64,000 nt of DNA from Theocolax elegans (Eukaryota; Arthropoda; Insecta; Hymenoptera; Cerocephalidae). The notes beneath the pieces were generated by a model, which was not told where the DNA came from, did not search any database, and was given only the letters and a program-made list of their open reading frames with translations. The stretch is taken from contig CM047429.1 of NCBI GenBank assembly GCA_026168455.1, positions 52,645,027 to 52,709,026 on the forward strand. The letters are read 5' to 3'. Position numbers and translations under genes: made by a program. This document shows, piece after piece, positions 1 through 64,000 of the stretch. How positions within the stretch are numbered: position 1 is the first letter of the stretch; the number at the start of each line of letters is the position of its first letter.

Positions 1-285
1 GCTATTTTAAAAGGGCTACCGTTCAAGAGCTATTCGACCAAATCGGTCCAAAATAGGTTTACTTCTCTATTTATGTAGAAGGTATCATATCATAAAAATT
101 TCAGCCAAATCGGTTCAAAATTGGCTGAGTTATTCGATTTACTTGACTACATACATAAACGTTTAAAATGACGAAAAATGTTTTTATGTATAAATAAATA
201 ATTATTTATGGTGTTACATTTTTCGCGATGGTGAAAATATAAGGCATTCTTGTGTAACCATCGAGCCACACGACAAACATTTCGT

Positions 286-575
286 CTGATTCTTATTTCT
301 TCTATAAGGTTTGACCACATTAAAATATTTGAGCTTCTTTTTTTTCAAATTGTATCTACTTGATCTCAACTTTTTGTAAAATTTGAATTTGAGTGTCTAT
401 CTTTAATTGGTTTTGAGTTGCTATCAATCAAACAGGAGTGTACTTGTTTCACAATTTTTCATTCAACTGCCTAGAGCTTTCGTCAAATAGCCTATTAGAT
501 TGAATTTCATATGAATTCTTTCATATTTGTGTACCAGTTCTCAAAGTTGCAACAAAATCCGTGATCCGAAAGCTA
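286..575. repeat. Interspersed repeat, copy 1 (partner at 41985-42245)
   Basis: This stretch aligns by eye with 41985-42245 in the same orientation. Shared blocks include TTATTTCTTCTATAA near the start, GCTTCTTTT, AGCTTTCGTCAA, and GAATTCTTTCATATTTGTGTA near the end, in the same order and with similar spacing. The copies are clearly diverged, so this is an old dispersed element rather than a recent duplication. No coding potential is seen. It lies in the AT-rich intron 5 or downstream part of the first odorant receptor gene. The family is not recognised. Confidence 0.55.
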
Positions 576-1248
576 TATGATCCGAGACTCCTCCTTGTTA
601 GTTAAATGTAATAATTAAAAGTATGGGCTAATAGTAATTGTAAGTTATATTAGCAATAATTGTTTTACTTTCTGCACTCTGTTAAATTTTATTTCAAATT
701 ACACTTATAAAAAATAATAAGTAAACAATAATTATAACATAAGTAACCTTTGTCACTAATAATACAATATATATCATTAATTTAACTAAATAAGCTTTCC
801 AATATAGTGAACTCAATATACTGCCTTATTCGTCTTTTTTTAATTACAGGTTTGTTTTGTAGCTTTATGAATCAATTATTATTTATATAGAAAGCCTTCG
901 TATCAGTACACTTGTAAGTTTATGATGTATAATTTTATTAATATAATATTATTTTACATTTTATTAATCTCTTTCATTATTACATTTTCCATATTTGATA
1001 TAGATAATATAAAGTTGTCAATTAGTAGGGTATTTAACATAATTTATATAATTTATATATAATTATATGGCATTGGATCACGAATATGCCTTATGTAACA
1101 ATATTCTGACGATTAAGACATTAGTTCTATGTAAGTGCGTTAGGGGGCTACCTGTTAATATGTGGCACTTATTAAAGTTTGCTATCGGTAGGGCATATAT
1201 ACCCCATGTCTTCCTCGTCAGGTTTTCAAAAATTTTTATATCTGTCAT

Positions 1249-1317
1249 TTGTATCTAGAGACGAGATGCCTGGACTCTACTGATGAGCCCACCAGGCATA
1301 CTCAGGGCGAAATACAA
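1249..1317 (+). ncRNA. Type III hammerhead self-cleaving ribozyme motif
   Basis: All conserved hammerhead core parts are present in the right order. Stem III 5' strand is TTGTA (1249-1253), followed by the cleavage triplet A-T-C with predicted cleavage after C1255. Stem I is TAGAG (1256-1260) with CTCTA (1275-1279). The CTGATGA box is at 1280-1286, stem II is GCCC (1287-1290) with GGGC (1305-1308), the GAAA box is at 1309-1312, and the stem III 3' strand is TACAA (1313-1317). Stem III is the open stem, which makes it type III. Loop I (1261-1274) and loop II (1291-1304) are both 14 nt and contain complementary 8-mers, ATGCCTGG (1266-1273) and CCAGGCAT (1292-1299), able to form a loop-loop pseudoknot. 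An 8-T run follows soon after stem III. It sits antisense within intron 5 of the first odorant receptor gene. Catalytic activity is inferred from structure only. Confidence 0.86.
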
Positions 1318-1781
1318 TTTTTTTTCCGTCTTATTAAGTTTTTATTAATTTTATACTACAATCAACTAAATTTTATATTTTTGTTGACTTAGCTTGTCTT
1401 AGTCTTTTTTCGAACACTCATCCTGTGAGGTTTCTAAAGTGGCTGGTATTAATACAGTCCGCCTTATTTGAGATGTGAGGAATGTTTCTTTGGCTTGTAA
1501 AGATCAATAAATTCATTTATCATATAACTTATAGCGTACAAAAGCAATAAATTCACGAATTTTTCTAATAGTTGGAAAATTCAAATTTTAAAATAGCCAT
1601 TTTTGAGTTACAAAAAGTAGGCGTAAAATTCAAGAAATGTAAAAAAAAATGTCAAAAATATTATATTTGACTTTGAATATCTCCCAAAATTTTAAATTTA
1701 AGCCTCTAAATTTAAAATTTAAATAAAATTTTTTTAGTCGCTCAATTTGACAGAGAACCGCCCATATATATATATATTTAC

Positions 1782-3735
1782 TTCGTCGACGAGGCATTGA
1801 CCGGCAAAACAATAAGCAAAAAGAAGGAATATCGTTCCAGCTGCGCATGTTAAAAATGTTAACATTTGCGTGTTTTCTCTTTGGCTCCAATTCTAAAAAT
1901 AATCCGTTTTACGAATTAAATTGCACTTGCGTATAATTATAGTTACAATTTATTTATGTAATAAAATTTATTGAATCTTACCATTAGCGTACTGTATCCA
2001 ACAAAGCAAAGAAAGAACGTCACGCTCAAAATTTGTTGAAGCATTAGCAAATTGAATACCGAATCTAATCTTTTTGCCATCCTTGGGCATAAAGTCAAAT
2101 GAAGAAAATATTATAAAAAGAATAAAGAATTTTGAGAAAGTATCGGAATTCCAATCCACATAAACAAACATACTTAATTTTAAGTTCAGAGAGTAGAGCG
2201 AAGAGGAAAGAGTCGTTTGCTTTTCAGCATCATATTTAAATCAATTTAATCTTTTCAAGACGTAATTGCTACTCTCTAGTTTACTTTTTAGTTTTATAGT
2301 TCTTTGCAAGTACAAAAAAATAATGATACCAAGTCGTACAAAATCTTTAAGAATGGGAACGTATAATGCTGTTTATATCTACTAAATAAAGAAAAGTATA
2401 TCTGCATATAGTGTAATACAAAGATGGACCATGCTACTCATTGACTTGCGTCATTCGACTCTTCCCTAGTAAATGCTATTCAAACATTAGATATATTAAG
2501 GGCATATAGCTTATATAATTTAAATGGACTATTTCCAAATAATTGTATATTTGTATATTCAACAGTTGGAAACTATAAATTAACAAAATCGTGGTGTAAA
2601 TAGCTACTTTTAAAAAGGAAAGAAAATTGTATACCCAATCAATCGGTGATGTTCTATAATAACTCTCTTTGCGTGAAGTCGAAATTTAGTGGCATCATCG
2701 GCAAAGTGCGTAAGCACACTGTTTGACAATATGGATAATTGTCCACAAATGTGAGCTACTAATGCCAACATTAAACTGGCATCGGCAACCAGTGTGAATG
2801 AAGTTATTGGAATCACTGGTAGTAAATACAGTAAAGCGCATAGGTATGTATTAAAATCCGTTAGAGGAAAGTAGAAGCGCATACGGTATGGTAAAATAAA
2901 TGTTGTTTTATTTCCCGCATCTAAATCGAATGGAATAAATGTATTTAATGTACATTGCAGATACATAAATTATTCTATATTCAGCACATTGATATCCGAT
3001 TTTTTCACAATAATAAATTCTATATATAGAATAAGTACTATTTTTTCATGTTATACTATTTCAATGTTATATTTATATATAAATGTAAATACGAACCTGT
3101 ACTCATAGGAATTCCAATACCTCCAACTGTAAATGGTCTCAAAAAATAAAGTATCGACGATGCAAAGGATACTGGAATAGCTACTTTAAAGAAAGTTTTT
3201 GCTCTGAAAACATAATTGATGAACAAACTAACATCCACTTGATTTTTGTATTTTTTAATCGAATAATCTGACTCTATTTCATTAAGAAGTTTTGCAATAC
3301 TATTACGTTTTATTTGATACAATGAAAACTTGGTTAATACTGTTATCATTGAGCCAACTTCTGTAATAGCGTCAACCATATTATTCATGTTACTCAAATT
3401 TTGTGGCAAAGCTGCGCAACTCAAAATAAAATGCATTACTGAGTACGTGAATATGGTGAAGTACACGATATTGTTAAAATTCAATGGATTTAATCCAAAT
3501 AATGTAAACAATTTTTTATTCCATGAAAATACGATTTCAGCCTCGAATAATTGTGACTATATCAGCAATAGAAAATGAAAAAACATTTTAAAATATATAT
3601 GAACGTCAAAATTGAATATAAAACAGTTGATAATGCACTAAATACCTCTAATTTTTGAACATCCACTTTAGACATGACAATCGTGTCATTTAAATAAATC
3701 GATTTTGAGGATTCGCATCTCGAAATACCCACCAT
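1782..3735 (-). CDS. Odorant receptor (7tm_6 family), 3' end outside window
   Basis: A seven-transmembrane insect odorant receptor, which forms ligand-gated cation channels with Orco in olfactory neuron dendrites. Five of the expected seven exons are visible on the minus strand: 3735-3646, 3556-3097, 2920-2635, 2081-1982 and 1892-1782 (1047 bp, 349 codons). All junctions have GT/AG and compatible phases (0, 1, 2, 0, 0). Exons 3, 4 and 5 are 286, 100 and 111 bp, identical in length and phase to the neighbouring receptor at 4830-11306, showing tandem duplication. Family-typical segments are visible, e.g. PYRMRFYFP in exon 3 and AYCFAGQCLVDE in exon 5. The start used is M at 3735; a second in-frame ATG 20 codons later (MSKVDVQKLE) would better match the short first exon of the neighbour. 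Exons 6 and 7, carrying the conserved C-terminus, are not seen down to position 1, so the gene either continues beyond the window or is truncated. No frameshift or stop occurs in the visible exons. Confidence 0.85.
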
Positions 3736-4829
3736 TTGTATTCTGTATTTTTATATTTAAAATTGCTCAAAAAATCACACCTCCTTCTTTTTTATTATTA
3801 AAACAAAATAAGAGCTAATTTTAGAAAAATGGATTACGCATTATAAGTACGTGAAAAATATGTACATGTAAAAGTGTGTCGAAGCTGGTATGTGTATATA
3901 GTTACAGAGCAACATGTAAACGCGATAGTGAATTATAAGATATAATTATACCTCTGCACATATTTAAAAAGAAAGTATTACAATACATATACATATATCG
4001 TTGTGTAAATCTGTGAAAATCTGTATAGGTGTTAATTAATATCAACATATCAACAGTAATGAATAATGTACTGCAATTTCTATTACTTCTATACCTTATT
4101 CCGATATATAAATTAAAAAATCAGTAGAAATTATAAAATAAATTTATAAATTGTTTACGTAAATTATTGGTGTAAAATCAAACACATTTACTTTATTGCA
4201 CATTTACTGCGTAACTGTTATGTACCTAAATTTGTCTCCTGCTATACTATACTTTTACGAATGCAAACGAATTTTCTATGTACGTTTGAAGTAAAGCGTA
4301 CCATTTATTTTATTTACACGAAACACTCGTGAGTATCACTGCCTAGGTGCTGCATTATACTTTTAGAGACAATTAATGTCATTATCTACGATTGTACAGT
4401 GTATAATTCATTTATACTATACGCTTCGTACGTTATACTTCTTCCAGATACATTGCGAAGCTTAAACAATGTAAAACAAGGGAGTACGATCTTTACAAGA
4501 AACATTCAATTTCGAATTCAACAGTTTATTACAAACTTATTTACTAAACTAGTGCAAGTGACGAAAGTGACACGATATTTGTTACTAAATTTGACTAAAG
4601 TATTATAATTAGGTAGATATTATATTTTTCATTCGTTCGGTAAATATTTCATTCTTTATTTATATATATAGCATGAAAACTAATAGACATTTTTAATAAA
4701 ACGTGTGTAACTATTCAATTTATATGTTTTAGATTTTAAGGAAGTATGTTGAGAATGTTTATTTCATTAAGATTTTCCCAATTTACGGGAAATGTCTAAA
4801 TGTTGCAAATTTTTTCAGGATAAATTGTT
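3736..4829. other. Intergenic spacer between tandem odorant receptors
   Basis: About 1.1 kb of AT-rich DNA separates the 3' end of the upstream receptor from the start of the downstream one, on the same strand. The only ORF over 60 codons, on the plus strand at 4399-4608, has no recognisable family features. I see no RNA gene or repeat here. It presumably contains the promoter of the 1782-3735 receptor and the 3' UTR of the 4830-11306 receptor. Confidence 0.5.
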
Positions 4830-7800
4830 CTACATTACAGTTCTCAATACTGATAAGTAAGCCATAGCAGTTTTTATACTCTGTAAATTTAACGTTTCAT
4901 AACAATTGTAATTTAAATAGTTTAAACATATATTCATAAGTGTTTTTATATATCCTTACATCAGTTAAAGTTGCAAGGCAAAACATTCGAAATTTACCAG
5001 CTTTTAATTGTAAGGGCCTTTGAGAGCGAGCCATACAAAACAGGATTATTCTCGCATTCTCTTTGGACATATTGTACCATTGGCAATCGTAATATGCTTG
5101 GAAAACCCGTTCGCTCTGAAAGAAAATAACAATAAGAATAAAATGAACGTTATGAAGTATCGATTTCGATACAAGTTCAATATAAACCACGAAGACGATC
5201 GTTACCTCTGTTATTAAGCTTTCACCGACTGTACAATGAGCGTACAGTACTAAAAGTACCAAAAATATGAATGCAAAAAATGGTATTAAAACAGCTGTCT
5301 CTCCATTTGCTAAACTCTGAATTTTCATTTGATCGATTATTACTTTGTTAATATATTATAATACTTTTTTCTATTTTATTTTACAAGATTATTAAACGTA
5401 CCGTTAATATTTGATAGCCAAGTATGCATAAAAGAGAGGTGGCACCTATCAGGTGTCCAAGCAGTATTACACTGAAAGCTTCCTCGATAACTTTTCCCAT
5501 ACTATTTAATAGAAATACATTACTTGTTAAACGTGTGAACTTTGTACAAGTATCAAACATTGAAAATTCATTATTATTTCTTGTAAATGTATTTGCGATA
5601 CTTTTTACCATAGTAATTCTTACTTTGAAATGTATACAAAATTACAAATTCATATGGGTAATTTCTTTGAATTATTGCATTATTTGATTTTAAGAATATA
5701 AATGAAATTTGAGATAAATTGTACAATTCTATATATGAGGAAATCCACGCGAAATTTGCGTTTTGACGTCCCCAAAAACGAACAAAATTTTTTTTTGATG
5801 CACACCTTCCACATGTGAATTTTCTCACTCGTATAGAGGTGTATAATAGGTGAAACTAAACTCCAATATGCGAAAACTCGAAACGCTCGCTTTAAATGGA
5901 CTTTAGTATAAATTAAAGGTTAAAAAAGTGGAAAAACCTTTTTTAAGTTTTATTTCAAATCAATAATGTTCAAAAATATTTTTGTATTTGAAAGCTTATA
6001 ACTCGTATACAACACATTGCTTGGATAATTCACTTACATGATTATACATAGCATTTGCAATTTTAAATTCATTTCTTTTATTCGCGACTTTACATAAAAC
6101 TTGTGTTGGAAAAACCATTTGAATATCTGATGTTTTTGGCCATGAAAAACGCTTTCCATTGCGATTTAAAAAATTAATTTTTCAATAACCATTCTCTATT
6201 TTGTTTATTCTTCCGGGATATCATTTATCGTCAATAACAACAATCCAATCTCCAATTTTAAAACTATTTACTGTATTGTAAATTTGATTTCATTTCCGGT
6301 GCATCATAAGCGACAAAGTTTAATTTACATGTTGGGTCAGATTAAAAATTACGGTGAACCGTGGATAAATAATGAAACGATAAACAATTTTCATTTTGGT
6401 GTAACCACACAACTTGGTGTACTTTTGATGAACCTGCAACACATTTTAGATTTGTAGGTACTAAAAGCATCTACTTTTTTTATATCAACTTCTTGTTGTA
6501 TAAAAGAAATCGTTTTACAATTTGAATTATTTATTACATCAACCATATCTTTGGCACACAATACATCGTTCCCATACGTTACACCTCGATTACACATTTC
6601 TTTAAAGGTACCCCCCATATACCATCGGCCACACTTTTTCCGTGTCCTGCGGTCGAAAAATTCCACATAGCAGTCTTTAAATTCAATATTTTACAAAAAT
6701 AATTAAACAAAAAAAAATTTGTTTTACTTTTATATTGGGAAGTCGGATTGTTAGATTGAAAATGAATTATTTCTGCTTCAGGTATTATTTCTTGTATTTT
6801 TTAAAATAGTTGCATCAAGGAAGACCAAACCGTAGTAGGGTCGTAACGTAAGCAATCTGATACTGTGACGGATAATTGAAAAATTACTGAATTTGAATTA
6901 TCTTTAAAATAAAAACCACCTGCTTATAGAGAAAATACAACTTGTATTTCTTCAATAATTTTACGAAAAATCTATAACTATAAAAATTAAATTTTGCAGC
7001 AAATTACTTTTTAAAAATTCTAAAAATTTATACTGATATAAACAAGTGTATGAATGAATTAAAATTTTTTGAAGAATATTATTAAAATGTTCAATTAATT
7101 GCGATATAGCAATCTATTTTCTTCTGTGAAATTATTTTGACCTTATTTTCTATCTACTCTTGAACCCATGATAAATATGATGTAATTTCAGAAAAATTAT
7201 TTGAAGATATTTTATAATCTTTACAAACATCACACTCTCTAAATATACAAATTTTATTTTCACCATCGCAGCATATCGATTTTAAATATAATTGAACATT
7301 TTTAAATTTTATTATTCCGAGTCGACGAAGTTTATCAAAAACAAATCTAAAATTACTATGTTCTTTGCATAAGCAAGTATCTTTTGCAGAAACTTTTTGT
7401 TTAACAACCCTATATTATAAAATAAACTTTTTGAAATAACATTGACTCTCTACAATAGTTTTTGTGCAAATTATCGACAGTATCAGATAAATATCGTTCG
7501 TGCATTTTTGTTTTTTATTTTGTTATAAGGTCTTGAATACCTGGAGCAGGTGAAGAGTTTTCATCGCTCATATAAAAATTAATTATATTACTTTAAAAAA
7601 TTTTTTTTCCTTTACTTTTTAAAATTCATTTTTCCTAAGTAATTTGATAATTAATGATCTTAACATTTACATTCATTACTGCATCTGTATTGTTATTAGA
7701 ACAATCAAGAAACTTCGCAATCATTATTTTTTATTTGTGTGTTGGCAAACGCGACCATTTTAATTTTAATTGTTTTGTATAGTTTTTGTAAATCATTACT

Positions 7801-10800
7801 TGTTTTTTGAAAATTTTATTTCGGCGCCGTAAAGAATTTTGGGTTTTCTTATACCTTATTGAACGAGTTTCGATTAGTTTTTGTTTTCTTTCCGATTGCT
7901 GCTTTTCGAATTCTAATTCTCATTAAAGAGCTGAAATCTCATCGCATATTTTCATTTCAAGCGCTCGGAATTCTGTTTTCTGAGAATCGAGGTATTCGTT
8001 ATAATTTTCAGATTTTTTAGATTTAATAAAATTCGTAATCTCCTTTGTATCGATATAACCTCTTCATTCACTGCCACTGAATTTAATTGACTGCGAGTAA
8101 ATAGAAAATGAATACAAATTATATACCTATTACAATTATTGATGTATCTTACTCTTTCTCATTCCATTTGCTTTTTAAGTACTTTTTTTTAATCGACTTT
8201 GCTCCTGAATGCGTATTCTCGCTTTTTTGCTCTTGCTATTTCTTTTTTTATATTAATCTATGATTCAGTCTTATTGTATTTTGCCAACCTTCATTTTATT
8301 TATTACTAATAATACTATTGATTACTAATATAATGTATTATTAATATATTTTATTACAATATTGACACACACAACTCCGTGTTCTTAAATTAAGTTAACT
8401 AAGCTCTGGGGGTTCGTTTTGCCAACATAAAAAACATGAAAGTACAACAGTTTAGCAATAATTACAAAATTTGAACTAGGCTTTACTGATCTAAATTTAA
8501 ACGAGATTTTTTGCAAATACAGCTCAACTTTGTTGATTTGTAATAAAAATTGAAAAAGGTCCACTTTTTAACCTTTAATTTATACTAAAGGTGATTTAAA
8601 GTGAGCTTTTCGAGCGCAAAAAGCGTAATTTGCACTTTTATTTATACAAAATGCCAAAAATACCCTTTTAATTAAGTAAATTGAGACCAACCTTTAAATT
8701 GTAAATAGTGAAAATTATAGTTTATGATATTGTATTAAAAAGTCCCATTTCACAAATGATATTTAACGCTTACTTTACATTTTAAAGTGTTTTATAATGA
8801 AAATTGCAAAAATATCGTTAAAAATCGTGTTTTTTTATTTATAAAGTGAAAACAATGTGTGTGTGCCGAGCCAGTTTTCGCATGTTGGAGTTTAGTTTTA
8901 CCTATTGTACACCTCTACGAGTGATAAAATTCACATGTAGAAGTTGTACATAAAAAAAAAAAAAAAATTTGCTCGTTTTTGAGGACGTCAAAACGCAAAT
9001 TTCGCGTGAATTTCCTCATATATGAATCAGAATTAGAATAGAGCATTTTATGATATACATAAAAGAAAATTCAACTAACTTTATCATACGTAAAAAATGC
9101 GTGATAAAGTGAGTTAAAGTTAATTTTAAAAACAAAATTTAATCTATTCAAGCATATATAATATGTAAATTAAATCTTCGTAAATTAATTCTAAAGGCCA
9201 TAACTTGGAATACAGTGAGTATAACAATAATGTTTCATTAGAAAACAATTATTCTGGTGTTTATCGGATTAAGATAATTTTTTTTAATTTTGACACAACC
9301 TTGAATATTAATGAACACAAAAGCAAATAATAGTTCAAATACGATAATACAACTATTAAAATTACAAATGTTTTAATTAATTAAACAAATATTTATTTAT
9401 ACCTCGGTACACAATGCCTGTATGAGGATATTTTATTTAATGCCCGAGATAATTGTAAAAATATTTATTGTCGTAATTTATTTAAATCATTATTTATTTA
9501 AATTTACAATAAGTATTTAATTGATTTTATACAGTAAAATCGTTATCTCGATATCGTTATTGGAACAAATTGTTAATAATAATTGCGTCAATAGTAATTA
9601 CCGAAGCAATCTGATGTGGGACTGAACGATCCTATGAACTTGTTTAGTGCATTTGTAAGGATCGGTATCAATGGCAGCAATGCGCAGGGAGAGGACGGCC
9701 ATCTGTCCGGAAACGTGGTAGACCAGAGTGACCATCAGGCAATCGGCTGCGCATTGCCCAAAACCGCTGACGTAGACGAAGGGCATCTGAGATCCGTAAG
9801 TCCAAAAGTACGTAGATGCGTCCTTTAATTCGTAAAACGTGTAAAACCGATAAGGCAGTAAAAAGATGAACGTTACATTTCTTCCACCTGTGTTCACGTA
9901 TTCTATAACTATATTGTAAATTAACACAATATTAATTGTAGTAACATTATTGATGACACTATCAATTTATGCAGATCAACATATTTTATTCTAGCTTCAG
10001 AACTACTCTTACCAATATTTAAGGAGATGTCTAATCCTGTAATTATTCATTCATTTTATATATGTGTGTGTGCGTGTGTGTGTGTGTGTGTGTAAAGAAA
10101 AGCGATCTACAAATGTTTTCCATTAGAGATTAGAGTGTAAACTATAGGATACGTACATTTTTAAGACTTTTATATCAAACAATTTATATTCATAATGTTT
10201 AGTTTACCGTCCGTGTATACTTTAAAACTGAATGCTACCGATAAAAGGTGAATAAATAAAAATTGCGCTTTTCCTAATAATTTTGCTTCGTCAGGACTTC
10301 GCATACGTTTCAAATTTATTTTGTGCAAAAAAAGTAGATTTCAATAATTTGGGTCCAACATCCCTTAAAAGTTTTAATTGAAAAAAGTCGTAAAACTATG
10401 TTAAATTTATTATATATAAGTACAATATATTTTATAAAAGTTAAAAAATTTTTTTTTAAATAAATTGACATTATATTAAAGTGTTGATATACTGTTTCGG
10501 AAATCTATGACACGCTAACTAGCTCATAAGTTAAGGTCATTTGTATTAAGTGCTTTAGATTTAATAATTTTTCTGAAGAAATGATTTGTTCAATTTACCA
10601 AATGGTTGCAAACATTTATTTCATTTGAAAAGAAACTCAATAAGAATTGGTGATATTGTTAAAAAAGTGTAGCTCAAACTCGAAGATTAATACATACTTG
10701 GTCCCATTTGTGCCAACAACGGCTTCAGATAATAACTCGAAGCAGTTAACGTCGTATTGGTGATCAACAATTTCATGAAAGTCTTAGATTTAACGTGATA

Positions 10801-11306
10801 GGCTATAAATGTTTTAATCTCCTCACTCGTATAATCCTTTGCGTTGAAATCTTTGGCAGCCTCAACGATCACCTGACCAAGTTCTCGATTATAGACTCGT
10901 AACATTAATATCCGAATGAAAATTTCGGAGAAAGCCATATTTTCCGTGAGATTCATGATGACGTGCTCCAAATTATCGATGAACAAAAACAAATCCAAAT
11001 ACTCGAGGATCATTTGATAACAAAAGTATCCGAAATTCAGGCCATAGCGAAAATAACTAAAATTCGCAGGCCATAGGCCTAAAGTCGACATGATCAATTT
11101 GTTCCATCGCAATACTCCTGATACGTAGTCAAGATCCTTTTGACCCTGAAGCTATTTCGATTCCCCATTTTTTAATAATTTCACTTTGACGTGCAAAAAA
11201 TTTTACGTGCGTTATTCTACGTGTCTATATATATACATATGCGTGTGCGATACCGCAATCTTTAGCGAAAAAAAGAGCATACTTGCAACTCGGTCGTAGC
11301 CATCAT
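4830..11306 (-). CDS. Odorant receptor (7tm_6 family), complete, 7 exons
   Basis: A complete insect odorant receptor of about 391 aa, in the usual length range for the family. Minus-strand exons: 11306-11283 (start, MMATTELQ), 11145-10698, 9887-9602, 5501-5402, 5316-5206, 5115-4960 and 4880-4830 (stop TAG). They sum to 1176 bp with GT/AG sites and matching phases throughout. Exon 2 begins GQKDLDYVSGVLRWNK, a typical 7tm_6 N-terminus. Exon 6 has the conserved WYNM and PLQLKAGKF (about residues 357-365) motifs, and exon 7 gives the classic end AYLSVLRTVM. The exon plan matches the receptor at 1782-3735. Intron 3 (5502-9601, 4.1 kb) is swollen by a DNA transposon at 5731-9023. The reading frame is intact, so the gene is probably functional; ligand unknown. 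Confidence 0.92.
5731..9023. mobile_element. Decayed DNA transposon with long terminal inverted repeats
   Basis: The left end begins ATATATGAGGAAATCCACGC and the right end is its near-perfect reverse complement, finishing at 9023. The repeat pairs 5731-5885 with 8869-9023 and then continues inward, pairing about 5871-5945 with 8550-8625. The right arm therefore carries about 240 bp not present in the left arm. Total length is about 3.3 kb. The flanks suggest a short TA-type target duplication but are ambiguous because the ends are TATA-rich. The interior has degraded minus-strand coding segments (6391-7410 and a coiled-coil-like piece near 7730-7990). It is inserted in intron 3 of the odorant receptor gene. 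Superfamily not assigned. Confidence 0.85.
6391..7410 (-). pseudogene. Transposase-like protein remnant, unclassified family
   Basis: Two readable minus-strand pieces lie inside the transposon. The first (about 7410-7166) has no stop for about 80 codons and contains CLCKEHSNF followed about 30 residues later by a cysteine cluster (CC...C...C..C, e.g. IFRECDVCKDY). The second (6666-6391, 91 aa) contains WYMGGTFKEMCNRGV followed by AKDMVDVI. From memory, this order of a CxCxxH-type cysteine region and a later glycine-rich GG-x-K segment resembles transposase-like proteins repeated in arthropod and cnidarian genomes; I cannot confirm the family. Stops and frame changes separate the pieces, so no intact protein is encoded. 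Reading direction is opposite to the plus strand and the same as the host receptor gene. Confidence 0.5.
10063..10093. repeat. (TG)n microsatellite
   Basis: An almost pure TG/GT dinucleotide run with one TGCG interruption, in intron 2 of the complete odorant receptor gene. Confidence 0.9.
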
Positions 11307-13365
11307 TCGAATACTTGTCGAAGAATCGTTCTGTTAAGAGTAATGTTCAGAACTGTACATCTCATACTTTTTAATTGGCAGTTTGAACACTACGGTTATC
11401 ATTACGCGATCTCCGTTGTATACACTATTCATATGTAAATTTTATTCGATCAAATTTAATACACCTTAAAATGTACGTGCACGCCTCGTACATAGAGACT
11501 ATAATCGATAATTGCACTTCCACTGCCTTGCCTCGAAAGAAAAATATACATTGCGTGATAGTGATTTACCTCGATTCAAGTATAATTTTCTTTCGTTTTT
11601 TTTTTTTTGTTAAAGCTTTCCTTCCTATTTCCCTACAACTAAAATATACTCACGAGCGAATGCACAATTGCTCAATTATCTAGCTCTTAAAACTTCGTGA
11701 ACGTAAAATTTGATGGAATAGAATAATTTGTCTCTATTACACATAATTGTTCCGAACGGTGTTTTTGTCGAAACGATTTTAGTTTCTCATAGCCGTATAT
11801 AGCTTCTCAAAGGTGAGGATACGACCAGTTTACTTTTATACACATAATTTGTAATGCGACAAAAATAATATGATAATAAAATATCTAAAGGACGACGTTT
11901 TTTTACAGGGTAATTAATACTTTTTATTGTATACTATTTTACAGTTTATAATAAATTATAATTTGTTTAAAAAATGATACACTGTATATATAACTGGTCA
12001 ATGCAATTACCGTTTATCTATTTGATGGTGATAAATTTAATAAAAACTATCTTATTCGGCAGCATATATATATATTGTATAATACGATAACAACGTATAT
12101 ATACATTATCGAATATTTCATAAAAATTGAAGTAAACAACAAAATTTGCGTTATCGGTTCCAGGCGTTAAAAATTAACCGTTATCTATAGCTGTATTAAA
12201 ATGTGCATTTAAATCCGGGAAGCAGATGCGATATACCTAATTCAATGCAATAACAACATTTATAAATCATATTAATAAATTTGAGGGCAAACGCAGTAAA
12301 AGGTCGTTGCTTGTCATTGATATTGAAAATAAAATTCTAGACGATTCCGTCAATAAATGATTAGAATAATGCAGTCCTCGCTCTTTCATCCTTCATTCTT
12401 CGTCAAAGTGACGATAACTTCCGCGTGACGTGGAAGAGCATAGACGTTTTCTCTATAATTTCACGGCTATAATTTGTCTTAAGTAAAGCGAGTTAACACA
12501 CTGAAAAATCGTTAATCTTTTTCCTACGATCAGAGTTAGAATATCCAAGTTACGTTAACCTTTGTACTGTAGACACGTGTATCACGAGAAAGTTCCGATG
12601 TATATATATGTAAGTGTCTTCTTCTTCTTTTGCTTCTGCTTCTCTCTCTCTCTCTCTCTCTCTAGTTCTCATTTCTTTGGGTTCCCCATCTCCGTTTGCG
12701 CTTGTTCCGACTTTGCTCTCTTCGATAGTGTGTGCAAGGCAAAGTGTCGGTATTCAAGATATCTGCAGGTTTATGCTAATAACAGCATATGGCAAGGCGA
12801 ACAGTGGGCGAGCTGGCGATAGAGGCCAGTTTGCAATAGACTCCGGTGTACCGCGCTTCATTGTACAAGAGAACTCGATCGCGAAGAGTCTCTCGAATCA
12901 CGATTTCATTCGATCAACTAACGATTTTTAAACCAATTATTAGTCACTTAGTAATTCACGGTAAATCATCAGTAGCCGACCGGATATCGTATCTCTTATA
13001 GATCTATATTCCTCGCGTTTCTTTTCAATTTAATTTTTTATTATATACCACGCGTTTCAAATTTTAAATGGTTGCACACCGTAACGTGCTGGAACTACCC
13101 GAGATTTTCGGTTAAAAGAAAAGCAGTGGTGCGGGGTGGATTTTCAGTGTCGTGTCTTCATTGCTGCTCGCAATAATTCTTAACTACTACTTCCTATCAA
13201 GAGAAAATTCAACTGATATATTGTTGTACTCCAAGATGATATATCGTTCTGTGTATTTTTTACATGTTTCCCGGAAGATCTAGTAAATTTAAGGGAATGA
13301 TACCATCGCCGGAAATAAAGTGATTTTTAAGATATTAGTATAATATATGCGTATACGCGGTTAGC
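11307..13365. promoter_or_regulatory. Divergent intergenic region between odorant receptor and ABC transporter
   Basis: About 2 kb separate two genes that are transcribed away from each other. The receptor half is AT-rich. The half next to the transporter (about 12400-13200) is richer in CG, contains a (TC)n tract at 12640-12663, and probably includes the transporter's promoter and 5' leader. ORFs over this part (12562-12931) overlap the TC tract in two frames and look like chance readings. No TATA box or initiator is convincing enough to place. Confidence 0.45.
12640..12663. repeat. (TC)n microsatellite
   Basis: A pure TC dinucleotide tract upstream of the ABC transporter. It creates low-complexity Leu/Ser ORFs in two frames that should not be taken as genes. 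Confidence 0.9.
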
Positions 13366-16300
13366 ATGGACGAAGGCGAAAAGAAGAGAGAACAAAATCC
13401 CAGACAAGGCGCTAGTCGATTATCTGTCATCACTTTCGCGTAAGGTCCATATAGATTTAGAAACATACGTTCTCTATACATCTTTATTACTCTCGTTCGA
13501 TCTTTTCAAACTGATGTTATCGTTCAAAAATTAATTTAATTAATAATTTGTTATTTGTATAATATACATCAGTTTATTATATTATTATTTCGGGTTCAAT
13601 TAAATTCATTAATTTTTAAGTATAGATGATGTATCATTTATATATTATTGCATGTGGGCGCGAAAAGTTCAGGATGCCGTTCAGTTACTTTCTATCATTT
13701 GGTCAACTCAGCACAAAGTAATGACAAACCTGTTTCAGATATATCACCCATAGATAAATTTTACGTGTACGGGGATCTACTTTTCCTAAATATTTATTGC
13801 AAATTAGTTTTCTTATATATACATATATTACATGTTACTACCGCGTTAGTAGAAAGTGTTATTGATCGAATTTGAAGTTCTGATTGACCTTTTTCGTAGA
13901 AAAAATTGATGACAGTAATATGAGTAACCTCACATAATAGTTCTACGAGAAGTATAAGAATACATTACCTTGGGTGTATAAACAGTTTGTCTTTACCATT
14001 ATGTATCTGACAGGTAAATAAGAAAAACCAGAGTTTTTAAACAAAATGAATTCCCATTGTTAAACGAATTTCGAAAAATACTCAATGCGTACTAATGAAT
14101 CGTTCGTATCATTTAATTTATTAATTTATACTATTTTAATACATTTAAATATAAATATAAAATTTGACTTACTGCACATTTAATATTGTGTATAACATTT
14201 TCCACTAACTTTTTATACATATATGTAAAGTATTTTGTGTGTGTGTGTGTGTGAGCGCGCGCGCATGTGTGTGTACAGTGTAAAATAACAGAAAAAAGAA
14301 CACTATAACGACCCAATAAATTTTTTTGCACTAGCACATATATGCACTCGCACGTGTCCGAAAGATACACGAAAATAAAACAATACAAGCTTATGATTTA
14401 TTAAATGAAGCCTAAGGTGCTACGAATATACAATGAGCTAGAGTATCATAAAAACCTTGAATTTTAAAAAATACACCACGGAGGATGCGAATTAAAATTC
14501 AGGATATTTACTTTGGAAACGAGTATATAAGACTTTGAACAAAATTAATCATTTTAGATGGCTCCTTAAAACATTTCTCACTGGGTTTCGAAGAGAATTG
14601 GATCTATCGGATCTTTATTACCCATTAGATGAGCATTCGAGTCATAATGTCGGGGACCGAATATCAGTCCAATGGAAGAGGGAACAAGAGAGATGTAAAA
14701 ATTTGAATAAAAACGCTGCTCCAAATTTGATGAGGGTCCTTGTAAAATGTTTTGGCAAGGACATTTTTATGCTTGGTTTGGTTCAAGCTTTTTTAGAATT
14801 TTTTATAAGGTATCAAATATTTTATCTTTCAATAGTGTATATATAGTTAAATAATATGTAAAATATACAGATTTCAGTTAACTACCGAAATTTTAATCGC
14901 TGGCAACATTTATTAAAAATTCAGTTTCAGCTTTTTTTTTAATGTAAAATATGCGAATGTAGCATAAATGTAAGGATATTAAGTTGCTATGACATATTGA
15001 CGTCAATTAAGAAATAACATTTAAATTGTGCATTTATATTTTTATAAATTTAGCTTATCCTATCTTCATGTTCTATTTATAAAAAAACAATTTAAATAAA
15101 TCTTTATTTTCCATTATTTATAAGTTGAATTAAACATCGTTTCCGAAATTTACGTTACAATGTTGTACATTTTAGAAATACATTGGAACTACTATAATGA
15201 ATACGTAAATAAGTATTCTAATAATACGTTATTTTATTTTTACAAAATTTATCTAAAAGAACAACATAATTATTATATAATATTATTATTCATTGTAATT
15301 ATTTACTTCAAAAAATTTATTATATTTAATAAAATATTTGTTTAAATGATCGTAAACGATTATTTGTTTAAAACTAAGAATTTATTAAGATCGAAAAATT
15401 TCTTTTTAAAGATATTCAAACCGTATTTGACAGTTGCGTATTATTTTTTATATTCCAACAAATATTTGTTTACGGCTGTTTAAACAAGTATTTTACTGTT
15501 TTGATTAAATATTTTTTGAATATATTCCGATTTATGTAATCCATTTTATCTTGTAATAAATAATTATATGTAAAAGAAAATTCGTAATTTTAATTTAGTA
15601 TAATACGTTAAACAATCAGAATAAAAATCTATTATTTTTATAGAACAATCAGTATCAAAATGTTGTTGAAGAAAAATGACTAAGCTTATTTAAAATTTTT
15701 TAAAAATTTTAGTTGCAATTACGCAGAGCATTTCTTCAATGAAAACATTATATTTTACGAATTAAAATTAAAATTATTTAGTCCAATGTAGAATAGAAAA
15801 AAGTATCTAATTCTAAAGACGATTGAAAATATTAAAAGGATCCGTATTCTACAGATTATCTAGGCCGTACATTTTATTGCAATTATTGCACTACTCGAGC
15901 GAGAGATCGGACATGGCCAAGATTGAAGCGTATGGTTGGGCAGTTGGACTCGTGACCGGTGTATTCATTGACTGCATCGTATCTCATATATGCGTCCAAA
16001 ATTTGATGCACATGGGGATGAAAATAAGGGTTGCTTGTTGTTCACTATTGTACAGAAAAATTCTGAGAGTGCCAATTACTTTTACCGAGAACGAAACGAG
16101 CGTTGGTCAGGTTAATATTCAATTAAATTACAAAAACTGGTCTAACATTATTTTTAAACCTTCAATTTTGCTATAATCTCATTTTTTCTAATCACAATTT
16201 ACTTTTTACTCTGATAGAAAATTGTCAAAGTTTCTTCTTTGACTATATTAATAGCATACGAAGTTCTTAATGTTTTTATCATCGTTTAAAACGAATCTAA

Positions 16301-19300
16301 ATAAATTATGCATTATATCACTCGCATTCATATCGATTGTTGAAATTGTTCTAAAAATAAAATTGGTTTACTTTTATTAATTATATATAATGTGCGCGTC
16401 AAGTATATATACACCGTGATCCGCAATTTTCTACCAGAGCATAATTTCAGTGTGCGTATGATAAGTAATTAGTCTTTCACAGCAGTTTACAAATTTATTC
16501 TAGGTACTGAATCTCTTAAGCAACGACGTGAGCAGACTGGATCATGCAGTTTTTTACATACATTATATTTGGATGGCACCGCTACAGGCCATATTAGTTT
16601 TTTATTTTTTATACAGAGAGGTTGATCTAGCAGCGAGTACAGGGATTTTTTTGCAGTTACTTTTTATACCGATCCTCGGTAAGTATATTAATTTGTATGC
16701 TACACAGAGATAATTAAATGGTTTCACCGTTGATCGATACGGCATTTCAATCATATTTATATTTATCCATATTACAATGGATTCCAAATTCTTGAATTTT
16801 ACTTTATTTATCGATATGTATTATTTGCTATTGTTTTTTTTTCTATTATATGCTATTTTTTTATCTCTGTGTATTTTTATACGAAAATTCAAGTAAACAG
16901 CGTCACAATGTAATTAGAGATAAATCGGAATGACGCGAGAATTTAGGATTTTTCGGAAGATTAACGAATCACCTGACTAGTAAATACACGATCAGGACGG
17001 ATGAGCGGCTTAGGCTAACTAATGAAATCATCAAAGGTATAAGGGCCATCAAAATGTACGCTTGGGAAAAGCCCTTCTCATTGCTTGTAGATAAAGCTCG
17101 AAAGTGAGTCGACTTTTGGTTCATCATACATTAATACACCGTTAACTGTTATACCTACATCTATTATAAATTTACCAAAAAAGGCATTTGGATTATTAAA
17201 AAGTATGCTGCACACTTTGATTTTTTGTTTGTTCCTCCTTCATCTGTACAATATTTAAATACACTTACTAAAATAAGTGTAGCCATAATTTGTTGTTATT
17301 TATAATTTATAGACTGGTAAATAATAATTATAATCGTACTAAGTAGATAAATAGCTTTTTTATATTCAAGCTTTCCTTCGTTATTTTAAAAGTTTAGAGG
17401 CTATTTTATTTATCGACATTGATTTAAATACTTGATTCTAAACATAAATATAATTATGAATATATTACTGTATATACGATGAAGTAATAAAAACGAACAA
17501 TAATAGTATTTCTTATGGGTATGATCGACTTAAAATACGATTGATCATATTGGATCGCATTTTCCCATTCGAATCAATGATTAAGGAACAGAACGCATTA
17601 AGAATGATATCATATTCTACAATTTATCTTATGTAATATAAGTCGATCACACCCATCGTTTTGTCTTTGTCCAATTTTATCAATTTATATCATTTATTGC
17701 CGCATCTAATATTAATGAATTTATTATCCAATTACAGTAAATTAAGTAGAAAGTATGTAAGTATATGTACCTATAGCTGAAATTTTTAAGATAAAAGCAT
17801 ATTTTTCAATAAAACAAATGACGCTTTTTATAATTGATTCATATTATTTTTATAATTTCAAATACAAACAGTAGATAGAAATTTTTTTAAGTTAATATAT
17901 AAATCATATAAATTAACTCTTAAATATAATTACTCTTAAATGTATTTTTTCAGAAAAGAAATGAGAATTATAAAAAAAGATTCTATAATGACGGATATGA
18001 GCTTAGCTTCGGAGTTTTACATTCCTAGACTTTGTATTTTTATAACCATATTAGCATACGTTTTTTTCGGTCACGGTGTAAACGCCGAAAAGGTTTACGT
18101 AGTCACAGCTCTTTACGATGTTTTACGGATGAGCATGTACACTTTGTTTCCGATGTGTACGTACATATAGAAATCTTATTTACATATTAACTAGATCACT
18201 CATTTTGCAATTAATTTACTTGGACAAGATATTTAACGATAAATTATTATTATTTTAGGTTTGCACGATGCAGCTGAAGCTTTGGTGTCCGTAGAACGCC
18301 TTCAAAAATTCATGTTGATCGAGGAATTGCCTTGCTTACCGTCCAATTTGAATAATTCCGAAAAATTAGATTTTCATAACGAAGAGGATGAGCCAGTAAT
18401 AAAATTGAAAAACCTAAGTGCTCAGTGGTTACCAAAAATTAAGACGTTGGAGAATATTAATCTTAAAATTCAAAGGAAAACTCTAACAGCTATAGTGGGT
18501 CAAGTTGGATCTGGCAAAACAAGTCTTCTTCATGCAATTTTAAAAGAGATTCCGCATACATGTGGCGAATGTAACGTACGGGGTTCGGTATCGTATGCAC
18601 CTCAAGAGCCATGGATTTTCGCATCGAGCGTGAAGCAGAATATCTTGTTCGGACGTCCGTTGGATGTGCAGCGTTACGAAAAAGTTATCGATGTTTGTCA
18701 GTTGAGGCGAGACCTCGACATCTTTCCACACGGTGATGCGACGATGGTCGGTGAAAAGGGAATAAACTTGAGTGGTGGACAATGCGCTCGATTGAATCTA
18801 GCCCGAGCAATTTATCGCGACACTGACATATATCTGTTCGATGATCCACTTTCGGCAGTAGATACTGTCGTAGCAAGGAAAATTTTCCAAGAATGCATTA
18901 AAGTGTACTTGAAGGAAAAAACTGTGATATTGGTTACTCATCAATTTCAATATTTGGAGGAAGTAAACAACGTTGTAGTTATGAACAATGGCTCTATCGA
19001 AGCAGTCGGGACTTTTACCGAGTTGCAAACCTCTGGTGTTAATTTGGTTAAGGTGATGCAAGTTATCAATCAATTCGATGAAATTAAATTACCTCAAAAG
19101 ATCCAGTTGATGTCAACGTCGAACAAAAACATTCCTGAGAGTATCAACGAGGATGAAGAGAAACTCGAAGAAAATAAAGTCGGCGGTAGCATTTCCATTA
19201 AAACTTATGTATCCTACTTTTTAGCCAGTAAAAATATACCTCTTGTTATTCTGGTCATAATAGTAAGTTTTTTACACCAATTAGCTGCCAGTGGTGGAGA

Positions 19301-21674
19301 TTACTTTTTAGCCTACTGGGTCAATGCCGAGGAAAATGCAACTTCCTCGTATAGGAACGAAACTAGTGATAAACTTGCGTGCCTCGATTGCGAATGGTAC
19401 ATATATCTTTACGGTGGAATCACTATCGCTACGATTATATTGTGCCTTTTACAATCTTGGACTTTTTTCGAAATGAGTATGAGAATAGCTAATAATTTGC
19501 ACGCCAACATGTTTACCAGCGTTGTGTCAGCAACAATCGAATTTTTCAGCACGAATCCATTAGGCCGTATAATCAACAGGTAATCACATAAATTATCTTT
19601 TTTATCAACAAATAATTATTACATATTATTCTATAATATTGTTTAGGTTTTCTAAAGACATGAGCATCGTAGACACAGAAGTGTCGCGAGCTATGATCGA
19701 TGTCATTCAAAATGCCATACATATAATCGCGGCCTTTATTGTAGTAACCAGTGTAAATCCATGGCTTCTCATACCAGCAATTTTTGTTGGATTTTTCTTT
19801 TATTTTTTTTCGCTCTTTTTTATCAAAACGAGCAGGAGCATCAAACGATTAGAGGCAATAAGTATGTAGATTTACTTTAACTCGCGTTATTTAATGAACT
19901 AAGTATTAATGAGTATTCAATTATTCTAGCTAGATCACCCGTATTCAGTCATGTCAGTGATAGTCTTCAAGGTTTAACAACGATACGGGCACTACAAGCC
20001 AAAGATATCCTGATCGATGAATTTGACGATCATCAAGATCTTCATTCGTCAGCTTGGTTTATTTTCTTCTCAGGTTCTCGAGGATTAGGAATGTACTTGG
20101 ATGTATTTTGCGCTATATTTCTAACATGCGTACTCTTTACTTTAATGTCGTTCGAGAAGACAACTTTAGCTGGAGATATTGGCCTCGCTATAACTCAATG
20201 CATGTTGTTGATAAACACATTGCAATGGGGAGTCAGACAATTTGCTGAACTTGAAAATCAAATGACATCGGTTGAACGTGTATTGGAGTATTCGACTTTA
20301 ACAAAAGAATCTTACGACTCTGATAATATAATAGAAAAATTGACGAATACTCAAAATAAAATATCGGAATCGAGTCCCTTAACAATTATTGATAAACTTG
20401 ATGTTAAAGATCTTCGGTTGTGGCCGGCCGAAGGTCGAATAGAGTTCAGAAATTTATATCTTAAATACAACAGACAAGGTCCAACAATATTAAAAAATAT
20501 AAATTTTCTAATACATGCACGAGAGAAAATAGGTATTGTTGGAAGGACAGGAGCTGGGAAGTCTTCTTTGATAAATGCTCTATTCCGTTTAGGTTATATT
20601 CAAGGAGATATTTTTATCGATGAAGTTCCTACAAGTACTCTTGGTTTACATAAACTGCGCTCTAAGGTAATACACGTATATATAAAACAGTATACGTTCT
20701 TTTCATTTTGTTTTTAGTCAAATAATATAAAATATCAAATTATTATTACTCGTTTACAAATAATTAATTTGACATAATTTTACACATTTTGTTGATAATT
20801 TATTATACGCAAATTAATTCAAGTATGTTTAATTTATTATTTCACGTACAATTCAAGAGTTTTTTAAAGTTAATTTTTGTTAATAAATTTCGTTGAACTA
20901 CGACTTTTAAAGAATATTTAATTAATATCAAAATTTTTTGTATTCCGTTAAAGATCAGTATAATTCCTCAAGAACCGATCTTGTTTACGGGTACTTTGCG
21001 TAAGAATTTAGATCCATTCGGCGAATATTCAGATGTCGATTTGTGGCAAGCTCTCGATGATGTTGGTATAAAGCGAAGTTTAGAAGCAAGTTTAGGATTA
21101 GAAACACGTGTGGCGGAGGGTGGCACAAACTTTAGCGTTGGTCAACGGCAACTGTTATGTTTGGCACGTGCTATTGCCCGAAAAAATCGCATACTTGTGC
21201 TTGACGAAGCAACGGCAAACGTTGATCCTTTTACCGATGATCTCATTCAAAAAACCGTAAAGAGGAAATTCGAAAACTGCACCATATTAACTATCGCTCA
21301 TAGGTTGCATACCGTTATTGACAGTGATAGGATACTTGTTATGGATTCAGGTTTCGTATCGGTAATGTATATCGATGATTATTTTATATAGATAAAAGAC
21401 TTTAAAATACTTGTAAATAATCCGATAACGGCATTATCTATTTATTGATAATGGTTACAGGAATTCGACCATCCATACATTCTGTTGACGGAGAAAAAGG
21501 GCCTTTTATACAATATTGTACAACAGTCTGGTACTGGAACAGCGCAACTTCTTTTGAAGCTTGCAAAATTAGTACGTATCAAAAACTAAGCTTCTGCATT
21601 ATTTGTAATATATATTATTATTTACTCATTTGTATTTATTTTAGAACTACGAAAAGACAATGACAAAAACCTAA
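13366..21674 (+). CDS. ABCC4: ABC transporter subfamily C (MRP4-like), full length, 12 exons
   Basis: An ATP-driven exporter of the multidrug-resistance-associated type, related to insect lethal(2)03659/ABCC4, placed in the plasma membrane. Exons: 13366-13439, 14558-14809, 15855-16110, 16504-16678, 16947-17103, 17954-18156, 18259-19579, 19647-19861, 19930-20666, 20954-21361, 21461-21571 and 21645-21674 (stop TAA). They sum to 3939 bp, giving 1312 aa, with GT/AG sites and phases that all agree. The layout is TMD1, NBD1, TMD2, NBD2. NBD1 has Walker [10 protein letters not shown] (about 453-461), signature LSGGQ (about 543-547) and Walker B IYLFDD (about 563-568). NBD2 has Walker [10 protein letters not shown] (about 1089-1097), signature-type FSVGQ (about 1190-1194) and Walker B ILVLDE (about 1210-1215). 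NBD1 has Asp where NBD2 has the catalytic Glu, the asymmetric arrangement normal for this subfamily. Substrates cannot be deduced. A polyadenylation signal AATAAA lies at 21956-21961. The exact ABCC member is less sure than the subfamily. Confidence 0.93.
14236..14273. repeat. (GT)n/(GC)n alternating microsatellite
   Basis: Alternating purine-pyrimidine tract (GTGTGT, then GCGCGC, then GTGTGT) in intron 1 of the ABC transporter; a Z-DNA-prone sequence type. Confidence 0.85.
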
Positions 21675-24600
21675 AAGTTCCATATAACATTTGTTCGGTT
21701 AAGTAATTAAACGATCAACAACTGAAAAAAAAAACTATTTTCATATTCATTTTAAAAATTTCTATTAATATACTATTAAATTTTATAACATATACACCGT
21801 TCTATTTTAGACAACTTTATACTTTTGTATCATTATACAATTGCACGCATCATTTTTAAGTTATGTAATTTTGTAAGTAATGTACAACAAAATTTGGATA
21901 ATGCAAATTTAAAACACATTCATTTCACGTTTAAAAAACAAGTGTAATTATTATTAATAAAAATCAATTACAAAAACCAAGTAAAATATGTGTATACAAT
22001 GGAGGATAATAATAGTTAAGTGTAATTTAAGAAACATTTATTTCTGTAAAAATAAGTTTGTAACATTATTAAATTTTAAAACACTGTAAAACAGTCATAT
22101 TAAACATATACTCTCGTTAAAATAATCCTATATAAAATAATATAGGAACAAATTTCTGATTCATCAATCAAGTAAGCTATACAATTCCATTCAAATGGTT
22201 CAACATCTTCAGCAGTCATCGAACATTCCACTACAGTCTGGCCGCAAAACTTATCAATAACCGCTGTCAAAATCCAGTCAAGAGAATTACTTTTTATACG
22301 CTAAATACGTATACCGGTTTTGTCGTTAGTTGAAACAGAAATTCTCCATTTATTTAAGGTGCTTAAGAAATATTCATTCACTTTTTATTTGATTATATTA
22401 TAGATAGACACACTCGCTACAATTACACAAAAGAGACATATTTACTAACTTTCGTGCAATTTTTTGAACTGATAAATATAGTAGTTAACTTGTAATGACC
22501 TTTTTCTTTTGTTAAAAAATTATCAAATATTATATTGAATGACAATTAAGTTTTATAATATTGAGTATATTAATTAAAATGACACAATAATTATGTACAA
22601 AAGTTAATGTAAAGATTTACAATTTGTTAAAATGCGTGTAATGAATAAAATGAAATGATATTTTAAATAAGTTTGTTCGACTACTATACTGTACAGTTTA
22701 AAAAAGTTAGTAAATGTGATTATATCTATTCAAGAGCGTACTTATGATAAAGTAACGTTGAATACAATACAATCGCAATTTGATTTTATAAAATCTATAT
22801 TTTTAAATTTTCACTTGAGGTATTTAAGTTGAAAAATATTTTTAAAAATATTGTTTTCAGCTCTTTAGCATCACATGTTTCTAAACGGATGACAATTACG
22901 AAGATTACTACGTTTTAATTTTTTTTATTATTATGAAAAAAATGTTGTTAGGAGTAGTACTATTTTTAAATTCATTGACATGAAATTGTGCTTTGTTCAT
23001 AAATGTCGAAGTATTTCACACATTCTGCTTCTGCATTTAAAATTTAAACGCATTATAGACTTCGTAATTAGCATCGATGTATATAGTTTATAATTTTCTA
23101 TATGGAAAATATTTTATCATTATACTCATTTAATATATAAATATCCTTCCCTGCACAGACTTTTGATTATGATATATGTATTCAATTAATATATTAATTA
23201 TATTTCATAAATATAATTATTTATTATCAATGATGGATTCAAAAGCTTAACGTGAATGTCTCATGTTTGAGTATTGAAATTAGATTTTGAAATAGTACTC
23301 TTACGCGAAACGTTAATTATTATATTAGTAGATTATTGATAATATAGACGATTATTTAAAATAATTTCCTACACATCGAAATAATATCAATTCTCTTTAT
23401 AAAAGTCTTAACATCCATTACACATAGATTAACTTATAACCGTCCGTGACGTACAAAAGAAATTGTACAACTATACGTATCAACATTGTATATAGTATTC
23501 AACAGTGATTAACAATTTTTTTTAAAATTATTACAATTGAAATTTCAAAGCTGCATGAGATTCAAGTAAAAGTTCAACAATTAATGATATAAAAATTAAT
23601 TAATTTATTTCTTTACTGTAACAAGTAATATTTTCAAAAAAGTAGTAACTATTTTTTTTGTATTTTTACTTGTAATATAAAAGGTTTGCACAAAATTAAA
23701 CATACGTAAAAAGATATTTGTAATCTTCTAACAATTTATGATTTTTAAGTACTAAGAACTATAGTAATTAATCACTATTATGAGTGTTAAATTAATTATC
23801 GAAAATACACAAATTTGCAATTCTAAAAATAATAATGTTGTTTCACAGTGAGCTTGGTATAATACTATATCACTTCCACAAAGTAGAAGTTTCATTTATA
23901 ATGAGCTCATATATGCACATTACCTACATGTGTATAAAAATAGTTAATTCGACTCTTAATGACAATTTTCTTTTCCTAACGAACATAAAAATGCAGACAA
24001 CGAGTACCCATATTTGTAAGTCTTTGTGTGTCAGAGCCTGAACTTGGTTGTGTATTACAAAATCGCATAATTAAACCAATGAAGGATTGAAATATTCAAA
24101 ATTTTACAAAATTTCATACGTACATCATACAATTATTCAGCTCTGTCTATGTAGCTGAATGCAAGCTTTACATTATTTGATCAGTTTTGTACAATTATAT
24201 ATATGTATATATATATTACTAATCATTTAATATTGATGGAAAACGATGGTTTAAGTCAGTCTAAATACTGGTACAATAAAATATTTTATATATATATCGT
24301 ATTTTTGTGAAATAACATCACAAAATTCTAGTTAGACTCGTTAGACTTTTTAGAATTTAGAATTAGAATATTTTGTGTTTGCGTGTATGCGTGTATTTTT
24401 AACAAATAAAATAAAATATACTTTCGGTTTATACCTTAAATCGTAATCAAAAAGTATACGTATATAAGTACTAAAATACACACTAGATTTTGTACAATGC
24501 GTTCTCGGTGACAATAAAAAGTCGTTGAATAAAAAAATTAAGTATTCTATAGAAACGTGTCGCTCGGTCTTCTTAAACTTTTACGGTTACTTGTTTCAAT

Positions 24601-24740
24601 TTTTGTGCACGATTTTAAAAAAATAATAATAATAAACGGGATCGTGCTGATTAACGAAATAAACGGCAATCCGGTTTATAAAAATATCCGAAATTTTACG
24701 AAGAGTCATTTTGTTTGCACGTCAACAATTCCCGAAGATT
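21675..24740. other. Convergent intergenic region (ABC transporter / CD98hc)
   Basis: About 3 kb of AT-rich DNA between the 3' ends of two convergent genes. It includes the ABC transporter 3' UTR with an AATAAA at 21956-21961, the broken coding fragment at 22100-22381, and presumably the CD98hc 3' UTR near 24740. Otherwise I see only short AT-rich ORFs without family features. Confidence 0.5.
22100..22381 (-). pseudogene. Broken coding fragment of unknown family
   Basis: One minus-strand frame reads for 94 codons with a single internal stop (TAG at 22303-22301), ending at TAA 22100. The 26 codons before the stop include LNKWRISVSTNDKTGIRI. The codons after it read on in the same frame and include SLDWILTAVIDKFCGQTVV and AEDVEPFEWNCIAYLIDE. 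Composition (Trp, Cys, acidic residues, few Lys/Asn/Ile runs) is unlike random AT-rich DNA in this window, which suggests real coding ancestry. No start codon and no convincing splice sites are seen. I do not recognise the family. It may be a decayed duplicate or retrocopy of a host gene, or an exon of a gene I cannot assemble. Confidence 0.42.
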
Positions 24741-27700
24741 TCATTTATCGAGTTTTATAATAAAGGCTTCACCAGGAGGAATGGTCAATTCCTTAAAGAA
24801 TATATTTCGATTCAGTTTATGCTCGGGTCCAACAACTACGTGGCCTGCGTAGTACAAAGATGACAGATCTTTCGTTTGCGTGTGCATACCTAAATTGGCT
24901 ACGAAAACGTAGGTATTTCTTCGTGGATACCACCTCTCGATAACAAGCATTTCATCCATAGTATACCTGAAAATAATGTGTAAAGTCAACTTAGCGAATA
25001 TAAATGTTTACTATGTAAAGAGCAATAGTCATGTATATATACATAGTTTAACAGTATCTGTGTTAAGCCAATGGTTGAGTAGATACTTACCGAACTTTGC
25101 CATTCGCTATAGGCTCCTTATTTTTAAATACTGCTTTGACGTATATCGGCGTGGTCTCCGAACGTAATTTTGATAATTGAGGTAGAAGTCCAGTAAGATT
25201 TGTAGCTGCTGGTTTACTGGAAAGCGGCATCCAAGGTGCCACAGTAGGTACCGAGAAGCTTTGATCATCGTTATTTTGATTGTCCCAACGCATTGGTACC
25301 AACTGATAAAGATGAGCTAGATCTTGGTGGTCCTTACTCTCCGAATTGAGTACGCCAATCTATGAGATCGATTAATACAATGTAGGTGTATCCAAATATA
25401 TTGAAAATTAATAATTATTATTCATCAAAATAATAGTTTTCTGTACCTCGTCACCGTAGAAAATATTGGGTGTACCTGGTAACATCATTCCCATCATCGC
25501 TATCGCTACGCTAGCGTTTGCAACTTTTAAAGTTGAGGCTAATCTTGGAGTTTCTACGCTTCCTGTAGACCAGTGTACCCACGGATATCCAGCTTTTTGA
25601 AACAGAAGACCTTTTAAAACCGATGTCACTTGATCTTTGATATTTTTCGTTCCATTTGATACTTGTAATGTAACGTCCACCAAATCCATTCTATTGAGAA
25701 TTGCGTTTCTCGCATCAGCCAAAGCAACTTGTAAAGCTTTCTCGCTGCACATTAATATCTTGTTTGGTCCTAACATTGTCTTCCAGTATCTCAATGCCGC
25801 TACAAAATTTGTTTCATTCGTATAGTGTTCTAGACCCTTTAGGTAAAAACCATCCACCCCTTTTTCAAGCCAAAATTTAAGTGCTTTTGTTACAATGTTA
25901 TCTTCTAAAGGATTTGGGATTGTACGTTTGCTGGTCGTACCAGAATTCTCGATAATAGAGTTTGCCGATATCAGAGGTTCAACTGTTCCTCGATGAGATA
26001 AAAGTATGGACAAAGTCGAGGAGTCTTCTTCTCGCTTTTCTCGATTATGGGATTGGTCAGTAAAGTTACCTTTATCGAGATGTCCATCGAAATTCGTAAC
26101 GAAAGGAAAAAGAGGAATGTCCAATATTAGGGCCATATTTCTTGCATGGATAGCTGAAACCATTTCACTGAAATCTTCAAACGTACCAAGATTCGTATCT
26201 ATTTCGGTAAAACTTTGAACATCCGCGTAGTGCTGAGGGTATTGTTTGGACGTAAATATTGAATTCAGTCGGATTCCTTTTACACCAAGGTTTTCTAAAT
26301 ATTGCAGACGATTCGTTATACCACGAAAATCTCCAATTCCATCATTTTTATAAGAGTCTTGAAAGGAAGCAGGGAATATTTCGTAAAAGAGACTCCCTTG
26401 CCACCATTCTACCGGTGGATCACATCTACAATTCAAAGGTCAAAAATTAAATTAACACAATTAACAAAATTAAATGTTGACGATCAAATTTATCAAGAAT
26501 AATACGGTACTTTTTAGGCATTGTTGCTATAACGCCAACAGCAAGAGCGACGCATCCCGCAAATAATGACATCAACGACCAAAAAAATGTTTTACGAATT
26601 ATAGGCCAATTCCAACTCATAAAATTGTAATTTTTAGGAGGTTTTGGTACCACCAACTGTATTCCAGTAAGCGGTGGCTTTCCACTGTTATCTTGATTGT
26701 AAAACTGAGAACATTACATTGTCACTTATAATTTTAAATGTTTAGAAAGCTTATAATTATTGTTAAATATACGAATACACTATTTGAAATGATACAATAC
26801 TATATTTTCCGCATCCAATAACACTCGTCGTACTCGAGTTTATTTAGCAACCGATTGTTGTAACGACGTCATGCTTATATGGCACTACAATTCTATGAAG
26901 CTACCAAGTCTTATTAAAAAAAGACATTAAAAAATACGAATGCATTTATTAGCTTCATTGGAAGTTTATTTATGTATGATAAACGTGTAGTATGATCTTG
27001 TACCAACTACTTATGCAACTGCTTATCCATATATATATGTTTCATTACATTCTATCACTTTATATTCTATTACTTTGTATTAAAAAAAATAATTGCATTC
27101 AATTGTTCTAAATTTAATTATTCGAACGAATCACTTGGAGTGATATATTTAAAAATGATGAAAAGTGCGATAAATATCGATTAAATATAAATATCGAATA
27201 GACTGATCGACCATGAGTTGACTGACAGCGCATACGCCATTACAAGGAAATACATAAATAAAATAGTCTCTGATGTTTTGGCAGCTTTTGCCATTCTGCG
27301 TAACGAATAACAATTGAAACGAGTGTTATATTCTTCATTGATCGAAAATGTAAACAAGACAGCGATGTTTAATAATCAACATGAAATCTTAGTATTTATC
27401 AATTAATTGTAGGAATTACGGTTGAAAATAATTTACCAATGCTTGTGCATCCGGAGCTAAATGAGTATACGCGGTGTTTAATTGAGTAAGTAGTTGCGTG
27501 CAAACTGGTTCATTTGTATCGCTACTGCTCCCGCTGTTGCTACTCGTCTCGACCATAGGATCTCGTGAGCTTGGTTCTGCAAATTAACGCAAACTTTTAA
27601 TACAAACGAATTCTGTCCTATTACGTATTAGCTTTTTTTATTATTATTATTAGTATTATTACTATTATTGTTATAATTGTCATTGCTACAAGTTAAAGCA

Positions 27701-30173
27701 TAGCGGTTTCGGTCTCACATTCCATTAACTAAAAGAAATAAAATATTAATTATAAGCAAGTAAAAATAATAAAAAATTAAATAAAATAAAGAAATTGGAC
27801 CATTTGCCTATAACTTATAAGTCTTTTTATTTTACATTTTATTACTTTTACTATAGCTTATAATTAATATTTTGTATTTTATAGTTAATGGACTTGAGAT
27901 CGAAACAACTATCTTTTAATCTATGTTATTGGACAGTCGACATAAGAATTAATCATCAATTGTTATTGTTATTACGAAAAATGCGATAACGTTAATAGTA
28001 TTTTAGTTGTCTTATAGTTAATTAGAATTCGCTGGGCAATTCAAATCTATTCAAAATTGAAACGCGAGAGTCATTCGTCCATATACCAATAAGCTTGATA
28101 TTAAGAGCTATTAAGGAATTAGTTGAGTCAATTGATGAGTCGATAAGTCTACGAAATTTAACGATGAGGAATGAGTTCAAATATAATCTTGTAGCACATT
28201 ATTTCTTGTTACCGATGTACAAATTTGATGTTGCGGAAAATTTTATTTTACTTTGTCTCAATGATATTTTAAAATCTTATAACTATTAACCTAACTGATG
28301 TTTTATATTATTATGCCATTTCGATCAACATAACGAATAATCAATACTGTTCTTAGTAACATGCGTGTATTCAACTCCTTTGATATTTGAGATACACTCA
28401 TTCTGTATAGTACGTTAAGCTCTTGGTACACTTCACTATATACAGTATAGATCCAATTGCACATTCAAGTTCTATAAATAAATTGATTTATTTTACGAAT
28501 TTTCTAAAAATACTTAATTAAATTTAAATTGAAATATTGAAGGCGTGTTTAAACTGTGACTTTACATTGAAATAAGTACATAATATAGGTAAACGAATAT
28601 TTTTCTTAGTTTACTAATAACATACATTATTCTTTCGATCAATATAAGTACAAATTGTTCAATAAAAACATGCAATTGAATATTCATTACCTAAAAAAAG
28701 TGAACTATAATCAACGTGTAACTAAAAAAAAATGCAACTGTAGTCACGTGAAAACGAAGGTATATACCAATGTTTATTCATTGTATTTAACTTTGTTTAT
28801 ATCGTATTAGTAAAGACAGGAAAAAAGTTGAGATAATTGCAATATTACCATCGAGCATAGGCTTGCAAGAACTGTTGACGATATTCAGGAAAGCAAGGCC
28901 ATCCTCAGAATTAATGTTGTTCAGCGTCTGATCCAGAGGTGTGGGAGTCCCGCCTTGGGGCATGAACGTGGGCGCACCAGCAAGAGGATTTTGTGGTTGC
29001 TCAGCCGGTGGACTTGGGGTCAAGAGCGGACAGTCCGACGTTTCCTCGTCCTGTGTTTCGTAACAACTTTTTGCCTTTTTTTGCAAAGTACATTTAAATG
29101 TATTTATCATGCGATTCCTGGTGAAAAATCTAACGAAATCTAACGGCGCTTGTCTATTATTTTTAAATTTTTATATCAACTATTAACAAGAAGTAAAATA
29201 CATATTACAGTTAGTAAGGCAAAAATTATTCACTTTTTCGATACTTATAGATGTTTTAAATAAAGAATAATAAGACTAACAGAAATTTTTTATTTTTTAT
29301 TTTTTATTGAATACTTAAATACTAAATTTTTAATAATTTCCGATATTTTAAACTATAAATTAAGTATTACATTATGATTATCACTTTTTAAGATAAATAA
29401 TATTAATTTTCAGTTAAATAAATTACTTGTATCAACCTCATATAGTCTATAAACTTTTGTTTTTACGTGATATTACTATTTTTGCTGAATTTTCTTTTGA
29501 TCTGCAGTATAAAAGTATCTGCAGTAATACAAAACTAACAAAGAGAGGTTCCGGGTCGTGTATCTTATTGCAACCTCGGGAATTTTTTTATTATTCTGAA
29601 ATATAAAACAATCTACAGTTATAAAAAATCTAATAAAATATACTTTTTACAATAGTTACAAGCCTGTATCAAATAGATACATTTGAAGAAAATAAGCTCA
29701 AAATTTAAATTATAGTTAGAAAATAGAAAAAATTTGGGTTAAAGTACAACACAAATTAATTAAGTTCTAAGGCTAATATTTCTTTTATTTCTTAGGTCTT
29801 TAATATAGCTTCCGAACAAATGAAAATATTTCAGTTAATTTAAACCTTATCCATTCGAACTTTTTATAGTATAGTAAGTATCAATATTTTCTCAGTAGGT
29901 TTACTGATTACGAGCAAATAAATTATTGTAAAAAAGTCTATAAAATTATATCAGCCACAGAATTCTTCATATTTTTGTATTAGAATACAATTTTTAAAGC
30001 TGCGACAAGATTCACGACCCGGAACCGGAAATTTCTTTTTGCGAGTAAAAACGTGAAATATGCAATGTACCGACCTGTTGATCCTGCTGAATAAGCGGCT
30101 GAGAACTCGGCGACGCTGAAATTTCATTCGGAATGACCACTGATAAGCGTCCATCCGGCTTTGGAATACTCAT
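24741..30173 (-). CDS. CD98hc: CD98 heavy chain (SLC3A2/4F2hc-like), 7 exons
   Basis: A type II membrane glycoprotein that pairs with SLC7 light chains to form heteromeric amino acid transporters at the plasma membrane. Minus-strand exons: 30173-30075, 29050-28849, 27576-27437, 26704-26511, 26425-25447, 25359-25091 and 24966-24741 (stop TGA). They sum to 2109 bp, giving 702 aa, with GT/AG sites and consistent phases. A single membrane segment lies at about residues 187-207 (FFWSLMSLFAGCVALAVGVI). Cys213 directly follows it, where the family forms its disulfide to the light chain. The extracellular part is an alpha-amylase-like (GH13) fold beginning CDPPVEWWQGSLFYEIFPAS, with IGDFRGI and FYGDE. 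The usual GH13 nucleophile site reads GVDGFYLKG, with Lys in place of Asp, so it is a non-enzymatic member. The cytoplasmic N-terminus (about 186 aa, Pro/Ser/Gln-rich) is long, and exons 2-3 within it are the least certain. A CpG-rich candidate promoter lies at 30990-32110. Confidence 0.92.
29546..30026. repeat. Candidate short inverted-repeat element (MITE-like)
   Basis: AGGTTCCGGGTCGTG at 29546-29560 and its extension to 29572 are matched in reverse complement at 30001-30026 (CACGACCCGGAACC at its outer part), with two or three mismatches over about 26 bp. The enclosed 480 bp are AT-rich and non-coding. The GC-rich ends stand out in this AT-rich intron 1 of CD98hc. No clear target duplication was found, so it could also be a structural repeat. 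Confidence 0.4.
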
Positions 30174-30989
30174 CTTGAATCGGTGACCTTGGAAGAACTA
30201 AAGATTCGTGAAAAATTAACCGGCTTTTCAACAGCTCGAGTTTTTACTCGTATAACAACGCTGCAATAAAATATATTATACATAGAATATATAAAGATAA
30301 TAACGTATAGGTAGTGTTATACGCGAAGATTAATCGAGGCTCTGTCTAACAAATTCGCACAAATTGCCGACTTTTTTAAAATACCGTTCGGGAGTATCGT
30401 TAAGCGTCTTGGGCGAAATCCAAATCACAGGTAATATAGCTGTCGCATTTTTTGAATATTTTGCGTGATATGACGTGAAATCGTCGTTTCTTTTATCGAT
30501 CGAAAGTAGTTCACGGTTATTATAAAAATGTCTTTGTGTTATTCTAAATAAAATTGCTAAAATGTCTATACGTGCGATAATACGATATAGCCGTTTTACA
30601 CGTATATACGAATACCCTTAAAAATTATTAATTAACAGCATACGTAATAATATTATCGCATATTATAAAGCAGAATCGTATGGATTATTAAGTATAACGT
30701 TTGTTTCCACTTAAATTACATTTCATTGTATCACTTGTTGCAGAACTTTGAAAAAGATAATTATAAAGTTTGTATAATGTTAAGATATATATAGCAGCAT
30801 TATAAGTTTATAATATAAAATAGAGATTGATAAAAAGAGAGAAGTTTAGTAAAAAACTGTAAGACCATTTGATATTGCCATAGTACATAACGTCTACTAA
30901 TTTATGCATGGTAAAATTGTTTGAATAATCAGAAGCAATGTGTTAACAGAAGAACTCGGTTTGAATGTTGTTTGGCAAAAGTATGAATG

Positions 30990-32110
30990 TATATAGTATA
31001 GTGGACGCGAGAGACGCACGTGAACGCGATTAGCTGGGTTCTGGGTGCTCGGGTTCGAGCAGACGTGCAACAGGACGCAAACATTCAAAATTTCTGATGC
31101 AATGTTACGCATGTATCGGCGTAGCCTGTTGGCGTACCTCCCAACCCCGCGCGAACGGATCCTTCGCGATTCAATCGCACGAAGCATTTTCCGGCTCGCA
31201 TCGCTATTATCACGAACTGCCAAGGAACGTATACGTATACCTACCTGTACATCGGCGTCGACGACCACGTGATATCGAGCAAATACACGAGTGTAACGCA
31301 AAACTATAACTACGCGCTCGTGCAAACGGTGGACTGTGTACGAACGCGTATACGCTACTAGGTCGTCGAATACACGTAGAACCGCGGAATCCCGGCAATT
31401 TCGAAACCGGCGGTGTATGCATGCCTTTGCGTGTGAATGTGTGTGTGCGCGCGCGCGCGCGTGTGTGTTTAACGTGTAACAGTATAATAGTCGACCAGGG
31501 CGGGCCTTCCTTATCCATACCTGCTGGTGAGTCTCGGGATATCGAGCGTCAGATCGATTCCTGTGGAAGGTCTGGCCCTCGTTGCGCGAGAGCCCTCGCC
31601 GTGACCATAAAACACCGAGAGATAATCCAAACGCCTGAAGCGTGATACTCGTGACCTGGCCGCGTGCGCCTCTCCTACGCGGCTCGACTGCCTAATGGCC
31701 GCAAGCTCTCCGCACGAGCTTCCTCGAGGCCCATTATATATTTAGCGACTGTACGTCCACCCTTTGAGGCGATCACGAGTCTGCGCGGTTCACGGGTCTC
31801 GGTGTCTCTTTCCATTTGATTACTCGCTCTTGCTATCGCTCTCGCTCCTTCCTCGGGTATTTTTGACGAGCCTCCCGCGCAGCTCGTTACGCCGGTCCCG
31901 AGCTTTTTTCGATCACTCGAGTTCCCTTTCGTCGAATACTTTCTTTCTCCCGGGAGAGGGAGAGGGAGGGGACCACGGAGGAGAAAGAGGAGGATGCTTT
32001 GGTTTACCGTGTAGCACTCAGGAAATCGATACGGCAACTCTCATCTACCACTGGCATGGAAGTTGAACTGAAGCGCGCGCGGGCGCGCAACCGACTTGCG
32101 GGTTCGGTAG
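30990..32110. promoter_or_regulatory. CpG-rich promoter region, probable 5' UTR exon of CD98hc (minus)
   Basis: A marked switch from AT-rich to CG-rich sequence, upstream of the CD98hc start on the minus strand. A good minus-strand splice donor, CAG then GTATGG, occurs at 31521/31520 and could end a non-coding first exon. It would join an acceptor just upstream of the ATG at 30173. A GT/GC alternating run lies at 31441-31468. Several overlapping ORFs on both strands here are low-complexity Arg/Ser/Thr readings and are not supported as genes. Confidence 0.5.
31441..31468. repeat. (GT)n/(GC)n alternating microsatellite
   Basis: GTGTGT, GCGCGC, GTGTGT alternating tract in the CpG-rich region upstream of CD98hc. 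Confidence 0.85.
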
Positions 32111-34019
32111 GAAACATCTTGACCGATCTTGTAACCTGTACCACGAATCGACTGTTCTCCTTGTGCTTCCATCTACCTGCTCAAAAGTACACTTTTATCG
32201 TACGATGGCACGATGTTCAATATTTGATAATACGTTAAAAGTTATTATGTATTTCTCATTGGACGTTTTTTAAAAAATATGCACGCACGGTTTTTTCAAT
32301 GACTCATAACTGCAGTTTGCGTACATTATGAATATTATGTTAAAAAGTTGTTATGTTATGCAAATTGCATTAATTTCTCTGTACTTCTCAGGGAATCACA
32401 AGTACTTACTGAGAGTAAAATACCACTTCAAAAAACTGAAAACGAAGCTATTTTTGCGTGAGCGAAGTGGCTTGATTTGTGGTAAACAAAATATTATAAT
32501 AGCTTTGAAAGTTTTTAATATTAATAATGCTTTCAGTATCAAATATATATCAAATTTTTAATAATAGTATATATATTGCACTTTTTATTAATGTGAGAAA
32601 ATGATTTTTAAATTGCAATATTATTACTACCAAAAGTTGTTTTTATACTACACCCATCAAAAATGAACTTAAACTGCAATATTGAAATTCTTTAAGCAGA
32701 TTCCACGGGATATATTAAATAAGACAATCTTGTGATTATTGTACAGATGGATGATTGAAAAGAACTATACGTTGTAATCGTTTGTATAATAATATTTGTT
32801 CAATAACACATTGTTTACAATCCCAAGTGCACATATATATTTACTTTCAATGAACATATCAGAACATTTAATCACGGATTTTACTCTAATTTGGGAAGAT
32901 GCGTTATTTACACGAAAAAGAAGAATGCCATTGCTTATTCGTTATAAGCTACTCAAATTATGAATATTTTTCCTCAAAGTTTTGTTTTAATAAAGAATAA
33001 TATAAGATTAGGATGACGCTTGTTGTGTTATTACTTTCATGTACTTGTGAGAAAATGGTTTATTACAAATTATTATATTTTATATACTATATAAATTGGG
33101 ATTTACTTGGATTATCATAATTTTATTTACTATATTTTATAACAAATATATATTACTAAAAGATATTAAATATATGTAGTATACTATGAAATATTAAATG
33201 AAATATAGTAATTTTTATTAAACCATTTTTTTCTGTAAGAAAAAATTGTCTTAATTAAAATTAAGTCAATCGTTTGTATTCCTCATCGTTTCTACATAAT
33301 ACGTACAAGTATTTCGGATTTCCGGTACCTATACGTTGATTTTTATTAGATAAAACCTAAAAGTAATATGAGTGAATAAATATAAATATAAATTACGTTA
33401 GAAAAAGAGAAATTATTGAATATAGACAGTGTATGCATTTTACCAAACGTTAAATATAAATAACTTTTTGACTGCGATAAATTGATATAATAAATTATTA
33501 TTAATCAAATGATTATTTACACATTGTCATTTATGAATCATATGGAATAAAATATCGCAATATCATTAAAAATTAGTTGATGAACGTGAATGTTTTGCTG
33601 CGGATACTGGGTTGTAATCGATGTCACTCCTATATAATGAACTTGAAAAAAGTTTGCGATAAACCGTTATATATACGAATTATAAAGCCTGTAATATAAG
33701 CTGCAATCGTTTCCCATTTTTTCCACTCATCGGAAAGAAGTATCAGAGAAAAAGAGAAAGAGAATAGCTGTAAGATAGTGAGAGTACACTCAATAGAAAA
33801 TAAACTTTTCCTCGATCGTTGTACTCTATTCAGCTTGTCCCTTATCAGAGTCTTGTACAGCTTTTGACCCGCGTCTCATCCCCACCCAAGCACTAGGTCA
33901 TGGTAATGTGCTTACACTGGTTTGAGTGAAAATTATTATAATAACGTTTTTCCCCTCGTACCCCGGAACAACGCGTCTCCAACTTTACGATTTCACTCTA
34001 TCGACGCGCGCTGCCTGAC
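32111..34019. other. Intergenic AT-rich region
   Basis: About 1.9 kb between the CD98hc promoter region and the mitochondrial carrier's leader. No gene, RNA gene or clear repeat is seen. Short ORFs such as 32328-32561 have no family features. Confidence 0.5.
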
Positions 34020-34280
34020 GCCAGATAATACAAGATGATCTTTGCTCCAGCAAGATCGACGAGTCAAACTTGGAATATTCGCGAGTTGTATTGGGATCTC
34101 GACGCTTCGTTTTCCTTCAAATTCTGGTTGTTTCCAAGTGTTTTTTTAACGTTACCTACACATAATCAAGCGATCGATCAATTTATTATTCATTTTTTAC
34201 AATTCGGTCAGACGTACAGTGCATCAACACGGACGAGTTTGTATGCTGGTTCGACGGAAATGTAGTCAAACTTTTATCTG
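34020..34280 (+). promoter_or_regulatory. Candidate non-coding first exon of the SLC25A29-like carrier
   Basis: A moderately CG-rich block ends in a strong donor (CTG then GTAAGC at 34280/34281). The coding exon of the carrier is preceded by a good acceptor (TTCTTATAG at about 34868) only 4 bp before its ATG, which implies an upstream non-coding exon. This block is the best candidate. The short ORF it contains (34035-34265) would then be leader sequence. Confidence 0.4.
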
Positions 34281-34872
34281 GTAAGCAACTGATTTTTTTT
34301 ATTTCTATGTTTATTATTGTATGGAAGAAAGTGTCAAACAATCATGACAAATTGGTAAAAACGATAAGACGTGACCTGACACTGATTAAAGAGAATATTT
34401 GCGATAAATGGATATGCGGTAACTATTAATTCACTATGTACTTTTTCTCGTACAAGGAATTTTTTCTTATAGGAGTTATATATCATTATGCATTAATAGT
34501 AAATACATATTAATTTGTTGCAAATATTCCATTCTATCAGTGTAGTAGACCGTGCCAATCAAATGTTTACTTACGACCTTTTAAAATTTATGATCTACTG
34601 GGCAAATCCAAATTTCACTTAGCTTACAATCTGTTTACTTTTTTTTCTTGACGTAAGATTGACGAATTCCCAAGAAAATCCCGAGGGAATTTCAGAATCT
34701 CCTTACGTCTACACGGAGAGCCGAGGAATCACGCGGAATATCAGTGGGTCAAATTTTACATGGATTCCGTGCCGAGGAGCAGCGGCGCATTTCTTGGAGC
34801 AATTGAACGAAAAGACCCGGCGCCCAAATTTCTGGCTCTGAGACACCGAACTAACGCCGTTCTTATAGAGAC

Positions 34873-36783
34873 ATGGCCCTTGACTTCTTTGCTGGCTGCC
34901 TCGGAGGTGAGTTTTCTCAAAACATGACCTATCGGTCCCAATATCGATGACAGTTCTGCTTATCCGAGGTGACTCTTTTCTTATCGGGCCCGTACTCAAG
35001 CTGCGTCACGATATTTCGTCTCACGTGATCTTTCTTAAATACGTAGCCAATCATCATTCTCGATTCAATAACGATGGGTCATGTCATTTTATCTTTCATT
35101 CTTTTTCATTCGTTTTTCAGGCTGCGCAGGTATTGTGGTTGGATATCCTTTTGATACCATCAAGGTTCACATTCAGACGCAAGACCATCGGAATCCAAAG
35201 TACAAGGGAACATGGCATTGCTTTCGAACTTTACTCGCACGGGAATCGGTAAGTTATTAATTTCTTAAATAGTTTCTTTTTTTAAATTATCATATCGAAG
35301 TATAGATAGCTGAAGTATTTTAGCAAAATATATATAGTTTCTTGAATATTGGAATGCTTATTTTGATTTTAAAATTGTCTTAATTTATATTTCCAACGAA
35401 AATTAAAGATAATCGTAAAATATACTACAGAACATCTAATAATTATAATAGAGGCTACAATTTTAATTGATTTATTCGAATATTGATATGCCTTGATTGA
35501 TATGTAGAAATCATTTATATACACGGCAATTGAACTTTATTATTTGTTTCACCGATCAATATGCTTAAATACTACGTTTATTCCAAGCTATTAGTAGAAA
35601 CTAGCAAGCTCGATTTCACGGCAACTGAACAATCATAATAAAAATAAGCTTCAAAGATTTGCGATGATAATGACGCAGTTTATCCATGTTTGTAAAGTGT
35701 GAGAGGAAAGCACGCGGTAAGATAAAGGCAATGATAAACAAGAGAATAACAAAATACGCCATTTTAGTGAATAGTTGCTTATTCTGGCTGTTTTTCTTAA
35801 ATTAGATGACTGGTCTGTATCGAGGGATGACGTCGCCGATGGCTGGAGTCGCGGTGATCAACGCGATCGTTTTCGGAGTCTACGGTCAGACTCACAAAAT
35901 GTTTACCGATGGTCTTCCAGGAGGCAGCGAGCATCACCTGAGTGGTCACTTCCTGGCGGGTGCATCCGCGGGTATAGCGCAAGCTCCGGTGTGCAGCCCG
36001 ATCGAGCTAGCGAAAACTCGTTTGCAGTTGCAAGAATCTCAAGGTGGTCGAACTGGCTTGTCAGGACCGGTGCAATGTTTACGTCAAATTCACCGGGCTG
36101 AAGGAATGCGCGGGGTATTCAATGGTTTGGGAATCACGTTGCTGCGAGAAGCTCCTAGCTACGGAGTTTACTTTGTTACGTACGAGGCGCTGACGCGATC
36201 GGATCGTCCGATCTCTACATTCCATATGCTACTGGCTGGAGGATTGGCTGGTACCGCGTCCTGGGTAATCTCTTACCCCCTGGACGTCGTTAAATCCAGA
36301 CTGCAAGCCGACTCGACGGCTAAGTACGCTGGAGCCTTGGACTGTTTTCGCAAATCGGTCAGTTCGGAAGGCTACTCTTGTTTATTTCGAGGTCTCAATT
36401 CCACGATAATACGAGCATTCCCGACAAATGCTGCAACGTTTACAGTGGTCACTTGGACTATGCGACTACTTGGAGCGGAGCAGGAATACGAATCCGTGAC
36501 ACCGACAAGAGAGAAATCAACGACACCAACTCGAGAATCGTCTAGTCATGCTTCGAGATCGTGGAACACGCTGGATCGGTACGGTGAGACAAGCTGCCCT
36601 TCGCTCGAGATTCTGGGCGATGCTATCGGTGGATACTCGAGTCAATTGGCTACGCTCAACCTTATCTCGCGCAAGACCATACCTAAAGAAACGTCTCAAC
36701 CTGCCGTCTCTTCTAGGCTTGTCAGTCAACACTTTGACGAGGTTCGTCATTTCGAATGGACTGGAGAAATGATCCACTGTTAA
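34873..36783 (+). CDS. SLC25A29: Mitochondrial carrier, SLC25A29-like (basic amino acid transporter)
   Basis: An inner mitochondrial membrane carrier of the SLC25 family, closest by recall to SLC25A29, which exchanges basic amino acids. Exons: 34873-34906 (MALDFFAGCLG), 35121-35248 and 35806-36783 (stop TAA), giving 379 aa with phases 1 and 0. Three carrier repeats are visible with signature motifs YPFDTIKVHIQTQ, SPIELAKTRLQLQ and YPLDVVKSRLQAD. The start MALDFFAGC is nearly the same as in family members and is reached 4 bp after a splice acceptor. The carrier core ends near residue 277. About 100 further residues, rich in Ser, Thr and Arg, form a C-terminal tail longer than the usual carrier end of about 300 aa; its function is unknown. 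Confidence 0.92.
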
Positions 36784-37602
36784 CCCACGTTAAAAATCTG
36801 TCTAATCATACGTCTAGCATTTATATATACACATTTATACACGTATCTATATAAATATTCATAACTAATGCGCTCTAAACCTATTTGTTAGATTTCTATA
36901 TTATATTGATGTTCAATTTTTACAATACTCGCCGATGTTAAAGAATGTTTTTTTATTTATAAGTATGCGCGTGAAGTGAGAGGTCGATTAGTGGTGTATA
37001 TCGTGACATCGCGGCGGTATGCTGTTGACGGTTCTCCGATGGTTTAATAAGTTTAGGCGAAAAAAAATTGTTTAGTAGTTATCGCATCGCTCGGTTTATC
37101 TGCAACTCGGTTAGTCAATTTTCAAATATCGGTCGCGATGTCAGTTTTTGACGGTACGGCGGACATGTAAGGTCTATACGTCGGTGCCAGAGCGGCGTTA
37201 ATTCGCGTTTACAAATTATTAAAAATATCACACATTATCACCATTCGGTTACGTCCAAATTCAGCAGTTGGAACGCGCTTAAGCTGCTCGCATCACCGTA
37301 ACCAAATTTTTATGAAAAATCATTGTCCGTTGAACGTCTAAGGTTAACCTCACTTTTTTGACTCTCGAAAGGTTAGAACATTCATTATTGATTATTTCTT
37401 TATTTCTCCATGTTTAAATTAATTTATCACGATATTTATCGAGTTGTTAAATTTACAGTGGTGCATTCGCGAAGACTTAAATTTCCTGATATAGAAGATA
37501 CAGTAATACCATGATACCGATTACCGTCGTTTCTTGAAATTCCAAGAGTTAATTCAAGGTTTCTCATTGTTAAAATCAGATTTTAAAAAACACCGAGAAA
37601 AG
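36784..37602. promoter_or_regulatory. Spacer and probable KLHL10 promoter/leader
   Basis: About 0.8 kb between the carrier stop and the KLHL10 start, on the same strand. The second half (36965-37330) is relatively CG-rich and probably holds the KLHL10 promoter. No TATA box is clear. An in-frame TTG upstream of the chosen KLHL10 ATG extends the frame by 23 codons but is not a standard start. Confidence 0.4.
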
Positions 37603-40600
37603 ATGAACATGGACGTAGTTAGGAGTAGCCTGATCAACTCAGAAATTCAGAATACTGATTGTTGCACGAGGGCAAGCAGCCACAAATCGACTGACGAACA
37701 TCAAACTAGATGTCGCTTAATCAGAGCATCAACGCAATCCCTTAACGATTTACGACTGAATAATCTTTTTTGCGACGCGGTCATCAGACTCGAAGACGGT
37801 GTTATCTTCCCTGTTCACAGAGCAATCCTGTCCGTTTGCAGTAACTACTTTAGGTTTGCCGTGATATTTAATTGTACAAGTGAAAGCTGGTTGACTCTCA
37901 TTCGCCAATTTTACACAATATTAGCAATTTTTCTTAATTATTAACCAACCAGTTTATTCACGAGTGAAAATACTAAAAGTACTATTGCCAAGTGAGATTC
38001 AAATGGTACATACAGACAAATTTAGGTTGTACACTTTTTCCCCATTTTTAACATAAATGACGGTTATAAAAAAGAAATATACCGTTTTTCAAAGCGTGTA
38101 AAATGCTTTAATCTTAGATTACGAAGCATATATACTAATTAATTAGATAATTAGTGACTTAACAATTATATATGTATATATTTAAGTAATCAAATGATAT
38201 TTTTACTGTCTATTTTTTACCATTTACACAACTGATGAATAGTAGGCTTTAGTTCTTTAAATTAATATAAAAATAAACTCGCCATTAAACTTTTAATGTA
38301 TATATTGTTGTACTAAATTTAACTTTTGCATATCCTTATGCTTCCTGTCCTTCATGAACGTAACTTTTCCGAATTAATTTTTACTTTTAACAGTTAGGAG
38401 TTGTAATTATTAAAAAGAATGTTTATTAGCGGGAAATTTCGAACCGAATTTTAGAACTCTGTTCACGACGACGCTACACGTTCAGGATAGATCGGACTTT
38501 TACTTACCGTGCATCAACAGCAAAATTATGAGACTTCTTCTTGAGTACGCTTACTTGTACACTGTGAACATCAACTCCGAGAACGTTATACAGCTCCTGA
38601 TCAGCGCGGATTACCTAAGTATGCTTGAAGTCCTTGATCATTGCTGTGACTTTTTAAGAGAGAAGTTGTGCCCAGAAAACTGCATCAATATTATGCTATT
38701 CACAAGAGAGCATTTCTGTAGCAGCCTCGAGAAAGAAACACGCAAATACGTACTTCGAAATTTTGTCGAGGTCAATTAAAATCACACTTATTTTTCTATT
38801 TATATATGCAAATAATTGAATTTCAAAGAATTAATTTTTATTTTATTTTTCGTGCTTAACTTTTGCATTTTCCTTGCTTTGAGGATTTGTTCAATTGGTC
38901 ATTCACCCGAATAAAAGTCGAATCTGAAACTGTAATTTCGGCTATTGCTCTCCTTGGTTTTCAAGTTATGCTTGCTTTGGACCTATTTTTTAGAATTTTA
39001 AGTAAAATTTAACTTGTAAATCGAGTGTGCTATTATAATCAAACTTAAATTTATAAATTTTATTTTGGTTTTGCTCTTATTTTGATTGATATTTAAGGTC
39101 AACAGAGTTCAGTTATTTAATTTCAAATTTTTATTTTAATGTCCCGTACGATCCCGATTAGAAATTAACCTAAGGAGATTATTTTAGCGCAATTAGGTGC
39201 CTGTAAATTTTGATACAGTCCCTCTAAAGCATCTGATAAAGACTGACTGTAAATGAAATGTTGTTATAGGCAACATACGTGGTGACGCGTCTTCGCAATC
39301 TAAAAAATATAACTTACAAAACTTACTAAGGGAAGAAGACTCAATTTCATTATTGTCAATTAAATTTTGCTATAAAATATAATAAACATAATGAGTATTA
39401 TTTATTTTTTAATATTTTTTTTACAATTTTTTTGTTAAGAGGTTACTAATTCAAGTTAACATAAGTTACATAAATTTCAATTATGTGCAGCATGGATAAA
39501 ACTGAATGGTTTACAAAATCGTATTATAAATTGTAAAACCCCTTGAATTTTACAAACTGTATTTATATGAAATAAGAGTATATAAGTGCGAGTCAGTTCG
39601 TTTGTCGTATATGAAATTGTAATTATTAAATTACGGAGGAGGCTCGGTCGACTCTGTAAACCGGACAAGCGATACGGGTTACCTAAAAGAGAACAAAATT
39701 TTTTATAAAAGAACCAACTTAAAAAATATTCTAAAATATGAAATAATTAACTAATAATATTTTCGTAATCGGCGCCGAATTATAAAAAATAAATTATAAT
39801 TCTAATTTGACATATTAGATCCAATGTAAATTGTTTCACACCGTTTCTGTGAATTACTTCACATTTTTTAGAATATTTTTCAAAGTCAATGGTTTTATAT
39901 TATATTTTTCAATTGTAACTGTAGTTTAGTCATTATTGTAGATGGGTGTGTATTGTAAAGACAGGCAAATATAAACAAATCATATCAAACTGAGAACCTC
40001 CTTTTTCGAAGTCAGTTAAAAATAAAAGGAGGATACTCGGATCCTCTTAATCGACAAGAAAGTTCTTTGGAAACGGTGTTCTTTCCATCACTATTTAAAA
40101 TCGTCGTAAATTGTCCTGTAAAATTATTTTTGGGTCACAGTTTATTTTTGCACTTGCATATTTTGTATCAGTGAATCTGCAAAGATTATATCAAAAATAT
40201 TAATATTACATTAATTTATAATAAATACATTGTATTGAATAAAATAAACCTATATATGTTTTGTGATTGTATTACTAACCTTACAAACTTAAACAAAAGT
40301 GACAGTCTTTGAATATTATTTTGTTTTCCTTTGTTTCTTGGCTGATGGCATTTATTGGGGACGTATTTTTTTCTATAAGTTAATAAAATCATATGTAGGT
40401 GTAAGGAATATCACTACATTATATTGTTAACGGAGTGTCTTAATCAATATTTATCCTCCCTACTTTACCGACAAACGCGGTAATTGACTATAATTCTGTA
40501 TAACTAAAACAATTTATAATTACTTAAAAGAAGAAGTGTCTTTGTTTATCAATAATCTAATATGTTTGCTAAATTTGAAACAAAAATGTTATTGCATTTT

Positions 40601-41490
40601 TGAAAAAAGTCTTACCAAAAATGTGAACGTAACCTCAACAAGGTGAAAGACTTGACATTTTATGGCTAATGTGCGCCTTTTTTGCACATACGTTTATACT
40701 TTTTTTTATTGATTAATCACCAAAATTTAAACATGGGTAATACCCCTTAAGCTTTTAAAGTAATGTCGCGAATAAAGAACAGTTGATATTACTAACACTT
40801 AAATATTTAAGGGCTGTTGTTGGGGAATAATCGCGTCATTGTCAAGTTAACTTTCAAATCAATTTTGAAAATCCAACGGAGAATCTTGTATGGTGAGTTA
40901 GAAAAATTTTCTAGTCGGTATTGTGCCTAAATTTTGATTACTAAAAGTTACCTATAGACTCTTCTTGATAATTAATTAACAAAAATGGTTGTTTTATAAA
41001 TTGTCTGAAACCTACAAAAAAAGGGCAAAAAATTCCGGTACCGGGAATCGAACCCGAGCCTCCTGGGTGAGAGCCAGGTATCCTAGCCACTAGACCATAC
41101 CGGATCTTGCTCAATTTTCAGTAGAAATCAGTGAAATGGTTTTTCCGGCTAGTAAAGATAACATAGTATAATAATAACTATATATATTCAAGTAAGAATG
41201 ATTTTTATACTTTATTTGTAATCAATAAATACTCATAAGTAAATTTTACGTGTAGATCGTATGAATTGTATATTAGAATGTCAATTCTGTATTATGAATC
41301 ATATGATGATAAAATAGAGACCTACTATCTCACATTCTCCGTCAATAATATAGCCTTACAGATATCTTCGCGTTGCGGAGAATATTGACTTTACGGAAAG
41401 AGAAGTATGATAAGATATGAGAATATGTACTTCTATTTAGGACAATACAATGATTTCTTCTGTTTATGTTCATTATGTAATTTTCATACC

Positions 41491-41528
<38 letters not shown>

Positions 41529-44500
41529 GATGAATTGTCTCGTATAGCACATTTTCCATTATTATTATTATTTACTAGTCCTCCTTTCTTTGTAGTTATA
41601 AAAAAATTATTGCATATTCGACGAATAATTTTCAATCATCTGAATAATTAAAAATGTTAAACAATAAATAAATTAAGTTTACAGTTTTGTATTTTTAATG
41701 TAAGAATTAATACGATCTTACCCAAGCACAGTACTTTTCGCATTGTATATCCCGATTCGGTATCTCGATTCGCAAAACAATCCAATAATTTCAACGATAA
41801 CATAAAAACCTAATAAACAATTGGAAATTTCAATGAAAAAAATTAATATACATTATATTAAACCAATTATATGTGGAACTTTAAACTTACAAGGAGAGAT
41901 ACCACCCGAAAAAAAAATTTAACGAATTTTTCGCCCAAACAGTTTATAAAATTTTAATACTAAATTTTCATTAAAATTTTGTTCAATTTTTATTTCTTCT
42001 ATAACTTTTGAACAAATTTTATTTTATATTATATTATATAAAGATGTGTGTGCTTCTTTTCTTTCAAATCATATCTATAGATGATCAGCATTTTATGTGT
42101 GATTATATTAAATCATATCTTTTATAATTTTTCATTAACTGCGTAAAGCTTTCGTCAAGCAACCTATGAGATTGAATTTTACAGGAATTCTTTCATATTT
42201 GTGTATACCAGAAAACACTTTCCAAAATTGCAATAAAGTCCATGACGAATGGTGGAACTGTCGTTGATAGACTAATTATAATCCTATGTGCTCTAAAACT
42301 TAAATTACAGTTTATATAATAAGACATTATGATTAAATATTAATATTATTAACAGATATCAAATTGTATGCAATAAAAATAATAAATAGAATTATTTAGG
42401 GAAAAGAACCTTTTTACTACTGTAAAAATTAAGGGGACAAGCCTGGGTTAAAATTGAAAAAAAAGATATTCAATTTTAACAATTAATAATTTTTTTATAA
42501 CAATTAAAAACATTTCTTAATTTTTTAAACAAATTATATTATTATTATCTCTTATTTAAATTTTTTTGACAATTTATATGTCACGTAACCATTTTAATTA
42601 ATTATGAGACTCCATACTCTGATTTTTTCCATAATGGACTTTCCGCAGAATATCTGAGGAACCACGTCATCAAATAGGCTGAAATTTTAACAGTAACTTT
42701 TAAATATGATTTTAATACACTTGAGTGGAACAGACTGTATTAAAATTGTAATAAAAAAATTATTCTTACTAAATTAGTTTAAAAATTCAAAAAATGTGTA
42801 AAAAACAGCTAAATCATTTTTTAAAATAAATATTTAGACTTTTATTGAAATTCTGTTCCATTCAAGTGGATTAAAATCATATTTAAAAGTGACTGTTAAA
42901 ATTTCAGCCTATTCGATGAAGTGATTCCTGCGATATCCTGCGGTAAGTCGGACATTATACAAGAAAATCGGAGTAGGGAGTCTCATAATTAATTAAAATA
43001 GTTATGTGACATATAAATTAGCCAAAAAATTTAAATAAGAGATAATAATAATATAATTTGATTAAAAAATTAAGAAATGTTTTCATTTATTATAAAAAAA
43101 AGTTATTAATTGTTAAAATTGAATATGGTTTTTTCAATTTTAACCCAGGCTTGTCTCTCGGGATATCGGACGCAAGTTACAGGGATCTACACCTTTTAAC
43201 ATAAGAATTATGTTGGAATTATCGAATTAAAAATCTGAAAGAATTCATATGGGTAGTTTAAAACAAAAGCGAAGGCATGACGTTTTGATTTTTTAAGAAA
43301 AAATAAATTTGTTAATAATAAATGAGTAAACAATTTTCGGTCGGTAATTATTTATCTAAAAAGGCATGAATTTTCAACGCAAAAATCAGAATTAAATTAC
43401 AAATTTAAAATTCAGAAAAAATTTGAGTATACTATTTAAAACATGGTCTAAGAGCATGGCGTTCAGAATTTTTAAAAAAATTCTATTTTTTGTTTATATA
43501 AAAGTATTAAAAATGACCATTTTTTGAGGCCGACATTCCCTTAAGAGATTCAATGAATCTATTTGTAAGTTGCATTATGTACATCAGATATGGTAAAGTA
43601 AGTTGTATTGTTTAGGTAACTGAAAAAAATAATGAGATCCTACTGCTACCTTTCGAAGAACTTCTTGCTCTGATAAGCGACGAGGAATTAAATGTGAAAT
43701 ACGAAGAAACAGTATGGGAATTGGTAGTAAGATGGATAGACCATGACCCGATCGATCGTAAGAGACACGTCGTTGATCTTATGAATGGGATTCGATTGGG
43801 ACTATTGAACACCCAATATTTCCTGGAGAAGGTCAAGGATCACATTTACGTATCGGGAAACGAGGCGTGTCGACCCTTGATCATCGAAACTCTCAAGTTC
43901 TTGTGCGACCTCGAGATGATGACGCAAAAGGAGAACAGTGTGGTGATCCCTGTAATCGCAAGGCCCCGTATACCTCACGAGATCCTCTTCGCGATCGGTG
44001 GTCGTAAAATTGATGTGGCGACTAACTTCATCGAGGTCTATGATACACGGGCTGATCGTTGGGTCAAGGTTCGTGCAATAGGTTTATCGACCAGAGTTGA
44101 TGCTCTTTCCTTTCTACCTCGCTCGCTCATGGTTTTCTTTTCTTTACTATGTACTATTTGGCTATGCAACCACTTAAATATTTAACGGTAGAATTTTCAC
44201 TCGCGATTAGTTGATTACGATCAACCCAATGCGTCTACTTTCAAATTTAAATTATTTCGCAATTATCTAGATGTATATAGTATAAAACAAACGAAACGCA
44301 CCTACAGCGTGCATTCTATTTTTAACTTGTTTGAATATTTATAAATTTTGTACAGAATTGTACAAATTGTAAAACCTTGCTAACAGGTTCGAGAAATCGA
44401 CCCAGGTCAACCAAGAGCTTACCACGGCACAGTTGTCATTGGGCACGACATCTACGTTATCGGCGGATTGGATGGAAAAGGAGTTTTTTTCAGGAGCTGC

Positions 44501-46953
44501 CGATGCTTTAACGCTGTCACGAAGACATGGAAAGACATAGCTCCAATGATTACAAAAAGGTTAATATTCTAATTATATTAATGATAAAGTAAAAAGTATT
44601 TTAATGATAGCGGTTAGATGCTTTAAAGAAATATAACTATGAATTATCACATATAAATGAATTTTCAACAATATATAATCCATTGAGGCATCACTTATTT
44701 GTTTAATTTATAATAGTTGACGTATCGTTTTTACATTATGATACTTATTATTTGCAAAGAGGAAATGAAAAGTCTACAAATGAAAATTCGTAATGTAACA
44801 TATATAGTGTAAAATTGTTAATATATACCATACGAGTACGAAATGCAACTGACGTAAATTTATGAATGGTGCAATTAAAAGGGCATACGCAAGCGTAGTT
44901 GTGCTGAATGACATAATTTATGCAGTGGGAGGGTTCAATGGATACATTCGACACAACTCAGCTGAGCAGTACGATTACCGGAAAAACAAGTGGTCCTTTA
45001 TTGCACCAATGAACGTGCAAAGATCTGATTCGAGCGCGGCAGTGTTAAACGGTACAAAAAATTATGTAAAAACGTGATGATTAAATGTGGATATAAAAAG
45101 CATATGCGATATTTTTTTTACATGGTCTAGGCAAAATTTATGTAGCTGGAGGATTCAACGGTCGAGACACTTACAATACAGTGGAAGTTTACGATCCGGA
45201 AATCAATCAATGGACGATGATCGCTCCAATGCGAGTACCGAGATCCGGATTAGGCTGCGTTGCATACCATGGCTGTATTTATGCCCTAGGTTTATTATTT
45301 TTCATTTTTCCTAAATTAGATACATCGAATATACAGTTTTGCTATAGGTTCTCATTTATTAAATTTGACCGATATGAATATTCAGGAATTAATTCCACTA
45401 TATACGTGTAAATACACTCCATTTTCAATTATAGTTGTGTTGATAATTTAAATAAATAATTTGTAACTATTTTTGTGACCAAAATATTAGGGTCTCTGCT
45501 TGTTAAATTAATTGAAATTTCACGGATATTGCTGCAGTAGGGTTGGGAAACTATTAATCCCGAATGTTGGAATGAAAAGTAAGAATCTCGTAGTTTTATT
45601 AAATGTAAGTATTTCACGAATCAAGGTGGATTCAATAACGTGATGAGAATGCGTAGCGGGGAAAAATACAGTCCGGCGACTAATACATGGACAGCGATTT
45701 GCGAAATGTACAATCCACGAAGTAATTACGCCACTGCGGTAATTGACGACATGATTTTTGTTATGGGTGGATATACAGGCTCCTTTACGATGTACTACGT
45801 TGAATGTTACAACGAAAAAACGAATGAATGGTAACGCCTTTCTTAATACAAAATTTTAAGTAAATATTATTTTATCCTGTTATGTATTGAGTCCGCGATT
45901 TAAAAATTGACAAAAGTCGATAACATGATACCCGCTCCAAAATATATTTAAGCTTTGATAATTGTTAATTTGTATCGACTTCAAGAAACACTCTTCTAGT
46001 TTAAATTCACCCAGTAGTATACATTTGAATTGAATTTTGAAAGAAAAATATTTTGCAACGTAATTGCAATTTGATTTTTTTAAATGTCATGTAAATGAAG
46101 CCTTGTGAAACTATAATTTGGACGTCTGTTGCGTGTTAAAAATATTTGAATATTCACTGCGACCTATAAATAACACTGCGTTACTGTTTAACGGGATGCT
46201 AAAGCCAAAAGTTTTATCCTCCCTACCTTACCGACCTCGAAAATTACATAAAATTAATTATAATTAAAAAAAATTTAATTTACGTAAATCCAGGAGAACA
46301 ATCCCCTTCCTTTATATTAATAATCTATCTGTTTTTATTCCCTGAAAAACCTTACCAAAAATCTTAACATTGACATGCCTTTTAATTAGTCGAGCATATA
46401 ATCTCAAATTACACGAAATTATTATAAATTTTGGTAAGGAATTACTCGAAAATCAATAAATATTTTTGCTTCAAATTTTAAACTGAGTAGATTATTAATA
46501 AAGGAAGGGGACTGTTCTCCTCAATTTACGTTAATTATCGTCCGTTTTTTAATCATAACTCATTTTCTATGACTTTTGAGGCTGGTAAGGATAGGGAGGA
46601 TAAAACTTGACTTTTGTACCCTCTTGTATTAAATCATACTACTTAGATAATGTATAATCTCTGAATAATCTCTGAACTGTGGCAGGTGCGAAGTGACTGA
46701 GATGAATTTATTTCGATCGGGTTTATCGGCGTGCGTCGTCAAGGATTTACCAAATATCCGCGATTACATATACAACCATAGGGAGCACGTGATGGAAGAT
46801 CGACGTCAAAGGCTTCTCGCTCTCGAAGCTCAGAGAATTCAACTGCAGCAGCTTTACCAACAACAATTGGTCCAGACCAGTAACCAGGCTGTCCACCAAT
46901 TCGTCCTCTTCTCGAATCGACGCCAAGCAAGGCAACATGCGTCCAGGCAATAA
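37603..46953 (+). CDS. KLHL10: Kelch-like protein 10 (BTB-BACK-Kelch), 8 exons
   Basis: A substrate adaptor of a Cullin-3 ubiquitin ligase; the Drosophila counterpart acts in spermatid individualisation. Exons: 37603-37853, 38455-38770, 43616-44068, 44387-44559, 44882-45051, 45131-45289, 45626-45830 and 46686-46953 (stop TAA). They sum to 1995 bp, giving 664 aa, and phases agree throughout. The BTB domain spans exons 1-2 (LFCDAVIRLEDG, FPVHRAILSVCSNYFR), BACK follows in exons 2-3, and six kelch blades carry the GG pairs: FAIGGRK, YVIGGLDG, YAVGGFNG, YVAGGFNG, YALGGFNN and FVMGGYTG. The C-terminal tail is Gln/Arg-rich (QLQQLYQQQL). Exon 2's donor (GAG then GTCAAT) and exon 5's acceptor are weak matches to consensus but give exact family alignment. 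Intron 2 (4.8 kb) holds a tRNA gene and repeats. An AATAAA overlaps the stop codon (46949-46954). Confidence 0.92.
40449..40640. repeat. Half copy of the foldback element found at 46206-46612
   Basis: TATCCTCCCTACTTTACCGAC near the start, then TATCAATAATCTAATATGTTT and CTTACCAAAAATGTGAAC, match in the same order the left arm of the foldback element in intron 7. Sequence is diverged and no second arm is obvious, so this may be a solo arm or decayed copy. Confidence 0.5.
41027..41032 (-). terminator. RNA polymerase III terminator of tRNA-Glu
   Basis: A run of six T on the minus strand directly after the tRNA discriminator base, the normal Pol III stop signal. Confidence 0.9.
41033..41104 (-). 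tRNA. tRNA-Glu (anticodon CTC)
   Basis: A 72-nt cloverleaf on the minus strand. The acceptor stem is TCCGGTA pairing with TACCGGA, discriminator A. The D region contains the box A sequence TGGTCTAGTGG. The anticodon stem CCTGG/CCAGG encloses loop CTCTCAC with anticodon CTC (Glu). The T loop contains box B GGTTCGATTCC. It is followed immediately by six T residues. There is no intron. It sits antisense in intron 2 of KLHL10, so it is transcribed independently by RNA polymerase III. Confidence 0.97.
41497..41526. repeat. (TA)n microsatellite
   Basis: Pure TA dinucleotide run in intron 2 of KLHL10. Confidence 0.9.
41985..42245. repeat. Interspersed repeat, copy 2 (partner at 286-575)
   Basis: Diverged copy, in the same orientation, of the repeat at 286-575. 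It shares TTATTTCTTCTATAA, AGCTTTCGTCAAG and GAATTCTTTCATATTTGTGTA in order. No coding potential. Lies in intron 2 of KLHL10, next to the foldback element at 42436. Confidence 0.55.
42436..43155. mobile_element. Long foldback (inverted-repeat) element, 720 bp
   Basis: Two arms of about 305 bp (42436-42740 and 42850-43155) are reverse complements with modest divergence, separated by about 110 bp. The outer ends are GACAAGCCTGGG and CCCAGGCTTGTC. Each arm also contains a small nested hairpin (GTTAAAATTGAA paired with TTCAATTTTAAC). It has no ORF, as expected for a non-autonomous foldback or MITE-type element. It lies in intron 2 of KLHL10, about 460 bp before exon 3, and a transcript through it could fold into a long hairpin. 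Confidence 0.85.
43160..43543. repeat. Candidate small inverted-repeat element (related to 53020-53286)
   Basis: The left end GGGATATCGGAC and right end GTCCGG-like GGCCGACATTCCCTT are imperfect inverted repeats. A related pair of ends and a shared internal TAGTTTAAAAC segment occur at 53020-53286 in a VPS54 intron. It abuts the foldback element at 42436-43155 and ends about 70 bp before KLHL10 exon 3. Confidence 0.35.
46206..46612. mobile_element. Foldback element, about 400 bp
   Basis: The left arm begins AAAAGTTTTATCCTCCCTAC and the right arm ends with its reverse complement near 46606. Pairing extends inward through GGAGAACAATCCCCTTCC (left) and its mate near 46500-46520, and through CCTTACCAAAA near the centre. 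Arms are about 190 bp with a short middle. No ORF. It lies in intron 7 of KLHL10. A half copy is at 40449-40640. Confidence 0.8.
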
Positions 46954-48791
46954 AAAAATAATCAACCCTTTCTTTTTCTTACCTCTCTAAATTCATTTTT
47001 CTTTATTTATTTTTTTTTAAATCTTTTATATCATTCGTCATTTTGTTGATCAAACTACGACATCGGCTATAATTACGAAAATTTATATAAAAATATTCGA
47101 TATTTTAGTATTAACTGTGCACAATAATAACGAAATATCGATCTTTAATTGCATTTTAACATTTTTTAACATTAGAAATTACGTTTGATTTTTGTTTTTC
47201 CGTAAATTTTTATGCAATATTTTAGTCTAAAATAACAACAAAATTTTATTGTATTGCATATTATAAAAAATGTATTGTAATTTAGTATCTGCTTTATATT
47301 TAACATTAAATCAAGTTATGCGTTGCTGCGTTGCATTTCTAAAAAAAATGGTACATTTTTTAATGCAGATAGAGGCATTTAACAATACTAGCAATTGAAA
47401 GTTAAAGTAGGTCGAGGAAACCTTAATCGTAACATTGTAATACGAATGATATGCTCACCAATTACACGATACCAAAATATGTTTTTCGAAATTAAATGAT
47501 AATTGGACTAAAACAAAATAGAGAATTTGATTAAATCATCTAAACGAGTACAGAATATAGGAAAATTCAAATTAAAAAATATTTTTATACTTATGTAGTA
47601 AATTCGTAGTTGTAAGAAATAAATTTTGATATAATATTTTCATATGTTTAAAAGTAAACGTGCACTGAAAGTTAAATTCAAGCGAATAAGTACTATAGAA
47701 ATTCTACGCATGCTATAACTAGTGCACGTAGATACGTAAAATATATATATAGATAGATGTATACTATGCGTACACAATTACTCAAGTGTAAATGAAAATT
47801 TCTCAGAAAAAATTACGCATTTTATAGCTCTATTTAGTTTATATTTCTATTCAGTATCAAATCACTATTTTTAACTATATCTTGTATCCACGTATATATT
47901 GCGAAAAATAGAAGGTATATAATTATCGTTGTTCTATCGCTAAATCATTAATTAATTTAATAAAATATTTAAAAGTAATAACTGTAAATAAGATACTGTA
48001 AAACAATAGTTTAAAGTACCTGGTGTACGTAAAAAACTCCTTAATAATTGCCATTTAGAAAGGTGCAGTGTGTAGAACACTTTTAGTTAAAAACTGTTTA
48101 AAGTGTAAAAAAAGATATACTTAGTTACCTGTACATGTAATCTGTACACGAATAGGAGAAGGCGGAAGAAACGTAAACCCTGTGATTAGAGATAACAGGT
48201 GGAAAAAGTGACGGTGCGGTCAGTTTGAGCATACCTAGTTACACGAAAGGCGGGTAATAAAAAACGCGTGCAGCGGGGCCAGACGACCAGGTCGAACTTG
48301 ACTTGACTCGACTCGTATGTAGATGGACATATGTATATACGTATAATGCGAACAGCGAGATGCGAATTGGTATTTGGTATAAACGGGTGCGCACACATGG
48401 CTAGACGCATACATATATAGGTATGTTATAACACTATATAGCAGCGCGCAAACATCAGTCGACGTCACGTCAGCGGTCAAGTCGAGTCAAGTTGAGAGCG
48501 CCCGACGCAAGACGTCGGCGCTCGGGTGTCGCGCGCGCTCCTCCGCTGCACCTCGTACACCTGTTCGAGGACGCGTGTTCGAACCTGGTGAGTCAGGTGT
48601 CGTGGCCCCCCATCCGGGTTACGGCTAATCGACCAACAGTCGGAAGATCTTGGTCACGCGGGTGCAGCTACTTTGTATCTAGATTTCCAACGTTGTACTT
48701 GTACGCCTTGCCTTGACTCGAATCGACGGGATCGCGCCACGCAGAGTGGGAGAACGGTCGCGGTCGGCGCGAACAGCTGGATCACTGGAAA
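46954..48791. promoter_or_regulatory. KLHL10 3' flank and VPS54 promoter/leader
   Basis: The first 1.2 kb is AT-rich and holds the KLHL10 3' UTR. From about 48180 the sequence turns CG-rich, which marks the VPS54 promoter and 5' leader; the VPS54 ATG is at 48792. ORFs across the CG-rich part (48186-48716, both strands) overlap each other and lack family features. Confidence 0.45.
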
Positions 48792-51700
48792 ATGGCAAAA
48801 ATCCTTGCGCCAGAAGCGGTCGCGACGATTCTGCCCTGCGATTACTGCTCTAACCTCACATACAAGCATATCCACGATTTCATCAGGTGAGCGCGGGTGA
48901 AATCTCTTGGTCTTGATATGCAGCTTCCGTTGTGTTTTCTCTCTCTCTCTCTCTCTCTCTCCTTCTCCTCCTTTCTCTCTCTATCTCTCCCTCTCTATCT
49001 TTATTTCTCTCAATGTTGCGTCAACGCGCGCCCCGCCTTTGGTGTCACTTTTTTATTCGCTTCTGTATCGCCTTCAAATTTCTTGTCGCCTTTGATACTA
49101 TTTTTTTAATCTTCTGTCTTTCGGCACATTCAATACCTAATGTTATTTTTGCTAGATTACAAATTCATAAAAGTGATTCCAGTTAGTCTTAGTTCGTTCA
49201 TGCTCCTCTTCTTCGTTACCGGACTTAACCTTCAAATTGTGATGGCTCTTTTTGGTCAAATGTGAATGTCAGTGTTGAAATGCTTGCAGACATTTGCGCG
49301 AGGAACATTGCAGCCAAGAGGGTGGCTCCTTCGTTTGCCGTTATGGTTACAACGGTGTTTGCTCTAGTCTTCCGGTGGAAGGAGTCTCTGACAAGGATTA
49401 CATAGCCCATGTGATCAAGCACGCAACAATGCAACAGCAAAATCAACAACAGAAGAAGAGCAATGGCCAATTGGCGGAAGGATCTGGTGCTTCTTGGTCT
49501 GTTTATTCGGCTGCACAGAATTTGCCAGCTGTACTCAATGATCCTAATAAGGGAAAGCAAAGTAATTTTCTTACAAAGACGTGGGGGGACTCTTTTATTG
49601 AAAAAGTGGACATACAAAAGAGTCCCTATTTACCAGAGATCACTGTACAGCATCTGGAAAGTTATTTAAAAAAAATCGTAAGAGTAAGTTTTTTTGTTTA
49701 TTAATTCTTGAATATGAAAACATTGACCAACCTATTCTAATCTTATTAATCATTTCAGAGATACCGTAAACATTCACGTTTAAACTCTAATTCAAATCTT
49801 CCTCCTTCACCTCATGAATTATTACAAAATTTTCCTAATCTTAGAAAAGTTAAATCATTTACTACTTTCAACGGGCCAACTGGTAATATGTGATAACAAT
49901 AATACATTATTAATCTCTTCTTTGTATTTGTATTTTTTATTTTTTTACGAATATTAAATGTTTTTAGAACGTTCACAGTTTGATTTAAGTAACATACCAA
50001 AGGTTTTTTTGAATCCTAATTTGGATCTTTCAAGAAAGGAAAATTTCAATGATGTCTTTGCCTTTTCGAAAGAGGGATTACTTGGTGAAGGAAAAAATAT
50101 TGTTTCTAATGTTAAACAAATGCAAGAAAAGGTATAAATACATAATAAATTATTTATATTCAATTATGACATGATTTTAATCAATATTTTTGTATTCAGC
50201 TTACCCATTATTTGGACATTGTAGAAGTCAAAATTGCTGAACAAGTAGCATCAAAATCTCAAGCATTCTTTCATGCAATGACTTCGCACGATGTATTAAT
50301 GGAGCAATTAACGCAAACTATTACTGTATTAAAAGCTCTTCGTCAGAACATTCGTGAAATAGATAAAAATGTTGTACACAACTCATTGCAAGTTTTAAGG
50401 TATAATTTTTGTTATGTTTTTATTTATCTATATTCAAATAAATGTACTGATTATAAAATTCTTACTAGACTGGAACGAGCTAAATCTAATCACTTGTTGG
50501 TACAAGAGAAACTGAAACTAATAGCAACAGTTCATCAAAGTCAACCAATGATTCAGTCTTTACTTTCAACACCAGATTATGTTGCTGCCTTAGATGTTAT
50601 TTCTACAACACAAGAAATATTATTACAAGAATTGAATGGAATTCATAGTTTTAGGTAAGTCAATTCATATTAAATTCATATTATCAATAAATTTATATAT
50701 TTAATTTTTTTTATTGTCTATTTTAGACATTTAGGTTCTCAATTGTCGGAGATGGAAAAACTTATAAATAAAATGTTGCATACAGAATTTGAACGTTATG
50801 CAACTGCAGATTTAAATAGACCTCTAGGTGGAGATAATACTGTATTAGATGGGGTAGGAGAGATAATTAATATTTTCTTACAAATATATATTAACCACAT
50901 AAATAAATAATTTAAATTTTATTTGTAGGATAAACTTGTTTCTATTATATCCGGTCTTTTGCGTCAAAAGCATTTTCAGTTTATAGACACATACAAAGAA
51001 GAAGCAATGACAACAGTGAGAGCTGTAACAAAACAGCGTGTTATAGAAGCATTAGCCGATAGCGATTGTTGTAGTGATCAACAAGCAGCTGCTCTTGAAG
51101 TCGGTGGCCTTTCCCTTAATGAGCGATTAAAACTTTTGGATAATACAATACAATCTTTGACTTCTCTTTTACATCGAATTAAGGTTTATTCAGTAACAAT
51201 GTCTACTGATTATATAAATTAAGTGTAAAAATATATTTTACAAAAGAATTTTATTTTAGGCAGTTCACAGTGTTATGCATGATACAGCTGATTTAGCAGC
51301 TGGTAAATTATCACCTGAACGTTCAAATGAACCACTTATGGATCGCCTTTTGGCAGATGATGATCACATGCGTGTAACTACAAAATTGGGTGATATGTTA
51401 ATTTCCATTTGTGATTATTGCCACGAAAGATTAGGAAATCTTGTATCTGCAAGCCCAACTGAAAGTGAGAAAGAGAAAGTAGTGAATGATGGATCGTCTA
51501 ATAAATCAACTGATAAAGAATCAAAGAATTGGACTGATACATCGTGGTTAAGCGAAAGAGCAACGACTGCTCAAGTTTGTAAATTAGCAAATATTGTAGA
51601 AGATTTTATAGATACTTGTGAAAAGTTGTGTGGAAAACAATGCATTGCTCTTCGTTCTGCTTTTAAGGTATAATATTTTTTGTCTATTATTAATTGTTAC

Positions 51701-53626
51701 ACAAACTATGTTTTAGTATAATATGTAGTATATTTTATATGACCAGACAAAGACTATTTTATCATAAACATTTTTTTTATAAATAATTTTTTAAGCAATT
51801 TTTATGATTTTTTAATAGCAAATTTCTCAGTAAGAATGTTGAATTGAAATATGTATACTGAAGAAAAAAATGTGATCTGTAATTGATCATTAAAAATTAA
51901 AAAATATTGAATTTTTGAATTTTATTATTAATATTTTTATTATTTATTTTATAGGCTCAAGCAAGTAAGTTTGTACAAAAATTCCATTCTGAAAGAAAAG
52001 TTAAATTAAGCCACGTATTGGATTCAGAAAGGTGGAAACAGGCCGATGTTCCTGTAGAATTTCAAGCTATAGTGAATTATATTCACAAAAACGCATGTTT
52101 TCCTTACGAATTGTGTAAATCGGATATTAATAAAAGTGATAAAATTGCCAATGTTATTTATATCGAAGACGAAAAATATGCTGTTGTAGGGACCGTTCTT
52201 ATATTAATTCAAATAATTCACGAATATTGCAGGTATATATAATTGCTTTACAATTCCCATACACCAATTTAATAATTCTGTGTCAACTATTAATACGTAT
52301 TCAATTTTTATCTGTTCTATTTATATAGAACTGCGAGTGAACTATCAGTATTATCTGGTATGATAGGTCGTCAACTGGCTGAGATACTTCGTCATTACAA
52401 TTCCCGTTGCTGTCAACTTGTGTTAGGCGCTGGCGCTATGCAAGTAGCAGGACTTAAAACAATTACGAGTACTATTCTTGTTTTAGCTGCTAGAAGTTTA
52501 AAGTTAGTACTTTGGTTAATGCCATATGTTAAAGCACATTTCCAAGGTAACTGATAATATTAAATATATGTTTTAATATTGAATTTTTCATAGTTGAATA
52601 TTAATTTAGCCATAAAATTTTTGTAGCTCTAGTTGAGCAGAGTACTAATCACAGTATCGTTGGAATGTCGAGTATGAGTGGTGGAGTTGCTTTACTCGAT
52701 ACTGTCGAAAGAGATATTCGATCTCACATTCGTGAAATAGAAGGAAAAATATTAACTATTGTAGATAATCTCTTAGGAGGACAGATTAATAGTTGGACTG
52801 CTAGGCCCCCTGTTCCTTCACAATCATTTAGAAATATTTCTAGGTATGTATAGGTTAACAAAATTACGGCCTCACAAAAGCGTTGTGACACATTCTTAGT
52901 ATATATAGTAAATAACAAATGTATATACGTTTTGTTAATTATTGGTATTTGTATTTTAGTGTAAAATTTTGAAATATTTAAAACCAATTGAATAAAGATG
53001 GGTATATTCTTTTTCATTTAAGGGGATGTTGGACTCAAAAAATTCTTATATTTTTTTATAAACAAAAAAATTAATTTTTCGAAAAATCCTTTACGTCAGA
53101 TCCTTATGTTTTCTTTAAACCATATACCCAAATATCTTCGGATTCTTAAATCCTTGATTAGCGTAGAATGTTTGAGTTTAAAGTGTATACTTTTTTTACT
53201 CAAAATTACCGAGTAAAAATTTGATTATTGAATTATTATTACATAAATGATTTTTTTGTCAAAAGTCAATCGTTACGACTTCCCTTATGTTTTAAACTAT
53301 CCGTATAGATTTTTTTGTATAAAATTAATTTTTAATATTTCTTTTTTTTATAATGTTTAAAAAGGCACTTGGTAAAATTGCACGAAGCAGTGTCTGGCAT
53401 TCTTCCAAACGACGAGGTGCAAGCACTTTACCGTACTGTACATACGACTTTCAAGGAAAAGTTAAGAGAGCAACTGGTGAAGATGAACATCGTTAACAAC
53501 GGTGGTCCGCAACACGGTGTCGTTACTTCCGAACTCACATTCTACCTCGAAACACTAAGAAATCTTAAAGTTTTACCAGCAGAGGAATTGAGTAATAATT
53601 GCTTGGATGACGTATGGTCTAGATAA
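48792..53626 (+). CDS. VPS54: VPS54, GARP tethering complex subunit, 13 exons
   Basis: A subunit of the Golgi-associated retrograde protein complex, which tethers endosome-derived vesicles at the trans-Golgi. Exons: 48792-48886, 49290-49683, 49759-49882, 49968-50131, 50200-50399, 50469-50654, 50727-50853, 50929-51183, 51260-51667, 51955-52232, 52329-52546, 52627-52843 and 53365-53626 (stop TAA). They sum to 2928 bp, giving 975 aa, the usual family length, and all phases agree. The N-terminal domain includes LTHYLDIVEVKIAEQVASKS (from residue 260) and AFFHAMTSHDVLM. The C-terminal domain includes SERWKQADVPVEFQ, YAVVGTVLILIQII and SRCCQLVLGAGAMQVAGLKT, all near-invariant in VPS54. An unusual N-terminal Cys/His cluster fits C-x2-C-x13-H-x4-H at residues 16-38. 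The single-copy, ubiquitous role fits its CpG promoter. Intron 12 holds a small repeat at 53020-53286. Confidence 0.95.
48937..49010. repeat. CT-rich low-complexity tract
   Basis: (TC)n with interruptions in intron 1 of VPS54. It produces Leu/Ser-rich ORFs in all three plus-strand frames. Confidence 0.85.
53020..53286. repeat. Candidate small inverted-repeat element in VPS54 intron 12
   Basis: The left end AAGGGGATGTTGGACTC and the right end ACGACTTCCCTTA form an imperfect inverted repeat. The sequence just past the right end (TTTTAAACTAT) matches in reverse complement a segment of the element at 43160-43543, suggesting one small family. No coding content. Confidence 0.35.
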
Positions 53627-54693
53627 CATGCAGAGCGTGTTGTGTACTGTATTATTGATGCAATCAAGTATCACAGGAACAGATGACCATTGACATGTAT
53701 CAGTGTTCGCCCTGTGTTACACAATATTGCAAATGGAATTGCAAAAAACACGTTACATATTCCAAAATTGTGGAATAGTTGTATTTCTATTCATATTATA
53801 TATGCCTATACAAACGTGGAGAAAAAGTAATGTTGCACGAATTGAAAAAATATTTGCCTATATATACTTGGACGTTACAGATGATTACGTCACAAGTCCT
53901 ATATAAAATCAGACTGAAACGAATAGAATAAAAAAAGTCATGTAATAAGGTAATAGTTGGACCAAAAAAGTATAAATGATTAATTCAAATTGCATCATGT
54001 ACTGAATTAGTAACTGATATTACATAAAGATTGGTGTTATTGAAAGCAGCAATCGAGACATACAAAAACAGTCTTCAATTCACTGCCATTGGACGATAAT
54101 GCTATAATTTTGTTAAACTACGTTAAATTGCATAGTTGGCATTGTTTACAATTAATAAAAATAGGGACGCTAAAGCGCAATGTACACTTGACAAAATGTA
54201 GTTAAACCGCACGTAAAACGTGACAATTGGAAATTACTAACTCTTTAATTTGTTTACTCATGTGTTTTTTCGAGCATTCCGTATTTATTTTCTGTTTTTG
54301 TTGTGCTCTAGTCTACAATGTAAATAATGATAAACATTAAATTTGAATTCATAACAGAAAAAGTGATATTAGACGAATACGATGCACGAAGTGACTCGAA
54401 GTGGCATTGTTTAGTTTTCCAAATTATTAAATTGTGTGTTACAATGAATACTTATTTAAAAAAAAAATGACAACTTATTATATACATAATAAGTGTTTTC
54501 GTAATATTAAAATTTGTTTACAGATTTCACAAGAAATCTTTTATTAAGACTGATAAACTTCATTGTATCACTATCGTGCACATCACTCGTCAAACAAAAG
54601 GTGTAGAAAAGTTTAACGAGCATGTTACTGTGTAATGCCTCTTATATTATGCCAGATGTTGTATGATTACTTATTACACTTATGTCATGCATA

Positions 54694-54696
<3 letters not shown>

Positions 54697-54726
<30 letters not shown>
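54697..54726. repeat. (TTA)n microsatellite
   Basis: About ten TTA/ATT trinucleotide units in the VPS54 3' flank. Confidence 0.9.
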
Positions 54727-54729
<3 letters not shown>

Positions 54730-54763
54730 CATCACTTTGGTTCAAGTCTTACGAATTATTTTC

Positions 54764-54769
54764 AATAAA
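54764..54769 (+). terminator. Polyadenylation signal AATAAA, probably VPS54
   Basis: Canonical hexamer in the intergenic space about 1.1 kb after the VPS54 stop. An earlier AATAAA-like site occurs near 53929, so shorter 3' ends are possible. Confidence 0.4.
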
Positions 54770-55034
54770 AACGATCTAGTCAAATTTTCCATACTTTATA
54801 AAGAAATATTTTGATAATACTTATTCATTTTTAACGTAAACAAATCTTTCTCTTTGTTTAATTCTTGTCTTTATATAAAAGTCTTGGGCGTTTTATATAA
54901 GGGAATGGATCTATTGGACACACGTTTCTATGGAGACGAGCGTAAAAACAAAACACAATGCACCCTGGACAACGCAAGTTTACGTAAAGTGACCATTGTT
55001 GATTTAAAATTTGGTTTGATCATTGACTTTTGAA

Positions 55035-58000
55035 ATGACCGATAGATTATCGTAAGTATTTCCATAAAATATACGATATGTGTATATATGCATATGTATA
55101 TATGTATATATAAATATATATCTCAGAGAGTTTAAAATATTTAATTTGTCCACGCTACAATTATATTTATAATTCTTTGTTAAATGAATTGTAAATCTGT
55201 ATGCAAAATGCAGAATCCTCACGTTAAATATATTATTTAAAAATATTTGAAAAAAAAAAATTGTTTATAATTATTTACGAAAAAAGGAAATAAAATATTA
55301 ATAAAAATTCTCAGTCTAATGTATTTATTATTCACATTCCTAAATTGTAGTACGACGTTTCATCATTATTTATTATAATAAATTAAATATATTTTACCAC
55401 AATAGTCAAGAACAATCGAAAGATTTAGCTTTGAAAGCTATCGTGGAACAGGAAACACGTAGAAAAACTGATCCACATGAAAGTCATGAAAAATCAATTA
55501 TAATTGTTGGGAGTAAAGAAGTCGTAAGTATTTATGAAATATTGTATTAGCAAAATGTTTCTAATATATTTTTGTGATATTCCAATGAAAAGACTTATAA
55601 ATAAATTATCATTATCGAATAAATATTATTTAGGGGAAAACGACAATGGTATACAGATTTTTAGAAAAGGAAGATACACCGAAACCAACTATCGCTATGG
55701 ATTACAATTATGGAAGGAAAGCGGGAAAAAGTTTGGTAAGATGTTTAATTTACCGTGGAAAGGTTTAAAATTTATGATTGAACTTCAAATTTAAGTGTGC
55801 GTACAAATAATATACTGTTCTGTTTGTTCGATTTTACGTATTAACATCTGTATATAGACTAGATAAAACGGTATAGCTATATTTACATAAAAAATGTAGG
55901 TGGTTAGAAATGTTGATAGGAGGGTAGGTGTGTTGATCGTTCAAGTAAACGCAAATTTAATTAGGTCAAAGACGTAGTGCACGTGTGGGAAATCGGACAC
56001 CTGGCTTCATCGCTGATATCCGGCGCGATGACGGGCTGCACCCTCAGTCATTCGCCTCATCACACAACGATTCTAATAATGCTGGACCTTAGCAAACCAG
56101 AAGCGCTTTGGAATTCGTTAGAAGAGTGCTTAACGGTATTGAGGTATTTATATACATACAATTTTACATATCAAAATTAAATTTAATATTTTACTTATTA
56201 TAACTATATATAACTATATATAACTATATATAACTATATATATATATAAAATAACATACAAAATAACTATATATATGTATATATATATCCGTTATACGTA
56301 ATTACGTAATTGCAAATTACGTTTTTTTATCTCTTTGTACAGTATTTTGATTTTATATTTCCTATAATATCATTGAATTCTATTTAGTAAACTTTTAGTA
56401 GCGATTTTATATAGTGTTTCAAATCGAATAGTTTATAAAAAATCTAGCATCTTATTAAATTTAAGGTACGAATTATTTATTACCTTCACGACCGAAGTAT
56501 AACGATTTATTGATTACAGTAGCGCGATGAAGTTTAGTTATACAATGGAATTGATACAGGAGATGAAAGAGGCTAAGATAAAGAGTCATATGGAGCGCAC
56601 GAAAGCTTTGGATGAAGATCCCGTCGAAGATCCTTTCCCAATGAAAATGTGTATAATTGGAGGTAAATACGATGAGCTGAAAGATTCGGATGGCGACGAC
56701 AAGGAGTTTATCGGACAAATTCTAAGAGCCGTGGCCCACGTGCTCGGAGCGAGTCTTCATTATCACTCGGCCAAGGACTCGCACCTGCTCAGAAAGACCA
56801 AGGAGTTACTTTCTCACTACGGTTTCAAGGGACAGTCCATGTAACGTATTGACATTTACAATATATATACCTTATATCTCATAAATTGAAGCAGATTTTT
56901 GCGCGTTAAAATTTTTTTACAATTTTTACAATTTAATTGTCGCGTGATCGATAATTATAACTATAATGACACATGTAGCTTGAATTCGAAAATGGTAGAA
57001 TATACAGTCCAATCGCTGGAAATATAAGATTTTCAATAAAAAATATTTTTACCGAAAAGTGCAGAAGTAACGCGTATAACAAACAATATTTGCATAATTA
57101 ATTATTGTTGACAAGAAAAGGAGTGAATATAAGAGTTATAAAGGAGCAATATTTAAAACAGTAGTTACATTTTACTTCATCCACGTAGACTTACTTTCAT
57201 TTATTTTATAACTTTTGATTGTCGCGACTTCTTGAAGCAAGGAAGAAAGTTCTGAATGCACACACACGCCAATAAGTAAACCTGCAGTAATACACAATTA
57301 CTGTTTCAACTAGAGTTGTTTTGTCGTGCACCACATATTATTCATTTATGTCAAACTTGCGGGAGAAAATTCATCCGGGTCTTTCTTCTCGTAAAGTGTG
57401 CTTCTTTATTTTTTCTTGACACTTGGAAATTTGGTTAGACGATCACACCTGTTTCAGTCTTTGTGATATACAATGTCGTGTCCAGTTATATACTTGTAAT
57501 TATTTCCTGTCGCATTTAATTACCTCTGCACATTTCCAATTATTTTTATTTTAATTAGCTTTATTTTTTCTATACCGTTGTGTTAATATTATTGACAAAA
57601 TCAGAAAAAAATCCAGCATCATACAAAATGATTGAGGAAACGGTTATCTGTCTTGATATTAGGTAGAGGTTTCGAGCAAAATTGTGTCCTCAAATCGATA
57701 GAGGTAATGATATTCAATTAAACCGTGTCAACTCTAATTTATACTACGGTCAAGTGCAATATATGTATACACACACACACACACACACTTTTATTTATCG
57801 AATCAATTATATATATGTAACATTTTATACTTGTTCTTGAAGGTGGTTGTACTATTTTTGTTATAAAAAACTATATATCGATTTTTCGCTTATATTGTTA
57901 TATATATTACAATTTTTTTTATTATTTAGTTTTGTTGCAGCACATATGTGAAAAAAATAAACATTTTTTTTGAAACTTGGAAGTTTTAGCGTTTATATTT

Positions 58001-59319
58001 AGCCTCATTATTTCTTACTCATTTCAAGAAATGTTAAAGAATAGAACTGTATAGAGACACTTTTAATACTTTTTATGTAACAACTTGTGCAACAACAACT
58101 GCTTCCAAATTGTATTTTTCTTTCGAAGACTAGAAACCATCTTTTTTAATGATGAAGGGAATTCGTTATTAAGTTACTATTTAGCATAATTATAATATTC
58201 AGTATAATTAATAAATGAAATTTTGAATAAATTAACAAACTACATAACTCATAATATTATTCTAATAGTGAAAAAGAAAATAAAAATGTCGTTGAGAGCT
58301 AGATTTTATTGTTATTATATTTCATTAATTTATACGAGCATATATATAGGTATACAATACATAAAACAGTAAATATACATTAATTTCATAATCAATCTTA
58401 TATTATTGACGACAAAGTATACCTATATCTTTTGTGTGCCCTTTTATCACATTTAGGAAGGGAAGTGTGACGGATTACGATAAGCCGCTGTCCGTGCCCG
58501 CAGGCAGTGATTCGTTTGCCGCGATCGACCTGAAATTCTCTCACGACCGGACTGCCACGACCTTGAACGCGATTAAGCAGATCTACGTTTCGCGATTCCC
58601 GCAGGGACCGAAGGAGCCAGAGAGCAATTTCGAGGATCCTGCCAACGATCCTAATTTTAACGAGCCGATTGTCGATCGAATGCGACTTCTACGCGAACAG
58701 GTAATCGTAAACTGACATTTAACTTTTACTTGGATAAACATACTTCTCGAGAAATAAACTTTAAAGTTAAAATTGTTTAATTATTTAATCGAACATAACT
58801 ATTTAAAATGTGAGAAGCATTGATTTAAAAGGGAACTTTAATTTTACAAATTTTCATTAAAACTTTAACTTTCGCGTTCACGAGTAATATTTTATCTATA
58901 ACGTTACGCATGAGTGAAAATGTTACACTTTCGAATAATTTGAATCTCATTCAAATAGTTTTGAACCGCATCAATGGAACCTTTTTATTACGATATATAT
59001 ATATACGTACATTTTTATTTGTTCGGAAAATCATTTCGAGATATACGTTGTGCGCAAATTGCGTATTATATAGAAAATATGTGTATTTTACTTTCACTCG
59101 GAACGAATGCGGTAAATGAGCGTTACACGAAAATTAAAACGCGTGTACAATGAAATTTCTCTTTTGGGGCTCGCCGTATGCAAGAAATAATACATAATCA
59201 ACTATGTAAAAAAAAATCATTTAGTTTTTGCTTGTTTTTATTCGCAGGAAATCAGTATTCTTTTACGAGACATGATGGAATCACCTGTCGCGAATCTCCC
59301 GATCCCCGAGCCGTACTAA
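55035..59319 (+). CDS. DYNC2LI1: Cytoplasmic dynein-2 light intermediate chain 1, 7 exons
   Basis: A subunit of the dynein-2 motor that drives retrograde intraflagellar transport in cilia; in insects this means ciliated sensory neurons. Exons: 55035-55051, 55406-55523, 55634-55735, 55965-56143, 56520-56840, 58457-58700 and 59248-59319 (stop TAA). They sum to 1053 bp, giving 350 aa, close to the 351 aa I recall for the human protein. Phases agree and all sites are GT/AG. A P-loop GSKEVGKT spans residues 41-48. Family segments include TIAMDYNYGRKAG, HVWEIGHLAS, MKMCIIGGKYDE and HYHSAKDSHLL, and the C-terminus reads SILLRDMMESPVAN. The first exon is only 17 bp and was found by phase-matching its donor to exon 2. 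A polyadenylation signal AATAAA lies at 59366-59371. Confidence 0.95.
56201..56246. repeat. 10-bp tandem repeat (TAACTATATA)n
   Basis: Four or more consecutive copies of a 10-bp unit in intron 4 of DYNC2LI1, merging into a TA run. Confidence 0.85.
57769..57788. repeat. (AC)n microsatellite
   Basis: Pure AC dinucleotide run in intron 5 of DYNC2LI1. Confidence 0.9.
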
Positions 59320-59365
59320 AAAGCTGCAAGACCTTTGTGTTTAAAGAAACTGTTTTGTAATCAAT

Positions 59366-59371
59366 AATAAA
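59366..59371 (+). terminator. Polyadenylation signal AATAAA of DYNC2LI1
   Basis: Canonical hexamer about 47 bp after the stop codon; a second one follows near 59440. Confidence 0.55.
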
Positions 59372-59589
59372 TTAAGAAAGAGTCGACGATTTTTAAATAG
59401 ATATAGTCACTGTTGTTCGATGACCGAAATAGAAATTGTTGAATAAAACGATCCTTTAATTTGTATACAAACTTTGTAATTCTTATCTGCATTTTAAGGA
59501 AGCTTTATAACCGCGAGAATAATTAATATATAAATATTTCCCTGTCGACGACTGCAAAATAGTCGTAAATCCTGCAGACTCATCGAGGC

Positions 59590-60193
59590 GCGATTCTCTA
59601 TCAAGTGGAAAGTCCGAAAATCCGACGGGTTAGGTGTAAGAGCGAGGAAAGAAAGGCAAACCACAAAAACGGTGTCGCGTCGATCAGACTCCGGGGAGCC
59701 GCAACGAAGCGCGGAAACCGAGGGAATGAAAAAGGCGTCGGGTGACCACGAGGAAAGTCGGGCCGAGTATAGAGGTAAAAAGAAAAAAGGTCGAGAGCGG
59801 AGAGTAAGTATATATAATAAGTATATGCGTGCGCGTGCGCGTGCTTGTGTGTGTGCGTGTGTGCGTGTGTGCGAGCAAGTATATAGATAGCTCGGTTAAG
59901 GATTGATACGCGTGCGCGCGCGCGCGGTTCTCGGTTCGGTTCGAAGGTCCGAACGCATGCGCGCACCGGCGCTCAAGAGTCGTCGTCGCGGGGGGGCGTG
60001 CGGCAAGACGAGCGAGACGCGCGGACTCGCGCTCGTCCTCGAGTAGAGAACGTAGCGGGTGGGAGTGCGAGCGCGTCGACGAGAGCTCATTGCGAAGATT
60101 GCCGGGAACAGTAAGGTTCAGGATCACCAGGAGGATGTCGAGGGTACAGTCACTCGGACGGCTCCACTAGCTAAGGGGAACCTCTCGACGGAG
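59590..60193 (+). promoter_or_regulatory. CpG-rich promoter with probable non-coding first exon
   Basis: This block is strongly CG-rich compared with its surroundings. It ends in a consensus splice donor, GAG then GTAAGTCG, at 60193/60194. No ORF leading into the donor looks like a protein family, and an ATG just upstream (ATGTCGAGG) closes after 11 codons. The simplest reading is a 5' UTR exon of a plus-strand gene whose coding exons lie beyond the window. It contains a GT/GC tract at 59826-59875. Confidence 0.5.
59826..59875. repeat. (GT)n/(GC)n alternating tract
   Basis: Imperfect GTGCGC/GTGTGT run inside the CpG-rich first-exon region. Confidence 0.8.
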
Positions 60194-61658
60194 GTAAGTC
60201 GCTTATCGATTCTCCCGTTAAACCGCTCAACCGCCCCCGCGCTCGCGCTCGCGCCCAACACTCCGTCGCACCTGGGCTATCGATTGTCCTCGAGGGCTCC
60301 CGAAATCCCGGTCACCTCCATCGCGCTAATCCGCGACTTACCTGCGCCCGTTCCACGGGTATTCTCTCCGTACTTTACGCTCGAGGTACTCTCGAGAGGT
60401 GTACGGTGCTTCTCCGGGAAGTTGGTGCCGTGCCGTTCCACTTTGCCAAGCGCGACCGTGGCAAAGAGCGCCGGGTGAACCTTTCACCAACTAAATCCTA
60501 TACTGTTCTTTTGTCATCCATTATTTTTATCTATCTCCCTCCGTCTCTCACTCTCTTTTTAGTATTTCTAATTTTTCGGAAATCCCGTTCCAGCGCCATG
60601 TGTACAAGGTCGAAAATTATGTTTGAACGAATGGGTCCTGATTGACGAGAAGCACGTGAGCAAAGAGAAAGCGCGCTTCAAGCCGGTACATAACGATGGG
60701 AAAAAATAATACACCTGACTATACGTCTTCCAGGTGTATCTCATTTGATCTAGGTGAAGCGTGGATCTCGCTCGCGCTCGCATTTTACAGTTTGTAATTG
60801 AACGCACCGGTGAAGCCCTTCCCCCTATACGACGAGGATGTGCGAGAGGAATTAGCCACCGTAGTCGGTTATCCGCAAAGGCACTCCCTTATCCGTTTTC
60901 TCCCGCATCGCTCTTACCTTCTCTCGCGACCTTCTTGGGTAGTAGACTAGCTCGAGCTGCTATTCGTTTCTATACGATCGACTTTTCGACCTTGTCCTGT
61001 TCCTACGAGTTTTGGTAATACATTTCCAATGGATTCCCTCTTAAACGTTTCCCTTATAGTCGCGTATGCAGAACTCGAAGATATCGACGATTCATTCTTC
61101 TTTATCTCTCTTTGTGTCTCTCTTTCTGTTTTTTAAAATTGTACCAGCTCGATGTAACTTTTATCGGATGTCAGCATTATCCATGATGTAGAATCATTAT
61201 GTATTTATAACCTCCACCTCTTAATTGGTATCTCGACGAGGAAGAAAAGGATCGCCGTTACGCGAAACAAGTTATAGGTAGACGCATCTTTACAACGCAT
61301 CAAATTACCTTTCGTAACGTATCTCGTGATTCTCGCTCTCGTGGAATATACCTCGAAAGCTCGTTTTCTTATATTATACGCTTACGTATACTATAAGGTA
61401 AGATCCGCACGCGCGAATTTGAATTTACGCGATATTATATAGTTATATACGCGTATATATCGTACTCGCACCAATGATCGAGCTTTCGACGAAAATAGTT
61501 CGAGTGGTATAGCAATATAGAACGTTTAAGCTCCACCATCCACGAAAATCCGATCTTACGTTCCAGCGGTTACACCGGGATCTTTGATTGGCTTCTATCA
61601 GCTATTGGGGAATGCATTATCGTCTCTCCGTGATCGCGACGCCTTGAAATTCCCTTTG

Positions 61659-61660
<2 letters not shown>

Positions 61661-61694
<34 letters not shown>
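61661..61694. repeat. (TC)n microsatellite
   Basis: Pure TC dinucleotide run of about 30 bp. Confidence 0.9.
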
Positions 61695-61695
<1 letters not shown>

Positions 61696-62180
61696 CCCTT
61701 GTTGGCTTCTATTTTCCTCGTAGGTTTACTATCTATAGATACCCGGCGTACGCTAGCACATTTGCTTTTTAATTAAAGATCGACTTAACGCGATATGGAT
61801 ATGGCCTAACTCCTCAATTACATAGGAAGTAAAAACCTGTAAAACTTGGGTACCGTATTTCTGTAACAAGTATATAACTTTATGATCGCGCCCTCTTATT
61901 CATATTCATAAAGTTTACATTTTATTAGCATGGATTTCCGCTTAAACGAGTTTCCCCTATAATTACATTCCTTTATCGCCAAGTGTATATTTGCAAATGC
62001 GCGGTCATATAGAAAGAGGCGCGCGAGCTATAAGATATTGCGTAAATTAGGTTATTATACTGCCGGTTAACCCGTGTTCTCGGTGAAGCGCGCCTCAACT
62101 AAATTAAGTTTCTTTTTTTTATCTAATACATCGACTATTTTATTCAAGCCTAAGTAAAAAAATGAAAATTTTTCACGCGG

Positions 62181-62202
62181 GCTCTCTCTCTCTCTCTCTC
62201 TC
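62181..62202. repeat. (TC)n microsatellite
   Basis: TC dinucleotide run with one GC-containing interruption after it. Confidence 0.85.
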
Positions 62203-62698
62203 GCTCTCACCGTTCGATGAAAATCTCTCTAGGGATTTCCCTTCGACTCTTTCATCGACTGTTCGGCGTACAAATTTTTTTACCGTAGCATCATTTCGTC
62301 GACACTCTCTACGATATTTTTTTCGCTCTTAAAAAAAATTTACGCGCAACATTTCATATATAGTTATTTTATAATTCATAAAGCAATGTTATCCTACATT
62401 GCAAGGAATGTAAATACTGTAATAATTTACGAAATTTAAGTGAAGAAAATATTGTAATCATGGTTTACGTAGATCGTTAACTTATTGCATATACAAATGT
62501 CAAACTTAACCTGATCACTTATAATACATATATATATTTGAGATCGTCAAATGTTTATATTGAGTTGTAAATTGATTTTGCAAACTTAGCCGCTAGAGTT
62601 CGCATAATAAAAATTGTTATTAATTTTCTTTCCCATCAACAATTTACGCCGGGAAAACCATAAAGTCGATGGATGATTGCGATAAAAGCATAACTTAC

Positions 62699-62756
62699 TT
62701 GGCGCGGAGGATACCGTGATCACGTAGGCGGCTCCTCCTGGGGGAGACTCAGTCAT
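62699..62756 (-). CDS. Candidate first coding exon of an unidentified minus-strand gene
   Basis: On the minus strand an ATG at 62756 opens MTESPPGGAAYVITVSSAP and runs into a strong donor (AA then GTAAGT) at 62699/62698. Its GC content is higher than that of the flanking DNA, and the sequence upstream lacks an obvious acceptor, fitting a first exon. No matching downstream exon was found on the minus strand in the window, so the gene would need a long intron or be nested around DYNC2LI1. Family not recognised. It could also be a chance ORF. Confidence 0.35.
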
Positions 62757-64000
62757 TGCACCGACGACTCGAGTTGAACCTTGCGAATACTCCTTCTGTG
62801 GGTATATCGAGCGCAAAATTTTTGGTAGTTGGGATCAGCGTTCGCGCGATCCTGGTATTTAATTCCAAAATTAGTCAATTTTTTTTGTTCAATAACTATT
62901 GTATATTATTGCACTTAATTATTGATATTCTAAGTATAATATTATACAAGGAAAACTTTTTTATATAATTATTCCGAGCTATAAATATAAATTTAAATTA
63001 TCGTTTAGTATTACAAAATCCGAATACCCACTTTTGATTAAGCTAACCAACTTCTTTGAATGCACATATACAGATAAATCTGTATTTTAAATATCTCGGC
63101 GTCATTTCATAAAGTAGTTCCTTTGAAGAAAAAAAAAGATCGATTTTGCTGACCTTGAAGCTCATAGCATGCATTTGGCACTGATCACTAAATACCAAGG
63201 TTTACTTTTATATCTTTAATAGTCAAATTTTATTACGTTATTTTGACAGATCTCACAATTGTTTAAAATATCTGATTGTGACACGCGTGCAGTTTACATA
63301 ACGAATTGTTCTAACACGTCGGGAACGAAATTAATCATTATTACCAAAGTTTTATAACAACGACGAAAGCCTACTATACCTATTTACTACATTATATAGA
63401 AGTTTTGTTAAAGAAAAGCAAAAGTAACTCGTCGGTATAGATGTTGTGAGAGATTAATCGCACGATTCAGACCTAAAACCACCGCTCAATAGTTCGGACA
63501 TTTATCGCACGTTCACTTCTATAAGTTCTGCCAAATGGAGCAAGTTTATACATCTATGCGTATAATAATAATAGTATATCTATCTATTCATAAACAAAAA
63601 GCATCAAAAGGACTATCGCCATCAATAGCTATTCAATTAATAAATTACGTATTACATATTTGAAAAGATTCTGAAAATTTCATATCATTGTTAGCGCAGG
63701 TATAATATTCTTTAATGAAAATTTTAAGTAAATGATACATATTTTATTGAGTCCCTAAAGCTAAAGAAATATTTGTTCGGTTAAATGATGTCTTTAATAC
63801 AAAATTTAATGGAAGATAGAACGATTTAATAAATGCGATAGATTTGTTTTATTATTTTAAATAAAAACATATTAACTTAATAAAATGAATGTAACAAAAT
63901 AGACTTTGTTAGTTTCATCTACGTATAAGTAGATGCCTGCAGCAGTAAGTTCAATATCGGTCGAGGTTACAGAAAAATGTTTCACTAAAAAAATCGACGA
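62757..64000. other. AT-rich non-coding end of window
   Basis: About 1.2 kb with no recognised gene, RNA gene or repeat. It would be the upstream region of the candidate minus-strand exon at 62699-62756, or intron of a plus-strand gene starting at about 59.6 kb. Confidence 0.45.

Follow-up and report, generated by a model that had tools for sequence, protein, structure and literature searches.

The window analysed here, a stretch of 64,000 nucleotides from the wasp Theocolax elegans (contig CM047429.1, positions 52,645,027 to 52,709,026 of the forward strand), contains a type III hammerhead ribozyme motif that we assign, with a probability of roughly two in three, to a non-autonomous, retrozyme-like mobile repeat of this chalcidoid, mobilised in the manner of Penelope-like elements (PLEs). 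The motif, its copies, the ends of the insertions, their target-site duplications and one unit without the hammerhead are all present in the assembly.

The hammerhead motif

The 69 bases at 1249-1317 of the plus strand hold all conserved hammerhead positions, and the core and three stems follow one another in type III order, with stems III, I and II of 6, 5 and 4 bp. The core elements and pairing stems that the sequence-only reading had claimed were thus verified at these coordinates; the six pairs of stem III include U1254-A1312, which that reading had assigned to the core. The features of the motif are as follows.

1249..1317, plus strand: type III hammerhead ribozyme (core and stems, Rfam model, descriptor, loop pairing)
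1249..1254, plus strand: stem III, 5' strand
1255, plus strand: H17, with cleavage predicted 3' of C1255 from its position within the motif
1256..1260, plus strand: stem I, 5' strand
1261..1274, plus strand: loop 1
1266..1273, plus strand: loop 1 portion of the predicted loop-loop helix, ATGCCTGG
1275..1279, plus strand: stem I, 3' strand
1280..1286, plus strand: core CUGAUGA (DNA CTGATGA)
1287..1290, plus strand: stem II, 5' strand
1291..1304, plus strand: loop 2
1292..1299, plus strand: loop 2 portion of the predicted loop-loop helix, CCAGGCAT
1305..1308, plus strand: stem II, 3' strand
1309..1311, plus strand: core GAA
1312..1317, plus strand: stem III, 3' strand

A run of eight T (1318-1325, plus strand) lies immediately 3' of stem III.

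The bare core, CTGANGA-N4-30-GAAA, is not rare, with 3 matches in the window against 3.05 expected. The complete type III descriptor, with minimum stem lengths of 4/3/4, gave a single match when both strands of the window were searched and none in 87.4 Mb of random sequence (one strand), generated by a second-order Markov model with the trinucleotide make-up of the window. No second hammerhead of type I or III was found on either strand of the window when up to one core mismatch was allowed.

The scan with the Rfam type III model that the sequence-only reading had proposed gave a divided answer. RF00008 (Hammerhead_3) matches 1248-1318 with an E value of 3.1e-6 on 161 bases, but the 34.5 bits of this match fall below the gathering score of 48.5, and the motif is unlisted at that threshold, which is the curators' library cut-off and not a feature of the ribozyme. 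At the gathering threshold Rfam returns a U1 spliceosomal RNA gene (62691-62855, plus strand, 115.9 bits) and one tRNA gene (41033-41104, minus strand, 63.5 bits) in the window, and nothing else. One copy of the motif in each of three other loci (L128, L131 and L133) likewise scores 34.5 bits; the scan, which covered 30 kb at E <= 0.05, gave no further hits apart from a weak match to a microRNA.

The sequence-only reading had missed that loops 1 and 2 are perfectly complementary over 8 bases (1266-1273 and 1292-1299), a degree of complementarity reached in 90 of 200,000 shuffles of both loops. Pseudoknots of this kind occur in ~40% of hammerheads, and disrupting one of them strongly cut the cleavage rate, according to PMC3088659. 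The 116 genomic copies described below contain 1 compensatory change and lend no covariation support to the loop 1-loop 2 contact. Folding of the motif region does not yield the hammerhead when pseudoknots are disallowed; the two loops pair as a hairpin instead (-21.3 kcal/mol, against -9.0 kcal/mol for the nested hammerhead). The ribozyme would therefore need the pseudoknot to compete with this hairpin, which is a real caveat.

Copies, arrays and content of the repeat

Blastn of the window against 29 other excised loci gave alignments that mostly span the same interval, which delimits the repeat.

1058..1594, plus strand: a single monomer of a repeat of ~545 bp (from blastn alignments to copies elsewhere in the genome)

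This monomer has 537 bases and, by alignment, is without 10 bases present in the hammerhead-less unit L135 (see below). In the wasp's own genome (658 Mb), 1225-1330 as query found at least 41 matches at 97-100% identity (best 40 of 1,659 candidates), lying among the matches listed on seven contigs (C1, C2, C3, C5, C6, C7 and C972), a result that bears out the earlier suggestion that the motif belongs to a mobile element. Twenty regions of 10 kb were chosen from these matches. Long arrays occupy five of them (L114, L115, L117, L118 and L123), with a unit spacing mostly of 532-551 bp, and the other 15 hold shorter insertions, of several units in L116 and L132. Two long frames accompany the L132 insertion: one of 717 aa inside the array (2167-4320, minus strand), which reads by eye as a Copia-like polyprotein, and one of 369 aa (7734-8843, plus strand), which looks integrase-like, likewise by eye. 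A different dispersed repeat lies at 216-419 of the window; its segment 276-419 has 79% identity with L119 3453-3596, and 216-267 matches L129.

The 20 regions yielded 141 aligned fragments and 116 full hammerheads, of which 50 are distinct, 36 are letter-identical to that of the window and 85 have all tested core bases. The core is intact in 33/38 hammerheads of dispersed loci versus 52/78 of arrays, and all 8 loop-loop pairs are kept in 33/38 versus 47/78, rates that are biased upward by the choice of loci for hammerhead likeness. In one array (L118, C3:45299000-45308999) the core is intact in only 3 of 19 hammerheads, and most of the broken ones carry T in place of G8 (window 1285). Among dispersed loci, which were selected by likeness to 1225-1330, divergence is 1.1% in the hammerhead versus 3.9% outside it, and 3.8% of 69-nt windows are as low. 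Selection on the hammerhead is not claimed; when the core was taken by itself, random sets of columns were as low in 20.9% of cases.

The unit has a G+C content of 0.326, and no conserved reading frame was found in its 537 bases across 95 copies with the start motif. A coding unit was rejected: the frames range from 6 to 141 aa, and variability is alike across the three codon phases. Folded as a circle, the sense unit is slightly better than its shuffles (z -1.51, 6/60 as good) and the antisense unit gives z -2.23; a strong circular fold of the sense strand was not found.

These properties bear on the idea that the repeat derives from a viroid-like or HDV-like RNA agent copied into DNA, which we consider very improbable. 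HDV-like RNAs of toad and termite do have type III hammerheads with loop 1-loop 2 pairing, and related motifs occur in termite genomes, as PMC7936874 reports. The wasp hammerhead, however, lies on the plus strand only (types I and III scanned in the window), its unit has no conserved reading frame and about one-third of the 1,500-1,700 nt of those agents, and many copies are bounded by target-site duplications. Viral contigs searched with an exact pattern resembling the motif gave 0 matches, and blastn against phages gave matches at chance level only. A looser pattern hit 83 loci in viral contigs, 7 of them with a type I/III descriptor match; none was used as a relative.

The odorant receptor neighbourhood

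The copy in the window consists of one unit, which lies next to or within an odorant receptor gene encoded on the other strand.

1782..3556, minus strand: odorant receptor-like gene exons (Pfam 7tm_6 match and translation)

Within this interval, 2610-2969 (minus strand) matches 7tm_6 at E 1.4e-4, under the curated cut-off, and exons of neighbouring receptor genes on the same strand (4897-5355 and 9598-9966) score above it. The exon at 1782-1889 (minus strand) was assigned by its translation, and the repeat copy lies beyond it. At a distance of ~1.6 kb from the window, L134 holds a candidate for the last exon of the receptor (E 4e-4, 29% identity). The copy therefore probably sits in a receptor intron, antisense to the gene. 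The intronic placement proposed by the sequence-only reading is thus plausible, but gene and ribozyme occupy different strands, minus for the exons and plus for the ribozyme. The option, also raised there, of a regulatory element is not supported, since the motif is antisense to the receptor gene and arrived with the repeat. We rejected a regulatory ribozyme of the receptor intron as scarcely credible: the probable intronic location speaks for it, and the antisense orientation and the many copies, 36 of 116 elsewhere being letter-identical, speak against it.

The window also encodes a mitochondrial carrier whose closest relatives are proteins of chalcidoid wasps, with 70%, 68% and 62% identity to those of Phymastichus, Trichomalopsis and Eretmocerus, respectively. 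All three genera are placed in Chalcidoidea.

Anatomy of the insertions

One insertion was counted per dispersed locus (n=15); second copies in L119 and L120 were excluded, as their flanks are common with those of the first copies. Two points of the unit recur as ends.

1526..1533, plus strand: point E, end of 13/15 dispersed insertions (unit alignments)
1593..1594, plus strand: point T, inverted end of 10/15 dispersed insertions and right end of the window copy
1528..1594, plus strand: 67-nt stretch from E to T, resembling the 'tail' of PLEs as described in PMC11167929 and PMC3846280

The exceptions to end E (~1527) are L131, which ends at 1593, and L116, which ends at 1329. An inverted segment ending at T is present in L116, L119, L120, L122, L125, L126, L127, L128, L129 and L130; in L128, L129 and L130 the first alignment overran into the flank (1604, 1646 and 1603) and a two-unit query puts the end at T. 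Both E and inverted T occur in nine insertions, seven of which have a target-site duplication. L121 combines end E with an inverted end at 1550, and T is the inverted end in 10 of the 11 insertions having one. L124 and L133 are forward only, starting at 1490 and 1489, which on the circular map is 38-40 nt before their own end point, like a full turn plus a short overlap; this pattern of one circle plus ~40 nt (n=2) is not relied on. L116, L125 and L130 hold insertions that exceed one unit and extend to as many as several.

Target-site duplications flank 9/15 dispersed insertions, with a length of about 8-14 bp in the clearest cases. Eight were found by script (L119, L120, L125, L126, L127, L130, L131 and L133); random flanks were as good in 3/200 trials for L120 and in 0/200 for each of the other seven. 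The ninth, of 13 shared bases, emerged from comparison of the L128 flanks. The script found no duplication in L116, L121, L122, L124, L132 and L129 (the left end of the last being misplaced in the test), and none was found for the window copy. In L120 (C1:40463000-40472999) two insertions ~6.5 kb apart have both flanks in common, so the surrounding DNA was duplicated after insertion.

Twin priming by LINE-type enzymes is compatible with inverted 5' segments and with duplications of 8-14 bp. The same retroelement could then be served by such an enzyme instead of a Penelope-like one, a reading that we judge quite unlikely. No poly(A) or simple repeat was seen at E in the insertion ends inspected by eye, and the inverted end falls at T in 10 of 11 cases, where twin priming would be expected to scatter the ends. 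PMC7229834 leaves the choice between LINEs and PLEs undecided.

Of 24 cDNA stop points, none was located 3 nt or less from the predicted cleavage site. Together with the multi-unit insertions, this fits circular or uncut multimeric templates better than linear cut RNA; the 0/24 result fits uncut multimers equally well as circles. A clustering of stops near the hammerhead (12/24, P 0.049) is not relied on.

Units without hammerhead

A query away from the hammerhead (1440-1594) found at least 41 matches (best 40 of 1,898 candidates), 16 of which lie in C1:55.35-55.38 Mb with neighbours 469-475 bp apart. One unit read from this region (L135, C1:55372690-55373390, 701 bases) is without the hammerhead. 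Window position 1250 is joined there to 1318 (CATTT joined to TTTTTTTT), the exact point being ambiguous within a T run, and the gap is bounded by two T runs. All 40 scored matches of a query across this junction (best 40 of 1,221 candidates) fall in C1:55.28-55.38 Mb, a ranking in which array likeness favours this region over dispersed copies. In the other fetched loci, which were picked for having the hammerhead, 0/85 units with both flanks recognised are without it. The gap may represent loss of the hammerhead or the state before its gain; the join coincides with the base of stem III, the position expected if the template had been jumped across the closed stem.

This ~100-kb region, the long arrays and the mostly broken cores of L118 (3/19 intact) are what would be expected of plain satellite DNA, spread by unequal exchange and by re-insertion of excised DNA circles, in which the hammerhead would be a passenger from an older element. 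We consider this explanation unlikely, as insertions at dispersed loci end at the fixed points E and T and carry inverted segments and target-site duplications.

A proposed life cycle

Our preferred reading is a type III retrozyme served by a Penelope-like enzyme. Transcription, cleavage, circles and a helper enzyme are the parts of this cycle that we infer. Tandem copies would be transcribed in the plus sense, and each hammerhead, held by the loop 1-loop 2 helix, would cut the RNA after C1255 into monomers of ~545 nt, as the intact motif suggests. The monomers could be ligated into circles, by analogy with the retrozymes treated in PMC7229834. A Penelope-like reverse transcriptase would prime on both cut target strands and begin reverse transcription at two fixed RNA points 67 nt apart, E (~1527) and T (1594), and the two cDNAs would join head to head; fixed ends, inverted segments and duplications all point to such priming and joining. 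Arrays would then expand as ordinary satellite DNA, a stage at which the ribozyme would not be needed; the ~100-kb region holds a unit form without it (one unit read).

More specifically, the insertions may be the footprint of a Penelope-like enzyme acting on circular RNA from two fixed starts on both target strands, with a natural knock-out in which hammerhead-less units were amplified at a single locus and hammerhead units dispersed through the genome; we put this forward tentatively, as a real but doubtful possibility. In that case the ribozyme would act in dispersal and not in satellite growth, and hammerhead repeats could spread in animals without type I architecture. Several observations count against the proposal, namely that 6/15 dispersed loci and the window copy yielded no target-site duplication, that the tail has 67 nt versus 30-40 in PLEs, that the circular fold is weak, that 116 copies show 1 compensatory change, and that few L118 cores are intact. 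Furthermore, the hammerhead of a lizard PLE was not needed for insertion in vitro (PMC11167929), which argues against a strict need of the hammerhead here.

Significance

Reviews place type I hammerheads in animal repeats and type III in plants and RNA agents (PMC7761336 and PMC7229834). There are exceptions: mammalian Clec2 genes carry a discontinuous type III hammerhead in their 3' UTR (PMC6155905), and termites and dipterans have type III motifs with pseudoknots. For hymenopterans PMC7936874 reports no such motif; it also refers to unpublished cases from dipterans, which, if repeats, would be nearer relatives. The open-licence literature searched revealed neither a hymenopteran nor an animal tandem repeat with a type III hammerhead. 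The vast majority of repeat-associated eukaryotic hammerheads are of type I, and PMC3088659 raises, among other possibilities, that type I is required for repeats to propagate. An animal repeat that has insertion footprints and a type III hammerhead is directly relevant to that question. Our results suggest that mobile elements based on the type III hammerhead may exist in animals as well as in plants. The host range of pseudoknotted type III hammerheads given in PMC7936874 would widen to hymenopterans. The hammerhead-less units offer a natural control for the role of the ribozyme.

Comparison with known systems

Plant LTR retrozymes share with the wasp repeat the type III hammerhead and a comparable unit length (600-800 nt), but they have LTRs and 4-bp duplications, whereas the wasp repeat has arrays, inverted ends and longer duplications (PMC7229834, PMC7761336). 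Metazoan non-LTR retrozymes are short AT-rich tandem units with a hammerhead, with multi-unit dispersed copies and target-site duplications > 4 bp, and the wasp repeat shows tandem hammerhead units, low G+C and duplications of this kind. Their hammerheads, however, are of type I in units of ~150-450 bp, in contrast to the type III motif with predicted loop-loop helix and the ~545-bp unit of the wasp (PMC7229834, PMC7761336).

In the ribozyme itself, the wasp motif resembles the pseudoknotted type III motifs of termites, dipterans and HDV-like agents, with their 5-bp stem I, Watson-Crick loop 1-loop 2 pairing (predicted in the wasp from the 8-base complementarity) and insect host (PMC7936874). 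Helix I of these motifs bears an additional hairpin, their stem II has 6 bp (4 bp in the wasp), and those of termites are isolated, unlike the repeat-borne wasp motif (PMC7936874). HDV-like agents carry ribozymes on both polarities, whereas in the window the plus strand alone has a type I or III hammerhead.

In the manner of insertion the wasp repeat resembles PLEs, whose end copies may be in tandem or inverted and which have a tail delimited by two start points of reverse transcription, duplications of ~8-10 bp and hammerheads (PMC11167929, PMC3846280). PLEs encode a reverse transcriptase and a GIY-YIG nuclease and have minimal type I hammerheads, whereas the wasp unit is non-coding and of type III (PMC11167929, PMC3846280). 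The inverted end copy, tail and short target-site duplications described for PLEs (PMC3846280) are all seen in the wasp insertions, the tail of 67 nt being longer than described. The enzyme of a lizard PLE cuts and extends both target strands and uses two adjacent internal RNA start sites, the interval between which is the tail (PMC11167929). PLEs have been proposed, not demonstrated, as mobilisers of animal retrozymes (PMC7229834), and the two fixed end points of the wasp repeat make this proposal testable against the PLEs of the same genome.
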